Part shown: positions 1 through 64,000 of the stretch, piece after piece
Numbering within the stretch: the stretch's first letter is position 1
Layout of the letters: every line of letters begins with the position of its first letter
Assembly (NCBI RefSeq): GCF_032393985.1
Contig: NZ_CP135918.1
Coordinates: 5,891,724-5,955,723, forward strand
Origin: Fischerella sp. JS2
GTDB lineage: Bacteria > Cyanobacteriota > Cyanobacteriia > Cyanobacteriales > Nostocaceae
DNA: 64,000 nucleotides
Direction of reading: 5' to 3'
The notes under the pieces: model-generated
The model's database searches: none
What the model was told of the DNA's origin: nothing
The model's input: the letters and a program-made list of their open reading frames with translations, nothing else
Program-made: the position numbers and the translations under genes

Positions 1-1660
1 AAATAAACTCCTCAAAGTAGTTAGCAAAGGGTGTCCCCACCAAACCAATTAGCATCGAAGGAACTGCCAATAACACCAAAGGTAGCGTCATTGTCCAGGG
101 TGACTCATGGGGATACTCACTGTGGCCGTGACTATGACTGTGGTCGTTGTGCTGTCCGGCGTGGGCTTCTAGTTCTCCTTTGGTCATTGCACCAGGGCCA
201 AAAGCTGGAGTTCTTTCAAAGCCCGTCACAATGGCCATACCAATGGGAGACTTGAGTTTTTTCCACAACTGGGTTTTGTTGCCCCGGAAGTTACCTTCAA
301 AGGTGGTGAAATACATCCGGAACATATAAAAGGCGGTAATTCCAGCTGTTAGCCAGCCAACACCCCACAGCAGGGGATTAGATGCAAACGCCGCACTGAG
401 GATTTCGTCTTTTGACCAGAAACCAGCAAAGGGTGGGATACCGGAAATTGCTACACAACCAATGAAAAAGGTAATGGCTGTAATCGGCATATATTTCCGC
501 AGTCCACCCATTAAGCGCATATCCTGTGCTAAGTCGGGGTCGTGACCGACAACTGCTTCCATGCCGTGAATTACCGAACCAGAACCTAAAAACAGCATCG
601 CTTTAAAGTAGGCGTGGGTCATCAGGTGGAAAAGACCAGCACTGTATGCGCCCACTCCCATAGCCATCACCATGTAACCGAGTTGGGAAATGGTGGAATA
701 AGCCAAGCCCTTTTTGATGTCGTTTTGGGTAATCGCAATGGTTGCCCCTAAAAAGGCAGTGAATGCCCCAGTATAGGCGATTGTATTCATTGCCGCCGGG
801 ACGTGTTCAAATACGGGGTACATCCGGGCAATTAGGAAAACGCCTGCTGCCACCATTGTTGCTGCATGGATTAAGGCAGAAATGGGTGTGGGGCCTTCCA
901 TCGCATCTGGTAGCCAGACATGCAGGGGAAACTGGGCGGATTTGGCTACGGGACCCAAGAAGACTAAAATTGCAAACAGGGCTGCCAGTATATTGCTGAG
1001 AGAACCCGTGTGGACGAGTTCACCAAGGCGATCGCCCATGATCTGAAAATCAAAGCTGCCTGTTGCCCAGAATAGCCCCAGAATTCCCAATAACAAACCA
1101 AAGTCACCAACACGATTAGTAACAAAGGCTTTTTGGGCTGCGTCTGCTGCGGATTTGCGATCGTACCAGAAGCCGACCAGCAAGTAGGAACACATTCCTA
1201 CCAGCTCCCAGAAGATATAAATCTGCACCAAGTTCGGGCTGACTACCAGACCCAACATTGACGAGCCAAATAAGCTGAGATAGGCATAAAACCTGACATA
1301 GCCAGGGTCGTGAGCCATGTAGCCATCAGTGTAAACCATGACCAGGAAGGCTACCGTCGTCACAATCACTAGCATTAAAGCTGTCAAGTGATCAATTGTG
1401 TAGCCCATGCTCAAGTGAAAATTGCCAGCCGCTGCCCATTCTAGGGTGCGAGTGTAAGGTGCGTGTCCTTGCAGTTGGCTCCACAATATGGCAAACGACA
1501 GCCCCATAGCCGCTCCCATCAAGGAAATAATCAACGCGGCATTCAGCTGTCGTAGGCGGTTCGTTACCTGATTCAAAGAGATTAATCCCAGCCCTACCAG
1601 CGTTGCCCCGACGAGGGGCAATACCGGAATTAGCCAGGCATATTGATAGATTACTTCCAT
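1..1660 (-). CDS. ndhF: NAD(P)H-quinone oxidoreductase subunit 5 (NdhF), C-terminus off the window
   Basis: Reverse-strand reading frame starting [19 protein letters not shown] and still open at base 1, giving 553 residues. NdhF is a proton-pumping membrane subunit of the thylakoid NDH-1 complex, related to NuoL, used in respiration and cyclic electron flow. The sequence is a run of membrane helices with the antiporter-like core clearly visible: [40 protein letters not shown] and FYMFRMYF. A His-rich segment ([20 protein letters not shown]) lies between late helices, as in many cyanobacterial NdhF1 proteins. The ATG at 1658-1660 is the first plausible start. It is probably NdhF1 (the respiratory/cyclic form) rather than the CO2-uptake NdhF3/F4 types, but the missing C-terminus prevents certainty. 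Confidence 0.95.
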
Positions 1661-1982
1661 CACTGACGCCTACTTATAGAATTCTTCATGAGAAAGGATG
1701 AAGGCTAAAAGCTCAAGGATAAAGGATGAAAGAATGCACTAGTTGCAAATGGCTGTTGAGAGTGCCAACAAAGAGGAACTTTCACGCCTTATGTTATTAT
1801 GGCTAAGTCTGGTCTTTTGGGAACAGTACAAGTCTCTACATAAGCAAGCAACCAAACATTTTTTCATACTTCAACCTATCCTGCGGAAAGCCGCCCTAAT
1901 GGACGTCTACATAACTTCAACCTTTAGTTGACTAACTTGTCGGATCTGTTAATAATTGTGACACACACCCTTTAGGATAAAA

Positions 1983-2012
1983 TACCCCACCTGATACTGA
2001 TTAGGTGGGGTA
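1983..2012 (-). terminator. GC-rich perfect hairpin, likely terminator
   Basis: TACCCCACCT and AGGTGGGGTA form a 10-bp perfect stem around a 10-base loop. It lies downstream of the thioredoxin-like gene (stop near 2162) and before ndhF on the same strand, so it probably separates the two transcripts. No long U tract follows on either strand, so it may act as an attenuator or RNA end-stabilising stem. Confidence 0.5.
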
Positions 2013-2030
2013 ATTTAAATATGGTTTTAG

Positions 2031-2161
2031 ATTTTGTCATTTGTCATTGGTCATTTGTCCTTTGTCATTGGTCATTTTTCATTCGACCAATGACTATTGG
2101 TCAATTACTAATGAGCTTTTTTCTAATCACCCTTTCTCCAATGACTAATGACGAATGACCA
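2031..2161. repeat. Degenerate GTCATT/AATGAC palindromic repeat block
   Basis: The left half consists of imperfect repeats of TCATTTGTC/TCATTGGTC and the right half of their reverse complements (AATGACTA, GAATGACC). The whole block can fold into a long imperfect hairpin. It begins soon after one gene and ends at the stop codon of the next. Similar blocks occur at 5137-5239, 8240-8275 and 38115-38175. Confidence 0.75.
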
Positions 2162-2548
2162 TTATGCTGAACGGCATCCTAAATCTGCCGTTGTGGGGGT
2201 ATTGTAAGGATGAGAAGACTTGTCATAGCTGAGTTTGATTTCTTCTAATGCTTGCAGCAAATCTTCGCGACCGCGAAAACCTTCCAAACGTCGTCTGACA
2301 ATACCGTTTTCGATCAAAAGTAAAGTTGGTAGTGACTTAAGCCGATATTTGGTTGACAATTTAAAATTGTCGTCGGCGTTTATATCAACTAATTTGATTT
2401 TCTCGTTGCATTGGGCTTTGAATTGCAACAGTAATGGGTGTATGATGCGGCACAAACCACACCAAGGAGCTTCAAAATTTACTAAAACAGGAATAGGGGA
2501 TTCTAAAACTTCTTGAGTAAATGTCCGCTCACTAACCGACAACACCAT
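2162..2548 (-). CDS. Thioredoxin-like protein, CGLC active site
   Basis: 128 residues with a single thioredoxin fold. The redox motif is PWCGLCRIIHPLL (about residues 28-40) instead of the classical WCGPC, and the cis-proline loop SLPTLLL is present near residue 93. The family reduces protein disulfides in the cytosol. The Leu in the CxxC pair should alter redox potential and partner choice. The last 20 residues are a polar tail beyond the fold. It lies upstream of ndhF on the same strand but is separated by a hairpin and repeat block, so co-transcription is doubtful. The family is secure; the specific partner is unknown. Confidence 0.9.
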   Translation of the reverse strand: MVLSVSERTFTQEVLESPIPVLVNFEAPWCGLCRIIHPLLLQFKAQCNEKIKLVDINADDNFKLSTKYRLKSLPTLLLIENGIVRRRLEGFRGREDLLQALEEIKLSYDKSSHPYNTPTTADLGCRSA

Positions 2549-3180
2549 GATGCCTCTAATACTATAGGGTTTTTATATCTAACTTGCTATCAGCACAAGG
2601 GTAGCGTAAGCTTAGTAACTGCCGATAGATGCCCTGGTAGGCATAACAGAAGGTATGCAATCTTTCCAGCCTTGATTTTGGTGAGTTTGCTACTGGCAAA
2701 TAAGCTAATGTAGCATTCACAGTGGCATTTGAGGGTCTTGAACTCCAACGCGTCCTCTGCTGGGGAGGGAAAGTTAGTAGACCAAAAGCTACAACGCTTT
2801 GCTTTGGGATTCCCACGGTAGTGGGCTTGGGGAAGATAATAGTATACCATGAACAGTGCTAGTTTGGGGGTTCACCACTCCTGCTTCTCTTACACAGTAG
2901 GGCATTTCCGTAAGGATAAGAGTACGCGTAGGGGGTTTTCCCGCTTTTGCGACCTGTCCGTAGGGAAACCTCTAACGCACTGGCTCTGCTCGATATCACT
3001 TACTTTCAATGATGATTATTGACCAGCAACAACAAGGACAAAATCTCAAATTGATTTAACCCACCCCCTCCACTGAACAGCTATTTTCATTCATCCTACA
3101 TTGATTTGGTAGTAACAGATGAGCCTAAATCCTCATCGGTTGTCTATCTTGTGCTGTTGTAAATAGGGTTTGAGTTCAGA
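2549..3180. other. Intergenic region, about 630 bases, no supported gene
   Basis: Two overlapping reverse-strand frames (about 2562-2850) have composition and lengths expected by chance and resemble nothing I recognise. The segment around 2890-2990 carries motifs common in Nostocales intergenic DNA (CCGTAAGGATAAG, CCGTAGGGAAACC). I see no RNA gene. Confidence 0.5.
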
Positions 3181-3897
3181 CTACCATCTTACCCTACTAG
3201 TCGCCACCAATAAAAGTGGATGCGACCACCACAATAGCAGCACAAATATAGCAACTCCAATATAAGCAGGACGAAGGAATTCCTGCCACCGTAGAGATTG
3301 ACGTCCATCTAAAATGGCTGCAAAGGGAATAATGCTCGTGCGCTGTTTCACTGCCATAAAAGCCTCGCCATAGCGCCAACTAAGACGGCGATCGCCATGC
3401 CAGACCCCAAAGGCGTGATGTAAAATCAAACCCAAAGAAGTAACTAAAGTAAAAGTTGTACCCAACCACAGAGTATGAGCAATACACCAAATTATCTGTC
3501 CAACCATTTGCGGATGACGAGTAATACGAATAATTCCTGTTTCATAGAGGTGGACTTGGGGCTTTTGAATGGCAGCAACTTCTAGTAGATTGAAAGTAGC
3601 AGGATACAAAAATAAAAAAGAAATTGCTGACAGTACCCAAACAAATGGTTTTACCCAAGGTAAACTTTGGACTTGCCAAAGCTGTAAACCATCATAACGA
3701 TGGTTAAAAAAGTAAATAATCAAAATTACTGCCAAAGGTAAACTAACTAAGGCAAAGATAATCCGGTAAACTCGTGGGCCAATATATTTTTCTGCCCAAG
3801 GTCGCAAGGCGGCTCCGCCGCTATGAGCAATTGCAAAACCAAATTGTAATCCCAACATTATAAAATGACTGGGGGTCAACCACGGTGGCAGCATCAT
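3181..3897 (-). CDS. NnrU-family membrane protein, probable 15-cis-zeta-carotene isomerase (Z-ISO) type
   Basis: About 238 residues, strongly hydrophobic, with about six to seven membrane segments. NnrU-type features include LQFGFAIAHSGGAALRP near the N-terminus, YETGIIRITRHPQMVGQIIW in the middle and LILHHAFGVWHGDRRL later. The conserved His residues match the heme-ligand idea for plant Z-ISO, a heme b enzyme isomerising zeta-carotene in carotenoid synthesis. Cyanobacterial members of this family have been proposed to have the same role; NnrU itself was named from denitrifier clusters. I chose the ATG at 3895-3897 over an upstream GTG. It is divergent from rbcR, with a shared promoter region at 3898-4109. 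Family confidence is high; the exact reaction is inferred. Confidence 0.8.
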   Translation of the reverse strand: MMLPPWLTPSHFIMLGLQFGFAIAHSGGAALRPWAEKYIGPRVYRIIFALVSLPLAVILIIYFFNHRYDGLQLWQVQSLPWVKPFVWVLSAISFLFLYPATFNLLEVAAIQKPQVHLYETGIIRITRHPQMVGQIIWCIAHTLWLGTTFTLVTSLGLILHHAFGVWHGDRRLSWRYGEAFMAVKQRTSIIPFAAILDGRQSLRWQEFLRPAYIGVAIFVLLLWWSHPLLLVATSRVRW

Positions 3898-4109
3898 ATA
3901 CACAGGTGAAGTAATTTAAAGAAAACTTAATTCAGTACAATCAATACCACAAAGTATTCAAAGGGGGACTTAAGTCAAGATGTTGTGTTAATGTCTTTTT
4001 CGGATAAAGCCTCCGATTTTAATATGCAACAAATTATGTCCAGCCAGAATACTATGATTCGCTGGTTTTTTACTAATGCTGCTCCTTTCTTGTCTGTGGG
4101 TTGAGCCTT

Positions 4110-5129
4110 ATGTCTGACCTTCCATTCACACTAGATCAGTTACGGATTCTGAAAGCGATCGCACAAGAAGGGAGCTTCAAGCGCGCCGCTGATAGTCTCT
4201 ATGTTTCCCAACCTGCCGTAAGTTTGCAAGTGCAAAACTTAGAACGGCAATTAGATGTTCCCTTATTTGACCGTGGAGGACGTCGTGCTCAATTAACCGA
4301 AGCAGGACATTTACTCCTCAATTACGGAGAAAAAATCCTCAGTCTGTGTCAGGAAACCTGTCGCGCTATTGAGGATTTACAAAATCTCCAAGGCGGTACA
4401 TTAATTGTTGGTGCTTCTCAAACCACCGGCACTTATCTTTTGCCCCGGATGATTGGGTTATTCCGACAAAAATATCCTGATGTGGCAGTGCAATTACATG
4501 TCCACTCTACCCGCCGCACTGCTTGGAGTGTAGTGAACGGACAAGTTGATTTGGCAATTATTGGTGGTGAAATTCCTGCGGAATTGGCGGAATCTTTAGA
4601 AATTATTCCTTACTCAGAGGATGAATTGGCGCTGATTTTACCTGTGTTACATCCTTTTAGCAAACTGGAAACCATCCAAAAAGAAGACCTATATAAATTA
4701 CAATTCATTGCCCTTGATTCTCAATCAACAATCCGTAAGGTCATAGACCAAGTGTTAGCACGTCATGATATTGATACACGGCGTTTAAAAGTAGAAATGG
4801 AACTCAATTCGATTGAAGCAATCAAAAATGCTGTGCAATCTGGTTTGGGAGCTGCTTTTGTTTCTACTTCCGCCATTGCCAAAGAATTGCAAATGGACGT
4901 GTTACATTGCGCCCCCATTGAGGGTGTTGTCGTCAAGCGGACACTGTGGCTGATTTTTAATCCTAATCGCTATAGATCCAAGGCTGCAGAAGCTTTCAGC
5001 CGGGAAATTCTACCCCAGTTTGCTGCGCCTGGATGGAATATCGATGTGTTAAAATCTTCACAAAATCATCGGAGCTTAGCTATCAATACCACATTGGAAT
5101 TAGATACATCCCACTCAGATGAAAGTTAA
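4110..5129 (+). CDS. rbcR: LysR-type regulator RbcR (Ycf30-like)
   Basis: 339 residues. The N-terminal winged helix ([20 protein letters not shown] then [20 protein letters not shown]) is followed by a LysR substrate-binding domain ([20 protein letters not shown] onward). It closely resembles cyanobacterial and plastid RbcR/Ycf30, which control RuBisCO and carbon-concentration genes in response to metabolites such as RuBP or 2-phosphoglycolate. The preferred start is ATG 4110; a TTG nine bases upstream is possible. The tail after about residue 305 is variable and polar. The NnrU-family gene is divergent. I recall the same adjacency in Anabaena 7120, which supports orthology. NdhR/CcmR is the alternative subfamily. 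Confidence 0.88.
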
Positions 5130-5136
5130 GATTTAG

Positions 5137-5239
5137 TCATCTGTCATTAGTCATTTGTCCTTTGTCATTTGTCATTTGTGAAGAAGCTAATGACTGATGA
5201 CCAGTGACCAATGACTATTGACCATTGACTATTGACAAA
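5137..5239. repeat. GTCATT/AATGAC palindromic repeat block
   Basis: It starts eight bases after the rbcR stop. T-rich arms (TCATCTGTCATTAGTCATTTG) are followed by complementary arms (CTAATGACTGATGACC...CCATTGACTATTGAC). It can form a long imperfect stem and may act as a transcript end. The block runs into the start region of the next gene. Confidence 0.75.
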
Positions 5240-5240
5240 A

Positions 5241-6686
5241 ATGGAAATTTATTGCACTCGTCCCGGTTGTCCTCGACCACGCAACTACTTTTCAGATTTA
5301 GATGACCATTCCATTTTAAGAACCGTGCAGCAAAAATACTGTACAGCTTGTGGAATGCCTCTAATTCTGGTTGGGCGCTACTTGCCGACAAAATTACTGG
5401 GACGAGGCGGTTTTGGAGCAGCGTTTTTAGCCTGCGATCGCTATACTCCAGGAATGCGCCAGTGTGTGGTTAAGCAATTCCAACCAGCAGGTAATCTCAG
5501 TGCAACTCAACTAAAATTAGCACAAGATTTATTTGAGAGAGAAGCCATTGTCTTAGAAGAAATAGGCTCTCAACATGACCAAATTCCTGATTTATTCGCT
5601 TATTTCCCAGTCATAGTTTCTAGCTTTTCTCAACCAGGACAACAAGAACAATTTTTTTATCTTGTTCAAGAACATATAGATGGACAGAACCTAGAAGAAG
5701 AATTAAATCACAAAGGTCAATTCTCTGAACAAGAAGTATTAAATTTGCTGCAAAATGTTCTCAAAATCTTGCAGTTTGTCCATAACAAAGGCATCATTCA
5801 CAGAGATATTAAACCCTCTAACATTATGCGTCATCGTAACGGTAAGCTTTACCTATTAGATTTTGGCGCTGTTAAGCAGGTAGCAAACGCACCCCCTGGA
5901 GGAGTAAGTTCTTCAACTGGCATTTTTTCTCTGGGTTTTGCACCACCTGAACAAATGTCTGGTGGACCAGTCTTTCCATCCACAGACTTATATGCGTTGG
6001 CTGTGACAGCGGTGATGCTATTAACGGGTGAAAAGGATGTAACCAAGCTATTTGATGTTTATAGTAATCAATGGAAATGGCACAAGCGTGTTTCTGTCAG
6101 TCCTGTAGTGGCTAATACTCTCGATAGAATGCTTTTACCTGCTGCTAATCAACGCTTTCAGTCAGCACAAGAAGTCTTAGACGCTCTCAACTTAACTGTT
6201 CAGCCTATAATATCAACACAAATTAATCCCCGCCAACCTACCCAATTACCGTCGTCAATCAAGTCGCAACCACAGCCTATGCCCACTCAACCTGCACAGC
6301 AAAGGCGATTATCGTTAACATCACGTGTTGCACCATTGTCTACTTTAGAGTTATTGATGGCGGCTGGATTCAGTGGTTTTGAAGGCGGATTGATGGCGAT
6401 CGCTGTGTATGGTGTGCTTCGTTCTCTAAATATTACTTTGCTTGCTTGTGCTGTGATCCTGGCAATATTAATTTTTGGGCAAAAGCAACGCTGGATTGAA
6501 AAAACCGAGATGTTAGTCCTAGCAGGAGTCACATGGGGAGTGATATTTTTTTTCCCTGTGTTACGGGCTGGTTTAAGTATTAAGCAAGTAATTATTTTAT
6601 CTGTTGCTGCGGCTTTAGTCGCGATCGCTGTTACAGCTTTATTCCGTCTGATTTATAAATTATTAACTCTATTTTTTTCCAATTAA
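5241..6686 (+). CDS. Membrane-anchored Ser/Thr protein kinase with N-terminal four-Cys motif
   Basis: 481 residues from ATG 5241 (a TTG at 5232 is less likely). The protein opens with a four-Cys zinc-ribbon-like segment (MEIYCTRPGCPRP and YCTACGMPL), then a Hanks-type kinase domain: glycine loop LGRGGFGAAFLA, catalytic loop IIHRDIKPSNIM, LLDFGAVKQ and the FAPPEQMSGG activation segment. A Pro/Gln-rich linker (about residues 330-365) leads to three or four C-terminal membrane helices (from TLELLMAAGFSGF onward). All key catalytic residues are present, so it should be active. No extracellular sensor domain is present in the protein itself. The three anchored binding proteins immediately downstream on the same strand are candidate sensors or partners (inference from context). 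Confidence 0.9.
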   Translation: MEIYCTRPGCPRPRNYFSDLDDHSILRTVQQKYCTACGMPLILVGRYLPTKLLGRGGFGAAFLACDRYTPGMRQCVVKQFQPAGNLSATQLKLAQDLFEREAIVLEEIGSQHDQIPDLFAYFPVIVSSFSQPGQQEQFFYLVQEHIDGQNLEEELNHKGQFSEQEVLNLLQNVLKILQFVHNKGIIHRDIKPSNIMRHRNGKLYLLDFGAVKQVANAPPGGVSSSTGIFSLGFAPPEQMSGGPVFPSTDLYALAVTAVMLLTGEKDVTKLFDVYSNQWKWHKRVSVSPVVANTLDRMLLPAANQRFQSAQEVLDALNLTVQPIISTQINPRQPTQLPSSIKSQPQPMPTQPAQQRRLSLTSRVAPLSTLELLMAAGFSGFEGGLMAIAVYGVLRSLNITLLACAVILAILIFGQKQRWIEKTEMLVLAGVTWGVIFFFPVLRAGLSIKQVIILSVAAALVAIAVTALFRLIYKLLTLFFSN

Positions 6687-6793
6687 CTATACATCAGAAC
6701 TGATGCAAATTTTATTTACATAAATATTTATGGCTGTAATTTTTACCGATATAATTTTCTTGAAAATTATAAATTTTTAACTTTTAATTTTCT

Positions 6794-8209
6794 ATGTCCC
6801 AAAAAAACGAAACTGCTGTTCTTTTCCTAGCTTTATTAATTACTGTGGGATTGGTAGGTGGTGGGGCATGGTTGCTAAAAGATAACATCTGGCCACAAAA
6901 CTCTCAGGATGGTGGCAATTCACTACAACCTAATAACAAGCTAATTACAGATAGGATTAGCTTTGGTGAAAAAACATTATCTTCAATAGAAGCTTCTCCC
7001 ACAAAAAAAGAAGGTATCACAGCACTAGCTTCTGGCAACTACAGCAAAGCAATTTCTAACTTAGAAGCAGCCCTGAAGTTTAATAAAAATGATCCAGAGA
7101 CATTAATCTTTTTGAACAATGCTCGCATAGAATCTGCTAAAAATTATACGATTGTTGCCAGTGTACCACTGGGAACCGACCCCAATGGTTCTTTAGAAAT
7201 TTTACGCGGTATTGCCCAAGCTCAAAATGAAATTAATGCTGCGGGAGGCATTAAGGGAGTACCACTAAAAGTAGGGATAGCAAACGACGATAATAATCCA
7301 GAAGTTGCCCAACAAATTGCTAACGTGTTGGTGAAAAATCAGGAAGTACTGGGTGTAGTTGGGCCTTATGCTAGTGACGTCACTTTAGCCGCAGGCACTG
7401 TTTATACCCCCGGACAACTTGTGGCTATTTCCCCAATTAGCACTTCTGTGAAAATATCCAACTTTAGCCGCTATATTTTTCGCACGGTTCCTAGCGATTT
7501 TATGGCAGCCAGGGCCTTAGCTAAGTATATGGTAGAAAACTTACAGAAAAAAAATGCGGCTGTTTTCTTCAATTCTCAAAGTAACTATAGTCAGTCTTTA
7601 AAGTCTGAATTTGTCTCGTCTGTTTCCCTAGAAGGTGGACAGGTGTCAAGCGAATTTGACTTATCTAAAGCCGATTTTAGTGCCGCTAAAAGTGTAGAAC
7701 AAGCAATTAAACAAGGTGCAGAAGTTTTGATGTTAGCAGCTAGTACAGATGCTTTAGATAAAGCACTGCAAGTAGTGCAAGTAAACCAAAAACGGTTAAG
7801 TTTGCTTGGCGGAGATGATATCTACACGCCCAAAACTTTAGAAATTGGACAGCAACAAACAGTGGGAATGGTGCTGGCTGTTCCTTGGCATATTGATAGC
7901 AATCTCAGCACCGATTTTCCGCAAAAGTCACGGCAGTTATGGGGAGGTGATGTGAACTGGCGTACTGCTTTAGCATACGACGCTACCCGTGCTTTCATTG
8001 CAGCATTAGAACGTAATCCTAGCCGTATAGGTATCCAACAAACTCTTTCATCACCTAAATTTTCTACTACAGGCGCTTCTGGTACAATTCGGTTTTTATC
8101 ATCAGGCGATCGCAACGCCCCTGTACAGTTGGTGCAAATCGTCAGCAAAAATCCTTCTCGTTCTGGTACTGGGTTTGATTTTGTACCAGTTTCTACATCA
8201 CGTAATTAA
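6794..8209 (+). CDS. Membrane-anchored ABC-type ligand-binding protein (Peripla_BP_6) with a TPR-like segment
   Basis: 471 residues. An uncleaved-looking N-terminal anchor (MSQKNETAVLFLALLITVGL then VGGGAWLL) is followed by a linker. A TPR-like unit comes next (GITALASGNYSKAISNLEAA, about residues 75-105), then a type I periplasmic-binding fold like that of branched-chain amino acid receptors (VASVPLGTDPNGSLEILRGI, GVVGPYASDVTLAAG, AISPISTSVKI). No lipobox is visible. There is no ABC permease or ATPase nearby, so a role as an extracytoplasmic sensor or adaptor is more likely than transport (inference). It shares its anchor sequence with the next two genes and follows the kinase by about 107 AT-rich bases. 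Confidence 0.85.
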   Translation: MSQKNETAVLFLALLITVGLVGGGAWLLKDNIWPQNSQDGGNSLQPNNKLITDRISFGEKTLSSIEASPTKKEGITALASGNYSKAISNLEAALKFNKNDPETLIFLNNARIESAKNYTIVASVPLGTDPNGSLEILRGIAQAQNEINAAGGIKGVPLKVGIANDDNNPEVAQQIANVLVKNQEVLGVVGPYASDVTLAAGTVYTPGQLVAISPISTSVKISNFSRYIFRTVPSDFMAARALAKYMVENLQKKNAAVFFNSQSNYSQSLKSEFVSSVSLEGGQVSSEFDLSKADFSAAKSVEQAIKQGAEVLMLAASTDALDKALQVVQVNQKRLSLLGGDDIYTPKTLEIGQQQTVGMVLAVPWHIDSNLSTDFPQKSRQLWGGDVNWRTALAYDATRAFIAALERNPSRIGIQQTLSSPKFSTTGASGTIRFLSSGDRNAPVQLVQIVSKNPSRSGTGFDFVPVSTSRN

Positions 8210-8428
8210 ATGGTAATAGGTAATTGGTTTATAGTCACTACTTATTACAAATGACAAATGACGAATGACAACCCTAACTAGTTAGCTTTATTTTTACCTA
8301 TCTACTTAGTTAAATTTATTTGTATCATCCACTTAAAAATAAAACAATTAACCAATTCTTAACCCATACCGATTCATAAAAGTGAAAAATTGCTTTAAGA
8401 GCAATAACTAAAAAGTTATAAATTTATT

Positions 8429-9463
8429 ATGTCTCAAAAAAATGAAACCACAGTTTTGCTTTTGACTCTAGTAATTACGCTAGGGCTAGTAGGTGGTGTT
8501 TTTTTATGGTTAGCTAATAGTTCTGGAATTAGATTCTTCAACGCTAAAAATAATTTATCTGAACCGATTCAACCGCCCACTGCTGAGACTTTTGCACGAT
8601 TACCGAATGTTCCCTCTGGCTTGTTTAATTATGGTGGTAGCACTACTTGGGCGCCAATTCGTAAAAATGTTGATACAGCGATTCAAACTGTATTTCCGCA
8701 ATTTCAACTACGCTACACAGATCCAACGATAGGGGCCCCAGGTTCTGGAAGTGGGATTAAGATGCTTTTAGACAATCAGCTAGCTTTTTCCCAGTCCTCA
8801 CGTCCAATTAAAGACGAAGAATACCAAAAAGCACAGCAGCGCGGCTTTACTTTAAAAGAAATTCCAGTGGCGATTGATGGCATTGCAGTTGCAGTAAATC
8901 CCAATCTCAAAGTACCTGGTTTAACTGTTGCCCAACTTAAAGATATATACACTGGCAAGATCACCAACTGGCAACAAGTAGGAGGGCCAAATTTAGCGAT
9001 TACACCTTACTCTCGCCGTTTGGAAGAAGGAGGTACGGTCGAATTTTTTGATGAAAACGTTTTAGAAGGAGAAAAATTTGGTGCGAATGTTCAATTCATT
9101 CCCACTACCACAGAAGCTTTAAAAGAAGTCGCAAAAAATCCAGGAGGTATGTATTACGCTTCTGCACCAGAAGTAGTCGGTCAATGTACTGTTAAACCCT
9201 TACCACTAGGAAAAACAGCAGATAAATTTATTCCATCTTACAAAGAACCATTTATTCCTCTGCAACAGTGTCCACAACAGCGTAACCAACTCAATGCATC
9301 TACTTTTTTGAGTGGTGAATATCCAATTACCAGGCGGTTGTTTGTGATTGTGAAACAAAATAATCAAAGCGATCAGCAAGCGGGAGAAACCTATGCCAAT
9401 CTACTGCTTACAAACCAAGGTCAAGAATTAATTTCTAAAGCTGGATTTGTCAGGATTAGATAA
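8429..9463 (+). CDS. PstS-like (phosphate-type) substrate-binding protein with MSQKNET anchor, copy 1
   Basis: 344 residues. An N-terminal anchor nearly identical to the preceding gene (MSQKNETTVLLLTLVITLGL) precedes a type II periplasmic-binding domain resembling PstS: FNYGGSTTWAPIR, QSSRPIKDEEY, IPVAIDGIAVAVNPNL, LKDIYTGKITNWQQVGGP and TPYSRRLEEGGTVEFF. The family captures phosphate or other oxyanions; the Ser/Thr-rich pocket motifs are partly kept. No pstCAB genes are adjacent. The downstream gene is a close paralog. A 218-base repeat-containing gap precedes it, so each gene may have its own transcript. Confidence 0.87.
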   Translation: MSQKNETTVLLLTLVITLGLVGGVFLWLANSSGIRFFNAKNNLSEPIQPPTAETFARLPNVPSGLFNYGGSTTWAPIRKNVDTAIQTVFPQFQLRYTDPTIGAPGSGSGIKMLLDNQLAFSQSSRPIKDEEYQKAQQRGFTLKEIPVAIDGIAVAVNPNLKVPGLTVAQLKDIYTGKITNWQQVGGPNLAITPYSRRLEEGGTVEFFDENVLEGEKFGANVQFIPTTTEALKEVAKNPGGMYYASAPEVVGQCTVKPLPLGKTADKFIPSYKEPFIPLQQCPQQRNQLNASTFLSGEYPITRRLFVIVKQNNQSDQQAGETYANLLLTNQGQELISKAGFVRIR

Positions 9464-9625
9464 TTTATTATTTGTTGATTGTTGATTCTTGGTTGGTGTT
9501 GGGCTAAATTCACTCTTCTACTAATAAACAACTACTAACTATCAACAGCTAAACTTTTAATTTGTTGGTTGTTGGTTGTTGTTGGAAACAATCAATAACT
9601 AACTACTAACAATAGGTAAATTACT
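9464..9625. repeat. TTGTTGGTTG/CTACTAAC palindromic repeat block
   Basis: The gap between the two PstS-like genes is built from GTTGATTGTTGATTCTTGG, CAACTACTAACTATCAAC, TTGTTGGTTGTTGGTTG and CAATAACTAACTACTAAC. These are arms of a second repeat family that pairs with itself. Related blocks lie near 13000-13040, 38680-38735, 47530-47620 and 50195-50290. Confidence 0.7.
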
Positions 9626-10681
9626 ATGTCACAAAAAAATGAAACGCCAATTTTAATATTATCTTTATTAATAACTATTGGGTTAATTGGTGGAGGCTTT
9701 TGGTGGTTTGCCAGAAAAACTAGTTTTAACTTTAATCAAGTTACCAAACCTCAACCGATTAATTCCACTAGTCCTAATATTACTAAGCCAGAATCAAGTG
9801 GTAACAATTTTGCCTCTATTCAAAGTATCCCCACAGGATTATTTAACTACGGAGGCAGTACTTCTTGGGCACCAGTTCGACTCGCTGTTGATCCAGCAAT
9901 TCAAGCAGCACGACCAGAGTTTCGTCTGCGTTATGTAGAACCAATCAGTGGTACTCCCGGTTCCAGTACAGGTATCCAAGCATTAATTGATGGTCAATTA
10001 GCATTTGCTCAGTCGTCTCGGCCAATTCTGGACGAAGAATTAAAGCGTGCCAAAGAGCGTGGCTTTACTCTGCAACAAATTGCTGTAGCAATTGATGGCT
10101 TAGCAGTAGCGGTAAATCCTAATATTAATATCCCAGGACTAACACTAGACCAATTACGGTCTATTTACACAGGTGAAATCACGAATTGGAATCAAGTGGG
10201 TGGTCCTAGTATCCCTATAAAGCCATACTCACGTCGCATCAGTGATGGTGGGACTGTAGAACTATTTGTTCAAGACATCTTGAGTGGTCAAGCTTTTAGC
10301 TCTAATGTGGAGTTTGTTTCCACAACCACCCAAGCCCTACAAAAAGTGGCTGGTAGTCTTGGTGGCATATACTACGCTTCTGCCCCAGAAGTTGTTCCCC
10401 AATGTTCAATTAAACCCTTGCCTTTGGGGCGAACGCAAGGGCAGTATATTGCTCCTTACCAAGATTCACTTGTCCTCCCTTCTGAGTGTCCTGGTAAACG
10501 AAACAAATTGAACATTGAGGCTTTCCAATCTGGAAAGTACCCAATTACCCGAAATCTGTTTGTGGTGGTCAAACAGAATAATCAAATTGAGCAGCAAGCA
10601 GGTGTCGCTTATGCCAACTTGCTGCTGAGTGAGCAGGGACAGGAATTGATTTCCCAAGCAGGGTTTGTCAAAATTCGCTGA
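9626..10681 (+). CDS. PstS-like substrate-binding protein with MSQKNET anchor, copy 2
   Basis: 351 residues and a tandem paralog of the preceding gene. It has the same anchor (MSQKNETPILILSLLITIGL), then FNYGGSTSWAPVR, FAQSSRPILDEELK, IAVAIDGLAVAVNPNI, LRSIYTGEITNWNQVGGP and KPYSRRISDGGTVELF. The end is also conserved (ANLLLSEQGQELISQAGFVK). The two copies differ most in the linker after the anchor (about residues 30-60), consistent with a flexible tether. Function is unknown; extracytoplasmic ligand sensing for the upstream kinase is a testable guess. Confidence 0.87.
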   Translation: MSQKNETPILILSLLITIGLIGGGFWWFARKTSFNFNQVTKPQPINSTSPNITKPESSGNNFASIQSIPTGLFNYGGSTSWAPVRLAVDPAIQAARPEFRLRYVEPISGTPGSSTGIQALIDGQLAFAQSSRPILDEELKRAKERGFTLQQIAVAIDGLAVAVNPNINIPGLTLDQLRSIYTGEITNWNQVGGPSIPIKPYSRRISDGGTVELFVQDILSGQAFSSNVEFVSTTTQALQKVAGSLGGIYYASAPEVVPQCSIKPLPLGRTQGQYIAPYQDSLVLPSECPGKRNKLNIEAFQSGKYPITRNLFVVVKQNNQIEQQAGVAYANLLLSEQGQELISQAGFVKIR

Positions 10682-10868
10682 CTCTTGTCATAAGCAGACT
10701 AGAAGGTGGCGAGATTGCCAATAGACACCCCTAGAACCCTCTACAAACGTGCAAGAAATGATTGGGTGATATTCTCTTAACAGATTTACGCCTTCCCGTA
10801 AGGATAGCGGTGGTGGGCGCTATTCCTGATGGTAGGCGACTTCTCGTCAAGAACTTGGCTAATGTGCT

Positions 10869-11627
10869 TTAGCCGGCTCTGTTAATCGACTCTGCTGGCA
10901 AGCAAATCAAATTATCTCCCTGAGTGAGGATTAAGCCGCGCTGACGCAACTTACCCATCAAACGGGTGACGGTAACACGAGTCGAACCAATAGCACTGCC
11001 AATTTGGGCATGAGTGAGAGGGAAAGGTAGGCAATAGCCACGAATCACTTCAGGATCTGTTTCGCTCGTTGCCGGCTCTCCATATTCCTCAATCAACAAT
11101 GTGAGGAATCCTAAGAGTCGGTCAATGGTGCGGCGTTGTCCTAAGGCACTCAGCCACAGCAGTTTGCGCTGATGCTGATATCTAAACAGATCCATGATTT
11201 CGCGGCGGAAGTGAGGCCAATTATCTAAATCGTGCCAATACATCCACAACACTGCTGTTTGGTCAACGTGAGCATAAGCCTGGAGTGTGAATGGTGACTG
11301 GGCAACAATTTCAAACGGGTTTCCCGCACCAACAAATCCTAAGAAGGCTTCTTCTGGGGTTCTGTTAATGCGTCGAGACGTTAGCTGATTTGCTGTTGCA
11401 CTCACTTGGGCGGTTCCTACCATGCGGATAGCACCCCTTTGCACCAAATACAGCAATCCAGGACGGGCTGGAATGCGCTCATCTTTGCTAAAGGTGCGGC
11501 AGCGGTAGTGTTCTTGAGCCCAATCAAGAATTCGTTGCCAAGTTAAGAAAGGCCGTGATGCCTCAGAAAAGGAGGATGGAGATTGCATAGGTAACAAAGA
11601 GCGTTCGGCTGAAGACAAAGACGTCAT
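10869..11627 (-). CDS. devH: Crp/Fnr-family regulator, DevH ortholog
   Basis: 252 residues from ATG 11627 (a TTG four codons upstream is possible). A cyclic-nucleotide-binding-type beta roll lies in the N-terminal half (GLLYLVQRGAIRMVG). The long helix and a C-terminal helix-turn-helix follow, reading LTHAQIGSAIGSTRVTVTRL, almost identical to the NtcA recognition helix region. DevH is a Crp-type DNA-binding protein required for heterocyst function and the glycolipid envelope in Anabaena 7120. Orthology rests on family resemblance and on the rbcR/NnrU/thioredoxin/ndhF neighbourhood that I recall around devH. The kinase and binding-protein block sits between rbcR and this gene here. A perfect NtcA-type palindrome lies upstream at 11750-11763. 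Confidence 0.8.
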   Translation of the reverse strand: MTSLSSAERSLLPMQSPSSFSEASRPFLTWQRILDWAQEHYRCRTFSKDERIPARPGLLYLVQRGAIRMVGTAQVSATANQLTSRRINRTPEEAFLGFVGAGNPFEIVAQSPFTLQAYAHVDQTAVLWMYWHDLDNWPHFRREIMDLFRYQHQRKLLWLSALGQRRTIDRLLGFLTLLIEEYGEPATSETDPEVIRGYCLPFPLTHAQIGSAIGSTRVTVTRLMGKLRQRGLILTQGDNLICLPAESINRAG

Positions 11628-11749
11628 AACAAGGTGCAAGGAGTGTCTTCTTGTTGGCAGGTTAGGCTTAACACCTAACAGTGCCAGCCATGCAAAGAGA
11701 GGAATTTGAGTTCCTACTCTTTTGTTATACTACCTACTGTACAATGATG

Positions 11750-11763
11750 GTAGTAAAATTTAC
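11750..11763. promoter_or_regulatory. Candidate NtcA-binding site upstream of devH
   Basis: GTAGTAAAATTTAC matches the NtcA consensus GTA-N8-TAC exactly and lies about 125 bases upstream of the devH ATG. On the devH strand a TATAAC-like -10 follows after about 20 bases. NtcA-activated promoters usually have about 22, so the spacing is slightly short. The match is visible in the sequence; binding is inferred. Confidence 0.5.
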
Positions 11764-11892
11764 TCAGTTTCAAAAAAAATTTGCATAATTCTAATTTTTC
11801 TTTGCTTAGATTAAAGTTCTGTCTTAAGACAGATGACATAAAATCAATAGTTTTAATAGAAGAGCCTTTCATCAGTAAAGCATGTGCATAAA

Positions 11893-12810
11893 ATGCTACT
11901 AGTAAGTAAATACACAGCAATCAAACAGTTAGTACACAGTTATTTAATATCTACTTTAAGTATTTATACGCGCTACACCAAAATTGAAAGCCTAGCAAAT
12001 AAAAAAATTCCTCTATCTAAAGGTAGAAATAGTAATCAAGTTTTTTACATCACAGGATTAGCATTACAGCTGTCAAAATATGAGAAAATTTCAGCGATGG
12101 AGATTGCTGAGGCGATCGCTTCTCATTTATCGGCAAACTCGGCTGGAGTTTTCAGTATTCAAATAGTTCCACCTGGTTGGATTCATTTAAAATTGGCTGA
12201 CTCTGTTTTGGCTAGCTGGTTGCAGAGGCTGGTTGAAGGACGGGTGAAGACTGTAGCAAAAGGAGACGGGGACACAAGGGACAAGGGGGACGACTTGGAG
12301 GACAAGGAGTACAAGGGGGACAAGGAGGAATTGGTTACTATATTATTCTCCCCACACCCTTCACACTCCTCACACTCCCCATCTCCCCGATCCCCGATCC
12401 CTAACCACCTATTCCTAACTCAATATGCCCATGCACGCTGTTCCTCCCTTGTGCGGCTAGGTGAACAAGAGGGATTAATTTCTTCTGAGGGCGCTATACC
12501 TTGGCTTAACAAACAGCAAGAACTACGTTTTCATCACCCAAGTGAGCTGTATTTGTTAAGTGAGTTAGTACAAGTAGTTGATGAATTAGAGTGTTCTGAC
12601 TCTAGTGATTCGGTGAAATGGGAAAAGCCAGCGCTTTGTTTAACTCAAATGTTTGACAACCTCTGGCGTGACTGTCAAATTTGGGGTGAGGTAAAAGTCA
12701 ACTCACCAGAACTAGCTCAAGCCAGGCTGGGATTGATTATGGCTACTCAATCAGTTTTAAGAATACTGTTGGAAAAAAAGCTTGGTATTTTGGCTCTGTT
12801 GGAATTATGA
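11893..12810 (+). CDS. DALR anticodon-binding domain protein (ArgRS-like, no catalytic domain)
   Basis: 305 residues from ATG 11893 (a GTG lies three codons earlier). The N-terminal part resembles the additional domain of arginyl-tRNA synthetase (AMEIAEAIASHLSANSAGVF, QIVPPGWIHLKLADS). The C-terminal part resembles the DALR anticodon-binding domain (TQYAHARCSSLVRLGEQ, LYLLSELVQVVDEL). The HIGH/KMSKS catalytic core is absent. Cyanobacteria commonly carry such stand-alone proteins, whose role is unknown. Between the two domains lies an odd segment of about 55 residues (GDGDTRDKGDDLEDKEYKGD, then a His/Ser/Pro-rich stretch) encoded by DNA that looks like the intergenic GGGGACAAGG and CACACTCCTCAC repeats, suggesting repeat invasion in frame. 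Confidence 0.75.
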   Translation: MLLVSKYTAIKQLVHSYLISTLSIYTRYTKIESLANKKIPLSKGRNSNQVFYITGLALQLSKYEKISAMEIAEAIASHLSANSAGVFSIQIVPPGWIHLKLADSVLASWLQRLVEGRVKTVAKGDGDTRDKGDDLEDKEYKGDKEELVTILFSPHPSHSSHSPSPRSPIPNHLFLTQYAHARCSSLVRLGEQEGLISSEGAIPWLNKQQELRFHHPSELYLLSELVQVVDELECSDSSDSVKWEKPALCLTQMFDNLWRDCQIWGEVKVNSPELAQARLGLIMATQSVLRILLEKKLGILALLEL

Positions 12811-12880
12811 GGAAATCTTTATTTAAAAAGGTAGAAATATGAGAGTTTAATGAAAGGTATCAAAACTTTTGTAACAAGTA

Positions 12881-12909
12881 TTGACTGCTTTAATGACCCA
12901 AGATATATT
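12881..12909 (+). promoter_or_regulatory. Sigma-70-type promoter of the candidate small RNA
   Basis: TTGACT at 12881-12886 and TATATT at 12904-12909 are separated by exactly 17 bases. This is one of the best -35/-10 pairs in the window, and no coding region follows, only a short segment ending in a strong terminator. Confidence 0.65.
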
Positions 12910-12915
12910 AACAGG

Positions 12916-12987
12916 TGTGTGAGGAGCGAACCAGCAAGGGTGCCGAGACGAAACACGGCCAGTCGTCGGCACCCTTTCTGATTTTTT
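12916..12987 (+). ncRNA. Candidate small RNA, about 70 nt, with intrinsic terminator
   Basis: It starts about seven bases after the -10 box and ends at TTTTTT (12982-12987). The 3' half is a strong terminator: AAGGGTGCCGA (12936-12946) pairs with TCGGCACCCTT, extended by an inner GAC/GTC pair closing a GAAACACGGCCA loop. The 5' half is short and mostly unpaired, GGTGTGTGAGGAGCGAACC. It contains GTGTGAGGAG, which is complementary to ten of the eleven bases of the ACUCCUCACAC core of the cyanobacterial small RNA Yfr1. It sits between two converging genes, so it is not a leader. The identity is not one I recognise. Confidence 0.6.
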
Positions 12988-13040
12988 AGTATTTTATTAG
13001 TGGTTAGTGGTTGTTACAAATAACGAACAACAAACAACTA

Positions 13041-13871
13041 CTACGATAGCAACAGCTTTTCTATGGCCACTGCTGCTCCATCTTGCTCAACACTGGGGGC
13101 TATCCAGTTAGCGATCGCTTGGACTTGTGATGGAGCATTGCCCATAGCAACACCAATCCCAGCATACTCCAGCATTTCTAAATCATTAAAGTTATCGCCA
13201 ATAGTCATGACATTACTAGGTTGTAGCCCTAGCAGTTCTTCAGCAAGGTAACGTACTGCCACACCTTTATTAGCAAAAGGATTAGTCGCTTCAAAAAATG
13301 TGGCCACGGATTTTGTCAAATACAACTCAGCAGGTGTGTATTGACGGCTTAAAGAACCGAGTAAGTTATCAATAATGTCTGTGTCATCGCACAAAGCTAG
13401 TATTTTTGTGGGTTCATAAGTGTTTAAAACTTGACGTAAGTCACCGACTGCAATAGGGTTAATCCCAGAACGTTCTGCATAAAGTTGAGTTTCGGTTGTG
13501 ATTTCACGGACGTAGAGTTGATCGTTGATGTAAAAATGAACAGATAAAAGCGATCGCAATTGTGGTTGTTCAAAATAGTCTAATAGCTGCTGAGCCATTT
13601 CTCTGGAAACAGGTAAATGTTGGTACATTTGTTCAGAGGTTGGGTCTTGTATCCAAGCTCCTTGATAAGCTATTAAGGGTAAAGTAGAGCCAATATCTTG
13701 ATGGAAGCGCAAAGCAGAACGGAACATCCTACCAGTGGCGATCGCGACCTTAATTCCTTGTGCTTTTGCCACAGTGATTGCTTCTTTGACAGGTTTGCTG
13801 ATATTGTTAGATTCGCCGGCGATAGTTCCATCTATATCTAGAACCAGCAGTTTAATTTCTTTTGTAGCCAT
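13041..13871 (-). CDS. HAD-superfamily Cof-type hydrolase (phosphatase)
   Basis: 276 residues from ATG 13871; an upstream ATG at 13940 would add 23 residues not typical of the family. HAD motif I is LLVLDIDGTIAGE with the nucleophile Asp at the start, motif II is VAIATGR, and motif IV is VMTIGDNFNDLEMLEYAGIG. The large C2-type cap between motifs II and III marks the Cof subfamily, which dephosphorylates sugar phosphates, PLP or flavin-related phosphates. The substrate cannot be read from sequence. The gene converges on the candidate small RNA, whose terminator region separates it from the DALR gene. Confidence 0.9.
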   Translation of the reverse strand: MATKEIKLLVLDIDGTIAGESNNISKPVKEAITVAKAQGIKVAIATGRMFRSALRFHQDIGSTLPLIAYQGAWIQDPTSEQMYQHLPVSREMAQQLLDYFEQPQLRSLLSVHFYINDQLYVREITTETQLYAERSGINPIAVGDLRQVLNTYEPTKILALCDDTDIIDNLLGSLSRQYTPAELYLTKSVATFFEATNPFANKGVAVRYLAEELLGLQPSNVMTIGDNFNDLEMLEYAGIGVAMGNAPSQVQAIANWIAPSVEQDGAAVAIEKLLLS

Positions 13872-13940
13872 ACCCGCAACAGCAGCTGATTTTATTTGAG
13901 TAGCAGATGCTTTGTGCATAAATTTGGTTATCAATTTCAT

Positions 13941-14618
13941 AAAGAAAGTCTCAGTTAAGAGATTATCAGGCTAGGGCAGAATATGGCAGTAGATCTTCTT
14001 GAAAGTAATCTAGCTGAATAATACAATTCATATTTAAATTCCATTATTACTCTACGTAAATTTGCGATAGTAATTACCTAATACGTAAATATATTTTAGA
14101 TATTTAATTAATTTCTATTTGTTTTTTTCTCAATTGAGAAAAATCTTCAGTATTTTTTGCTATTGAGCTAGACATAGATCACAAAAAAGCCAAGATTTTC
14201 TTAGTTGGTTATCTCCTCAATCAAATTCCTATAAATAATTAGTAAAAACTAGTTTGAACTATAGACAGGTAGGAACATACTAAGTTATCAATTGATTAAT
14301 CAAACATTCACTTCATTAGAAAGTGCATCTTAGGTTGATAGAAGAAAGCAAAGAGAAGTCACAGCTGAGGCTTTTTTTGCTCTCAACTTCAAAGAGGCAA
14401 AAGACAATTAGTGGGGGATCTCTGCACCAAGCAGATCGCATCTATAGATCAACAACTGACAACTACCAAATCTGTGATGGACATAGGATTTTAAACCTCT
14501 TTTGGGTAAAGCTATCCAGCATACTTAAAAACTTTATTCTGTATAGCTTCCCTCTGCTTTTTTCCTTTGCGCAGAACAGATAATTGCTCTTAAGTTATAC
14601 AAAAACAGAAGGATTTCC
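13941..14618. other. Intergenic region, about 680 bases, no supported gene
   Basis: AT-rich DNA between the divergent HAD and PEP-CTERM genes. A forward frame at 14323-14583 has no recognisable features. I see no terminator or RNA fold that stands out, only AT-rich short inverted runs (ATACGTAAATATATTTTAG near 14080). It presumably holds both promoters. Confidence 0.5.
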
Positions 14619-15455
14619 ATGATTAAAAAAGGTTTAACCGGAATAATTTTTGCTGCTGCTGCATTGACTGGATTATTTTCTCAAGTAGGCTCTGCATCTG
14701 CAACTGATTTTACTTGGGATGATTCATGGGTACAACCCGAAATACAAAGTAAAGAAACAACTGGTTTTGATGACACTATTTTCCAGCAATTTGTGCAAAT
14801 AGAAAGAATGGCCATACCAAATAGCCAACAATTTCTATTAGATCCTAGTAAGTTATTTTTGAAATATAGCAATGATGTCAGTGTTTATTTCATCAACGAA
14901 GGAGCTGGTTATAGAAACCAGTTGGCTTATCAGGCAACTGGGGCTACAAATAAATCTGGTTTAGTATTCAATGATATTGCTTGTAGTGGTTCTGGGTGTG
15001 TTGGTGATTGGGGTGGTAATACACTCAAGCTAGGTGATGGAGTAAATCTTGGCAACTTTGCAGCAGGTACGCAATTAGATTTTTGGTTGAGAGCTGATGG
15101 TTTGAATCGTGGTAATTCTGCAAATATTTTTGGTACTCAAACTTCCTCAAATCAGGATGGCCTACAGCACGTTGTTGCCTATGCTGTTGGTGATTATATC
15201 TTATTAGGTTTTGAGGATTTGTATGGTGATTTGGGTGCTTCAGGAATAGATCCAAATACTGGGAAGTACAACGAAAGTTCAGATCGCGACTTTAATGATG
15301 TTGTGATGGTGCTGAAAATAGGTGAGAAAAATGTTAAAGCATTAACTTCAACTTCTGTTCCAGAACCAAGTGCAACTTTATCATTATTGGGTGTGGGAGC
15401 ATTAGGTATGCTGAAACTACGTCGTCGTCAAAAGCAGGTAAAAGAATCTACTTAA
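14619..15455 (+). CDS. PEP-CTERM exported protein with DUF4114 domain
   Basis: 278 residues. A Sec signal peptide (MIKKGLTGIIFAAAALTGLF, cleavage likely after the ASA near residue 28) precedes a beta-rich domain. The latter part has DUF4114 traits: VYFINEGAGYRNQLAYQ, YILLGFEDLYGDLG and SDRDFNDVVMVL, an acidic cluster likely to bind Ca2+. The C-terminus is a textbook PEP-CTERM sorting signal: SVPEPSATLSLLGVGALGML then KLRRRQK, expected to be processed by an exosortase, which is not in this window. Likely an envelope or matrix protein. A GGA-rich ribosome site (AGAAGGA) precedes the ATG. Confidence 0.9.
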   Translation: MIKKGLTGIIFAAAALTGLFSQVGSASATDFTWDDSWVQPEIQSKETTGFDDTIFQQFVQIERMAIPNSQQFLLDPSKLFLKYSNDVSVYFINEGAGYRNQLAYQATGATNKSGLVFNDIACSGSGCVGDWGGNTLKLGDGVNLGNFAAGTQLDFWLRADGLNRGNSANIFGTQTSSNQDGLQHVVAYAVGDYILLGFEDLYGDLGASGIDPNTGKYNESSDRDFNDVVMVLKIGEKNVKALTSTSVPEPSATLSLLGVGALGMLKLRRRQKQVKEST

Positions 15456-15504
15456 TTTAGAATCACCTGTAATCTAAACGGAAGCAACTGGCTACAATAA
15501 GGCT

Positions 15505-18471
15505 ATGTCCCAAACAACACCTTTAAATCAGTTGGCTTCCGATTTTTCAAACACGACACGTCCTACATTTATCCTCATCGATGGACACTCCTTGGCATTT
15601 CGTTCTTACTTCGCCTTTGCTAGAGGAAGAGACGGGGGACTGCGAACCAAAACAGGAATTCCTACTAGTGTCTGTTTTGGCTTTTTAAAGTGTCTGCTAG
15701 AAGTTATGACACTGCAACAGCCACAAGCAATTGCAGTGGCTTTTGATTTAGGTTTGCCCACATTTCGCCACGAAGCAGATGATACTTATAAAGCTGATCG
15801 CCCAGGTACACCAGAGGATTTTGTTCCGGATTTGAAAAACTTACATGAGTTGCTAGACGCATTCAACCTCAAAATTCTCACTGCCCCTGGTTACGAAGCG
15901 GATGATGTACTGGGAACCTTAGCACAAAAGGCAACGGTGGCGGGGTATCAAGTCAAGATTCTCACAGGCGATCGCGATCTATATCAACTGATCGACCCTG
16001 AAAAAGAAATTAGCGTTTTGTATTTTAGTCCAGATGCGCTGAAACGTTCTACATCTACAAATGGGATCAGCGAATTTGGACAGGAAGAAGTAAAAGAAAA
16101 ACTAGGGATTTTACCATCACAAGTGATTGATTTTAAAGCTCTTTGTGGTGATAAGTCAGATAATATTCCTGGTGTCAAGGGAATCGGTGAAAAAACGGCA
16201 GTCCAGTTGCTAAATACCTATGGTTCTCTCGAGCAAATTTATGCATCATTAAGTGAAATCAAAGGCGCGACTCAGAAAAAATTAGAAGCTGGCAAAGAAG
16301 ACGCAGAAAAATCTCGATACTTAGCAGCGATCGTCCTTGATGTTCCCCTCGATATTGATTTAGAAGATTGCAAATTAAAAGGCTTTGATAGTAGCGTTCT
16401 AGTACCTATTTTAGAAAAATTAGAATTTAAATCTTTTTTAGGCAAAATTAACCAACTCCAGCAAAAGTTTGGTGGTACTGTAGCAGAAACTTCAGCTACA
16501 GACACAGAAGAAGTAGGGGCGAGTTATGCACCCCTACCTGGTAGGGAAGATGAAGATTTGTGGTTTTTCAGTGCTGCGGATACAGAACAACAACAGCAAC
16601 AAAATACTTCTACAATTCAACCCCGCATTATTGATACAGAAGCCAAACTCACTGAGTTGGTGAAGTTTTTACAAGAATTTACTAACCCTAATTTCCCCGT
16701 AGCTTGGGATACTGAAACCAACGACTTAGAACCACGAGATGCTGAGTTAGTTGGAATTGGTTGTTGCTGGGGAGTAAACCCTGATGAAATAGCTTACATT
16801 CCCTTGAATCATCAAACTGGGGAAAATTTAAACAAAGAAATTGCACTAAAAACCTTACGCCCAATATTAGAAAGTGCTAGTTATCCTAAGACTTTTCAAA
16901 ATGCTAAATTTGATCGCTTAGTTTTCAAGTGCCAAGGAATTAATTTAACAGGGGTAGTCTTTGACCCTATGTTAGCAAGTTATGTCCTCAATCCTGATAG
17001 TAGTCATAATTTGAGTGACTTAGCTCAAAAACATTTGGGGTTGATAATTCAAAATTATGTAGATTTAGTTCCTAAAGGGAAAACTATCGCTGATATTGGA
17101 ATTCCTCAAGTAGCCGAGTACTGTGGTTTGCAAGTTTGGGCTACATTCCAATTAGTGACAAAATTGCGTACGGAACTGGAGAAAATACCAGCTTTATATC
17201 AGCTATTAGTGGAGGTGGAACAACCTCTAGAAGCTGTTTTAGCGGATATGGAATACAACGGTATTCACATCGATACAGCTTATTTGAAAGAACTTTCACA
17301 ACAATTAGAAACAGATTTAGCAAAACTGGAACAGCAAGCCTACAAGATAGCTGGAGAAAAGTTTAGTTTAGGTTCTCCCAAACAATTAAGTCAAATCTTA
17401 TTTGAAAAATTAGGGTTAAGTACTAAATATTCTCGCAAAATTCAAACAGGATATTCTACAGACGCAGCTACTTTAGAAAGATTACGAGAGGTAGACACAA
17501 CAGGCATCATTGATACTATCATTGAATATCGGACATTAGCAAAATTAAAATCTACTTATGTAGATGCTTTACCAGCCTTGGTACGTGCAGATACAAAGCG
17601 AGTTCATACTGATTTTAATCAAACAGCGACATCAACAGGAAGGCTATCTTCTTCTAATCCAAATTTGCAAAATATTCCAATTCGCACTGCCTTTAGTAGG
17701 CAAATTCGTAAGGCGTTTTTACCAGAATGTGGTTGGTTAATGGTTGCAGCTGATTACTCTCAAATAGAGTTAAGAATTCTCACTCATTTAAGTCAAGAAC
17801 CAGTACTAGTAGAAGCTTATCAAAACAACGAAGATATTCACACCGTGACCGCGAGACTGATGTTTGAAAAACAAGATATTACATCAGATGAAAGGCGGGT
17901 CGCGAAAACAATTAACTTTGGTGTGATTTATGGTATGGGTTCGCTGAAATTTTCCCGTTCAACGGGTGTAGATCGAAACCTGGCGAACGAATTTATTAAG
18001 CGATTTAACAAACGTTATCCGAAAATATTTGCATATTTAGAAGGATTGAAAAAACAAGCGATCGCTCAAGGTTATGTAGAAACAATTCTCGGTAGGCGTC
18101 GCTATTTTGAGTTTACCACCAATAGCCTACGTCAGTTAAAAGGCAGTAAGCCGGAAGATATTGATTTAGGTAAACTTAAGAATTTAGGTAACTACGATAC
18201 TGGTTTATTACGTTCTGCTGCCAATGCCCCAATTCAAGGTTCTAGCGCTGATATTATCAAAATTGCGATGGTGAGGCTGCATGAAATTTTGCAAAATTAT
18301 CAAGCACGATTATTACTACAAGTTCACGACGAATTAGTATTTGAAGTTCCTCCGCAAGAATGGGAAGAATTACAAATCCAAATTAAGTCGACAATGGAAA
18401 ATGCAGTGCAGTTAAGTGTTCCCTTAGTAGTAGATGTACGTGCTGGTGAAAATTGGATGGAAACGAAGTGA
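15505..18471 (+). CDS. polA: DNA polymerase I
   Basis: 988 residues, slightly longer than E. coli PolA. The order is a 5'-nuclease domain (FILIDGHSLAFRSYFAF, APGYEADDVLG, ILTGDRDLYQL), an Ala/Glu/Gln-rich linker near residues 325-375, a 3'-5' exonuclease domain (VAWDTETNDLEPRDAELVGI, with the D-x-E metal pair intact, so proofreading is likely active), and the family A polymerase domain. Polymerase motifs are MVAADYSQIELRIL (motif A), RRVAKTINFGVIYGM (motif B, O helix) and LLQVHDELVFEVP (motif C). It is used in repair and Okazaki fragment processing. A stand-alone gene; the ATG at 15505 begins MSQTTPLNQLA. Confidence 0.98.
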   Translation: MSQTTPLNQLASDFSNTTRPTFILIDGHSLAFRSYFAFARGRDGGLRTKTGIPTSVCFGFLKCLLEVMTLQQPQAIAVAFDLGLPTFRHEADDTYKADRPGTPEDFVPDLKNLHELLDAFNLKILTAPGYEADDVLGTLAQKATVAGYQVKILTGDRDLYQLIDPEKEISVLYFSPDALKRSTSTNGISEFGQEEVKEKLGILPSQVIDFKALCGDKSDNIPGVKGIGEKTAVQLLNTYGSLEQIYASLSEIKGATQKKLEAGKEDAEKSRYLAAIVLDVPLDIDLEDCKLKGFDSSVLVPILEKLEFKSFLGKINQLQQKFGGTVAETSATDTEEVGASYAPLPGREDEDLWFFSAADTEQQQQQNTSTIQPRIIDTEAKLTELVKFLQEFTNPNFPVAWDTETNDLEPRDAELVGIGCCWGVNPDEIAYIPLNHQTGENLNKEIALKTLRPILESASYPKTFQNAKFDRLVFKCQGINLTGVVFDPMLASYVLNPDSSHNLSDLAQKHLGLIIQNYVDLVPKGKTIADIGIPQVAEYCGLQVWATFQLVTKLRTELEKIPALYQLLVEVEQPLEAVLADMEYNGIHIDTAYLKELSQQLETDLAKLEQQAYKIAGEKFSLGSPKQLSQILFEKLGLSTKYSRKIQTGYSTDAATLERLREVDTTGIIDTIIEYRTLAKLKSTYVDALPALVRADTKRVHTDFNQTATSTGRLSSSNPNLQNIPIRTAFSRQIRKAFLPECGWLMVAADYSQIELRILTHLSQEPVLVEAYQNNEDIHTVTARLMFEKQDITSDERRVAKTINFGVIYGMGSLKFSRSTGVDRNLANEFIKRFNKRYPKIFAYLEGLKKQAIAQGYVETILGRRRYFEFTTNSLRQLKGSKPEDIDLGKLKNLGNYDTGLLRSAANAPIQGSSADIIKIAMVRLHEILQNYQARLLLQVHDELVFEVPPQEWEELQIQIKSTMENAVQLSVPLVVDVRAGENWMETK

Positions 18472-18947
18472 TGAGGGGCTGTCTAGAAAATAGGGAACTC
18501 TTAACGGGGAATGTACTCTACGGGAAACCCCCATTGATATAAAACTCTTGATTTTGCTGCATTATCCCGCCCAGCAATTTATTGCTGGCTAATACCTTAA
18601 GTACGTTGAAACGCACTTAAGTCAAAAAAGACATACCCTTAGATAGTTGTCTTATCAAAATAGTTCTTTCTTGGGGAGTTGAAATTATTACCTAGAAAAC
18701 CAGAAAAATATGCTTTGCGAAGGTGGATATTAGTACCTAAAAACTATAAGGTAAATGTCATTGGTTAATAGGATTGACACATTTTATTAGCTGTGTTGCT
18801 TTGCGTTAAATGTAGCATTTTTAAACGCAAAGGAGCGCGAAGTAACCGCAGAGGGACGCAGAGTCTTTTTAGAAAGAATTTGCTAGGAATTAAAGAAATT
18901 TTGTACTTAGTGCTATTAACCTTTAATATACTTACCTTTAATAATTC
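18472..18947. other. Intergenic region with GCAAAGG/CGCAGAG interspersed repeat
   Basis: No gene is supported. At about 18795-18865 the DNA carries TTTGCGTTAAATG, AAACGCAAAGGAGCGCGAAG and CGCAGAGGGACGCAGAG. This is a repeat type common between genes in Nostocales. It is followed by an AT-rich stretch leading to the next start codon. Confidence 0.55.
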
Positions 18948-19985
18948 ATGAGTAGCTTTGAAAATAATAATTTTTGGTCTAAATTAAACAATTTTGTTTT
19001 AGTTAGATTTCTACTTTTGGTTGCTTCTGGCTGGGCAATTGTGCAGCTTTTAGCTTATTTTGAACCAGTGATTGTAATTTTTACTTTTGCTGCTATATTA
19101 GCTTTTTTGCTAAGTTATCCTGTCAAATGGCTCAAACGTTTTTTGCCCCATAGTTTAGCAGTAATTTTAATTTTTTTGCTGAGTATTGTGATTATTGGTA
19201 GTTTAACAATTACTGTTGGCTTAACTATTGTTTCCCAAGGACAACAATTAATTGATAGCCTTACAAGTTTTCTCAATTCATTAGTACCTTTATTAGAGCG
19301 CATAGAATCATTTTTTCGCTCACGCAATATTCAGCTAGATTTAACTGTTATTGAAGGTCAACTACGGAATCAAGCTATATCTAGACTTGTAGCTAGCTTG
19401 ACTATTTTACAAACATTTTTAACTAATTTTGTGACTTTTATATTAATAGCAGTTATTGCTTTTTTTATGCTCCTAGATGGAGAGAAGCTTTGGTATTTAA
19501 TTCTCAAAATAGTACCGAAGCAACGCCGTAGTAGATTTAATAATATAGTTAAACGCAATTTTTTAGGATTCTTTCAAGGTCAATTTATATTAACTTTATT
19601 TCTGACTAGCTCTACTTTTATTGTGTTCTTGTTATTAAAAGTTCCCTTTGCTTTAATATTGTCAGTAATAGTCGGTTTACTAGACATTATTCCTGGTATA
19701 GGTGCAACCTTGGGAGTTGGTACAATTACTTTAATTGTATTATCTCAAGGTGTTTGGTTAGCTCTCAAGGTATTGGTAGTTTGCATTATACTTCAGCAAA
19801 TACAAGATAATCTTATTGCACCTCGGATTATGCAAGGTGCGCTAAATCTTAATCCTGTAGTGGTATTTTTTGCTTTACTAGTAGGCGCAAGAGTAGCCGG
19901 TTTATTGGGAATTTTTATTGCAATTCCTATTGCTGGAGTGATCGTTTCTATATTTGAAATTGATGAAATGAAATCCGAGATTTAG
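18948..19985 (+). CDS. AI-2E family transporter (PerM/YdiK type)
   Basis: 345 residues with about seven to eight membrane segments: two near the N-terminus (FVLVRFLLLVASGWAIVQLL, PVIVIFTFAAILAFLLSYPV), one near residue 70, a soluble amphipathic stretch (residues 100-150), then paired helices and the signature VGLLDIIPGIGATLGVGTIT. The end has the typical GLLGIFIAIPIAGVIVSI. The family name comes from a disputed autoinducer-2 exporter; many members are proposed cation/proton antiporters. No substrate can be assigned here. Confidence 0.9.
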   Translation: MSSFENNNFWSKLNNFVLVRFLLLVASGWAIVQLLAYFEPVIVIFTFAAILAFLLSYPVKWLKRFLPHSLAVILIFLLSIVIIGSLTITVGLTIVSQGQQLIDSLTSFLNSLVPLLERIESFFRSRNIQLDLTVIEGQLRNQAISRLVASLTILQTFLTNFVTFILIAVIAFFMLLDGEKLWYLILKIVPKQRRSRFNNIVKRNFLGFFQGQFILTLFLTSSTFIVFLLLKVPFALILSVIVGLLDIIPGIGATLGVGTITLIVLSQGVWLALKVLVVCIILQQIQDNLIAPRIMQGALNLNPVVVFFALLVGARVAGLLGIFIAIPIAGVIVSIFEIDEMKSEI

Positions 19986-20124
19986 TTTGTAACGAGTAGT
20001 AACACATTTAGCTTTTAACATTTACATTGCTAAAACTTAGATGAGAAACTAATGTAAGATATATAATTTTGTGTAAGTTTTATCTAATATAGTAAAAAGA
20101 TCCTTTTCCTTTAACTAATGACTA

Positions 20125-20427
20125 ATGACTAATACAAATTTAAGAGCAGAACTAACAGAAAACTTAGATGAGGCGGAGTGGGAGTGGCTAATTCCCCACG
20201 CGCAAAGAGATGCAGTAATTGTGGTAGCAGTAGGATTAGATATATTGGATGTAGGTGTAGCTATTGCTAGTGATAATGTTTTAGAAGTCCAAAACTGGAT
20301 TGATGAAGCATTAATTACTAAACCATCTTTAGATCAATTGGGTCAATGGAATAGTGATCGCGCTAAGCGGTTTCATACTTTAATAGTCCAACCATTTGTA
20401 TTAGTGCAAGAAAAATTAGCTGCTTAA
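20125..20427 (+). CDS. DUF2288 family protein
   Basis: 100 residues, soluble, acidic N-terminus. Family hallmarks are LRAELTENLDEAEWEWLIPH, ILDVGVAIASDNVLEVQNWI and FHTLIVQPFVLVQEKL. Function is unknown in any organism that I know of. The start ATG lies inside a TAATGACTAATGACTAAT repeat, so the repeat appears to supply the start codon or has grown up to it; no clear ribosome site precedes it. Confidence 0.85.
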   Translation: MTNTNLRAELTENLDEAEWEWLIPHAQRDAVIVVAVGLDILDVGVAIASDNVLEVQNWIDEALITKPSLDQLGQWNSDRAKRFHTLIVQPFVLVQEKLAA

Positions 20428-20554
20428 ACAGTTATCAGTTAACAGTGAACAGTGATCAATAACTGATAACTGATCACTGTGAAAGTGGGTTTTTGCCCCG
20501 CGCCCGCAATTTATTTGAGGGCGGTATTTTAGGCTAACTGAAGATTTATCTAAG
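20428..20554. repeat. Palindromic AACTGATAACTG-type repeat and GC hairpin between converging genes
   Basis: ACAGTTATCAGTTAA and CAGTGATCA pair with TAACTGATAACTG and TGATCACTG, making a cruciform-capable block at 20428-20480. It is followed by GCCCGCAATTTATTTGAGGGC (20502-20522), which may end transcripts from both converging genes. Confidence 0.55.
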
Positions 20555-22561
20555 TTAATCAAACCCTTTCTCTAATTCTATGTCTTTACGTCCCTGTGCT
20601 GTTCTAGATTCAAGATTTACTAACGCTACAGTTTTATCTCCATTGGCGGTTGCTATTATTTTGCCATCTGGGCTATACGCAACGCAATAAATTGCACCTT
20701 CGCCAACTGCAACGTGATTAAGTTCTTCACCCGTATCTACTTGCCAGATTTTAAGATTGCCGTCGTAACTCCCACTAGCTAAATTTCTGCCATCGGGGCT
20801 AAAAGCGACAGCATAAACTTCATCATTATGTCCTATGATATTACTAATTTCTCTACCAGTTTCTACATCCCAGAATCTAATAATTTTATCTTGATGTCCA
20901 CTAGCTAAAGTTGTACCATCAGGGCTAAAACAAATAGAATAAATTCTCCCTAGTGTACCAGATTTACCTTTGAGAGTCAGAAATTTATCTTGAGTTAGAT
21001 GCCAAATTTTAATAGTTTGGTCACGTTCACCTCCACCACTAGCAACTAATCTATTATTAGGGCTAAAAGCAACACATAAAATTTCATCTATATGTCCTGT
21101 CAGTGTATATACTTCTTTTTGTTCATCTAAAGACCAAAGTTTAATAGTTTTATCTTGACTACCACTAGCAATAATTTTACCATTGGGACTGAAAGCAACA
21201 GCATAAACTTTCTCTTTATGCCCAATAAAATTATAAATTTCCCTTTCTGTATTTACATCCCATAATTTAACTGTTTTATCGTCATGACCACAAGCTAAAA
21301 TTTTACCATCAGGGCTAAAAGCAATTGAATTAACTTTTCCAGAAACTGTAAGAGTACGGTTTTCCTGAGTATCTAATCGCCAGATTTTGATGGTTTTATC
21401 GTGACTACCACTGGCTAAAATCCTCTTTGTTGGATCAACAGAATTGGGATGAAAAGCAACAGAAACGACTCGTTCGGTATGTCCTTGCAAGCTAGGAAGA
21501 GATTTGCTCTTTTGTATTTGCGTTGTCGCTGGTGTTGGAGATGGTATCTCGACTGGCGGTAAAGCTTTTGTTGCTTCGGTTTTTTCTGCTTCTGATGATT
21601 GAAGATGTAAAATTCTGTTTTGTGGTTGAGGCTTTACTGATGTTGGAATTGTAATTTTTACTTGGGGTTGTTTAATTTTTGCTGCTACTTCTTGACTGAG
21701 ACGTTGTTCTGTTTGAGTCAAAGACTCTGCTAAGTTCTGGATTTCAGTTTGCAGTAAAGCGATCGCGTATTTAAATTCTTCTAATTGTTTTTCGGTATTT
21801 TTATTAAAGCCTTGTGTATAAGCATTTAGTTGAGTGACATATTGCCTCAAGGGTTGAATTTGTTGTTGAGTATTTGTATTTATCTGTTTTGTCAAATTCT
21901 CAAGTTGTTCCACACGTTGATGAATAGCATCAAGTTTTGTTATTGGCTGTTGGAAATTTGTAGTGATTTTTTTTGTTTCAGCATCAATTTCTCCTACTTG
22001 TTGTCTTAAGAGTTCAAATTGCTTTTGAGTACTGGCATTTAGCTGTTGAGTAAAATTGTTGAGTTGGGTAAGATTTTGTTTAAGAGGTTCTATTTGTTGG
22101 ACACTTGTATATAACTGTTGAGTGTAGGTGTTGAGTTGGGTAAGATGTTGTTTAAGAGGTTCTATTTGTAGCTCAGTCGCTTTCATCAACTGCTGCCTAA
22201 ATGTATTAAATTGCGCTAAACGTTGTTGATTAGAGTCAGTATTTTGCTCCTTTTGATTTTGTCGTAATTCGTCTATTTGTTGTTGAGTTGTTTGACTTAA
22301 TCTTTGTGTAAAGTCATCAAAGTTTTCTAAGCGCTGTCTAAAGGGATCAACCAATTGATCGAATTGGGCGATCGCATTTTGTCGATATTGTTCGTTTAAA
22401 CGCTTCAATCGTTCCCGATTCGTGAGGTTTAAACCAAGGGCTACAGTTAAAGGAAATGCTGCGTAGACAACTTGTTGAGTAGCTGTAGCTGCCAAGGTTC
22501 CAATTGCGGAGGCATATAAGGAAACGTATTCAGTAATTTCTAGCCAGTGGAGTTTGGTCAT
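20555..22561 (-). CDS. Membrane-anchored WD40 repeat protein with coiled-coil stalk
   Basis: 668 residues from ATG 22561; an upstream ATG at 22639 would add 26 residues but the conserved start appears to be MTKLHWLEITEYVSLYASAI. Two hydrophobic N-terminal segments (residues 10-50) are followed by about 250 residues of Gln-rich coiled coil made of repeating units (QLTQLNTYTQQLYTSVQQIE-like, at least six), a Pro-rich hinge, and a C-terminal seven-bladed WD40 propeller. Blades have clear endings, for example LASGSHDKTIKIWRL, IASGSQDKTIKLWSL, LASGSYDGNLKIWQV. It is probably a cytoplasmic scaffold tethered to a membrane. No enzyme domain is seen. Confidence 0.87.
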   Translation of the reverse strand: MTKLHWLEITEYVSLYASAIGTLAATATQQVVYAAFPLTVALGLNLTNRERLKRLNEQYRQNAIAQFDQLVDPFRQRLENFDDFTQRLSQTTQQQIDELRQNQKEQNTDSNQQRLAQFNTFRQQLMKATELQIEPLKQHLTQLNTYTQQLYTSVQQIEPLKQNLTQLNNFTQQLNASTQKQFELLRQQVGEIDAETKKITTNFQQPITKLDAIHQRVEQLENLTKQINTNTQQQIQPLRQYVTQLNAYTQGFNKNTEKQLEEFKYAIALLQTEIQNLAESLTQTEQRLSQEVAAKIKQPQVKITIPTSVKPQPQNRILHLQSSEAEKTEATKALPPVEIPSPTPATTQIQKSKSLPSLQGHTERVVSVAFHPNSVDPTKRILASGSHDKTIKIWRLDTQENRTLTVSGKVNSIAFSPDGKILACGHDDKTVKLWDVNTEREIYNFIGHKEKVYAVAFSPNGKIIASGSQDKTIKLWSLDEQKEVYTLTGHIDEILCVAFSPNNRLVASGGGERDQTIKIWHLTQDKFLTLKGKSGTLGRIYSICFSPDGTTLASGHQDKIIRFWDVETGREISNIIGHNDEVYAVAFSPDGRNLASGSYDGNLKIWQVDTGEELNHVAVGEGAIYCVAYSPDGKIIATANGDKTVALVNLESRTAQGRKDIELEKGFD

Positions 22562-24067
<1,506 letters not shown>

Positions 24068-24139
24068 AAGTGGTATCATGGAAAGTGATATCCATATATT
24101 TTGGGGCTGTAGCTCAGTTGGATAGAGCGAGCGCCTCCT

Positions 24140-24812
24140 GAACTATCGGGCACCATAGAGGAAACTCTATGAGTGAATGTGGTTAAATTCGGTGAACCCT
24201 AAAAAATGAGTAAACCGTTGTCAAACTCCTAGTGATGATTAGGGCAAAGAGCTACCAAATTGTCGATATCGTTAATCTGAGAAATAAGCGTATTGTGAGC
24301 GAAGTCTTTAATAGGCTTGATGTGGCACATTTTATAGTGCTTGTCATATCCGCACACAGCGCACTGTTTAGGTTTATCTGATTGACAGTATATGTTTCTG
24401 GCAATTTGACGCACTCTAGCTGAATGCTGGTACAACGCCTTAGCCTTAATGTCAGCAAGAGTAAGACTTGACCAATCCACGTAAAACGGGTTACAAAAAT
24501 CACAAGTAGTTATTCTACCGATGATTTCAAGCCCATAGTGTTTGCAAAATCTCAGTTTCTTGTTTTTTTAGGATGTTTCTGCTTATTGTAAGAAGCGGCA
24601 CAAGAGTGAGAGCAAAACATAGGATTGGTAGTTGCTAGACCACAGTTTTTACATTTCATGGGAATACCGAGCCAAGCCTGAGTATTAAAACTATACAGTA
24701 TATAGCTGTAAGTTTTCTCAGGAAGGTGTAGAGACTAGATAGCCACCACCTAAAGACTTACAGTCTATGGTGAAGGTATAGTCCAGAGAGTGGGGAAACT
24801 CACACAAATCTG
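24140..24812 (+). ncRNA. Group I self-splicing intron in tRNA-Arg(CCU)
   Basis: 673 nt starting GAACTATCGGGC and ending CAAATCTG. Conserved core pieces are recognisable: a P-like element (AAATTCGGTGAACCC, 24186-24199), a Q-like element (CCGAGCCAAGCCTGAG, about 24668-24683), the R-like element AAGGTGTAGAGACTAG (24723-24738) and the S-like element GAAGGTATAGTCCAGAG (24772-24788). The 5' exon ends in U and the intron ends in G. A stem ATAGAG/CTCTAT near 24155-24170 fits P2. The arrangement resembles the IC3 tRNA introns. An insert of about 460 bases between P and Q, probably in the P5 loop, holds a decayed HNH gene on the opposite strand. Splicing competence is inferred. Confidence 0.88.
24199..24659 (-). 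pseudogene. HNH homing endonuclease remnant inside the intron, antisense to the tRNA
   Basis: Read on the reverse strand, it begins MKCKNCGLATTNPMFCSHSC (a zinc-finger start usual in intron HNH enzymes). It continues after a one-base frame change with LRFCKHYGLEIIGRITTCDF and DWSSLTLADIKAK, and reaches the HNH core CAVCGYDKHYKMCHIKPI...LVALCPNHH. There are two lesions. A run of seven A (24563-24569) where eight would keep the frame; the total length of 461 bases also fits one lost base. And an amber TAG (24229-24231) exactly where the family has Trp after NHH; reading through gives EFDNGLLIF then a stop. Full length would be about 153 residues. Recoding by -1 slippage at A7 is a less likely alternative for the first lesion. 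Confidence 0.8.
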
Positions 24813-25077
24813 AAGCGCTAGGTCGCCGGTTCGAGTCTGGCCAGTCCCGTTGTCTAAAAACTTTTATATAAAGTTGCACGAACACTTTGCATCTGCCTCA
24901 ATAGCGGCTAAAATCTAGCATCGAGTCAGCAACTATCTATTGTTGCTAGGCTTACTTGATTGCTTGCAAAACAAGGGAATTACCCAAAAAATACTCTTGG
25001 GAAAATTTCTCCTAACTTTGCGGTGTTAATTATTCTTTTTCAAGAAAAATTGTTGCAGCTGACGAACTGATAGAACC

Positions 25078-25650
25078 TTGAAAAAGCCACTATTCAAAAA
25101 TCTTTCTTCTCGGTTGATGATTCTCACCCTACCACTAATAACGTTGTGGGGTTATAAGGAAATCCAAGGCCAATTTAGACAACCACAAGCGATTTTAGTC
25201 TTAGGTGGTTCTACAAAAGAATTAGAACGAGAAAAATTTACGGCAGATTTTGCCCGTAGGCATCCTAACCTACCTATTTGGATTTCTGGAGGTAGTCCAC
25301 CAGCAGTGACAAGAAAAGTATTTACAAAAGCAGGAATTCATCATCAACGCTTACACTTAGATTATCGAGCCAATAATACAGTAGAGAACTTTACAACTCT
25401 AGTAGATGAATTAGAAAAAAATAATATTAAAAGTGTCTATTTAATTACTTCTGACTATCACATGAGACGCGCTAAAGTCATCGGTGAGATTGTTTTGGGT
25501 AGTCGAGGAATTACTTTTAAACCAGTGTCAGTTCCTTCTGGTAGTTCCCAACCAGAACCGATTGGCAAATCTATCCGCGATGGTGTGAGATCCTTAGTTT
25601 GGGTAGCAACTGGTTACACAGGTGGAGATGATTTGCCAGATAAAAATTAA
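25078..25650 (+). CDS. DUF218 / YdcF-ElyC-SanA family protein
   Basis: 190 residues from TTG 25078 (an ATG at 25117 would shorten the N-terminus). One N-terminal hydrophobic segment (LMILTLPLITLWGY) is a signal anchor. The DUF218 fold follows: QAILVLGGSTKEL, LPIWISGGSPPAVTRKVFTK, NTVENFTTLVDELEK and VYLITSDYHMRRAKVIGEIV. Related E. coli proteins SanA and ElyC affect envelope integrity and peptidoglycan or lipid-carrier metabolism. The exact reaction is unknown. Confidence 0.85.
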   Translation: MKKPLFKNLSSRLMILTLPLITLWGYKEIQGQFRQPQAILVLGGSTKELEREKFTADFARRHPNLPIWISGGSPPAVTRKVFTKAGIHHQRLHLDYRANNTVENFTTLVDELEKNNIKSVYLITSDYHMRRAKVIGEIVLGSRGITFKPVSVPSGSSQPEPIGKSIRDGVRSLVWVATGYTGGDDLPDKN

Positions 25651-26091
25651 AGTAGTTGAATTTCACAATTTATGCAGAAAATAAAGAGATGGGGAGATGG
25701 GGAGAGAATTTCCCCCTATCATCCCATTACATAATCCTCACCGTCCCTTCGTCCAAAGTACTAGGTTTGGCTTCTTAGTTTCTTGGTGACTTGGTGGTTC
25801 ATTCTACTCTAGGAGAAGCCGCTACCAAAGGATACCCCGCTTCGCGTATACGTGTCTACATCCCTAATTTATGCAACGCCAAAAACTGTATTAATTCGCC
25901 AACAGTCAGTATCTTAGAATCGCCAGCAGATTTTGAGCTAATTGAGATTGCTGCAAAATAGAAGCTATTTATCTTGATGATGCTGAATAGCAATTAATAG
26001 TGACCGTCGAGAAGTTGTAAAATTTTTGTTAAATTGGCGAACATCTATATTAATTTGATAGTTTCTCCATAGGCTTAGTAAGGTACTTAGC
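25651..26091. other. Intergenic region, about 440 bases, possible gene scrap
   Basis: Contains GATGGGGAGATGGGGAG (25690-25706), an ACTTGGTGGTTC repeat and a GGATACCCCGCTTCGCGTATACG motif (25829-25851). From about 25850 a forward frame reads VYIPNLCNAKNCINSPTVSI, then LESPADFELIEIAAK and a stop (near 25960). It could be the tail of a lost gene, but I do not recognise it. Confidence 0.4.
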
Positions 26092-28305
26092 ATGACGGCA
26101 ACTACTTCCAAGGCAACTTCAGCGCTTCCCAATTTTTACGAAGGAATTCAATATTTTGGTGAAGCGTTACCGGAATTTGAAACATATGGTGCAACTCCAG
26201 TCATAGAGTCAGGAAAAGAAGCGATCGCCAACCCAGAACAACCAGCAGCAGTATACCAAACCTTGCTAGCTGCCGATGCTTTGCGTTACCTGACACTACA
26301 AATTACCGGAAGTAAAGCCTCTGGACACCCTGGTGGTTTCGCTTCGCAAGCGGAAGCTTATGCTGCTTTGGTCATGCTCGGTTACAAAAATATTATTACG
26401 GAAGTGGGACACCATGCCCCTGGATTTTATAGTGCCATGTTCTTAGATCGCTCTTTAGAAGACATGGGCATTTATACAGTACAACAACTGCGCGATCGCT
26501 TTCGAGAAAAACATGGACTTTTGGGACACCTGTCTGGCTACATTCCCGGTATTCTCGCACCAGCAGGTCCCTTAGGACAAGGGCAACACTTCGCGATGGC
26601 TGCTGCTTTGTTAAATAAAGACAAGCTATTTCCCTTCACAGTTGGCGATGGAGGACTGGGTGAACCTTATGTCATGAGTTCGATAGCGCACTTCCACACC
26701 GCTTATCCTGGTGTGACAAACTTTTTACCAGTGTTGGTGTGGAATGGTTACAGCCAGGAACACCATAGTATGGTATCCATCAAAACCAACAAACAGATGA
26801 TGACATACTGGCACGGTAATGGTTTTGAAGAAGTAGTGTTAGTGGATGCCAAAGATTTTGATGACAAAGACCAACCGGGAGATTACGTAGATAGTACCGC
26901 TTTTTCTTTTGCCCAACGCCTTGCTTTCACCCAAGCAGTGCTTTTAGGTATAGACGAAGCTGCGCGATCGGCTTTGAGTGGTAAGCTAACTGTATTCATC
27001 ATTAAACAACTCAAAGGCGCAGGCGTTCATGCCCGGGGTGCAAAGTCTCATAACCTTTATCCCAAAGACACGCTGGATGCACCCCATATTGTAAACGCCT
27101 TGAAAGAACGCGCCTTACCTCTGGAAGCTTGGCAAATCGTACGGACAAACTGTGAACGTGCAGGTGGAGGCCCAGCAGCGAAAACAGTAGTTACCGAATT
27201 TGAGTATCCCTTACCAGACTTGGGTGAATTGCCTTTAGAAGAGTATGCTGTAAGCGGCGATCCGAAAGTTTCCACAACTGCAATGGGACGTTTAGTTGCA
27301 AAAGTTGGACAAATCGATGAAAACTTCCTTGTCACCAACGCTGACGGTAACGAAGCATCAGGTATTGGTAACATTAACCAAGCCTTAAAAATTATCCACC
27401 CCACCACTGACGACTTATACAACCAAGCACCAAGCGGACAAGTTTACGAACCTCTGAGTGAAGATGCTTGTGCTGGGTTAGCTGCGGGTTTGTCGTTGAT
27501 GGGCGCTAGAAGTTTGTGGTGTTCCTACGAATCTTTTGCTATTAACGGTTTACCAATTTGGCAAACTGTCACCCAAGCAATGGCAGAATTGCGACGTCCC
27601 ACTCCCTCGACAATTACATTATTCACCGCCGGCGCATTAGAACAAGGACGCAACGGTTGGACTCATCAACGTCCAGAAATTGAAGCTTACTTCGCTGCGA
27701 TGATGCGAAATGGTAATGTCTTCCCATTGTTTCCCCCCGATGCTAACAGTATTCAAGTTTGTTATGACTGGGCATTGACGACCAAAAATAAGGGAATTGT
27801 CATTACTGCAAGTAAGTCGCCATTGCCAATTCGCACTACTTTTAATATGACTCGTCATGGGTTACAAGATGGTGCAGTCGTATTGCAAGAAGTTGCTGGA
27901 GATAAGCAAGTAGTGTTTGCTGTGATTGGCGACATGACATTAATTCCGGTGTTTGAAGCAGCAGCTTTCTTAGAAACAGAAGGTATCGGTGTGAAGATAG
28001 TTTCTGTTATTAACCCCCGCCGTTTGTATCGTCCTCATGACATAAGTTGGGATACCTGCACTGAACCTGATGGTGGTTTTATTGATGATGAAAAATTCGC
28101 CGAACTATTTGCAGGTGATGCACTAATTGGTGTAACTGGAGGTGCGGCGGCGATGTTAGAACCCGTCATGCTGCGGAGTACAAGCAAGCGTGATACCTTT
28201 GCGTGGCGACGTGGAGAAACAACAGCAAGTGCAGGTGAGTTGATGGCGTTTAATGGTTTGACTGCGGAGGCGTTGACGAAAAGGGCAATTGAATTAGTGC
28301 ATTAA
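26092..28305 (+). CDS. Thiamine diphosphate enzyme of the transketolase/phosphoketolase group
   Basis: 737 residues. The N-terminal half looks like transketolase: GSKASGHPGGFASQAEAYAA, LAPAGPLGQGQHFAMAAALL, and the ThDP/Mg motif from GDGGLGEP to the WNGYS about 30 residues later. The C-terminal half looks like phosphoketolase: GRNGWTHQRPEIEAYF, FPLFPPDANSIQVCYDWAL and ITASKSPLPIRTT. It is shorter than typical phosphoketolase (about 800) and longer than transketolase (about 670). Such enzymes move C2 units between sugar phosphates or split them to acetyl phosphate. I cannot decide which reaction this one performs. Lone gene with an ATG start at 26092; no operon partner. Confidence 0.8.
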   Translation: MTATTSKATSALPNFYEGIQYFGEALPEFETYGATPVIESGKEAIANPEQPAAVYQTLLAADALRYLTLQITGSKASGHPGGFASQAEAYAALVMLGYKNIITEVGHHAPGFYSAMFLDRSLEDMGIYTVQQLRDRFREKHGLLGHLSGYIPGILAPAGPLGQGQHFAMAAALLNKDKLFPFTVGDGGLGEPYVMSSIAHFHTAYPGVTNFLPVLVWNGYSQEHHSMVSIKTNKQMMTYWHGNGFEEVVLVDAKDFDDKDQPGDYVDSTAFSFAQRLAFTQAVLLGIDEAARSALSGKLTVFIIKQLKGAGVHARGAKSHNLYPKDTLDAPHIVNALKERALPLEAWQIVRTNCERAGGGPAAKTVVTEFEYPLPDLGELPLEEYAVSGDPKVSTTAMGRLVAKVGQIDENFLVTNADGNEASGIGNINQALKIIHPTTDDLYNQAPSGQVYEPLSEDACAGLAAGLSLMGARSLWCSYESFAINGLPIWQTVTQAMAELRRPTPSTITLFTAGALEQGRNGWTHQRPEIEAYFAAMMRNGNVFPLFPPDANSIQVCYDWALTTKNKGIVITASKSPLPIRTTFNMTRHGLQDGAVVLQEVAGDKQVVFAVIGDMTLIPVFEAAAFLETEGIGVKIVSVINPRRLYRPHDISWDTCTEPDGGFIDDEKFAELFAGDALIGVTGGAAAMLEPVMLRSTSKRDTFAWRRGETTASAGELMAFNGLTAEALTKRAIELVH

Positions 28306-28675
28306 GACAAGAGATTTCTAAATATAAAATTCTCAAGTGTAACCGCAGTTTTACAAATAATAGCGCTGATATAGTCGCTGTTGGTTATGTATAACTGCGG
28401 CTTTTGTTTTAATTTTAATTGTGTTAAAGTTCCCATTCCGCTCCTTGGTTAGCAAAAAAGATAATATTTTTGCCCACCTGCGGAACGTGGGCTGTATGCT
28501 AGGAAAGCAAAATTTTTTTGTTACATGAGTTGAAACTGAACATATTGCAGTAATCTTAAAAACGCACAACATCTTTTCCTTAAATAAATTCGGGTCTGAT
28601 AGCTGAAGTCTACTTCAGTAAACTTATCCTTTGTGTAGAGTAAGAAAAAATCTTAACCTAAATAGAAATATTGAC
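28306..28675. other. Intergenic region, no supported gene
   Basis: About 370 bases between two same-strand genes. It contains an ACTGCGGCTTTTGTTTT stretch (28392-28408) after AACCGCAGTT (28340-28349), and TGCCCACCTGCGGAACGTGGGCTG (28471-28494), where GCCCAC and GTGGGC form a hairpin that may be a terminator. Confidence 0.5.
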
Positions 28676-30238
28676 ATGGCACTGGAATCTGCTGTTGGTG
28701 AAGTCGCAATCGAACAAAATTTAAAGCAATTTCTCCTGGTACTCTCGGTTTCCCTAACTGTGGCGACTTTACCGCAAGTATTTAGCTGGTTTCGCCATAT
28801 TCCCTACACATTACTTTTAGTGATTGCTGGGTTGGGGTTAGCCCTAGTAGATGTACGATTAGTTAATCTTTCTCCAGAGTTAATTTTGGCGATTTTTCTG
28901 CCACCTTTATTATTTGAAGCCGCCTGGAACTTAAAGTGGTCTAACTTGAAGCAAGATTTTATTCCTATCTGTCTGTATGCAGTCATAGGAGTATTAATTT
29001 CTATTGCGGGTGTAGCACTGGGTTTGAATCTTGTGGCAGGAATACCCGTAACAACAGCACTGTTAGTGGGAGCAAGTTTATCGGCTACTGATCCTGTTTC
29101 GGTTACAGCTTTATTTAGAGAACTAGGGGTAGATAAACGCTTGACAACATTGATGGAAGGCGAGAGTTTATTTAATGATGGTATGGCAGTTGTTGCCTTC
29201 AGTTTTTTAGTTGCATTGCCTTTGGGAACAGCACAACTGGGAATTCAACCTGTAGTGGTACAACTATTTACGGTTGTTGGCATTGGTTTAGCTGTAGGTG
29301 GTTTGATTGGGTTTGGTATTTCCTATCTCACCCAAAGATTTGATTTACCATTGGTGGAACAATCTTTGACTCTTGTTTCTGCTTACGGAACTTATATCAT
29401 TGCCGAAGATTTGGGTGGGTCGGGTGTAATAGCAGTTGTGACTATTGGCTTGATTTTGGGTAACTTTGGTTCCCGAATTGGCATGAACCCACGAACACGG
29501 ATAATAGTCAGTGAATTTTGGGAATTTTTAGCTTTTTTTGTGAATTCAATAGTGTTTTTGTTGATTGGTGATCAAGTTAAATTCGTTGACTTGGCAGAAA
29601 ATCTGACAATTATTGCTGTGACTATTGCGGGAATGGTTTTAGCACGGGCGATCGCAATCTACGGTTTAGGGTTTCTTAGTAATCGCCTTGCTAATTCTAA
29701 TATTCCCTTATCAGAACAAACTATACTCTGGTGGGGAGGTCTACGAGGATCTGTCTCTATTGCCCTAGCGTTAAGTGTACCGAGTATCTTAAGTGAACGA
29801 GAAGACCTGATCAACACAGTATTCGGTGTTGTTTTATTTACTTTATTAGTGCAGGGATTGACTACCAAGCCTTTGCTAGAAAAACTCAAACTTCTAGGTG
29901 ATCAGCCTCTGCGACAGCAATATTTAGAATCTATTGCTCGTCAAACTGCGCTCAAACGTGTCTTAAAATATTTGGGACAAGTAGAAGAACGTCCAGGATT
30001 AGAGCCGGAGTTTTACCGCTATCAAGAAACTTTAATTAAAGGCGAACTTGAACGTTTAGAAGAACAAATTGATAAATTACACAATGAATATCCTAATCTG
30101 CGAGACTTCACTGCCGAACAGTTGCGAATGGAATTACTTTCGGTAGAAGCAGACACTTACGCAGAATTTGTGCGATCAGGTCGGTTAAATCAAGAACTTG
30201 CGCCTTTGCTTGAGGATGTTCTAGAAGAAGGACATTAG
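28676..30238 (+). CDS. CPA1-family Na+(K+)/H+ antiporter (NhaP type)
   Basis: 520 residues from ATG 28676; a TTG at 28631 would add an atypical polar leader. About twelve membrane helices. Key CPA1 motifs are LPPLLFEAAWNLKW, VGASLSATDPVSVTALFREL (unwound helix with the catalytic Asp), LMEGESLFNDGMAVVAFSFL (ND motif) and LWWGGLRGSVSIALALSVPS. A soluble C-terminal tail of about 100 residues (from QQYLESIARQTALKRVLKYL) is probably regulatory. It extrudes Na+ or K+ in exchange for protons for pH and salt homeostasis. Confidence 0.93.
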   Translation: MALESAVGEVAIEQNLKQFLLVLSVSLTVATLPQVFSWFRHIPYTLLLVIAGLGLALVDVRLVNLSPELILAIFLPPLLFEAAWNLKWSNLKQDFIPICLYAVIGVLISIAGVALGLNLVAGIPVTTALLVGASLSATDPVSVTALFRELGVDKRLTTLMEGESLFNDGMAVVAFSFLVALPLGTAQLGIQPVVVQLFTVVGIGLAVGGLIGFGISYLTQRFDLPLVEQSLTLVSAYGTYIIAEDLGGSGVIAVVTIGLILGNFGSRIGMNPRTRIIVSEFWEFLAFFVNSIVFLLIGDQVKFVDLAENLTIIAVTIAGMVLARAIAIYGLGFLSNRLANSNIPLSEQTILWWGGLRGSVSIALALSVPSILSEREDLINTVFGVVLFTLLVQGLTTKPLLEKLKLLGDQPLRQQYLESIARQTALKRVLKYLGQVEERPGLEPEFYRYQETLIKGELERLEEQIDKLHNEYPNLRDFTAEQLRMELLSVEADTYAEFVRSGRLNQELAPLLEDVLEEGH

Positions 30239-30326
30239 GAAAAATCGGTAAAGGATGGGGAAAGTATTTTTATACTTCCCGTGGTTGATGCAAAATTTAC
30301 CTACCTTTATTTAAGGTAATTAAACT

Positions 30327-32738
30327 GTGGCTAACGCCAATAATTACACTTGCCCGCATCTACAGCCAAATGAATTAAATATGCCAGAATTTGCCGGAGA
30401 ATTACCTATTAGTGAACCAGCGTGGAATGCGATCGCATCTGTTGAGCAGATCCAACGCCAAGATCGGAGTATAGATTTTAACTGTGGTGTTGCTCGCCTG
30501 TCTCTCTACATAGTTGCTCCCAACCTTATACGTGTACGCTTTTCACCTACGGGAAAATTTAGACCCAGGCGTTCCTGGGCTGTTACGCTGAAAGATGAGG
30601 AGTGGCCTGTTGTAGCTTTTGATATCCAAGAAACAGGAAACGAGGTAATCATAGAAACCGAAAAAATTCGGGTATGCGTTCAGCGTCATCCTTGTCGGGT
30701 TCAGTTTTTTGACAAAGCAGGTCGTCCTTTTGCCCAAGATACAGGTTTGGGGATAGGTTGGCGACCACTGGGAACAAATAAATCTCAAGTTGCTTGTTGG
30801 AAGCAAATCGAGACAGAAGAAAATTATTATGGCTTTGGAGAACGGGTAGGATTACTGAATCAAAAAGGTAAGCGTTTTACTAATTGGACAACGGATAGCT
30901 TAGATTACACTACGCTGACAGACGCAATGTATCAAGCCATTCCGTTTTTTATGGCGCTGCGTCAGGGAGTAAGCTATGGTTTATTTTTTAACACTACCTT
31001 TTGGAGCCGCTTTGATGTAGGGGTTGACCAACCAGATATTTTGCGATTGGAAACCGTTGGTGGAGAACTGGACTATTACATTATTTACAGTCCCGAACCC
31101 GCAGAAATAGTTCAGACTTACACCCAATTAACAGGGCGAATGTCGCTACCGCCAAAATGGGCTTTGGGTTATCATCAATGCCGTTGGAGTTACGACTCTG
31201 AATTAGAAGTCCGACAATTGGTACAGCAATTGCGTCAGCGCCGTATTCCCTGCGATGTCATTCATTTAGATATTGACTACATGTTTGGCTACCGAGTATT
31301 TACGTGGAATACCCGACGATTTCCAGATCCCCAGAAATTACTTACTGACTTAGCAGAGGATGGCATCAAAGTTGTTACTATCATCGATCCGGGAGTGAAA
31401 TTTGAACCCCAAGCAGATTACGCCGTCTATGATCAAGGTTTAGAACAGGATTATTTTATCCGCAGGGCTGACGGTAAAGTTTTTCATGCCTATGTCTGGC
31501 CTGGTCGGGCTGTTTTCCCAGAATTTTTGCGCCCAGAGGTGCGTCAGTGGTGGGGAGATTTGCACCGTAATCTTACTGATGTTGGTGTGGCTGGGATTTG
31601 GAATGATATGAATGAGCCAGCCATGAACGATCGCCCCTTTGGAGATGAGGGGGGACAAAAAATATTTTTCCCAATGGATGCACCAAGTGGTTCTGAGGAT
31701 GAGCGTACAACTTATGCCGAAACTCACAACCTCTACGGCTTTATGATGGCTCGTGCATGTCGCGAAGCAGTGGAAAAATTGCGAGAGCGATCGCGTACTT
31801 TTGTATTGACCCGTTCTGGTTACGCAGGTGTGCAGAAATGGTCGGCAGTATGGACAGGAGATAATCATTCTCTTTGGGAATATCTAGAAATGTCCCTACC
31901 GATGCTCTGTAATTTAGGTTTATCTGGTGTAGCATTTGTTGGGGCAGATATTGGGGGATTTGCGGGTGATGCCACGCCAGAATTATTCGCCCGTTGGATG
32001 CAGACAGGAATGTTGTATCCGTTTATGCGCGCCCACTCAATGATTAACACTAAGCGTCATGAACCTTGGGAATTTGGGCCGCAAGTAGAAGCAATCTGCC
32101 GTCAATATATTGAATTGCGCTACCGATTACTACCTTATATATACACTCTGTTCTGGGAAGCAGCGACCACAGGCGCACCAGTTTTGCGACCTCTGGTTTA
32201 TCATTATCCAGATGATGCCAAAACCTACGAATTATACGACCAAGTACTTTTAGGCTCATCCCTCATGGCAGCACCCGTTTACCGACCAGGGGTAGAACAA
32301 CGCCTGGTTTACCTACCAACAGGAATTTGGTACGACTGGTGGACGGGAGAATCTTACCAAGGTGCAACCTATATTCTTGCCGATGCACCGATAGAAAAGA
32401 TGCCCATCTACATCCGTGCTGGCTCAATCATTCCCCTTGGCCCAGTAATACAGTATGTAGGCGAGTCACTCCTCAATCAACTACGGTTGCGAGTCACCCC
32501 AGGTAGAGGCGAATGGACACTGTATGAAGATGACGGAGATTCTTTTGCCTACCGTGATGGCGCTTGGTCAACCACAACCTATCGAGTGTATTTAGAAGAT
32601 ACACAGGTAGTAGTAGAAATCCAAGCGAGACAAGGACAGTGGACTCCCCACCCACGCAACATCATTGTTGAGGTAGTAGGTAAAGGAGAACAAGAATTTG
32701 TCGATGATGGTTCTGCACGTCGCCTAATTTTTTCTTGA
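30327..32738 (+). CDS. Glycoside hydrolase family 31 alpha-glucosidase
   Basis: 803 residues from a GTG start. N-terminal beta domain, then a TIM barrel with the GH31 nucleophile motif GIWNDMNEPAMNDRPF, the acid/base region WTGDNHSLWEYLEMSLPMLC and MRAHSMINTKRHEPWEFG, then C-terminal beta domains (YEDDGDSFAYRDGAWSTTTY). The general start ANNYTCPHLQPNELNMPEFA is polar, and no signal peptide is seen, so it is likely cytosolic. It should cleave terminal alpha-glucosidic bonds in malto-oligosaccharides or related glucosides; a different alpha-glycoside specificity cannot be excluded. It follows the antiporter by 88 bases but probably has its own promoter. Confidence 0.93.
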   Translation: MANANNYTCPHLQPNELNMPEFAGELPISEPAWNAIASVEQIQRQDRSIDFNCGVARLSLYIVAPNLIRVRFSPTGKFRPRRSWAVTLKDEEWPVVAFDIQETGNEVIIETEKIRVCVQRHPCRVQFFDKAGRPFAQDTGLGIGWRPLGTNKSQVACWKQIETEENYYGFGERVGLLNQKGKRFTNWTTDSLDYTTLTDAMYQAIPFFMALRQGVSYGLFFNTTFWSRFDVGVDQPDILRLETVGGELDYYIIYSPEPAEIVQTYTQLTGRMSLPPKWALGYHQCRWSYDSELEVRQLVQQLRQRRIPCDVIHLDIDYMFGYRVFTWNTRRFPDPQKLLTDLAEDGIKVVTIIDPGVKFEPQADYAVYDQGLEQDYFIRRADGKVFHAYVWPGRAVFPEFLRPEVRQWWGDLHRNLTDVGVAGIWNDMNEPAMNDRPFGDEGGQKIFFPMDAPSGSEDERTTYAETHNLYGFMMARACREAVEKLRERSRTFVLTRSGYAGVQKWSAVWTGDNHSLWEYLEMSLPMLCNLGLSGVAFVGADIGGFAGDATPELFARWMQTGMLYPFMRAHSMINTKRHEPWEFGPQVEAICRQYIELRYRLLPYIYTLFWEAATTGAPVLRPLVYHYPDDAKTYELYDQVLLGSSLMAAPVYRPGVEQRLVYLPTGIWYDWWTGESYQGATYILADAPIEKMPIYIRAGSIIPLGPVIQYVGESLLNQLRLRVTPGRGEWTLYEDDGDSFAYRDGAWSTTTYRVYLEDTQVVVEIQARQGQWTPHPRNIIVEVVGKGEQEFVDDGSARRLIFS

Positions 32739-32868
32739 TTAACGTGAGTTCGACGAACTAAAAAACGGCATGCTTGCCAAGAAATAAATTTCTTGACTTA
32801 AAGCTGAAGTAAGCTTTAGCTTACTTAAGGTAATTTATTACTCCGTTTTAACTGAGTTTGGCTATTAG

Positions 32869-32888
32869 CCTGGAACTAAAGTTCCAGG
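32869..32888 (-). terminator. Perfect hairpin after map
   Basis: CCTGGAACTAAAGTTCCAGG is a perfect inverted repeat of nine bases per arm, lying six bases beyond the map stop codon. A second stem, AAGTAAGCT/AGCTTACTT (32805-32826), follows. They lie between converging genes and may stop both transcripts; there is no strong U run. Confidence 0.55.
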
Positions 32889-32893
32889 TGTAC

Positions 32894-33655
32894 TCAGGGA
32901 AGGGTTAAAATTTCCACACCATCTTCTGTGACAGCAATTGTATGCTCAAATTGTGCCGAGAGTTTGCGATCGCGTGTTAAAGCAGTCCAGCCATCACTTA
33001 AAACTTCAACTTCCCAAGTACCTTCATTAATCATCGGCTCAATAGTAAATACCATACCAGGTCTAAGGGCTCTACCTTTACCTCGTGTGCCGTAGTGGGG
33101 AATATCTGGTGCAGTATGAAAAATATTGCTAATTCCGTGTCCAACAAAGTCTCGCACTACAGAAAAACCCTGTGACTCAGCATATTCCTGAATCGCAGCA
33201 CCAATGTCTCCAATGCGTGCGCCTGGTTTCACCTCAGCAATACCCCTTGTGCGACATTCCTCTGTCACCTCAACTAACTTTTTAGCAGTAGGTGAGGGTG
33301 TACCAACAAAGAATGTCTTGGATGTGTCACCGTGATAACCATCCACAATCAGTGTGACGTCAATATTGATAATGTCACCATCCTTAAGAATCTGCTTGGC
33401 ATTAGGAATACCATGACAAACCACCTCATTGACACTGGTACAAATTGACTTAGGATAGCCTTTGTAACCAAGAGGCGCACTTTTAGCCCCATGTGCTTGT
33501 GTCCACCGTTCTGCTTCATCGTTGATTTCCAAAGTGCTAACTCCTGGTTTTACCATTGGTTCCAAATGGTGTAAAAGTTCGGCTGCTAAGCGACCAGCCT
33601 TACGCATTTTCTCTAGTTCTCTTTGGGATAGAATGACAATAGTTTGATTTTTCAT
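32894..33655 (-). CDS. map: Type I methionine aminopeptidase
   Basis: 253 residues. The metal-binding ligands of the pita-bread fold are in place: INIDVTLIVDGYHGDTSKTF (two Asp), DFVGHGISNIFHTAP (His), VFTIEPMINEG (Glu) and FEHTIAVTEDG (Glu). It removes the initiator Met from nascent proteins in the cytosol. There is no SH3-like or zinc-finger N-terminal extension. The gene lies 16 bases downstream of bvdR and is probably co-transcribed with it. Cyanobacteria usually have several map paralogs; this is one of them. Confidence 0.95.
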   Translation of the reverse strand: MKNQTIVILSQRELEKMRKAGRLAAELLHHLEPMVKPGVSTLEINDEAERWTQAHGAKSAPLGYKGYPKSICTSVNEVVCHGIPNAKQILKDGDIINIDVTLIVDGYHGDTSKTFFVGTPSPTAKKLVEVTEECRTRGIAEVKPGARIGDIGAAIQEYAESQGFSVVRDFVGHGISNIFHTAPDIPHYGTRGKGRALRPGMVFTIEPMINEGTWEVEVLSDGWTALTRDRKLSAQFEHTIAVTEDGVEILTLP

Positions 33656-33671
33656 ATATTTTTAATTATCA

Positions 33672-34652
33672 TTAATCATCAACAATTGCGGTTAGCCCCG
33701 TTTCAGCAGAACGCCTCGCAGCATCCGCAACCTTAAGAGTATACAAGCTTTCCTCTGGGGTAACATACAACGGAGTGCCATCAAAAAGATGGTCTAACAC
33801 CATATTTGTATCTTTAGCAAATAATCCTCGGCGACTACCAACTTCTATAGGTGTGGTTTCGTCTGCTTTAACTAAAACTCCAGTATTACCATCGAAAATT
33901 AGTCCTCCTTTTTCACCATGAACCTCAAACCTGCGTTCTGGTTGCCACATAGTTTCGCCTTTAGCATAGATTACTTGTGCTAGCAGTCCACTGCTAAAGC
34001 TCAACTGAGCGACACAGAAACAACTTTGATAATATTCTGTTTCCCTTGCCCAAAAACGATTGTGACAATTGACTGTGAGAACTTGACCAAATAAATCAGT
34101 CAAGCGATGTAATCTTGAAAGCGCACCCATTAAGGGAAAACCAAAAAGTTCATGGCTATAAGTCCATTTTTGAGGTGCAGGATGTTCAGGTTTAATAGTG
34201 TTGTAGCGCACATAAAATACTTGCCCCACTTGTGGTAAATTTTGCTTTAGGGCTTGATGCACACCACCCAAAAGTTCGATGTGTTCTACATGTAAGAGTT
34301 TATTATGGATTTTTGCTAGGGCAATAAGTTCCTTGGCTTCTGTCAAATTTAAAGCTAGGGGATATTCAACAATTACGTGCTTTCCACTAGATAGTGCTGA
34401 TGCTGCGATCGCACTATGTTCTCGATTCACAGTACAAACGATTACCAAGTCCACATCATCTCTAGCTACTAGTTCTACCCAAGAATTCATGGCTTGACAC
34501 TGAAATTCTTCAGCAAAAGCTACTGTTTTTATGGGTCTGTTTCCAGCAACAGCAACAAGGTGCGATCGCTGATCACAACTTAATGTCTCTGCGCGTAGCT
34601 TTGCCGCATATCCAGTACCAACCAAACCAATACGCACTTTTGTTTTATCCAT
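33672..34652 (-). CDS. bvdR: Biliverdin reductase (Gfo/Idh/MocA fold)
   Basis: 326 residues from ATG 34652; an upstream ATG at 34685 would add 11 atypical residues. Rossmann motif VRIGLVGTGYAAKLRAETL. The segment IVEYPLAL...LLHVEHIELLGGVHQALKQN, followed by APQKWTYSHELFGFPLMGAL and VGSRRGLFAKDTNMVLDHL, matches Synechocystis BvdR (Slr1784) closely. The enzyme uses NAD(P)H to reduce biliverdin IXalpha to bilirubin and has been linked to phycobilisome assembly. It sits just upstream of map on the same strand. Confidence 0.9.
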   Translation of the reverse strand: MDKTKVRIGLVGTGYAAKLRAETLSCDQRSHLVAVAGNRPIKTVAFAEEFQCQAMNSWVELVARDDVDLVIVCTVNREHSAIAASALSSGKHVIVEYPLALNLTEAKELIALAKIHNKLLHVEHIELLGGVHQALKQNLPQVGQVFYVRYNTIKPEHPAPQKWTYSHELFGFPLMGALSRLHRLTDLFGQVLTVNCHNRFWARETEYYQSCFCVAQLSFSSGLLAQVIYAKGETMWQPERRFEVHGEKGGLIFDGNTGVLVKADETTPIEVGSRRGLFAKDTNMVLDHLFDGTPLYVTPEESLYTLKVADAARRSAETGLTAIVDD

Positions 34653-35072
34653 TGTTACTATTTTTGGGCAAAGCAAATTAATCAAGTCAGAAGGCAGAAG
34701 GCAAAAGGATTAAAATTAATACTTCATCCTTCTTGTGTTAGCCAAGTGGGTTTGCAGTTTAATTAGATATTAGTATCATGAGATGCTATCGGTAAATTAA
34801 ACGATGTATTTACACATGCAAAATTTTTTTCCAGATTATAAATTTATCTAATAGTTTAGCTATTCGTTGTCTTATTTTATAAGTAAAACTTATTGTTATC
34901 AAGTAACTAAATTTCATTACTAATCGGCTTGAAATTCCGGTTACATCCCTTTCTTTTTCTCGTAGTATCAGAAGTGAAGCAAAATATAACAAACGGCTAA
35001 TCCTATAGGAGTAGCCGGACTGTTTGCTTCAAGATAACTTATACTGCCGCTTGCAAAAGAGAGGATTACTGC
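34653..35072. promoter_or_regulatory. Divergent intergenic region with petF leader hairpin
   Basis: About 420 bases without a gene. The distal part has GAAGGCAGAAGGCAAAAGG repeats (34690-34708). Just before petF, CGGCTA (34994-34999) and TAGCCG (35012-35017) enclose the palindrome TCCTATAGGA, giving a stable leader hairpin. A TATAAC box sits at 34985-34990, immediately upstream of the hairpin. A purine-rich site AGAGAGGA precedes the petF ATG. Confidence 0.5.
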
Positions 35073-35375
35073 ATGGCAACTTACAAAGTTACACTCGTTA
35101 ACGAAGCTGAAGGGCTAAATACAACTATTGATTGTGACGACGATACCTATATTCTAGACGCTGCTGAAGAAGCTGGTCTAGACTTACCCTATTCTTGTCG
35201 TGCTGGTGCTTGTTCCACCTGCGCTGGTAAACTTCTATCTGGACCTGCTCCAGACCAATCTGACCAATCATTCTTAGATGACGATCAAATGGAAGCTGGG
35301 TATATTCTGACTTGTGTAGCTTACCCAACCGGAGACTGCACCATCGAAACCCACAAAGAAGAAGACCTCTACTAA
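35073..35375 (+). CDS. petF: Plant-type [2Fe-2S] ferredoxin
   Basis: 100 residues. Cluster ligands are in [13 protein letters not shown] (three Cys) and LTCVAYP (fourth Cys), the standard C-x4-C-x2-C-x29-C layout. The end THKEEDLY is typical of photosynthetic PetF. It accepts electrons from photosystem I and passes them to FNR, nitrite reductase, thioredoxin reductase and others. A small difference from common Nostoc PetF is [11 protein letters not shown] in place of a shorter SGTVDQSDQS loop, adding one residue. The composition excludes the heterocyst FdxH type (no matching basic residues). Confidence 0.94.
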
Positions 35376-35806
35376 AAATTAGGCGCCTCACACCTAAATC
35401 TCTTGCAAGAGTTTATCAATGTCCTAAAAATAGGGAAACAAAAAAGCAGCACAAACAGAAAATAAGTTTTCTTCTGTTGTGTCTGCCCTGAAAACCTAAT
35501 TTGGCAAAAATTCAAGTTGTATCTTAGCAAGACGGCAGGCAATGCATTTACGTGCGTTCCTGCCTTATTGATTTGGTAGTTAGTGCAGCTAGCAACATAG
35601 TAGACAAAAAGCTTGTATAGCAACAAGCTTTTTACCTAAATGATAACTGCCTTCTTTCACTAGTTTAACAAATCATGCGGGAAGTCCCCATGTGTAGCGT
35701 AGTGCAACTTGGGGACTTCTCCCACACAGGTGAAAGCAGGGGCAACTATGATCTCCTCAAATTTAGCGATCGCCTGCTGCACGACAGACAGTTGCGATAA
35801 AGCATA
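35376..35806. other. Intergenic region after petF with two hairpins
   Basis: No gene. GGCAGGCAATGC...CGTTCCTGCC (35532-35563) is a candidate petF terminator followed by TTATT. A second, longer inverted repeat is GAAGTCCCC (35681-35689) with GGGGACTTC (35711-35719). It lies about 90 bases before the adenine deaminase remnant and could be the edge of a small non-coding repeat. Confidence 0.5.
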
Positions 35807-36036
35807 TTTCCGGGAACAGTCTTGATCAACAACGGACACATTCAAGTGATCGCACATGAAAATGGGCAACACTATAACCAATATATTCTTCCTGGTTTTA
35901 TTGATGCCCACGTTCATACCGAAAGTTCTATGCTCATATCAACTGTGCGATCGCTTCTAGTGTGGCTCATGATTCCTACAATATCTTTAGATGTGAGGAA
36001 GTACAGCTAGCTATTCTATTGCCCCTACAACGCGGT
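35807..36036 (+). pseudogene. Adenine deaminase remnant with internal deletion
   Basis: A forward frame from 35807 reads FPGTVLINNGHIQVIAHENG, then YILPGFIDAHVHTESSML, the metal-binding start of adenine deaminase (Ade, adenine to hypoxanthine). At about 35941-35947 the frame jumps. From 35947 another frame reads AIASSVAHDSYNI, which is the conserved block of the C-terminal half of Ade, followed by EEVQLAI. Roughly 300 codons between these blocks are missing, as are both ends. The second block starts exactly at a HIP1 octamer GCGATCGC (35947-35954). A TAA lies just upstream of the first block. This is clearly a dead gene. Confidence 0.8.
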
Positions 36037-37668
36037 TCATTTGAAACTTGCTGTTTTATGTACAGAGTTTAAATTTGTTAATTTCATGGTGTTGTTAAGG
36101 ACTTGAATTTGAGTACCAGGATAGTAAAACTCAAGTATTTTTGCTTTCGACCAGCCTCGTTTAGCTAAGCTTTGCGCACCTGTTTGACTCAAACCAACTC
36201 CGTGGCCTAGTCCACCGCCAACAAAAGCATATCCCCACAGCCCTGGTTGACCTTTATTAAGGGGTTGCAAGTAAAATAGTGTACTAACGGGGGCAGCAAA
36301 AGCACTGCGGACTTCATCTTTATATAAGTAAAACGTACCAATATCAGTATTAACTGCGAGTTTGAGAATACGTCCGCTTCTACTACGTTCTACTACTTGC
36401 ATCCCCTTGATGGTTTTAAATTTAGCATAGGGACTATTTTTTACTTTCAGAAATTTCTGTAAACCTTTAGTAATGTCTTCTAGTTTGGTTTCTCTACGCC
36501 ATCGGAAAAGATCCCACTCGCTTTCATTAAAACCTTTTTTCAGGCTGATAAATCTTTGAAAATTATTTTCATCCGCGAGATTCTGCCCAGGTAAGTTCCA
36601 AATATTACTGGGAGAATCGATAATGGGTTGCAGATAAGGACGATCATCTCCATTCCAAACGTCGCTAAAAGCGGCTGTTACACCGCCAGTAGTAGAAGAA
36701 TAAAGAGCGTCTACCAACTCATCATTGTAAGTTAGTACCATACCCCGTGTAGTAGCGATCGCCTGATCTGTAACGGCAGTGGCTCCCTTCAATCCATAAT
36801 AAACTTGACAGTGAGTGTCAGCACACAAGTGATACCCATCTGCTTCAAATCTACGTATATTTCGTAAAGCATAAGTACGAGCAATAATTGCTTGTGCTTC
36901 CATTGATGCTTTTGGAGCTTGCGTACCAATTTCATAGGGTACTACTCCACGTAGGTATGTTTCTAAAGGTACTTCATTTACTAAGGTGTAAGTACCGTAA
37001 GCATTTGACTGTAACTGTAGACTCCCGGTATAAAGTCGAGCATTCTGTGGTTTCTTGCCTTCGTTTACCTTAATTAAATTTTTATCGCTGTTAATTTCTA
37101 CATAGTTACGACTGTAACGCTTGCCATCTATTACCCAGCTAACTTGTGGTACTTGTTGGAAGACTCTTGTAGAAATAAATACTTTTTTCTTGCCAGCAGC
37201 CTGCAAGCTTTCTAATAGTAGGCGACGTAGCAGAGGAGTGCTATAAACATCCCGTTTTGCCCATACTTGCCAACGTTCTGGCTGAGTTATTTCTACTTCT
37301 ATACCCTTGGCACGCCAATTTCTCGCGCTATCTTCAGCTGTTTCATAAGTACGGTAGGTTCCCAGCACCACCCGTTCCTCAACTACTGGTTGTGCTAACC
37401 GTTGCATTGTCACTTCCAACTTAATCGGTTTGTTTGTAACCAGAGTTTGCTGCTGATTATTACCTTTTTGAAAATTTAGCCGCAAGCGATCGCCCTCTGT
37501 GGGTTCAAGTAGCAACTGCTCTTTCGGATCATCTCCAAATCGCTGTACAATCCCAATCCTCAGTTCTATGTCATTTGCCAATCCCTCAGGACGCGATGCA
37601 GCCGTCAAGCCCAATAAACAAAATGTTGTCAGTACAGTATACGAACAACGCCAAAGCGATATTTTCAT
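36037..37668 (-). CDS. SpoIID/LytB domain exported protein
   Basis: 543 residues. Signal peptide MKISLWRCSYTVLTTFCLLG, likely cut after the Ala near residue 31. A SPOR-like or basic middle region (TYRTYETAEDSARNWRAKGI) precedes the SpoIID domain: NEVPLETYLRGVVPYEIGTQ, KASMEAQAIIARTYALRNI, DTHCQVYYGLKGA, ALYSSTTGGVTAAFSDVWNG, GHGVGLSQTGAQSLAKRGWS. SpoIID is a lytic transglycosylase acting on denuded glycan; cyanobacterial relatives are probably periplasmic cell-wall enzymes. The reading frame abuts the adenine deaminase remnant. Alone on this strand. Confidence 0.9.
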   Translation of the reverse strand: MKISLWRCSYTVLTTFCLLGLTAASRPEGLANDIELRIGIVQRFGDDPKEQLLLEPTEGDRLRLNFQKGNNQQQTLVTNKPIKLEVTMQRLAQPVVEERVVLGTYRTYETAEDSARNWRAKGIEVEITQPERWQVWAKRDVYSTPLLRRLLLESLQAAGKKKVFISTRVFQQVPQVSWVIDGKRYSRNYVEINSDKNLIKVNEGKKPQNARLYTGSLQLQSNAYGTYTLVNEVPLETYLRGVVPYEIGTQAPKASMEAQAIIARTYALRNIRRFEADGYHLCADTHCQVYYGLKGATAVTDQAIATTRGMVLTYNDELVDALYSSTTGGVTAAFSDVWNGDDRPYLQPIIDSPSNIWNLPGQNLADENNFQRFISLKKGFNESEWDLFRWRRETKLEDITKGLQKFLKVKNSPYAKFKTIKGMQVVERSRSGRILKLAVNTDIGTFYLYKDEVRSAFAAPVSTLFYLQPLNKGQPGLWGYAFVGGGLGHGVGLSQTGAQSLAKRGWSKAKILEFYYPGTQIQVLNNTMKLTNLNSVHKTASFK

Positions 37669-37850
37669 ATAAGTAGATCCGCAGCCAGTGTCATCTTAAA
37701 TTTAGACGACGAATTTCTTTTGTAGTTTAGTAGCTTTATAAGGTTATTTAGCTATTAATGTTCGTTATATTTTAAACTCTTTTAACATTTTACTTGCAAC
37801 TTAAACTCATAACGACTATGATTTATATAGATGACTGGGAAATAGCTATT

Positions 37851-38114
37851 ATGGTAAGAGTCCAAGAAATACCTTTAAATCAGATTAGGCGACCCTTGCC
37901 GCGCCAGAATGATCCCAACAAAGTGCAAGCCTTAATGAAATCAATTGCTGAAATTGGACAGCAAGAACCGATAGACGTGATAGAAGTAGATGGACAATAC
38001 TATGGCTTTTCTGGCTGCCATCGTTATGAAGCTTGTCAACGTCTAGGCAAAGAAACAATTTTAGCCCGAGTCCGTAAAGCACCTAAGAGTGTGCTAATGA
38101 AGCATTTGGCATAA
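37851..38114 (+). CDS. srxA: Sulfiredoxin
   Basis: 87 residues from ATG 37851; an upstream TTG frame start at 37794 would add 19 non-conserved residues. It has the ParB/Srx fold, with PLNQIRRPLPRQNDPNKVQA, QEPIDVIEVDG and the signature FSGCHRYEACQRLG. The single catalytic Cys in the GCHR motif defines sulfiredoxin, which reactivates over-oxidised 2-Cys peroxiredoxin in an ATP-dependent reaction. The next gene is a Dps protein, making an oxidative-stress pair separated by a repeat block (38115-38175). Confidence 0.93.
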   Translation: MVRVQEIPLNQIRRPLPRQNDPNKVQALMKSIAEIGQQEPIDVIEVDGQYYGFSGCHRYEACQRLGKETILARVRKAPKSVLMKHLA

Positions 38115-38180
38115 TAAGTCATTTGTCCTTAGTCATTAGTCATTGGCATCAACAAATGACCAATGACAAACAACCATTAA
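38115..38180. repeat. GTCATT/AATGAC palindromic repeat block
   Basis: TCATTTGTCCTTAGTCATTA (38119-38138) faces ACAAATGACCAATGACAAAC, a short copy of the family at 2031 and 5137. It begins right after the srxA stop and may form a hairpin between srxA and dps. Confidence 0.7.
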
Positions 38181-38199
38181 CTATAACCAGGAGAAAACT

Positions 38200-38679
38200 A
38201 TGCAATCTCTACCAGTAAACATTGGTATTGACGAAACTAACAGAGCAAAAATAGCTGAAGGGTTATCTCGTTTACTAGCTGATACGTACACTTTGTATCT
38301 GAAAACCCATAATTTTCATTGGAACGTTACTGGGCCCATGTTCCAAACATTACACTTAATGTTTGAACAGCAATATACAGAATTAGCTATGGCAGTTGAT
38401 TTGATTGCTGAACGTATTAGAGCGCTTGGTTATCCAGCGCCAGGAACCTATAGTGAATTTGCTCAACTCAGTTCAATACCAGAAACATCTGGAGTACCTA
38501 AAGCTACGGATATGATTCGCTTACTAGTGGAAGGACAAGAAGCCGTGGTACGGACTGCACGATCTATTTTCCCCATAGTAGAAGAAGTAAACGACGAACC
38601 CACAGCCGACTTATTAACTCAACGGATGCAAGTGCATGAAAAAACTGCTTGGATGTTGAGAAGTTTACTGGAAGAATAG
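38200..38679 (+). CDS. dps: Dps-family ferritin-like DNA-protection protein
   Basis: 159 residues forming a four-helix bundle. The ferroxidase-site signature is [20 protein letters not shown] with [20 protein letters not shown], carrying His, Asp and Glu ligands between subunits. Dps shells oxidise Fe(II) with H2O2 and store iron, limiting Fenton damage; some bind DNA, but this one has a short N-terminus ([14 protein letters not shown]) without a Lys-rich tail. An AGGAG ribosome site precedes the ATG. It is near srxA on the same strand. Confidence 0.94.
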
Positions 38680-38737
38680 TTAATAGTTAGTAGTTAATTA
38701 ATAGTGGTTAATAGCCAACTACTATCTACTAATGTAC

Positions 38738-38759
38738 AGACGCGATGTTCCTCGCGTCT
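38738..38759. repeat. AGACGCGA...TCGCGTCT palindrome
   Basis: AGACGCGATGTTCCTCGCGT followed by CT: an eight-base perfect stem with a six-base loop between dps and the next gene. It is a recurrent palindrome type in Nostocales intergenic DNA and may also end the dps transcript. Confidence 0.6.
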
Positions 38760-38787
38760 CTACTAACCACTAAACTAGTATGTAAGA

Positions 38788-39441
38788 ATGCCCCAAACTG
38801 ATTTAACCCAAACGTTACGAGATTTAATGCAACGAGTGGGCATTTTGAGTTATAAAACACTCAGTCGTACTGCTGGCGTTTCCGAACGACAAATTTTGCG
38901 GCTGCGGCGGCTTGGAGTTGAGCAGATGCGTGTAGATGTGCTGCTCAAGCTGTCGCAGGCACTGCAAATATCATTACAGGAATTAGTGGCAAATTTTTCT
39001 GGACAAGAATTATTACCAAATAAAGCCACACCACCTCAAGAATTATTGCAACAAATCACAGATTTAAAAACAGAGTACGACCGCCTACAATTACAACTAC
39101 AGCAGCAGCGTTTGAGTTTGCAGCAAGAGTTCCAGCACTCAAGTTTACAACTGCTGGAATCTTTGTTATTGCAATTTCCCACAGCAGCCCATAAAGCGCG
39201 AGAAAATCCCCACTTAAGTGCTGTCAACATTATTCCCTTGGTAGAGAAACCCCTAGAAAGACTTTTGCAGGAGTGGGGAATAGAAGCGATCGCATCTGTA
39301 GGAGCAGAACTATCCTATGATCCCCTGTTGCATCAATTAATGGATGGCATTGCACAACCAGGAGATATTGTTAGGGTACGCTACACAGGTTATCGCCAAG
39401 GGGATAAGTTACTTTATCGAGCCAAAGTCAGTCCCTTATGA
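38788..39441 (+). CDS. HTH-domain protein fused to a GrpE-like module
   Basis: 217 residues. An N-terminal XRE-like helix-turn-helix (SYKTLSRTAGVSERQILRLR, residues 21-40) leads into a Gln-rich coiled coil (residues 85-130), then a C-terminal part resembling the GrpE beta domain: ELSYDPLLHQLMDGIAQPGD and VRVRYTGYRQGDKLLYRAKV. GrpE is the nucleotide exchange factor for DnaK, built of a long coiled coil plus a beta head, so only the helix-turn-helix is foreign. Cyanobacteria carry several GrpE-like proteins; here the DNA-binding start suggests a regulatory role (inference). Alone between repeat-rich spacers. Confidence 0.75.
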   Translation: MPQTDLTQTLRDLMQRVGILSYKTLSRTAGVSERQILRLRRLGVEQMRVDVLLKLSQALQISLQELVANFSGQELLPNKATPPQELLQQITDLKTEYDRLQLQLQQQRLSLQQEFQHSSLQLLESLLLQFPTAAHKARENPHLSAVNIIPLVEKPLERLLQEWGIEAIASVGAELSYDPLLHQLMDGIAQPGDIVRVRYTGYRQGDKLLYRAKVSPL

Positions 39442-39813
39442 AGAGTTGTTTATTAAGAGTTAGTTCTTTGTTTATACTAACGAAGAAAAAATACCCACTG
39501 TTAAGATATGAAAATTTTTGGGAATACTAAAATAAATGTGAATCAGATGTTATGTATATGATGCAGCAAAGTAAACTACATTTAATTGGTGTTGCATATT
39601 TGCAGGATGATTTTATTTTCTCTTTTAATTGAAAAACTTAATTCTTGCCATTATTGGCATCTTGGCGATTCATTATTCATCCCCATTTTATACAATACCA
39701 TTTAATTAAATACAAATTATAGTCTAAATATTTTGAATATGGCAGCAAATGGTATTAGCAATTATACTTGGAGATGTCATGCTAAATTTAGGATAATATT
39801 TCAATAGTAGGAA
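39442..39813. other. Intergenic region, no supported gene
   Basis: About 370 AT-rich bases upstream of the STAS gene. There is no hairpin of note; TATAATACCATTTAATTAAAT-like AT runs near 39690-39720 could hold a promoter. AGTAGGAA supplies a ribosome site for the next gene. Confidence 0.5.
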
Positions 39814-40170
39814 ATGATGAATAATTCAGTCAAAGTTATTCAAATCGACGGAATTCTGGATTCTACTAAATCACAAGAGTTTCGCGATAAAATTACCGCA
39901 GAGCTAGAAAGCGGTGTCAAGACTGTCTTAGTTGACTTTCAAGAAGTAACATTTATGGATAGTTCTGGTCTGGGTGCTTTAGTCTTAGCATTTAAAGCTT
40001 TGCGAGCAGCTAATACCAGACTTGCCATATGTTCTATTAATGAACAAGTCAGAATCGTATTTCAATTAACAGGCATTGATAAGGTTATTGAGATTTTCAC
40101 CAATCAAGATGAATTTCACAGATCTATTAATAACCAAGATGAGGTGAATCAATTTAGCAATGAGTTTTAG
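39814..40170 (+). CDS. STAS-domain anti-sigma factor antagonist
   Basis: 118 residues. The SpoIIAA/RsbV fold is visible: VIQIDGILDSTKSQEFRDKI, VLVDFQEVTFMDSSGLGALV (the DSSG motif carries the Ser that a partner kinase would phosphorylate) and IFQLTGIDKVIEIF. Unphosphorylated antagonists free sigma factors or other outputs in partner-switching systems. The next gene, converging on it, is a PP2C phosphatase of the type that dephosphorylates such proteins, so the two probably act together. No anti-sigma kinase is in this window. A second ATG follows immediately. Confidence 0.92.
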   Translation: MMNNSVKVIQIDGILDSTKSQEFRDKITAELESGVKTVLVDFQEVTFMDSSGLGALVLAFKALRAANTRLAICSINEQVRIVFQLTGIDKVIEIFTNQDEFHRSINNQDEVNQFSNEF

Positions 40171-40254
40171 GAGAATAAAATTAAATTTTTATCTACTATT
40201 TTTATTTAATCTAATTGATAATGAAAATTAGTTAATATTTTTGAATTTAAAAAT

Positions 40255-41391
40255 CTAATCAAATTTCATTTGTAGTATAGATAAATCATCATCGAAAACT
40301 TCTTGGGGATTGACAGCCATTAATTGCTTGACTATTTGGTTAAGTTGGCAATTGTGAGCATGCTGTAACCCAACCAACATTTTGATAAAAGCATCCAAAC
40401 CCCAAAGTGTGCCATCGGATTTAGTGATTTCGTAAACCCCGTCACTAAAAATATAAAGAGTGCTATTTTCTTCAATACTGCAAAAACCATCAACATATTT
40501 GACTTGTGGAAACATTCCGACTGGCATACCAGGGGTTCTCAAAAGTTTAACATCAGCAGAATTCATTGATTTAGAAGATAATAAAATTGCAGGTGGATGA
40601 CCAGCGCTGGAATAAATTAATTGACGCTGCACACGGTTATAAACACCGTACCAAATTGTAAAGTATTTATCATTTTGGTAGTTCATCTGAAAAGTATCAT
40701 TTAATGCCTTTAATACCTCACTGGGTTGATAATAATTAAGACTTTTGAGAGCGCGCGATCGCAGTAAATTAAGTACAGAAATTGAAGGTAGAGTTGCTCT
40801 AAGCCCATGTCCGGCAGTATCTAATAAGTAAATTGCCAGATAATCAGGGTCAAGCCAGTAAAAATCCAAACAATCACCGCCTAGTTGCCGTGAGGGAATA
40901 AAGCAAAAATCAATACTAAACGGTTCGGTCATAGGAGGAGGTAACAGCGAACGCACATATTCGGCTGCTTCTGCCAATTCTGCTTCTAAAATCAGCTTTT
41001 GATTTTGCAAATCTCGACTTAACTGATGCAGACGCAATCCTGCTCTTACCCGTGCTTGTAATTCATTATGCTCGATCGGTTTGGTAATAAAATCATCAGC
41101 GCCAGCATCTAAACCTTTAACGCGATCCGCAACTGAATCGAGAGATGTTAAAAGAATGAAAAATGTAGTGGATAATTTTGGATCTGCTTTGATACGTTGG
41201 CAAACTTCTAGTCCACTCATTCCTGGCATAATCCAATCACAAATAATCAACGCTGGATTGCCAGTACATGCCTGTTTAATTCCTTCCTCACCGTTGCTCA
41301 CAGCAACTACCTCATAACCCTGTCTTTCCAGCATTCTTTTCAGCAATATCCGTACTGCTGGATCATCGTCAATTACTAGAATTTGAAACAT
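40255..41391 (-). CDS. Response regulator with SpoIIE/RsbU-type PP2C phosphatase output
   Basis: 378 residues from ATG 41391; a longer frame reaches 41481 through repeat-like DNA. The receiver domain FQILVIDDDPAVRILLKRML has the acidic pair, the phospho-acceptor Asp in ALIICDWIMPGMSGLEVC, the Thr in FILLTSLDS and the Lys in FITKPIEHNELQAR. A short coiled-coil linker leads to the PP2C domain: PSRQLGGDCLDFYWLDPDYL, LLDTAGHGLRATLPSISVL, SSAGHPPAILL, FSDGVYEITKSDG and FDDDLSILQMKF. It should dephosphorylate a STAS antagonist in response to phosphorelay input. The adjacent converging STAS gene is the obvious candidate substrate. Confidence 0.94.
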   Translation of the reverse strand: MFQILVIDDDPAVRILLKRMLERQGYEVVAVSNGEEGIKQACTGNPALIICDWIMPGMSGLEVCQRIKADPKLSTTFFILLTSLDSVADRVKGLDAGADDFITKPIEHNELQARVRAGLRLHQLSRDLQNQKLILEAELAEAAEYVRSLLPPPMTEPFSIDFCFIPSRQLGGDCLDFYWLDPDYLAIYLLDTAGHGLRATLPSISVLNLLRSRALKSLNYYQPSEVLKALNDTFQMNYQNDKYFTIWYGVYNRVQRQLIYSSAGHPPAILLSSKSMNSADVKLLRTPGMPVGMFPQVKYVDGFCSIEENSTLYIFSDGVYEITKSDGTLWGLDAFIKMLVGLQHAHNCQLNQIVKQLMAVNPQEVFDDDLSILQMKFD

Positions 41392-41785
41392 AGGCTCAAA
41401 TAGAAGGCAGAAGGTGAGACAGCGCGATCTTGGGGGTTCCTCCCCCAACCCTAAAGGGAACCCCGAGTCCCCAATCCCCACTTTCCTGGGGTAGTGGCGA
41501 CCCTGAGTCCCCCATGAACGACTGCGTAGACGTGCAAGCGGCTTCTCGCAGAGTAAGACAGAAGGCAGGGAATAGAGAATTAAAGTACAGCTTACAAGGA
41601 GCGCGAGTAACTATCTTATGACTCCTCAAACCTCTCCCACTCCTCACACCCCTCATACTTCTTCCACTTCTCCCACCCTTCACACTTCTCACCTCTCCCA
41701 CTCCTCCTACTCCTCACACCCCTCCGACTCCCCTCTCCAGCATGTGTACGGGGTAGTTGGCAATTAGTAAACTTCAAATAGCTAA
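41392..41785. repeat. Repeat-rich intergenic region with pyrimidine-rich tract
   Basis: CTTGGGGGTTCCTCCCCCAA (41428-41447) is a strong hairpin. From about 41618 to 41742 the plus strand is an imperfect tandem of CTCCCACTCCTCACACCCCT-type units, strongly C/T-biased. The same word family occurs inside the DALR gene at 12355-12385. No gene is supported. Confidence 0.7.
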
Positions 41786-42574
41786 TTATAGCGGTGACGA
41801 CAGGGGATTAAGCCAAAAAAGTATGGTGCGTTTTAGCTGCTGTAGGTCACGATACACTTCTTGTTTGAACCATTGTCCGATCGCATCCAAGGGATTAAAA
41901 TCTTTACCTGTTTGCCATTTCACATCTTGTCCTAAAGGCGTGAGGTGATTTCCTGGGAGTATTTGTGTTGTCACCATTTCTGGAAAGCGATTTTGCAACA
42001 GTTCAGCCAGAGGTGCTGATTGGTCAATCGTATCATTGTTAAATTTAATTAATAAGTTACGACGAACACTATACTGTTCCTGGATGAGTTGTTTGGTTTC
42101 CAAGGGCGAAGGGGTAAACTCAACAGCAAAGCTGGAATTAGACTGAAATGTAGAGTTAAACTGTTCTATCAAAGGAATTGCATCTCGTGCAGCATAATTG
42201 TTAAAAGAAATGAGGATATTACCTGCACGTTCTACCGGGAAAAGACTACCAATCAGTAGATGCAACTTGCATCCCATGCTGTGTCCGATTCCATAAATAG
42301 GAAGGTATTTTTTGCCTAACATTCCTCTGTCTTCTAAACGTAGTAAAGTACGTTCAAAATTGAGTAGGGTCTGTTGGGCGATCGCTGTATGGTCTAGAGT
42401 ATTTATAAAAGGTGTGGCTACAATAACAAAACCTTTTTCTGCTATGTTTTCTAATAACAAACGGTATGTAATATGGGGTGCAGTGGCAACAAATGCACCA
42501 CCGAGGAAATGAATTATACCTGTAGGCTTTCCAGGAATCAATACCCAGTTACCAGAGATTTCTTTCCATTCCAT
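41786..42574 (-). CDS. DUF1350 family alpha/beta-hydrolase-like protein
   Basis: 262 residues. The start MEWKEISGNWVLIPGKPTGI then IHFLGGAFVATAPHITYRLL is typical of DUF1350 proteins of cyanobacteria and plastids. A serine-hydrolase-like elbow is present (YGIGHSMGCKLHLLIGSLFP), and a late His occurs in ILPGNHLTPLGQDVKWQ, so the fold could be catalytic. No activity has been assigned to the family that I know of. The last helix (FWLNPL) may touch a membrane. The gene is isolated between two repeat-rich spacers. Confidence 0.87.
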   Translation of the reverse strand: MEWKEISGNWVLIPGKPTGIIHFLGGAFVATAPHITYRLLLENIAEKGFVIVATPFINTLDHTAIAQQTLLNFERTLLRLEDRGMLGKKYLPIYGIGHSMGCKLHLLIGSLFPVERAGNILISFNNYAARDAIPLIEQFNSTFQSNSSFAVEFTPSPLETKQLIQEQYSVRRNLLIKFNNDTIDQSAPLAELLQNRFPEMVTTQILPGNHLTPLGQDVKWQTGKDFNPLDAIGQWFKQEVYRDLQQLKRTILFWLNPLSSPL

Positions 42575-42967
42575 GCTGATAGGCGATCCCTAGTTAATTC
42601 TATATAAATTTAGTTAACACTTTTTTATTTTAAATCGTTGAGAAGATCCCATACGCTGGGTAAATAAAGTGTAGAGCTATATGTATGATTACTCGGTAGC
42701 ATCGTCTAGACGATCATGCGATCGCTTTATACCGTTTCACTATAAGTCTGACACACTTGGCAACTGGAAGACAAAGAAGACAAGGGAAACAGATGTAATC
42801 CCTAGCTATTAAACAAAATTAGTACTTATATACTGATAATAGCTTTATTACAGCGCTTTGCATGTAGATGGAGATACACCCCTCCCTAGTTCTCCCTGAG
42901 ATCGGTGAAGGTGCTAAGTTTCACACTTTTGAAAATCTGCTGGGTTTTTTGGTTAATAAAGATAAAA

Positions 42968-42991
42968 ATTCCCGGAGATGATTCCGGGAAT
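42968..42991 (-). terminator. Intrinsic terminator-like hairpin
   Basis: On the minus strand ATTCCCGGA pairs with TCCGGGAAT around a six-base loop and is followed by TTTTAT. Strong GC stem plus T run. No clear gene precedes it on that strand. Confidence 0.6.
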
Positions 42992-43208
42992 CCTGTAGTT
43001 TGACACTCTTGCACTTGATTTATGATTTCTCTACAATATCCGTTTTTAAATGTATATATCTGCCAAAATGCCAAAAATAACTTAGGATTTGTGTAATAAA
43101 TTTCATTTGTTACTTAAATATTTTCTAACAAAAGCAAAAGAAGTTGATCAGATTTCAGGCATTAATCCAAGAATGTAATTCTTATTTCAATTGATTGCCA
43201 ATAAAAGA

Positions 43209-43228
43209 CCCCTGTGGCTAAGCAGGGG
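43209..43228 (-). terminator. Intrinsic terminator-like hairpin
   Basis: On the minus strand CCCCTG pairs with CAGGGG around CTTAGCCA and is followed by TCTTTTATT. It is the second member of the pair described for this region. Confidence 0.55.
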
Positions 43229-43711
43229 AGGAATTTTTGAGAATTCGCGCTAATTTTGTGCAAGAACGGATTGCTCACTTACTGTACTTTTTATCCAATC
43301 CGAATTGTTGCCAAAATGCCAAAATAAAATCCTGTTGCTTCCCAAAGATTAGCCTTTACCATCATGGATGCCTAGATGGAGTATGGTTTAGCTGGTTAGC
43401 AATCAAATCTACCACTGCCGCGATCGCCTTCATTATTTTTCATAGATGCTCCCTAACGATCCAAGGTTCTTCATTTCCATCTACAGAGAACAATAAAGCA
43501 AACAGGAAAATAGGAGAGTTAATTCCGAAAAAAATCTGGCGCAAAAGCATAAATTAGCTTTACTATCTTTCATAACAAGGATATTGCTTTTTCTCAGAAA
43601 TAGATGGAAAAATTTAACACGAACCTCAGAAATTAGTCGGCAGTATATTTAACACTTAATACTTGGTTATGTAGCGTTAACTACGAAGCAATTTGTCTAG
43701 CTGTATCAAAT

Positions 43712-44455
43712 TTAATGCTGGTTCTGTAAACGTCTCATTTCATGTTGAACATCCAAGGCAATCTGTAAAGCTTCATTTAATAATTTTCCATGCTCACTAG
43801 CTTGTTCTGGTACTTGCATTGCTGTTAACGTTGCTAAGTTATTCATAAATAGTTCCGAGTTACTAATAATAAATTTTCGATTTTCTCTCAGAATTCTCTC
43901 TGTCTTTAAAGCACGGATCAGATCAGCTTTTGTAAGCTGTAATGCTTCGATAACCTTACTTCTTTCTTTGATGGTTACTCCTAAATTACCAGCTGCTTCT
44001 ATTTGATCATTGATATCTATTGCTTTAATGACAGCATTATATCTATCAACATCCATTAATAGCATTTCTAGAGAAGGTGTAATGTTAGTTTTGACTAGCT
44101 TATTTTTCTGTTTCCAAATTAGATACAATATTAACTGTGTAATAGCAGCAGCGACACCAAAAAATCCGATCAATAAAATCCAAGATGGAATAAATGTACT
44201 AACGATAATACTTTTAGCAAGTAGATCAAATGCAAGATAACTCACGAATAATATAGTAATTCCGAGAAAAATTGTAGTGGCTCCTTCTGGACCTCTTGCT
44301 TTTTTTATAAAACTTTGGAGTGTTTTCTTGATAGGATTAATAATAATAACTAGTTCATCATTAACAGGTAAATTCGTTAAATATTGTAGCTCACTTAGAC
44401 TTATGTCTAAATCTTTTAAATCATTACGCACAGTTATTAAATCCTTGTTCAACAT
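43712..44455 (-). CDS. Membrane protein of unknown function, two helices
   Basis: 247 residues from ATG 44455; an earlier start at 44479 would add eight. Not recognised. The N-terminal 70 residues are soluble (LKDLDISLSELQYLTNLPVN). Two adjacent membrane helices follow (TIFLGITILFVSYLAFDLLA and FIPSWILLIGFFGVAAAITQ). The rest is a helical cytoplasmic tail with coiled-coil character (VIEALQLTKADLIRALKTER and LLNEALQIALDVQHEMRRLQ). AT-rich compared with neighbours and isolated next to an IS element, so recent acquisition is possible. Confidence 0.6.
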   Translation of the reverse strand: MLNKDLITVRNDLKDLDISLSELQYLTNLPVNDELVIIINPIKKTLQSFIKKARGPEGATTIFLGITILFVSYLAFDLLAKSIIVSTFIPSWILLIGFFGVAAAITQLILYLIWKQKNKLVKTNITPSLEMLLMDVDRYNAVIKAIDINDQIEAAGNLGVTIKERSKVIEALQLTKADLIRALKTERILRENRKFIISNSELFMNNLATLTAMQVPEQASEHGKLLNEALQIALDVQHEMRRLQNQH

Positions 44456-44864
44456 AGTTTTACTAAAATTATATGGCAATCAAACTTATGACATCTTTAG
44501 TAAATGGCAATTTGGCGAAAATGAAGTTTATCCTTCTTAGATATTCTAAGAAAGCTGAAAGCTACTAACATGTCTGATGCGATCGCATAATTTGAGTGTA
44601 TTCCACTCAATAGTAAACTGCTATAGTAAATCTACAAAAACGTTATGTGATTGGAGAAGCGACCGCTCAAAAGCAATAAGTAACTGGAAAATCTTCTCAA
44701 GGCGGAACTTATAAAGGACTCGATTCCAACATGCAGCTACTAGCATAAGTATAGAAAGCGATCGCATAACCATAGTAATCACTCTCCAAAAAAATCACCC
44801 AGCAGTGCTGGGTTCATGGATTCCGAAGTAAAAACCGGAAAAATTCAGTTAAAAAAAATGAAGA
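44456..44864. other. Intergenic region before the IS1-family element
   Basis: About 410 bases with no gene. Contains HIP1-like GCGATCGCATAA twice (44579 and 44758) and the terminator at 44789-44813. Confidence 0.5.
44789..44813 (-). terminator. Strong intrinsic terminator, apparently orphaned
   Basis: On the minus strand CCCAGCACTGCTGGG is followed by TGATTTTTTT, a textbook terminator. Upstream on that strand lies the IS1-family element. Before that insertion the terminator would have faced the DNA now at 45634-45900, where no gene is recognisable. Confidence 0.65.
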
Positions 44865-44888
44865 GGCGTTGCTGAATAAAGGTATGTT

Positions 44889-45244
44889 TTAGGCAGGTAA
44901 GGGAACAGAACGATATTTGAGGTAGTGCAATAACAATCGAACAGAGTATCTCAGCATTTCCTCGGTTTTGGAATAACATAAAGTTTTACGATGAAGACGA
45001 GCCAAATAATGTCTAAGCCTTGTGTTTTCATTTTCGACTCGTGTCATGTAGGTCTTACTCACAATTTGGTCACCATCAGGAACAAAACAAGGGTAAACAG
45101 GGTATCCATCTGTGACGTAAAAATAACTCTGCCAACACTGGACAATGTTCCATAACTGTTGGAAAGTAGTCGAACTACGATCACCTAAAACCCAAGCAAG
45201 AATACCTTGAGTAAAGTGATTTACCGCCGTCCACAACCAGATTT
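44889..45244 (-). CDS. IS1-family transposase, second frame (InsB-like part, reached by -1 frameshift)
   Basis: Encodes the catalytic half: KIWLWTAVNHFTQGILAWVL, DRSSTTFQQLWNIVQCWQSY, FYVTDGYPVY and VENENTRLRHYLARLHRKTL, ending near LLLHYLKYRSVPLPA. Together with the upstream frame it supplies the DDE residues (ELDELETFIG, YVTDG, VENEN). The frame overlaps the first ORF at a run of eight A (plus-strand T8, 45237-45244), where a -1 slip yields GSKKNKIWLW. IS1 uses exactly this kind of programmed frameshift to make InsAB'. It has no convincing start of its own. Confidence 0.85.
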
Positions 45245-45580
45245 TATTTTTTTTGAACCAATAAATGTTTCTAATTCATCTAGTTCTCCCACCTGCGGAA
45301 TTTCCTTTGAATTTGGTGTATCCGCCAATTGTGTACCCACTCGTTTAACCCAATGAATAATGGTAGTATGATGAACGTTTTTCACCCTTTCAATTCCACG
45401 AAATCCCATACCATTGACGTACATTTTTAGGCATTCTTGTTTGATTTCATCCGAGTAGCCCCTGGGTGGTTTATAGACATCAATGAATTGACGACCACAA
45501 TCACAGCAAATGTGATTCTGTTTACCTCTTTTCTTTCCATTCTTACGGTTATGACAAGATCCACAGCGTGGACATTCCAT
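45221..45580 (-). CDS. IS1-family transposase, first frame (InsA-like)
   Basis: 119 residues. A zinc finger MECPRCGSCHNRKNGKKRGK and QNHICCDCGRQF is followed by a helix-turn-helix (MGFRGIERVKNVHHTTIIHW) that binds the terminal repeats. It ends GSKKIKSGCGRR if no frameshift occurs; this short product normally represses transposition. The first acidic catalytic residues (VGELDELETF) are encoded before the slip site, so the fused product is the active transposase. Confidence 0.88.
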   Translation of the reverse strand: MECPRCGSCHNRKNGKKRGKQNHICCDCGRQFIDVYKPPRGYSDEIKQECLKMYVNGMGFRGIERVKNVHHTTIIHWVKRVGTQLADTPNSKEIPQVGELDELETFIGSKKIKSGCGRR

Positions 45581-45901
45581 GATTAATTGACCTCAATTCA
45601 TACCGCTATTATGCAACGCCAAAAAAATGAAGATATACAAAGATCATACTGATGATTGATTATATATCAATACCCTTTACTTAAGGCTCATAGTCAGGTC
45701 AATTAAACATTGTTCTCCAAGTTAAAAATAGTAATACTCAGTTACCAATTACCAATTACCGACACTAGCGAATAGTGTAAGTGTTCAAGCGAATATGAGA
45801 TAAAATCTCCTCTTTCTCTATCTCACCAGTTAGATGCAGCCTATTGTGCGTAGTGCAAAACTATAAGCTTAAGTTCTAATAGTTTTTCGGAAGACACATT
45901 T

Positions 45902-46939
45902 GTGGACATCAGCAGGCGATATTTACTGAGGGTTGCTTCGACTTCAGGTTTGATTGCAATAGGGCTAGCAGAATCAGAAGGATACTTTAGAAAACTTTTA
46001 GCCCAAAGTCAACCAACTCCCACACAGATAAAAAAAGGCGAAATGATCTACAGACAACTAGGACGCACAGGAGAACAAGTATCTGTAATCGGTCTAGGAG
46101 GTCATCATATCGGCAGACCAAAAGACGAGCCAGAGGGAATTCGTCTTATCCGTACAGCTATTGATGGGGGTATTAATTTTATGGACAATAGCTGGGACTA
46201 CCATAATGGAGGTAGTGAAATTAGGATGGGTAAAGCCCTGCGGGATGGTTATCGTCAAAAAGTCTTTCTAATGACCAAAATTGACGGTCGTACCAAACAA
46301 GCTGCTGCTCAACAAATTGACGAATCACTGAGACGTTTACAAACTGAGCACATAGATTTGTTACAGCATCATGAAGTGATTCGTATGGAAGATCCAGACC
46401 GCATTTTTGCTCCTGGTGGTGCAATGGAAGCAGTTGTAGAGGCACAAAAAGCAGGTAAAATTCGCTACATTGGCTTCACTGGTCATAAAGATCCTGTAGT
46501 TCACTTGAGAATGCTAGAAGTTGCTAATCAAAACAACTTTCGTTTTGATACCGTGCAAATGCCGTTAAATGTCATGGATGCCCATTTTCGGAGTTTTGAA
46601 CGCCAAGTTCTACCGAAATTAGTTGACAATAACATTGGTGTGCTAGGAATGAAATCAATGGGCGACCAAAACATTCTCAAGAGTAACACTGTCAAACCCA
46701 TCGAATGCCTGCATTACGCAATGAATTTGCCAACTTCAACAGTAATTACAGGTATTGAAAGTATGGAAATCTTGAATCAAGCCTTTGAAGCAGTACGCAC
46801 ATTTAAGCCAATGAGCCAGGAACAAGTCAAAGCACTACTCAAGCGCACTCGTGAGGCTGCTGCTAAGGGTCAGTATGAACTATTTAAAACTAGTAGTCAA
46901 TTCGATAGTACGGCTAAGAATCCTGAGTGGTTGGGATAA
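45902..46939 (+). CDS. Aldo/keto reductase with twin-arginine-like leader
   Basis: 345 residues from GTG 45902. The N-terminus MDISRRYLLRVASTSGLIAI contains an SRRYLL twin-arginine motif and a hydrophobic stretch, suggesting Tat export or membrane attachment, unusual for this cytosolic family. The reductase domain follows: MIYRQLGRTGEQVSVIGLGG, INFMDNSWDYHNGGSEIRMG (catalytic Asp and Tyr), FLMTKIDGRTK (Lys), DLLQHHEV (His) and IGVLGMKSMGDQNIL. It reduces carbonyls with NADPH; the substrate is unknown. Confidence 0.9.
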   Translation: MDISRRYLLRVASTSGLIAIGLAESEGYFRKLLAQSQPTPTQIKKGEMIYRQLGRTGEQVSVIGLGGHHIGRPKDEPEGIRLIRTAIDGGINFMDNSWDYHNGGSEIRMGKALRDGYRQKVFLMTKIDGRTKQAAAQQIDESLRRLQTEHIDLLQHHEVIRMEDPDRIFAPGGAMEAVVEAQKAGKIRYIGFTGHKDPVVHLRMLEVANQNNFRFDTVQMPLNVMDAHFRSFERQVLPKLVDNNIGVLGMKSMGDQNILKSNTVKPIECLHYAMNLPTSTVITGIESMEILNQAFEAVRTFKPMSQEQVKALLKRTREAAAKGQYELFKTSSQFDSTAKNPEWLG

Positions 46940-46960
46940 AATACTATGTTGGATTTTGGA

Positions 46961-47497
46961 TTATAAGTGATTTTCCAACAAAGATGCGATCGCTTCGGGA
47001 TGCACTTTTTTAAATTCTTTTTGACCAAGTTGCAAAATACAGTTAGGTGCGCTATTGCAGCATTTTAAACAGCCTGTTTGCTCAATAGTCACTTTATCTT
47101 GCAATCCACGCTCACATAAAATCTTTTCTAATTCTGACAATAAACCTTTACCGCCCCTTTTGCGGCAACCAGATTTTTGACATACTAAAATTTTGGCTTT
47201 AGTTTGTTGGGGATTTTTTTGATTGGGACAAACTCCTAATGGTTTCACTCCATAAACTTTAAATTTGAGTTTACCAGTATGGGTGTTTAACTTGCTCAGA
47301 CCAAATACGTGCAAAAGTTCGCCGGGTTGCAAGTTTACACCCAGGTATGCGCGCAGTTGTTTGGGAATTTTTAGCTGTACTTCCCCAGATGCGATCGCTA
47401 AACGCAAATATTTATATTCTCGTGATGAATCACTCAAAAAACCAAGGAATTGTCCTTCTAGATTAAATTCTGTTATTGTTAAATATTTGTCGCTCAT
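46961..47497 (-). CDS. Protein with C-terminal thioredoxin-like [2Fe-2S] ferredoxin domain
   Basis: 178 residues. The C-terminal half has the Cys pattern of the thioredoxin-like [2Fe-2S] family (ILVCQKSGCRKRGGKGLLSE, then TGCLKCCNSAPNCILQL). The N-terminal 95 residues (LTITEFNLEGQFLGFLSDSS, LRAYLGVNLQPGELLHVFGL) form a separate OB-like module typical of cyanobacterial proteins of this type. Probably a soluble electron carrier. It follows nifT by about 130 bases on the same strand and could be transcribed with the nif genes, though a repeat block intervenes. Confidence 0.85.
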   Translation of the reverse strand: MSDKYLTITEFNLEGQFLGFLSDSSREYKYLRLAIASGEVQLKIPKQLRAYLGVNLQPGELLHVFGLSKLNTHTGKLKFKVYGVKPLGVCPNQKNPQQTKAKILVCQKSGCRKRGGKGLLSELEKILCERGLQDKVTIEQTGCLKCCNSAPNCILQLGQKEFKKVHPEAIASLLENHL

Positions 47498-47519
47498 TTT
47501 AAAATTTTGTTGGTGCTTA

Positions 47520-47625
47520 GAGGGTAGTAATTGAATGTTAGGAGTTGGTTGTTAGTAGATGATAGTTGGTTGTTTGTAGATGATAATTTATAGTTCCAAA
47601 CAACAAACAACAAACAACTCTAAAC
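47520..47625. repeat. GTTGGTTGTTAG/CAAACAACAAAC palindromic repeat block
   Basis: GGAGTTGGTTGTTAGTAGAT and GATAGTTGGTTGTTTG pair with CCAAACAACAAACAACAAAC. It is a member of the second repeat family and separates nifT from the [2Fe-2S] gene. Confidence 0.65.
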
Positions 47626-47630
47626 AAAGT

Positions 47631-47834
47631 TTATGCGAGACGTTTTGCCTCAAAGGTTTGAGGTAATACTAATGGATCTGGTAAATTAGGAAAGGCTAAT
47701 TCCCAACCATTCGCCAAAGTAAAAATTTTTCCTTCAGAACCTTCTGTTTCTTTTACAACTTCTTCTTCGAGGTCTTTTTTAGCAACGTAAACAACTAAAT
47801 TACCAGCGTTATTTCTACGTAGCATCACTTTCAT
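47631..47834 (-). CDS. nifT: NifT/FixU nitrogen-fixation protein
   Basis: 67 residues. MKVMLRRNNAGNLVVYVAKK then DLEEEVV, and FTLANGWELAFPNLPDPLVL match the NifT/FixU family. These proteins sit in nif operons of most diazotrophs, but deletion usually has little effect and the function is unknown. Starts 12 bases after the nifZ stop, so it is in the same transcript. Confidence 0.92.
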   Translation of the reverse strand: MKVMLRRNNAGNLVVYVAKKDLEEEVVKETEGSEGKIFTLANGWELAFPNLPDPLVLPQTFEAKRLA

Positions 47835-47846
47835 AATTCTACTTCC

Positions 47847-48125
47847 CTATTCTAAATCTTTTGATTTTTCTACTAGTTCCAGTTCTTTTTTGCGGCAACC
47901 AACAATAAAACCTGTCTGAAGAAAATGTACTGCATAAATATAGGATCTTTGTAAAAATGAGCCTATACTAACAACGTAACCAATATCTCCTTTTTTACCG
48001 AGAATAGTCCCGATTTCTTGACCAGGAAAAGTTCCATCATTTTTTATTTGTTTGCGGAGTCGGACTTTATCACCGATGTCAAAAGCAGGCGGATCGTATA
48101 ATTCAACTTCATCATCTGATTGCAT
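47847..48125 (-). CDS. nifZ: NifZ
   Basis: 92 residues. PPAFDIGDKVRLRKQIKNDG, FPGQEIGTILGKKGDIGYVV and YIYAVHFLQTGFIVGCRKKE are the NifZ SH3-like core. NifZ aids assembly of the P-cluster in the MoFe protein. Its start overlaps the end of nifV by 14 bases, implying translational coupling. The N-terminal MQSDDEVELYD lead is acidic; no shorter in-frame ATG is better. Confidence 0.92.
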   Translation of the reverse strand: MQSDDEVELYDPPAFDIGDKVRLRKQIKNDGTFPGQEIGTILGKKGDIGYVVSIGSFLQRSYIYAVHFLQTGFIVGCRKKELELVEKSKDLE

Positions 48126-49245
48126 GGGAAACCCTCTGTTCGTAAACTAAATGCAAAACTTCTTGGGTGGTGAGACTGCGTTTTTTCTGAATAGACTGTT
48201 GTCTAACTGCATCTAATACAGATTGAGTTTCTTCTGTGTTGAGAATAATGCCGTATTGCTGTAGCACATTAGATAGTAAATGTCTGCCAGAATGCTTACC
48301 TACTACTAAACGCCGCTCCCAACCGACTTCTTCGGGTGCAAATGGTTCGTATGTAGTAGGATTTTGCAGTACCCCGTGAGCATGAATACCAGATTCATGA
48401 GCAAAGGTATTGTCACCAACAATTGCTTTCCAAGGCGGGACACTGCAACCCGATGCTGCTGCTACTAGTCGAGACAGTTCTAATAGACGTGGTGTTTCAA
48501 TGCCAACATTGATACCATGAATACGTTTGAGAGCCATAACAACTTCTTCTAAAGCTGCGTTTCCGGCTCTTTCGCCTAATCCATTGACAGTGGTATTTAC
48601 TGATAAAGCTCCAGCTTTGATACCTGCCAAGGCATTTGCAGTCGCTAAACCGAAATCATTGTGCGTATGGATTTCCACAGGAATCAGTAAAGCCGCAACT
48701 AACCGATTCACTTTTGTGTAGGTGCTGAAGGGGTCAAGAACTCCAACTGTATCGCAGAAACGAAATCGTGATGCGCCCCACTCTTGGGCATAATGGGCAA
48801 CATCAAAGAGGAAGTTTTCATCAGCACGAGAAGAATCTTCTCCGCCAACAGCAACCCAAAGACCTTGATCGACAGCAAAGCTGATACTGTCTTTGAGTTG
48901 TTGCAAAGTTATGCGCCACTGGCCATGAAACTTAGCGGCTATTTGAATTCCAGAGACGGGAATGGAAATGTGCATTCTTGTCAAACCACAGGCCATAGAC
49001 GCCTGAATGTCTGAAATCACAGCCCGATTCCAGCCTAGCAATTTAGCAGACAAACCTAAGTTAGAAATTGCTGCGATCGCTCGCATTTCTGACTCACCCA
49101 TCGCCGGAATCCCGACTTCAATTTCGTGAACACCGATAGCATCAAGAAATTTGGCGATCGCTACTTTTTCTTGTAAATTAAAGGCAACGCCCGCCGCTTG
49201 TTCGCCGTCACGTAGAGTCGTGTCATTAATCAGAACTTTATTCAT
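48112..49245 (-). CDS. nifV: Homocitrate synthase
   Basis: 377 residues from ATG 49245; a frame extends to 49308 through repeat DNA but MNKVLINDTTLRDGEQAAGV is the family start. It is a TIM-barrel enzyme of the DRE-TIM group: DTTLRDGEQ (metal/acetyl-CoA site), VEIHTHNDFGLATANALAGI (His-x-His metal ligands), NTTVNGLGERAGNAALEEVV and FAHESGIHAHG. It condenses acetyl-CoA and 2-oxoglutarate to homocitrate, the organic ligand of FeMo-co. 2-Isopropylmalate synthase is the near relative, but the nif context and length favour NifV. Confidence 0.94.
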   Translation of the reverse strand: MNKVLINDTTLRDGEQAAGVAFNLQEKVAIAKFLDAIGVHEIEVGIPAMGESEMRAIAAISNLGLSAKLLGWNRAVISDIQASMACGLTRMHISIPVSGIQIAAKFHGQWRITLQQLKDSISFAVDQGLWVAVGGEDSSRADENFLFDVAHYAQEWGASRFRFCDTVGVLDPFSTYTKVNRLVAALLIPVEIHTHNDFGLATANALAGIKAGALSVNTTVNGLGERAGNAALEEVVMALKRIHGINVGIETPRLLELSRLVAAASGCSVPPWKAIVGDNTFAHESGIHAHGVLQNPTTYEPFAPEEVGWERRLVVGKHSGRHLLSNVLQQYGIILNTEETQSVLDAVRQQSIQKKRSLTTQEVLHLVYEQRVSHAIR

Positions 49246-49475
49246 TGGAAAAATACCTCTAATGAAGTGTGAAGTATGAAGGATGAAGGATGAAGTGTGA
49301 AATATCAACTATAAAATCTAAATTATTATTTTCATCTTTCATCCTTTATTCTTCATCTTTGATTTTTCATCCTTTATTCTTCATTCTTGAGTTCTCATCC
49401 TTCATCTTCTATCATCATTCTTGCTCAACTATCATTTTGCATTCTGTATGACATCAAACCAGGAATTGGTATAAA
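49246..49475. repeat. GAAGGATGAAG / CTTCATCCTT palindromic repeat block
   Basis: GTGTGAAGTATGAAGGATGA and GGATGAAGTG (49268-49300) face a long run of TTTCATCCTTTATTCTTCAT units (49330-49410). It is a third repeat family, also seen at about 1690-1735 and 34690-34735. Placed in the leader of nifV, it could form a large stem. Confidence 0.7.
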
Positions 49476-49595
49476 TTAAGGATTTTTTTCTTCAGGATGA
49501 TTAGGGATTTCAGTAAATAGCATATAACTCATGTAAGTCTTTGCTATTCCTGATACAATTAACAAACTAAATCCAGCAATTAAAGTAGCAATCAT
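49476..49595 (-). CDS. Small membrane peptide, 39 residues, in the nif operon
   Basis: Reads MIATLIAGFSLLIVSGIAKT then YMSYMLFTEIPNHPEEKNP. One membrane helix with a short acidic tail. The ribosome site GAGG lies eight bases before the ATG. It lies between nifV and the DUF2949 gene on the nif strand. Not recognised; too short for common gene callers. Its position suggests a role near nitrogen fixation or respiration, but this is inference only. Confidence 0.55.
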   Translation of the reverse strand: MIATLIAGFSLLIVSGIAKTYMSYMLFTEIPNHPEEKNP

Positions 49596-49684
49596 GGTGT
49601 TATCCTCAGTAGTGAAAATTTCAAAACTAAAAATTGAAAGAAGTATTTACTTCTTTTGAATTTGTAATAATTAATCTGATTCTC

Positions 49685-49885
49685 TTAAGCTTGCTCTTCT
49701 AACCAATCAAAAATCCGCTCCAACTGCTCTATATCAACTAAACCATACTGCCAAAGCAGCATTGGTAACGGTCCATTTTCTAATTCACGTTTTCGCAGAG
49801 CTACATCAATATCTCCACTTGAAAGTTCAAGTTCATTCTGCAAAAAATTAATAAATTTTATATCACTTTGACAGTTAGCTATCAT
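49685..49885 (-). CDS. DUF2949 family protein
   Basis: 66 residues from ATG 49885; an ATG at 49960 would add a hydrophobic leader overlapping the upstream gene by 28 bases. The family pattern FINFLQNELELSSGDIDVAL, RELENGPLPMLLWQYGLVDI and EQLERIFDWLEE is clear. Small helical protein of unknown function that is frequent in cyanobacteria. Conserved placement in the nifP-nifV interval suggests nif co-expression. If the longer start is real, the protein would have an N-terminal helix MLAVVMILSSILHFTVFVKA. Confidence 0.82.
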   Translation of the reverse strand: MIANCQSDIKFINFLQNELELSSGDIDVALRKRELENGPLPMLLWQYGLVDIEQLERIFDWLEEQA

Positions 49886-49932
49886 AGAAGCTTTAACAAA
49901 AACCGTGAAGTGTAAAATACTTGATAAAATCA

Positions 49933-50184
49933 TTACAACTGCCAGCATCGTTCTAGCCAATCAATTAATTCTTGACGAGAAACCGAAAATTGCTTAACGA
50001 TACTGTGAACAAGAATTACTGTGAGAAAATTATCTATCTGCACCCGTAAAGAACCATCAGGATGACACAAACAAGGAATCATTAACTCTTGCAAGCGGCG
50101 ATAAACTTGCCAGCGATCGCTTAAAGGAATCTGCACAATATAATAGTGATCGCCTAAGGTAGGAGAAGTGTAAGGTGGTAGCAT
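49933..50184 (-). CDS. Asr1405/Asl0597-type small protein
   Basis: 83 residues. HYYIVQIPLSDRWQVYRRLQ, CLCHPDGSLRVQIDNFLTVI and SRQELIDWLERCWQL resemble a cyanobacterial family named after Anabaena Asr1405, which lies next to nifP (alr1404) and upstream of nifV1 in strain 7120. Function unknown. It is soluble with an alpha/beta pattern. In the present operon it occupies the same place, which supports the match. Confidence 0.8.
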   Translation of the reverse strand: MLPPYTSPTLGDHYYIVQIPLSDRWQVYRRLQELMIPCLCHPDGSLRVQIDNFLTVILVHSIVKQFSVSRQELIDWLERCWQL

Positions 50185-50198
50185 TGATTTGGTTGATT

Positions 50199-50250
50199 GT
50201 TAGTGGTTAGTGGTTAGTGGTTAGTGGTTAGTGGTTGGTTGTTGGTTGCA
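50199..50250. repeat. Tandem heptamer TTAGTGG (STRR-type)
   Basis: TTAGTGG repeats five to six times in a row from 50200, then drifts into TTGGTTGTTGGTTG. These short tandemly repeated repetitive sequences are typical of heterocystous cyanobacteria. It lies between nifP and the next gene of the operon. The complementary CAACAAACAACAGACAACAA follows. Confidence 0.8.
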
Positions 50251-50279
50251 ACAAACAACAGACAACAAACAACAATTGA

Positions 50280-51005
50280 CTATTGACTATTGACCTTTGA
50301 CTGTTGATTTTTCAAAATTTGCACTTGTTGTTCGAGCTGTTCTATGCGTTCAAGCAAAGAGCGAATCACAGTTGCTTCCACATCCGGAAGTTTGCCGTGT
50401 TCTAGAGGAGAGAGACGTTTATTCTGTTTGTGGGAAATATTGCGTCCAGGAATACCTACGACAGTGCAATCACTAGGGACATCTCGTAACACCACTGAAC
50501 CTGCGCCAATGCGGGCCCCTGCGCCAATGGAAATATTGCCCAAAACTTTTGCACCTGCTCCCACGACAACGTTTTCACCCAAAGTAGGATGACGTTTACC
50601 CGTTTCTTTACCGGTTCCGCCGAGAGTAACACCTTGATAAATCAAGCTGTAGTTTCCGACAATAGCAGTCTCACCAATCACAACACCCATGCCATGATCG
50701 ATAAATACTCCCTTACCAATTTCTGCACCTGGATGAATTTCAATTCCTGTCAAAAATCGTCCTACATGAGAAAGCAAGCGAGGAAAAAAAGCTATCTTGC
50801 GACGATATAACCAGTGGGCGAGGCGATGCAAACAGAGTGCATGGAATCCGGGATAGCAAAACAGCACCTCTAACCAATTGCGTGCTGCTGGATCACGCTC
50901 AAAGATAATGCGAAAATCACTCCACAAAGGTTCAAAAATGCCATTTGCACTATCCGGTGTTTTGGCAGTATTTGAATTCCGAATAGGATTTAGTGTCTGT
51001 TGCAT
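50280..51005 (-). CDS. nifP: Serine O-acetyltransferase of the nif operon (NifP/CysE)
   Basis: 241 residues. N-terminal helical domain ([40 protein letters not shown]) and a left-handed beta helix of hexapeptide repeats: [78 protein letters not shown]. Catalytic Asp and His are in IDHGMG and GKRHPT. It acetylates serine for cysteine synthesis, boosting sulfur supply for nitrogenase Fe-S clusters. First gene of the nifP-orf-orf-orf-nifV-nifZ-nifT series. A housekeeping CysE is the alternative if context is ignored. Confidence 0.92.
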
Positions 51006-51570
51006 CGGTAATGCTCTGATTAAAAGCAGTGTGCTATTTTTCTGCTTATACCAGACACTTGGTTAGGGGACAGTGGAGCCGATGACGATTGGATTTATTG
51101 GATTGATTAAGGTTGTACTCAAGCACGCTCATCCCCCATTTAATGGAAATTTAAAATTCTTCTGGGGGTAGGGGTGCTAGTATTTTTAGACTAGGGGTTC
51201 TAGTATTTTTGGGCTAGGGGCTAGGCATTTTGGTACTCAATCTCTAGCTCTTTGCTTGTAAGACTTTGCAAAGATTTAAGCAACATATTTTTGCATAACT
51301 TAACGTGTACTCACCCGCCCAAAAATCTGTGATCAATAATATTAAGAGTAGAATTTCTGTATATGGAAATACTATTAAAATTTTATTATTTTGTTGGTGA
51401 AAAAACAAGATAGCAATTACTACTGGATCACTAATCCTTAAATGCAGCAAATTGAACAGTGGCCTTTTCTAGCTGGATATAAGGATGTTATGTGAGGTTC
51501 CAATATTCAATGCCAAGAAGCTCACTTGTTTGACGAAAAAATTTGCTATGTCAATAATTTAGTAAAAAAT
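51006..51570. promoter_or_regulatory. Divergent control region of nifP and the GNAT gene
   Basis: About 565 bases without a gene. A short direct repeat GGGCTAGGGG/GACTAGGGGTTCTAGTATTT occurs at 51160-51222. I searched for a perfect GTA-N8-TAC NtcA site near nifP and did not find one. The nifP promoter probably lies just upstream of 51060, where TGGTATAAGC is a possible -10 on the minus strand. Confidence 0.4.
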
Positions 51571-52083
51571 ATGCAGTTAATAGAAACATTTACTACTCAT
51601 CGTCTACTGGCTGAGCGTTTACAATTTCAACACTTGAATGAACTTGACCGTATGCACCAAGACTCGCAAGTTATGGCAACTTTAGGCGGTATTCGTTCTG
51701 ATGAAGAAACAAGGCTTTTTATTTTAAATAACTTGCATCATTGGCAGCAGTATGGATTCGGATTATGGGTATTTCGAGACAAAGTTAATAATCAGTTTGT
51801 CGGTCGTGCTGGTCTTCGCAATACTAATGTAGAAGGTATCAATGAAGTTGAGTTAGCATACGCTCTTATGGCTAAATTTTGGGGTAAAGGATTAGCAACA
51901 GAAATGGGTGAGAAAATCTTGAAAATTGGTTTTGAACTACTAAAGTTGCATGAGATAGTTTGCTTTACTCTCACGACTAACAAAGCTTCACAAAGGGTTA
52001 TGGAAAAGTTAGGATTTAAATACGAACGTGAGATTATTCACGCAAGTTTACCCCATTTTTTATACCGCTTAACAGTTGAATGA
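51571..52083 (+). CDS. GNAT-family N-acetyltransferase (RimJ/RimL type)
   Basis: 170 residues from ATG 51571; an upstream TTG at 51526 is less likely. The start FTTHRLLAERLQFQHLNELD is typical of RimJ/RimL-like GNATs. The acetyl-CoA loop is ALMAKFWGKGLATEMGEKIL, followed by TLTTNKASQRVMEKLGFKYE (N-x-x-S and GF-x-Y-E). It transfers an acetyl group to a protein N-terminus or small amine; the substrate is unknown. The hairpins after the gene may end its transcript. Confidence 0.9.
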   Translation: MQLIETFTTHRLLAERLQFQHLNELDRMHQDSQVMATLGGIRSDEETRLFILNNLHHWQQYGFGLWVFRDKVNNQFVGRAGLRNTNVEGINEVELAYALMAKFWGKGLATEMGEKILKIGFELLKLHEIVCFTLTTNKASQRVMEKLGFKYEREIIHASLPHFLYRLTVE

Positions 52084-52405
52084 CAAAATCATAGAGTTGT
52101 TGATTAGTCCCCCTTGTCAAGGGGGAAGCAATATATTAACTCCCTCCCCTTAGTAAGGGGAGGGTTAGGGTGGAATTTTGAGGATTCATGCAAAAGGTCT
52201 ATTCCAACTGCTGCGTTTTATCTGTAGCGATAAATTTTTGTATCCACACTATTACTTCTGCATCTTGAAATCAGAAAGGAAATCAGCATTCACTACGATT
52301 TCAGGGCGTTGGTTAGGTTCTATGAACTCTTGACTTCCAGAAAAAATATGAGAAGCTAATAGTTAGATTATCTAAATAAATTTACAAAAGAAGTGCATTC
52401 TACTC
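52084..52405. repeat. Two strong palindromes in a gene-free stretch
   Basis: CCCCCTTGTCAAGGGGG (52109-52125) and CCCTCCCCTTAGTAAGGGG plus AGGG (52142-52164) are near-perfect inverted repeats 16 bases apart. They are repeats of the CCCCTT...AAGGGG kind spread through Nostocales genomes and probably end the GNAT transcript. The remaining 240 bases hold no gene I can see. Confidence 0.7.
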
Positions 52406-53257
52406 GTGACTAAACTGACGGGAAAAACTGATTGGTCAACGTCCGTAAACACTCCAAACTCGTCTATATTGTCAACTCGGGGACTCACGCGCCGCTTTGA
52501 CAAGTTCACAGCAGTTGATAACTTAAATATTTCCGTAGCACCTGGAGAAGTATTTGGCTTGCTAGGACCCAATGGAGCCGGCAAAAGTACAGTAATTAAG
52601 ATGTTGACAACCCTGTTACTACCAAGCGCTGGTCAGGCAACTCTAGCTGGCTATGATATGACTCATCAATCTGATGCAGTTAGAAGAGTCATCGGTTATG
52701 TACCCCAAGCTCTTTCTGCTGATGGCAGCCTTACAGGCTACGAGAATCTTTTAATTTTTGCCAAGTTGTATGATGTTTCATCGAAGCGACGCCAACAGCG
52801 CATCCATGATGTGCTGGAGTTCATGGGTTTGCACTCAGTAGCCCATCGTTTGGTCAGAACTTACTCTGGCGGCATGATTCGCAAGCTAGAAATAGCCCAA
52901 TCTATCTTACATCGACCGCAGATTTTGTTTTTAGATGAGCCAACAGTAGGACTTGATCCAGTTGCTCGTACTCAGGTTTGGCAACTTGTGCAAGAACTCC
53001 ATGCTAACTATGGCACAACTATATTTTTAACTACCCACTTTTTAGAAGAAGCTGATAGTTTGTGTAACCGCGTGACAATTATGAACCAGAGTAAGGAAGT
53101 TGTCACTGGCACACCTCAAGAATTAAAAGCTGCGATCGCTAAACCAAACGCAACCTTAGATGATGTGTTTATTTACTACACAGGGGATGAATTAGCATTG
53201 GGAGTTAGTTACCATGACACCGCAAGAACCAGACGTAATGCTCAACGGTTGGGTTGA
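52406..53257 (+). CDS. ABC transporter ATP-binding protein (drug-efflux DrrA type)
   Basis: 283 residues from GTG 52406. Walker A is FGLLGPNGAGKSTVIKML, the Q-loop lies in VIGYVPQALSADGSLTGYEN, the signature is RTYSGGMIRKLEIAQSILHR, Walker B is QILFLDEPTVGLDPVAR and the H-loop is FLTTHFLEEADSLCNRVTI. The C-terminal PNATLDDVFIYYTGDEL is typical of the DrrA/NodI group. Pairs with the permease encoded next, whose start overlaps this gene by 44 bases, so they are translationally coupled. Probably exports a hydrophobic compound. Confidence 0.93.
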   Translation: MTKLTGKTDWSTSVNTPNSSILSTRGLTRRFDKFTAVDNLNISVAPGEVFGLLGPNGAGKSTVIKMLTTLLLPSAGQATLAGYDMTHQSDAVRRVIGYVPQALSADGSLTGYENLLIFAKLYDVSSKRRQQRIHDVLEFMGLHSVAHRLVRTYSGGMIRKLEIAQSILHRPQILFLDEPTVGLDPVARTQVWQLVQELHANYGTTIFLTTHFLEEADSLCNRVTIMNQSKEVVTGTPQELKAAIAKPNATLDDVFIYYTGDELALGVSYHDTARTRRNAQRLG

Positions 53258-54068
53258 CAAAAGACCAGCTCATCAAAACAATATTATCTGTGCGATCGCT
53301 CAACTAATCAGGAAAACTCTTGTTGTCGCTGAACTAGAAGTACGTAAACTCCGCCACGATCCTTACGATTTACTAATACGAGGTGTACAGCCTGCATTAT
53401 GGCTATTAGTCTTTGGACAAGTCTTCACCCGCACTCGTGCTATTGAGACAGGGAACTTATCTTATTTGGAGTTTATGGCTCCTGGTATTCTCGCTCAAAG
53501 TGTGCTGTTTATGGCAATTTTCACTGGTGGTATGACGCTGATTTGGGAGCGAGATTTGGGAATTGTGCATAAATTCCTCGCTAGTCCTACACCTCGTGCC
53601 GCGATGGTGTTGGGTAAAGCTCTAGGTTGTGGTGTACGATGCTTATCACAGATAGTAATCATTTATGGATTGGCACTGCTGTTAGGTGTCAAGTTAAATC
53701 TCAGTCCCTTAGCTTTACTTCAAGTATTAGTAATTGTGCTGTTAGGTGCTGGTTGTTTTTGCATTTTCTCGCTGATCATTGGCTGTCTAGTAAAAACCCG
53801 AGAACGATTTACCGGAATTGGGCAATTGTTGACTATGCCATTATTTTTCGCTAGCAATGCCATCTATCCCATATCACTCATGCCAAACTGGTTGCAGTTC
53901 ATTTCCCATGTCAACCCCTTGACTTACCAAGTTGATGCTCTACGCGGTACGATGCTAGCAAATGGCTCTAGTCTATATGGGTTTGGTCTAGATTGTATAA
54001 TTCTCTTGCTAACATTGATAGGCTTAACAATCATCTGTGGAAAACTTTATCCACGGGTGGCGATGTAA
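53214..54068 (+). CDS. ABC-2 type permease (DrrB type)
   Basis: 284 residues with six membrane helices after a soluble start: LLIRGVQPALWLLVFGQVFT, YLEFMAPGILAQSVLFMAIF, then GGMTLIWERDLGIVHKFLAS, the usual ABC-2 signature. Partner of the preceding ATPase in a two-gene exporter. The ATG at 53214 overlaps the ATPase frame. Followed after 19 bases by a MarR regulator, so all belong to one operon. Confidence 0.92.
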   Translation: MTPQEPDVMLNGWVDKRPAHQNNIICAIAQLIRKTLVVAELEVRKLRHDPYDLLIRGVQPALWLLVFGQVFTRTRAIETGNLSYLEFMAPGILAQSVLFMAIFTGGMTLIWERDLGIVHKFLASPTPRAAMVLGKALGCGVRCLSQIVIIYGLALLLGVKLNLSPLALLQVLVIVLLGAGCFCIFSLIIGCLVKTRERFTGIGQLLTMPLFFASNAIYPISLMPNWLQFISHVNPLTYQVDALRGTMLANGSSLYGFGLDCIILLLTLIGLTIICGKLYPRVAM

Positions 54069-54087
54069 TCAGGAGAATCACAGTCTC

Positions 54088-54549
54088 ATGAAGCTCGGTA
54101 AAACTTCTCAAGAATGTGCCGCTAGAGTAATGGAAACAATTCCACTATTAATGCGGTTTATCCGAGCTGATATGCGGACTCACAGTGCTGACTCTTTGTC
54201 TATACCTCAGCTGCGATCGCTAGCATTTCTCAAGCGCAATCCTGGCGCTTCATTATCTGAGGTAGCAGAACATCTCGGCGTCACTTGTGCTACCGCATCA
54301 ACAACAATAGAACGACTAGTACAACGCCATCTGGTACAACGCACCGATCATCCCCAAGAACGGCGACGAGTTGTTCTCAATTTAACTGAAGAAGGTAAGC
54401 AACTTCTTGAGCAATCTCAACAAAAAACTCGCGCTCATATTGCTGAAATTTTAAAAGATTTGACACCAGAACAAGTATCACAAATTGAAGAAGGTTTGGC
54501 TCTACTCAAAAATGTCTTCGAGCAAACAGAAGTTCCCAAAGCTCCTTAA
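54088..54549 (+). CDS. MarR-family transcriptional regulator
   Basis: 153 residues from ATG 54088 with AGGAG upstream; an earlier ATG at 54037 overlaps the permease. Winged helix-turn-helix: LSIPQLRSLAFLKRNPGASL, SEVAEHLGVTCATASTTIER, LVQRTDHPQERRRVVLNLTE (wing). MarR proteins usually repress adjacent efflux genes until a ligand binds. Located between an ABC exporter and an MFS exporter on the same strand, it most likely controls both. Confidence 0.92.
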   Translation: MKLGKTSQECAARVMETIPLLMRFIRADMRTHSADSLSIPQLRSLAFLKRNPGASLSEVAEHLGVTCATASTTIERLVQRHLVQRTDHPQERRRVVLNLTEEGKQLLEQSQQKTRAHIAEILKDLTPEQVSQIEEGLALLKNVFEQTEVPKAP

Positions 54550-55783
54550 AACAGAAGTTGCACAACAAGATCCCTTTGCAGCCCTAAGATATCGAGATTA
54601 TCGACTATTTACAATTGGGCGTGTACTCCTGTTTACAGGTTCACAAATGCAGACTATAGCGATTGGTTGGGAACTGTATGAACGTACCAACTCAGCTATG
54701 GTGTTAGGTGGGGTGGGGCTGGCGCAAGTTCTGCCGATGATTGCTCTGACTTTGATTGCCGGACATGTCGCCGACAAGAGCGATCGCAAACACACCATGT
54801 TACTTTCCATCATGTTGCTAGTGCTTTGCTCGCTGGCTTTGGCTGTTATTTCCTACTATCAGGGTTCAGTTGTTCTGGTTTATACCTTCTTACTGTTAAC
54901 AGGCATTGCTAGAGCGTTCTTGAAACCTGCCAGTGATGCTTTGATGTGGCAATTGATACCAAAAAGTATTTTTACTAATGCTGCCACTTGGAATAGTATA
55001 AGCTTTCAGCTAGCAACAGTAATTGGGCCGGCCTTAGGAGGATTTGCGATCGCTATTTTGGGAAGTGCCACAAGGGTATATGTGTTAGCGGCGATCGCAT
55101 CATTTTTGTGTTTTGCTTTAACAGTAGCAATTAAAGACCAAAAAACTACTTTTACCAAAGAACCAATATCCCTAAAAGCTTTATCTGCTGGTGCAAAGTT
55201 TGTCTGGCAGAACCAGGTTATTTTAGCAGCAATCACCTTGGATCTGTTTGCTGTCTTGCTAGGGGGTGCAGTTGCACTATTACCCATTTTTGCTAAAGAT
55301 ATTTTGCAGGTAGGCCCAGTCGAGTTGGGATATCTACAAGCAGCTCCATCTATAGGTGCATTAATTATGGCAGTGGCTTTGGCACACTTACCACCGTTAC
55401 GCAAACCTGGGCCAGCTTTACTGTGGTCGGTGGTTGGTTTTGGTATCGTCACGATAATCTTTGGGCTATCTCGTTGGTTTTGGCTATCACTGCTGATGCT
55501 GGCATTAAGTGGGGCTTTGGATAGTATCAGCGTTGTAATTCGCCATACTTTAGTGCAGATTCGCACACCTAATCATTTACGCGGTCGAGTTGCTGCCATT
55601 AACAGCGTATTTATCAGTGCCTCAAATGAGTTGGGAGGTTTTGAGTCAGGTTTAACTGCTGCATTATTCGGCCCAGTAATCTCTGTGGTTGGTGGGGGAA
55701 TTGGTACAATTATCGTGGTAATTGCAACAGCTATGATTTGGCCAGAAATTCGGAAGTTAGGGGCGTTGCATGAGTATGAATAA
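54512..55783 (+). CDS. Major facilitator efflux protein (EntS-like MFS)
   Basis: 423 residues from ATG 54512; an ATG at 54485 gives nine more. Twelve helices. Start region DPFAALRYRDYRLFTIGRVL and the cytoplasmic loop HVADKSDRKHTMLL match MFS_3/EntS-type exporters. It overlaps the end of marR by 38 bases in another frame, a sign of coupling. Likely exports a drug or siderophore-like compound under MarR control. Confidence 0.9.
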   Translation: MSSSKQKFPKLLKTEVAQQDPFAALRYRDYRLFTIGRVLLFTGSQMQTIAIGWELYERTNSAMVLGGVGLAQVLPMIALTLIAGHVADKSDRKHTMLLSIMLLVLCSLALAVISYYQGSVVLVYTFLLLTGIARAFLKPASDALMWQLIPKSIFTNAATWNSISFQLATVIGPALGGFAIAILGSATRVYVLAAIASFLCFALTVAIKDQKTTFTKEPISLKALSAGAKFVWQNQVILAAITLDLFAVLLGGAVALLPIFAKDILQVGPVELGYLQAAPSIGALIMAVALAHLPPLRKPGPALLWSVVGFGIVTIIFGLSRWFWLSLLMLALSGALDSISVVIRHTLVQIRTPNHLRGRVAAINSVFISASNELGGFESGLTAALFGPVISVVGGGIGTIIVVIATAMIWPEIRKLGALHEYE

Positions 55784-55972
55784 AAAATGAGTTTGAAGAC
55801 CTGGACAAAATTCTTACCACTGCCTCTAAGTATGGTATCGAGATCATCCCTCTCCCACCTGGGCAGCAATCATGCGATCGCAAAACAACATAATACTAGT
55901 TATTGGTAAAATATACGGTAAACTTATCGAGTTAAAGTTATTTCTATATTATATAGAGGAATAAACATAAAC

Positions 55973-57163
55973 GTGACTCCAACAGGAAAGCAGAAAATTT
56001 CAGATAGAGCAAACCAGTTCACAGAGTCAGTCATTCGCGAAATGACTAGAATGGCATTGCAATACGATGCTGTGAATTTGGCACAGGGATTTCCTGATTT
56101 TCCTTGTCCACCCCAGTTAAAACAGGCAGCTTGCGAAGCAATTCAGGAAGACATTAATCAGTACGCAATTACCTGGGGCGATAAAGCCTTTCGTCATGCG
56201 ATTGCAGAAAAACTCCATTGGTACTTGGGCTTAGATATTGATCCGGAACGACAAATTACCGTCACCTGTGGTTCAACAGAAGCAATGGCAGCTGTCATGC
56301 TGGCAACTCTAAATCCAGGTGACGAAGTGATTGTGTTTGAACCGTATTATGAAAACTACGGGCCTGATACGATTTTAGCCAGTGCAACTCCTCGTTACGT
56401 CTCGCTGCATCCACCCGACTGGACATTTGATCAAGCACAACTGCGTCGCGCATTTAATGAACGCACCAAAGCCATTATCATTAATACACCCCATAACCCA
56501 ACCGGGAAAGTATTTTCTTGTGCAGAACTAACTTTAATCGCTGAACTTTGTCAGCAGTGGGATGTGTTGGTATTTACAGACGAAATCTATGAACACATTC
56601 TCTATGACGGAACGCAGCATATTGCAATGGCAACTTTGCCAGGCATGTCTGAGCGAACTGTTACTATTAATGGTCTTTCCAAGACTTACAGTGTGACTGG
56701 TTGGCGAGTTGGTTATATTCTGGCAAACCCAGAATTAACAGGAGCAATTCGTAAGGTTCATGACTTTCTCACCGTTGGCGCACCTGCACCTTTGCAAAGA
56801 GCAGGAGTAGCAGCCATGCAACTTCCTGTGAATTATTATGAAGAACTAGCAAAGCTTTATCAGCAAAAGCGAGACAATATCTTGCAAATTTTGGATGTGG
56901 TGGGAATTCCTTGTTTTGTACCCAAAGGAGCCTACTATGTGTTTGCGGATATCTCGCGTTTTGGTTACAACAATGCTATGGAATTTACTGAATATTTAAT
57001 TAAAGAGATTGGTGTGGCTGTGGTTCCCGGTTCTAGCTTTTTCTCACAATCAGAGGCGGGTAGAAAGTTTATCAGGTTCTGTTTTAGTAAGAAGCCAGAA
57101 ACTTTGGCAAAGGCAAAAGAGCGATTGTTGAAGTTGCACTCAGTTTTACAAGCTGCCAATTAA
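55973..57163 (+). CDS. Class I/II PLP-dependent aminotransferase
   Basis: 396 residues from GTG 55973. Fold type I signs are VNLAQGFPDFPCPPQLKQAA, CGSTEAMAAVMLATLNPGDE, IIINTPHNPTGKVFS, LVFTDEIYEHILYDG (PLP-ring Asp) and the Schiff-base Lys in TINGLSKTYSVTGWRVGYI, with Arg in KFIRFCFSKK for the carboxylate. Closest by pattern to methionine/kynurenine-type aminotransferases (YbdL, KAT). It probably transaminates methionine or aromatic amino acids; the exact substrate is not clear. The next sequence on the other strand is an epimerase remnant. Confidence 0.92.
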   Translation: MTPTGKQKISDRANQFTESVIREMTRMALQYDAVNLAQGFPDFPCPPQLKQAACEAIQEDINQYAITWGDKAFRHAIAEKLHWYLGLDIDPERQITVTCGSTEAMAAVMLATLNPGDEVIVFEPYYENYGPDTILASATPRYVSLHPPDWTFDQAQLRRAFNERTKAIIINTPHNPTGKVFSCAELTLIAELCQQWDVLVFTDEIYEHILYDGTQHIAMATLPGMSERTVTINGLSKTYSVTGWRVGYILANPELTGAIRKVHDFLTVGAPAPLQRAGVAAMQLPVNYYEELAKLYQQKRDNILQILDVVGIPCFVPKGAYYVFADISRFGYNNAMEFTEYLIKEIGVAVVPGSSFFSQSEAGRKFIRFCFSKKPETLAKAKERLLKLHSVLQAAN

Positions 57164-57207
57164 GTGGAAATCCCCACTTGCTTCGCTAAAGTTGGCGATA
57201 GTCGCAA

Positions 57208-57435
57208 TTATGTTCTTAGCCAATCAAGCACTGATGAATAGCTAGGTATCCATCCAAGAACGTTTCTAGCTTTATCGGAACGAATACGGCTATTAGAACC
57301 AAAAGCAAAGTGAGCCGCTTGTTGTCCCCATTCTTGAACTGCTTCCTCGATTGTCCATGTTTGCACTGCACCGTCAAAGCCTAGTTCACGATGGATTGCC
57401 TCAGCAATATCTTTAAAGCTAGCTTCGCCGTTTTC
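57208..57435 (-). pseudogene. NAD-dependent epimerase remnant, C-terminal piece
   Basis: Reads ENGEASFKDIAEAIHRELGF, then TWTIEEAVQEWGQQAAHFAF and RSDKARNVLGWIPSYSSVLD to a stop. This is the C-terminal end of an extended SDR epimerase. Its upstream continuation is found at 59260-59607, on the other side of an IS200/IS605 element. Joining the two at 57435/59260 gives an in-frame AGSFFFENGEASF, so the element split one gene. Confidence 0.85.
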
Positions 57436-57541
57436 TATCTTAATGGAGCATTCTTGACTCCCGTTACAGTCGCCGGACTTAACGGGAGATGAATTGCGAC
57501 CAATATAAAATTGAGCGCAGCGAATCAATGTGCGTGGAAGT

Positions 57542-57949
57542 TCAAAGGTTCTCAACGTAATTTTTTAATTGTTCAACCGTGACACCTCCACAACTAGCTA
57601 CAAAATACGCACCAGTCCAAAAGTAAGGCTTATTATAGAAGTATTTTTTAGCCAACCAAGGAAACTCTTTACGAATTAATCTACTGCTCACTGTTTTAAT
57701 ATTTCCAATCAGTGTTGAGAGTGGTTTGTCTGGTTTGTAGTCAATTAATAAATGTACATGGTCTGCTTCACCATTGAACTCTAACAACTCACAGTCCCAT
57801 TTTTTTAGGGTATCTGTGATTATTTCTTTTAGTCTGTTTAGTATTTCTGCATTAATAGCTTTTCTGCGGTACTTTACAACTAAGACGATATGAGCGTTAA
57901 GTCTGTAAACAGACCTAAAACCATAATTGTAAATATATTGACGAGAGAT
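57542..57949 (-). pseudogene. tnpA: IS200/IS605 TnpA (HUH Y1 transposase), start codon apparently lost
   Basis: An open frame reads SRQYIYNYGFRSVYRLNAHI, VLVVKYRRKAINAEILNRLK, then the HUH motif GEADHVHLLIDY, FWTGAYFVASCGGVTVEQLK and the catalytic Tyr in LKNYVENL. All catalytic residues are present. The codon where the family start Met would be is ATC (57947-57949), and the frame has no ATG or GTG up to the stop at 57980. The first in-frame TTG (57785-57787) would remove half of the protein. Either the start has mutated or a rare codon is used. Confidence 0.7.
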
Positions 57950-57993
57950 AGCGGTAAGCAGTATCTTACCATAAGTTTCTCAAAATTATATTG

Positions 57994-59245
57994 ATGTTAG
58001 ACGTACTGAAGGTCAGAATTTATCCCAACAAAGAGCAAGAAATATCTTTAGCTAAAAGCTTTGGATGTTCTCGCTTTGTTTGGAATTTCTACCTCAATAA
58101 AACCAATACTCAATACGAAGAAACGGGTAAAGGTATGACTTACTGCCAGATGGCTAAAGACCTTACCCAATTGAAGAAACTAACTAATTATAAATGGCTA
58201 CAAGAACCAACTGCTGCTGTTCTACAACAGTCACTCAAGAATTTGGAATCTGCGTTTAAAAACTTTTTCTCTAAAAGTACTGGATTTCCAAAATTCAAGA
58301 ACAAGCACTCTAAGTAATCAATCCGATTTCCTGAAAGTTGTTCAATTAAAGATGGTGGATTAAAGCTACCTAAGCTTGGCATTGTTAAAGCTAGTCTTTC
58401 AAAAAATATTAATGGCAAGATTAAATCTGTAACTGTTTCTAAGACAAGCACAGATAAATATTTTGCTGCAATCTTATTTGAGACAAAAGATTTAACAACC
58501 AATAAACAAGGTAAGATATCGGGAATTGACCTTGGGTTGACCAGTTTGATAACTGTGTTTGATGGTGAAACCTGTTATAAGGTTGACCCAATCAAACCCA
58601 CGAGAAAATATGCCAAACGACTACGAATTAGACAGAAATCTCTGTCTCGTAAAGTTAAAGGGTCTAACAATAGGCGTAAAGCAGTTAAAGTAGTTGCTAG
58701 GGTTCACGAAAAAATATCTAATACAAGATTTTCTCCATAAACTCTCACGAAACTTATGTGATGAAAACCAAGTCATAGTAGCTGAGAAGCTTTGTGTTAA
58801 GGGATTAGCTCGTACCAAATTCGCCAAATCAATACATGATGCTGGTTTTGGTATGCTGCTTAATTTCATCAGCTACAAACTAAACAGACAAGGGAGTAAA
58901 TTTGTTCAACTTGACAGATTCTTTCCCTGTTCAAAGCTTTGTTCATGTTGCGGTCATAAAAATGATTTTCTGAATTTAAGTATCCGTGAGTGGATTTGTC
59001 CGAGTTGCCAAACACCCCATGACAGGGATGAAAATGCTTCACGAAACTTGAGGACACAACGGATAAGAATATTGTCAGCAAATACTGTGGGACACACAGA
59101 AGTTCAAGCTTGTGGAGAAGCAGTAAGACTCGTTGGCACTTGTGCCAAAAAGAGGCAGTGCGGTCTTGGGGTTTCCCCAAGTAGAGTAACTGCCGTGCGT
59201 GTTTCTGAGAAGCAAGAATCTCCCGCTACATTGCGAAGCAATTAG
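57994..59245 (+). pseudogene. tnpB: TnpB (RuvC-type RNA-guided nuclease ancestor of Cas12), inactivated
   Basis: The intact sense would be about 410 residues. Part 1 (LDVLKVRIYPNKEQEISLAK...) stops at TAA 58315-58317, where reading through continues with SIRFPESCSIKDGGLKLPKL; CAA to TAA is the probable change. Part 2 includes the RuvC Asp in SGIDLGLTSLI and ends in FSP* near 58740. There a duplicated ACAAG has apparently lost one five-base copy. Part 3 has the RuvC Glu in VIVAEKLCVKGLAR, the zinc finger CSCCGHKNDF...CPSCQ and the Asp in HDRDENASRNL. All catalytic residues survive, so the gene decayed recently. Confidence 0.85.
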
Positions 59246-59259
59246 CGGGGGAGTGTCAA

Positions 59260-59607
59260 GAAAAAGAATGATCCAGCAGAAGCTTTTTCAAGTGCAAGCA
59301 AGTAGGCATTCACAAGATCGTCAATATGGACGGTTGACCAAACATTTTCTCCTTTACCAATGTATCTAGCTGCCCGATATTTCTTTGCAACTGCAATCAT
59401 CCGAGGGACTTGAATGCTTTCGGTATGTAAACCTGTCCCATGACCATAGATTAAGCAGGGACATAAAACTACAGAATATACTTCCCGAGTAACACCTATA
59501 ATCACATGAGTATCAATCGCCACTCGTCCAATTTTTTCAAAACGAATAGGACGTGGAATATCTTCATGAAAAATGCTGGAACTATATTCACCAGCCGCGC
59601 GATCGCT
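59260..59607 (-). pseudogene. NAD-dependent epimerase remnant, middle piece
   Basis: Reads AAGEYSSSIFHEDIPRPIRF, SVVLCPCLIYGHGTGLHTES, KGENVWSTVHIDDLVNAYLL, ALEKASAGSFF, typical of the middle of an extended SDR epimerase. The Rossmann N-terminus is absent. Upstream, at about 59608, it continues without a stop into a thioredoxin-like redoxin piece, which shows a deletion that joined two genes in frame. Confidence 0.8.
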
Positions 59608-59792
59608 CAACACATCTTCAATAGCTGCTCGTAAATCACCTCCAGTTACAGGTATACCGTTATTAGGATGGCTGTCGTCTAGTTGTCCGCGATAGACCAG
59701 CTTTCGGCCAGCATCAAATAAAAAAAGTCTGGAGTACAAGCAGCAAAAAAGTTCTTTGCCGTTTTCTGCGTTTCGTCAAAAAGCAAAGGATA
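59608..59792 (-). pseudogene. Thioredoxin-like (AhpC/TSA-type redoxin) remnant
   Basis: Two frames joined by a one-base slip. The first reads [20 protein letters not shown] then PDFF. The second reads [20 protein letters not shown] then NNGIPVTGGDLRAAIEDVL. The slip occurs in a run of seven T where eight would keep the frame. The order and sequence match the second half of a cyanobacterial redoxin of the CTPDFFLFD type. The N-terminal half is missing and the next bases belong to a reversed cytochrome c6 piece. Confidence 0.75.
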
Positions 59793-59794
59793 AG

Positions 59795-59986
59795 ATAAAT
59801 CCAACTCTTAAAAGCTTGAATAAGAGTGATTTGGAAAAAAATGGGATGAACTCAGCAGAGGCAATAATTGCCCAAGTTACGAATGGTAAAAATGCTATGC
59901 CTGCCTTCAAAGCTCGTTTAAAACCAGAGCAAATTGAAGATGTAGCAGCATATGTCCTCGGACAAGCCGATAAAAGCTGGAATTAA
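59795..59986 (+). pseudogene. Cytochrome c6 C-terminal remnant
   Basis: Reads [60 protein letters not shown] and SWN. This is the C-terminal half of a cytochrome c6 (PetJ), including the axial Met in NAMPAFK. The signal peptide and CxxCH heme site are lost; the frame before INP runs into antisense redoxin DNA. It cannot make a functional cytochrome. Confidence 0.85.
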
Positions 59987-60072
59987 AGCCACAACAAGGC
60001 TGATTTTAATAGCTAGGTAGGGCATATACCTTACCTGCTGTATTTGTTCTGCGAGTAGTGCGAGATATATCT

Positions 60073-60222
60073 ATGAATCGCTTGTTTCGATTGATTCTCG
60101 ATTTTGGCATTGCCATTGCACTCGCCTGTTTTTTTATCTGTTCACCCGCACATTCTTTACTAATTCCCAGTCCTAAAATCACAACAAATGTTAATTCTAA
60201 ACCTGTTAATGTACTTTGCTGA
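60073..60222 (+). CDS. Small exported peptide, 49 residues, unknown
   Basis: Reads MNRLFRLILDFGIAIALACF then FICSPAHSLLIPSPKITTNV to LC. A basic start and one hydrophobic core form a signal peptide with possible cleavage after AHS. The tail is short. It lies 86 bases after the cytochrome c6 remnant and could itself be the 5' piece of a broken gene. Not recognised. Confidence 0.4.
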   Translation: MNRLFRLILDFGIAIALACFFICSPAHSLLIPSPKITTNVNSKPVNVLC

Positions 60223-60410
60223 TTAATCTCGATTTAGTGATAGAGACAACCTATTTTTATCCTGATACCTCTGCACTTTTATTTAATACAAAATAATGTC
60301 TCCTTTACCTGACTATCGTCCTCAGCGACTCTCCCTTTATTTCCAGACTGCTATTTAAACTAAACAATATAGTTTGCACTTAGTGACAGCTTTGCCAGCT
60401 CTTCCCCTGA

Positions 60411-62240
60411 TTATATATTTTGGCTTCTTGATTTCACCCCTGACTGCACTCGCCACAAATTAGCATAAATCCCATTTCGGTCTAACAATTCCTCATGGGT
60501 TCCCGACTCAACCAATTCTCCATGTTCCATCACATAAATGCGATCGGCATTACGAATCGTAGAAAGACGATGGGCTATAGCTATCGTCGTCCTGTTGGCA
60601 GTAATTCTTTCCAAGGAACGCTGAATTGCCGCTTCAGTTTCATTGTCCACCGCCGATGTAGCTTCATCTAAAACTAATATTGGCGGATTTTTTAAAACAG
60701 CCCTGGCGATCGCAATTCTTTGCCGTTGTCCACCCGATAATTTTTGACCCCGTTCTCCGACTATCGTTTCATAACCTTGGGGTAACTGCATAATAAATTC
60801 ATGAGCTTCGGCGATTTTGGCAGCTTTAATTATTTGTTCGTCATTAGCATCACAAGTCCCGTAAGCGATATTTTCAGCAACAGTACCATGAAATAAAAAT
60901 AAATCCTGACTGACTAACCCGATACTGCGACGCAAATCATATAAATTTAATTTTTGGATATCAATACCATCAATAGTAATCGTTCCAGAAGAAATATCAT
61001 AAAATCGCAATAATAGTTTCACTAAAGTGCTTTTCCCGGAACCTGTAGAACCAATGATCGCAATAGTTTTACCTGAAGGAATATGTAAGGATAGTTTTTT
61101 AATTACTGGTTTTCGATTGTAATAGGTGAAGGTAACTTGCTTGAAGTCAATTTCACCACGTACTTGAGCAATATGTAAAGATATATCTCCCCTAGTAATG
61201 TTAATAGGAGCATCTAACAAATTCATCACACGATTGACAGAAGCCATTGACCTTTGATATTTATCAAATATTTCTCCCAAGTTTACTAAAGGCCACAATA
61301 ATCTCTGTACTAAAACGAGTAAAACGCTGTAATTGCCAATAGATATCTTACCTGCATATGTTACCATACCTCCCCAAAATAATAAGGCTGTGAACCCTAC
61401 TAAAACTAGCATTCTGATTAAGGGAATAAAAGCAGCCGACAGTTTAATTGCTTTAGAGTTACTTTTTCTATATGCTTCACTTTCGCCTGCCAATCTCGCA
61501 CTTTCATATTCTTCAGCAGTAAAACTTTTAATTGTATTAATTCCACTGAGATTATTTGCTAGTCGTGCGTTCAGAAAACTTACCTTTTCCCGCACATCAG
61601 CATAACGAGTTTCTAGACGTTTTTGATAAGCAAAAGACCCCCAAACAATAAATGGCATTGGCAATAATACAGCTACAGTAATGGAGGTAGGTAAAATCCA
61701 GAAAGCACCAACTGTTAAAATGATGATTGAGGTGCTAATCTGAATGAGTACATTTGCTCCAAAATTCAAAAAATATTCTAACTGGTTAATATCATCATTG
61801 AGAATTGACATCAAGCCACCAGTGCTACTTTCTTCAAAGTAAGCTGAATCTAATTCTTGGACATGATTGTATGTATCCAAACGAAGATCATGTTGAATAT
61901 TCTGGGCTAAATTACGCCATATTCGATCATAGGCATACTGAGAAAGCGATTCAAATATCCAGATAATCACCGTAAGAAATGAGAGCAGCAAAAATTGCGA
62001 AACTATATTTTTAATTCCCAACTTGCCAATTATGGAATCTTGCTGCTTGACGAGAATATCTACCGCAGTACCAATCAACCACGGTGGTGCTAAGTCTAAA
62101 ATTGTATTAATGATTGAAAAGGATGTTGCTTGCCAAATTTGTTGGTGATACCGTCTTGCATAATTGAGCAAGCGTTGTAAAGGATAAGTTGAATTTTTAG
62201 GCTTGTTAGCTAATCTCAGAAATTTTGTTGTTATTGTCAT
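60411..62240 (-). CDS. ABC exporter, fused membrane and ATPase domains (MsbA/MDR type)
   Basis: 609 residues. Six helices in the N-terminal type-IV exporter domain, then ATPase: Walker A IAIIGSTGSGKSTLVKLLLR, Q-loop GLVSQDLFLFHGTVAENIAY, signature QKLSGGQRQRIAIARAVLKN, Walker B PPILVLDEATSAVDNETEAA and the switch His in AIAHRLSTI. Works as a dimer to export a lipid, peptide or small molecule. It lies downstream of the MFS and TonB-receptor genes on the same strand, about 200 bases apart, so siderophore export is possible but unproven. ATG start at 62240. Confidence 0.93.
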   Translation of the reverse strand: MTITTKFLRLANKPKNSTYPLQRLLNYARRYHQQIWQATSFSIINTILDLAPPWLIGTAVDILVKQQDSIIGKLGIKNIVSQFLLLSFLTVIIWIFESLSQYAYDRIWRNLAQNIQHDLRLDTYNHVQELDSAYFEESSTGGLMSILNDDINQLEYFLNFGANVLIQISTSIIILTVGAFWILPTSITVAVLLPMPFIVWGSFAYQKRLETRYADVREKVSFLNARLANNLSGINTIKSFTAEEYESARLAGESEAYRKSNSKAIKLSAAFIPLIRMLVLVGFTALLFWGGMVTYAGKISIGNYSVLLVLVQRLLWPLVNLGEIFDKYQRSMASVNRVMNLLDAPINITRGDISLHIAQVRGEIDFKQVTFTYYNRKPVIKKLSLHIPSGKTIAIIGSTGSGKSTLVKLLLRFYDISSGTITIDGIDIQKLNLYDLRRSIGLVSQDLFLFHGTVAENIAYGTCDANDEQIIKAAKIAEAHEFIMQLPQGYETIVGERGQKLSGGQRQRIAIARAVLKNPPILVLDEATSAVDNETEAAIQRSLERITANRTTIAIAHRLSTIRNADRIYVMEHGELVESGTHEELLDRNGIYANLWRVQSGVKSRSQNI

Positions 62241-62441
62241 GATTGTTTGTTATGTATTGTGAGGTAATTGATGCAATATTTAGAACGAGAGTACCGCACC
62301 AAAGCCTTTGGACGGTGTGTTATGCCTCTGGCTAACGCACCCTACGTATATTTCAAAAATCAAATATGAGTCCTATATTTGCAATAAATAAGGCATTTTA
62401 TTAGCCTAGTTTAAAGACTATGGCTGTTATAAAAAACGACT

Positions 62442-63758
62442 TTAAACTCTTGGTTGCCTTGTGAAGTTAAAGACTTTGGAAATCATTAAAACGCTAATTA
62501 TCGCGATCGCCAAACTGATCGCAAAGACTCCCCGATAACCAGTTGCTTGGGCAAGAACACCACTGAGCGCAGCTCCAGCAATACTACCAAAGACACCGAC
62601 TGATGTTTGGATAGTATAATCAGTACCGGGCGATTCTGAGGTGGCTTTATCCATCATCATGGTGAATGTAGTTGTGCCAATCATTCCACCAGTAAACTCT
62701 GTGCAGATTACCACAAGATAAAGAGCAAATAAACTAGTCATGCCAAATGCAGGAAGTAGATAAGCAGCCATACTCATTGCCCACAGTAAACTAAATATAG
62801 TTAGCGATCGCTTTCGTCCCCAAGGGGCAATCAAAAAACCTGCGGTAATCCCGCCAAGTATCGCAGCAACAGTATTTACAATTCCCATCAGCCAACCAAT
62901 ATCTGCTAGGGAAAGTCCAATATCTACTAGCAGAGGACGAAACATAGTAGCTGCCATACTGCTGCTTGCTGAATACAACAGTAACAGTAGCAACCAGTTT
63001 CCTATACCTGGGCTAGTGCAAAAGTTGATGAATGTCTTCAAGTAAGAAATAGGGAGTAGAAAGTTGGTACCACGGTTGGTAATAGACTTTGTAGCAGATG
63101 TAGATGAAGTAGATACCAGATCTATGAGATTCGTGTATCGCTCATTTGTGACACTATCTAATGCAACCTGTTTGTTCTTTACCTGCTCTTGATGCCAAAA
63201 AAGTGGTATCAGTGCGACAAACATCATCACTGCCAAAATTTGTAGACTGGCAGTCCACCCCCAATAATTCAACAAAATTAGCATTCCTCCTCCACCGATA
63301 GCTGCACCAAGAGATCCACCTGCACTTTGCACTGCATTCCCCAAACCTCGTTCCTGAGGCTCTAGTAACCCCACAGCAAGGGCATCGGTAGCAATATCTT
63401 GACTGGCACTAGATAGACATATGATTGTCATACAGACCAGCAATGCATTAAAGTTGCGTTCAACATCCAGCCAAGCACTAACGGCTGTGATACAAGCAAT
63501 CAGCAGTTGAAAACAAATAATCCAGAAGCGATAGTGTCCCCAGCGCGTAAATCCATAGCGGTCAATCAAGGGCGACCAAAGAAATTTCAACGTGATGGGA
63601 AGAGAAAGCAATGGCAGTAAACTAATCGCTTCCAGAGAAAGCCCCTTTTGACGCATGAACACAGGTAGAGCCTGGTACAAAAACCAAAATGGCATGAACT
63701 GTGATAGATACAAACTACCGAGCAACACAAGTTTGTTTAGACTTTTAATGCTAATCAC
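62442..63758 (-). CDS. MFS transporter (AmpG/PAT-like), next to a TonB receptor
   Basis: 438 residues from GTG 63758; the longer frame to 63839 would overlap the receptor gene. About twelve helices: LVLLGSLYLSQFMPFWFLYQ, RQKGLSLEAISLLPLLSLPI, LKFLWSPLIDRYGFTRWGHY (the AmpG/PAT loop), SSASQDIATDALAVGLLEPQ, ERGLGNAVQSAGGSLGAAIG. The A-x-D motif with SQDIATDALAV marks the group transporting peptides, acetyl-CoA or siderophore-like molecules. Positioned just downstream of a TonB-dependent receptor, it may import or export a siderophore. Confidence 0.88.
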   Translation of the reverse strand: MISIKSLNKLVLLGSLYLSQFMPFWFLYQALPVFMRQKGLSLEAISLLPLLSLPITLKFLWSPLIDRYGFTRWGHYRFWIICFQLLIACITAVSAWLDVERNFNALLVCMTIICLSSASQDIATDALAVGLLEPQERGLGNAVQSAGGSLGAAIGGGGMLILLNYWGWTASLQILAVMMFVALIPLFWHQEQVKNKQVALDSVTNERYTNLIDLVSTSSTSATKSITNRGTNFLLPISYLKTFINFCTSPGIGNWLLLLLLYSASSSMAATMFRPLLVDIGLSLADIGWLMGIVNTVAAILGGITAGFLIAPWGRKRSLTIFSLLWAMSMAAYLLPAFGMTSLFALYLVVICTEFTGGMIGTTTFTMMMDKATSESPGTDYTIQTSVGVFGSIAGAALSGVLAQATGYRGVFAISLAIAIISVLMISKVFNFTRQPRV

Positions 63759-63813
63759 AACAGACAAAGTCCTGTAATGTTGAGTGCAACTTTTTGTTGG
63801 GGGAAAGTTCTGG

Positions 63814-64000
63814 CTAAAACTGCACTGAAATTGAACCAATCACAGTAAAAGGCTCCCCTGGATAAATACCGCTGATTTTGCTGAAAGGCACACCAGTGAT
63901 GTGATTGACATCAAAAATATTCTTCAAGTTGAGAGCAAACCGCCAATTGTCTCGACGGTAAAAGATAGCTGCATTGGTGAGAAAGTAACTGTCTAGGTTA
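63814..64000 (-). CDS. TonB-dependent outer-membrane receptor, C-terminal end only
   Basis: 62 residues to the stop at 63814, beginning off the window. NLDSYFLTNAAIFYRRDNWR, FALNLKNIFDVNHITGVPFS and ISGIYPGEPFTVIGSISVQF are the last beta strands of a siderophore-type receptor, ending in Phe as outer-membrane barrels do. It probably takes up an iron chelate. The MFS gene starts 55 bases downstream of the stop. Confidence 0.88.
   Translation of the reverse strand, partial: NLDSYFLTNAAIFYRRDNWRFALNLKNIFDVNHITGVPFSKISGIYPGEPFTVIGSISVQF

Follow-up and report, generated by a model that had tools for sequence, protein, structure and literature searches.

We consider it probable that the tRNA-Arg(CCU) gene of Fischerella sp. 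JS2 carries a once-mobile composite group I intron, which acquired an HNH endonuclease gene, antisense in its loop L5, by way of collaborative homing. The gene lies within the window, a stretch of 64,000 nucleotides of contig NZ_CP135918.1. The element is a composite of a ribozyme and an HNH homing-endonuclease gene, which lies in antisense orientation in L5, outside the ribozyme core. On a plain reading this is a known kind of intron; it stands out through the antisense endonuclease gene and through the cross-phylum association of that endonuclease family with tRNA-Arg(CCU) genes.

The split tRNA-Arg(CCU) gene and its ribozyme

Upon joining of the two exons (Table 1) a complete tRNA of 74 nt is obtained, which ARAGORN calls tRNA-Arg(cct), and with introns allowed the same program finds the same 673-nt insert and junction in the unjoined DNA. 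This agrees with the first-pass annotation, which had placed a group I intron of 673 bases right after anticodon base 36 and had proposed the joined-exon check. An intron occurs at exactly this junction in 24 of 60 related genomes, that of Fischerella sp. JS2 included; 18 of the 60 have intron-less alleles (15 recognized by abutting exon halves and three more by ARAGORN), the remaining 18 being unassigned. Neither the default ARAGORN scan, which did not call the split tRNA, nor the Rfam scan at the gathering cut-off, which did not detect the intron, reports this locus. At a permissive threshold the Rfam group I model RF00028 (Intron_gpI), likewise suggested in the first-pass annotation, aligns with positions 24127-24805 across all 253 model positions (42.0 bits; E = 3.8e-9 in a search of 951 bases), yet 8 bits below its curated gathering cut-off of 50 bits, and the alignment places a long insert in L5. 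Among the introns of relatives, those of G002 (ORF-less, 61.6 bits) and G183 (HNH-bearing, 52.0 bits) exceed the cut-off, that of G265 scores 42.9 bits, and that of G016 (L101) has no match at E <= 0.1.

Table 1. Features of the tRNA-Arg(CCU) locus, in positions of the window
Feature	Position	Strand	Basis
tRNA-Arg(CCU) 5' exon, last base is anticodon base U36	24103-24139	+	ARAGORN
Group I intron, 673 nt, terminal G	24140-24812	+	ARAGORN, RF00028, helix count
tRNA-Arg(CCU) 3' exon, CCA not encoded	24813-24849	+	ARAGORN
P1, exon CCU and intron GA paired with UCGGG; U.G pair at 5' splice site	24137-24150	+	helix count; U.G pair in ORF-less relatives
P3 5' strand, partner 24741-24746 across P7	24179-24184	+	homology with G002
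P5 5' strand, partner 24660-24662; antisense gene occupies the loop between	24197-24199	+	RF00028 alignment, helix count
P7 5' strand, partner 24779-24783	24733-24737	+	homology with G002
Broken HNH endonuclease gene of 461 nt, antisense, occupying all of L5	24199-24659	-	ORF, domain, alignment with open relatives
N-terminal piece, 35 codons and stop, ATG 24659-24657	24552-24659	-	ORF
C-terminal piece with HNH_2, early TAG 24231-24229 where three open relatives have Trp	24229-24567	-	ORF, domain search, alignment
T7 run (A7 on minus strand), point of frame loss	24563-24569		alignment with relatives

Ten helices (P1 to P9, with P8 in two pieces and P3 crossing P7) were drawn on the intron of G002, a genome of the same genus whose core is 0.990 identical to that of the window over 204 columns, and were counted on 17 ORF-less introns. 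This count showed that: 1) 96.0% of 883 cells are paired, versus 87.3% in column shuffles and 32-41% when the structure is slid, a control that flatters the structure because it was written on one of the counted rows (G002). 2) 22 of 52 pairs have changed on both sides. 3) The covariation score is 0.359, which none of 500 shuffles reached; shuffles give 0.196 and the slid structure 0.05-0.09. One other covariation measure, further pair types, does not exceed the shuffles, 106 of the 500 being as high. 4) The U.G pair at the 5' splice site is kept in 17 of 17 ORF-less relatives. The exon-final U and intron-final G noted in the first-pass annotation are likewise borne out. The conserved core P3-P8 with its P3/P7 pseudoknot is thus present. 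According to this model the pre-tRNA would fold such that P1 presents U36 in the U.G pair, guanosine would attack at U36|G, and the 3'-terminal G would define the second step, with normal tRNA-Arg(CCU) as the predicted product.

ARAGORN, applied to loci covering all 76 RF00005 places of the genome, called no further tRNA-Arg(CCU), a check that had likewise been proposed; DNA and pattern searches brought up the two exon halves only, which in the search with the joined tRNA were the sole halves of full identity. An element of the tRNA array (L074, 3506-3578) whose anticodon has four bases, 'tcct', and on which ARAGORN is undecided between Gly and Arg, was rejected as a second CCU tRNA, its loop being without the CCUAA of tRNA-Arg(CCU). 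ARAGORN on the RF00005 loci also called two tRNA-Arg(UCU) genes, which may read AGG by wobble. Because these genes exist, the earlier claim that an unspliced tRNA would cost the cell its AGG decoder is too strong; the interrupted gene is indeed the only CCU gene found, but without splicing AGG decoding would probably be lost only in part. Elsewhere in this genome RF00028 matches at 900007 with 89.5 bits, in a host that ARAGORN called Ser(aga) and that presumably contains the usual tRNA-Leu(UAA) intron. Two further places without a tRNA call, 6659304 (26.3 bits) and 4387136 (18.3 bits), were taken for coding DNA, and a fifth lies at 1158190 (12.1 bits).

The antisense HNH gene in L5

The first-pass annotation overlooked an HNH gene on the opposite strand, which takes up 461 of the 673 nt or about two thirds of the intron, as well as the link of its family to tRNA-Arg(CCU). 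The gene exactly fills L5: the start codon directly adjoins one strand of P5, and the original stop codon overlaps the other. It is open in three of the four genomes found with it (G016, G183 and G265, the C-terminal end of G016 being changed), and the HNH_2 domain is above the cut-off in all three open relatives; the C-terminal piece of Fischerella sp. JS2 itself reaches 27.3 bits against a cut-off of 21. A search of PDB sequences gave weak matches only (best E 0.26). The open genes of the three relatives show pN of 0.16-0.18 and pS of 0.71-0.79, the pN/pS ratio of about 0.09 from the two computable pairs being indicative only because synonymous sites are near saturation. The antisense gene of the open relatives is under purifying selection. 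A scan for promoters and terminators found no terminator and no promoter-like site on the minus strand (two sites found against 2.0 expected, both on the plus strand, which is chance level), and no SD-like sequence was seen before the HNH ATG.

In Fischerella sp. JS2 the endonuclease gene is decaying. The open G183 gene measures 462 nt; that of the window is one base shorter, as is its T run, and its reading frame is no longer intact, being lost at this run and ended early by the TAG. It is possible, if unlikely, that the missing base is a homopolymer assembly error and that the endonuclease, merely shortened by the TAG, may still cut: the lesion sits in a homopolymer run, the TAG falls just past the last HNH residues, and substitutions between the C-terminal piece and G016 favor third codon positions (19, 10 and 45 at positions 1, 2 and 3 over 105 codons). 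Against this stand the TAG itself, a second and independent lesion at a Trp common to the three open relatives, and the loss of the gene in the same-genus G002. Programmed frameshifting at the A7 run (zero frame AAA AAA ACA) is not preferred; decay or an assembly error is the better explanation because the run is absent from the three open relatives and a second lesion is present. Decay also has possible counterparts among the relatives: G002 lacks the gene and keeps short matching ends, and G012 retains a stretch resembling its N-terminal end. These apparent remnants would fit loss from an HNH-bearing intron, though the HNH gene may also have been gained independently.

Intron lineages and free-standing relatives of the endonuclease

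The intron is unevenly distributed even within the genus: G001 has an intron-less tRNA-Arg(CCU) allele, and G002 has the intron without the HNH gene. A search across the order (388 genomes, six with an HNH match at E <= 1e-10) added the introns of G183 and G265 and brought the collection to 26, of which four contain an antisense HNH gene, five a sense LAGLIDADG gene and 17 no long gene. The core tree of these introns has two sides with 100% ultrafast-bootstrap support; HNH is confined to one of them (4 of 14 introns) and LAGLIDADG to the other (5 of 12). The sense LAGLIDADG genes, of about 200 codons, occur in the trnR-CCU introns L104-L108 (G003, G030, G055, G043 and G038) and, unlike the HNH gene in L5, lie between P7 and P3', flanked by sequences that could apparently pair; in G003, the one tested, the LAGLIDADG_2 domain scores 134.5 bits.

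An earlier contig scan with the C-terminal piece alone gave 36 pattern matches, none confirmed as relatives. A profile of the three open proteins recovered 20 loci in named genomes: 1) In 12 of them a free-standing HNH gene lies antisense and convergent at the 3' end of an intron-less tRNA-Arg(CCU) gene; eight of the 12 belong to the single genus Hymenobacter, one to Dependentiae, one to Chloroflexi and two to Nomurabacteria. The end of the gene is 16 to 58 nt from the 3' end of the tRNA in nine of these loci and overlaps it by 38-39 nt in the other three. 2) Three loci lie inside trnR-CCU introns, namely those of a Chroococcidiopsidaceae MAG (identical to G265 in protein and intron length), Atlanticothrix silvestris CENA357 (G016) and an Anaerolineales MAG, the intron of which scores 32.5 bits with RF00028. 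3) Three loci, matching by their C-terminal half only, do not adjoin trnR-CCU. 4) Two loci (L170 and L175) lie beside or within an irregular CCU-bearing tRNA-like sequence. We estimate the per-locus chance at about 2e-4; the tail value, which was computed with a rough n of 16 and treats loci of one genus as independent, is not used.

The two irregular loci differ in layout. In L175 (Sphingomonas formosensis, 1290-1980) the HNH relative is in sense between what resemble a tRNA 5' end and a tRNA 3' half, and its stop codon TAA lies in a CCTAA that resembles an anticodon loop. In L170 (a Chloroflexota MAG) a tRNA-like element that ARAGORN does not call stands between the end of the HNH gene at 1965 and a tRNA-Lys at 2124, with a CCU-bearing anticodon-like arm seemingly ahead of the D-like arm.

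In Hymenobacter, 81 genomes were searched and 70 loci examined, of which 69 have a tRNA call and seven the HNH gene; the presence of the gene is patchy within this clade. When the gene-bearing locus L181 is compared with five gene-less loci, similarity spans the upstream DNA and ends at the tRNA 3' end in four, the fifth sharing the tRNA alone; against six gene-bearing loci it continues through the gene in all six, with L184 sharing no upstream DNA. Over 38 loci, same-genome duplicates included, the T-arm is GAG/CTC in 14 and GGG/CCC in one (L164) of the gene-bearing loci, versus GAG/CTC in three, GGG/CCC in 18 and other forms in two of the gene-less ones. A resistant (immune) donor tRNA allele was looked for in these 38 loci and not found; we claim none because the tree of the upstream DNA shows that the allele largely tracks ancestry.

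Sister subfamilies adjoin other tRNA genes. One is found downstream and antisense of CAU-anticodon tRNA genes in three cyanobacteria. In all five phage regions fetched, of 16 phage records matched, a tRNA is found no further than about 300 nt from the HNH gene, and both viral contigs matched carry the gene within a tRNA cluster. In Felix O1 (L142, 1450-2004) the HNH gene overlaps the start of a tRNA-Ile(GAU) gene by 7 nt, and in TomSawyer (L146, 1363-1833) an HNH relative ends 7 nt before such a gene. The tRNA array of Fischerella sp. JS2 (L074, G000:C1:5769500-5774000) likewise includes, at about 2712-3400, an open HNH gene related to that of the intron and situated antisense between tRNA halves; the same place in G002 holds an intact CAU-anticodon tRNA.

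Origin of the composite intron and its place among known systems

An intact HNH protein, such as the three relatives encode, would cut the intron-less trnR-CCU gene, and repair from an intron-bearing copy would then install the intron together with the endonuclease gene. Under collaborative homing a free-standing endonuclease would have recombined into an intron already sitting in the same target gene. Such a fusion is the most likely origin of the intron-borne HNH gene because, in four lineages, close members of the family stand free beside intron-less tRNA-Arg(CCU) genes and converge with them. The family as a whole appears to be a tRNA-gene-associated homing family, whose target could be broader than trnR-CCU given that sister subfamilies adjoin other tRNAs. 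Whether it amounts to a pan-bacterial, undescribed HNH homing family specialised on tRNA genes, with a trnR-CCU subfamily that exists both free-standing, on the antisense side of intact trnR-CCU genes that it adjoins or overlaps, and as the motor of trnR-CCU introns in Cyanobacteria and Chloroflexota, lodged antisense in L5, we judge to be evenly balanced.

A different account would have the HNH gene invade L5 at a look-alike site, with the free-standing copies using tRNA 3' ends as safe docking places and cutting no tRNA gene. The 5' flank of L5, CCCTAAA, does resemble the exon junction CTCCTAAG, the match being of five bases and perhaps fortuitous, and sister copies dock beside genes of the tRNA-Met(CAU) type and phage tRNA-Ile genes. 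However, the Arg(CCU) identity comes back as an intron-less gene in four lineages and as an intron host in two phyla, and as pure docking would not predict one anticodon, we regard this account as rather improbable. A dead tRNA gene into which DNA was inserted by chance, as the silence of the default ARAGORN and Rfam gathering scans might suggest, is scarcely credible given the perfect joined tRNA, the covarying ribozyme core, the recurrence of the junction among related genomes and the status of the gene as the only CCU gene found.

An intron in tRNA-Arg(CCU) is known from Agrobacterium. Like other bacterial tRNA group I introns, the present one places a group I ribozyme in the tRNA anticodon loop and is patchy among relatives. 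PMC5733544 names a group I intron of tRNA-Arg(CCU). In Synechocystis, according to PMC1995217, the intron of tRNA-fMet codes for a PD-(D/E)XK enzyme, in contrast to the antisense HNH gene in L5 found here. For group I introns of nuclear rDNA, with Didymium iridis S956-2 as one example, PMC3679873 describes homing genes opposite to the ribozyme strand; those are eukaryotic and the insertion sites listed are P1, P2, P6, P8 and P9, whereas here the host is a bacterial tRNA gene and an HNH_2 gene occupies L5. In the collaborative (trans) homing of phages, as presented in portions of PMC3984707 and PMC2988022, a free-standing endonuclease and an ORF-less intron converge on one gene and a fused composite is expected; here a bacterial tRNA gene is the host and cleavage at the insertion site is a prediction. 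The phage T4 enzyme SegB (PMC2988022) is likewise a homing endonuclease that stands free and acts in a tRNA region, but it belongs to the GIY-YIG family with a phage tRNA intergenic target, whereas the enzyme of the window is of the HNH type. The sections of the literature searched mention no endonuclease gene lying antisense within a group I intron of bacteria and no HNH family tied to tRNA-Arg(CCU), and the word antisense is absent from the main text of a review of bacterial group I introns.

The locus adds, for bacteria, an intron with an antisense homing gene inside it, and it shows that a default tRNA scan overlooks the sole CCU-decoding arginine tRNA found in the genome. The acquisition of endonucleases by group I introns has, in the parts of PMC3984707 and PMC2988022 considered, been argued mainly from phage systems. 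At trnR-CCU, ORF-less introns, introns with open or decayed genes, intron-less alleles and free-standing enzymes all occur in living genomes, and therefore both the fusion model and the cycle of gain and decay are testable, which the small proteins and the 74-bp target make feasible. The locus suggests how mobile introns are assembled, and if the pan-bacterial reading is true it would represent a bacterial, tRNA-based instance of this process in which the states before and after assembly are both alive.
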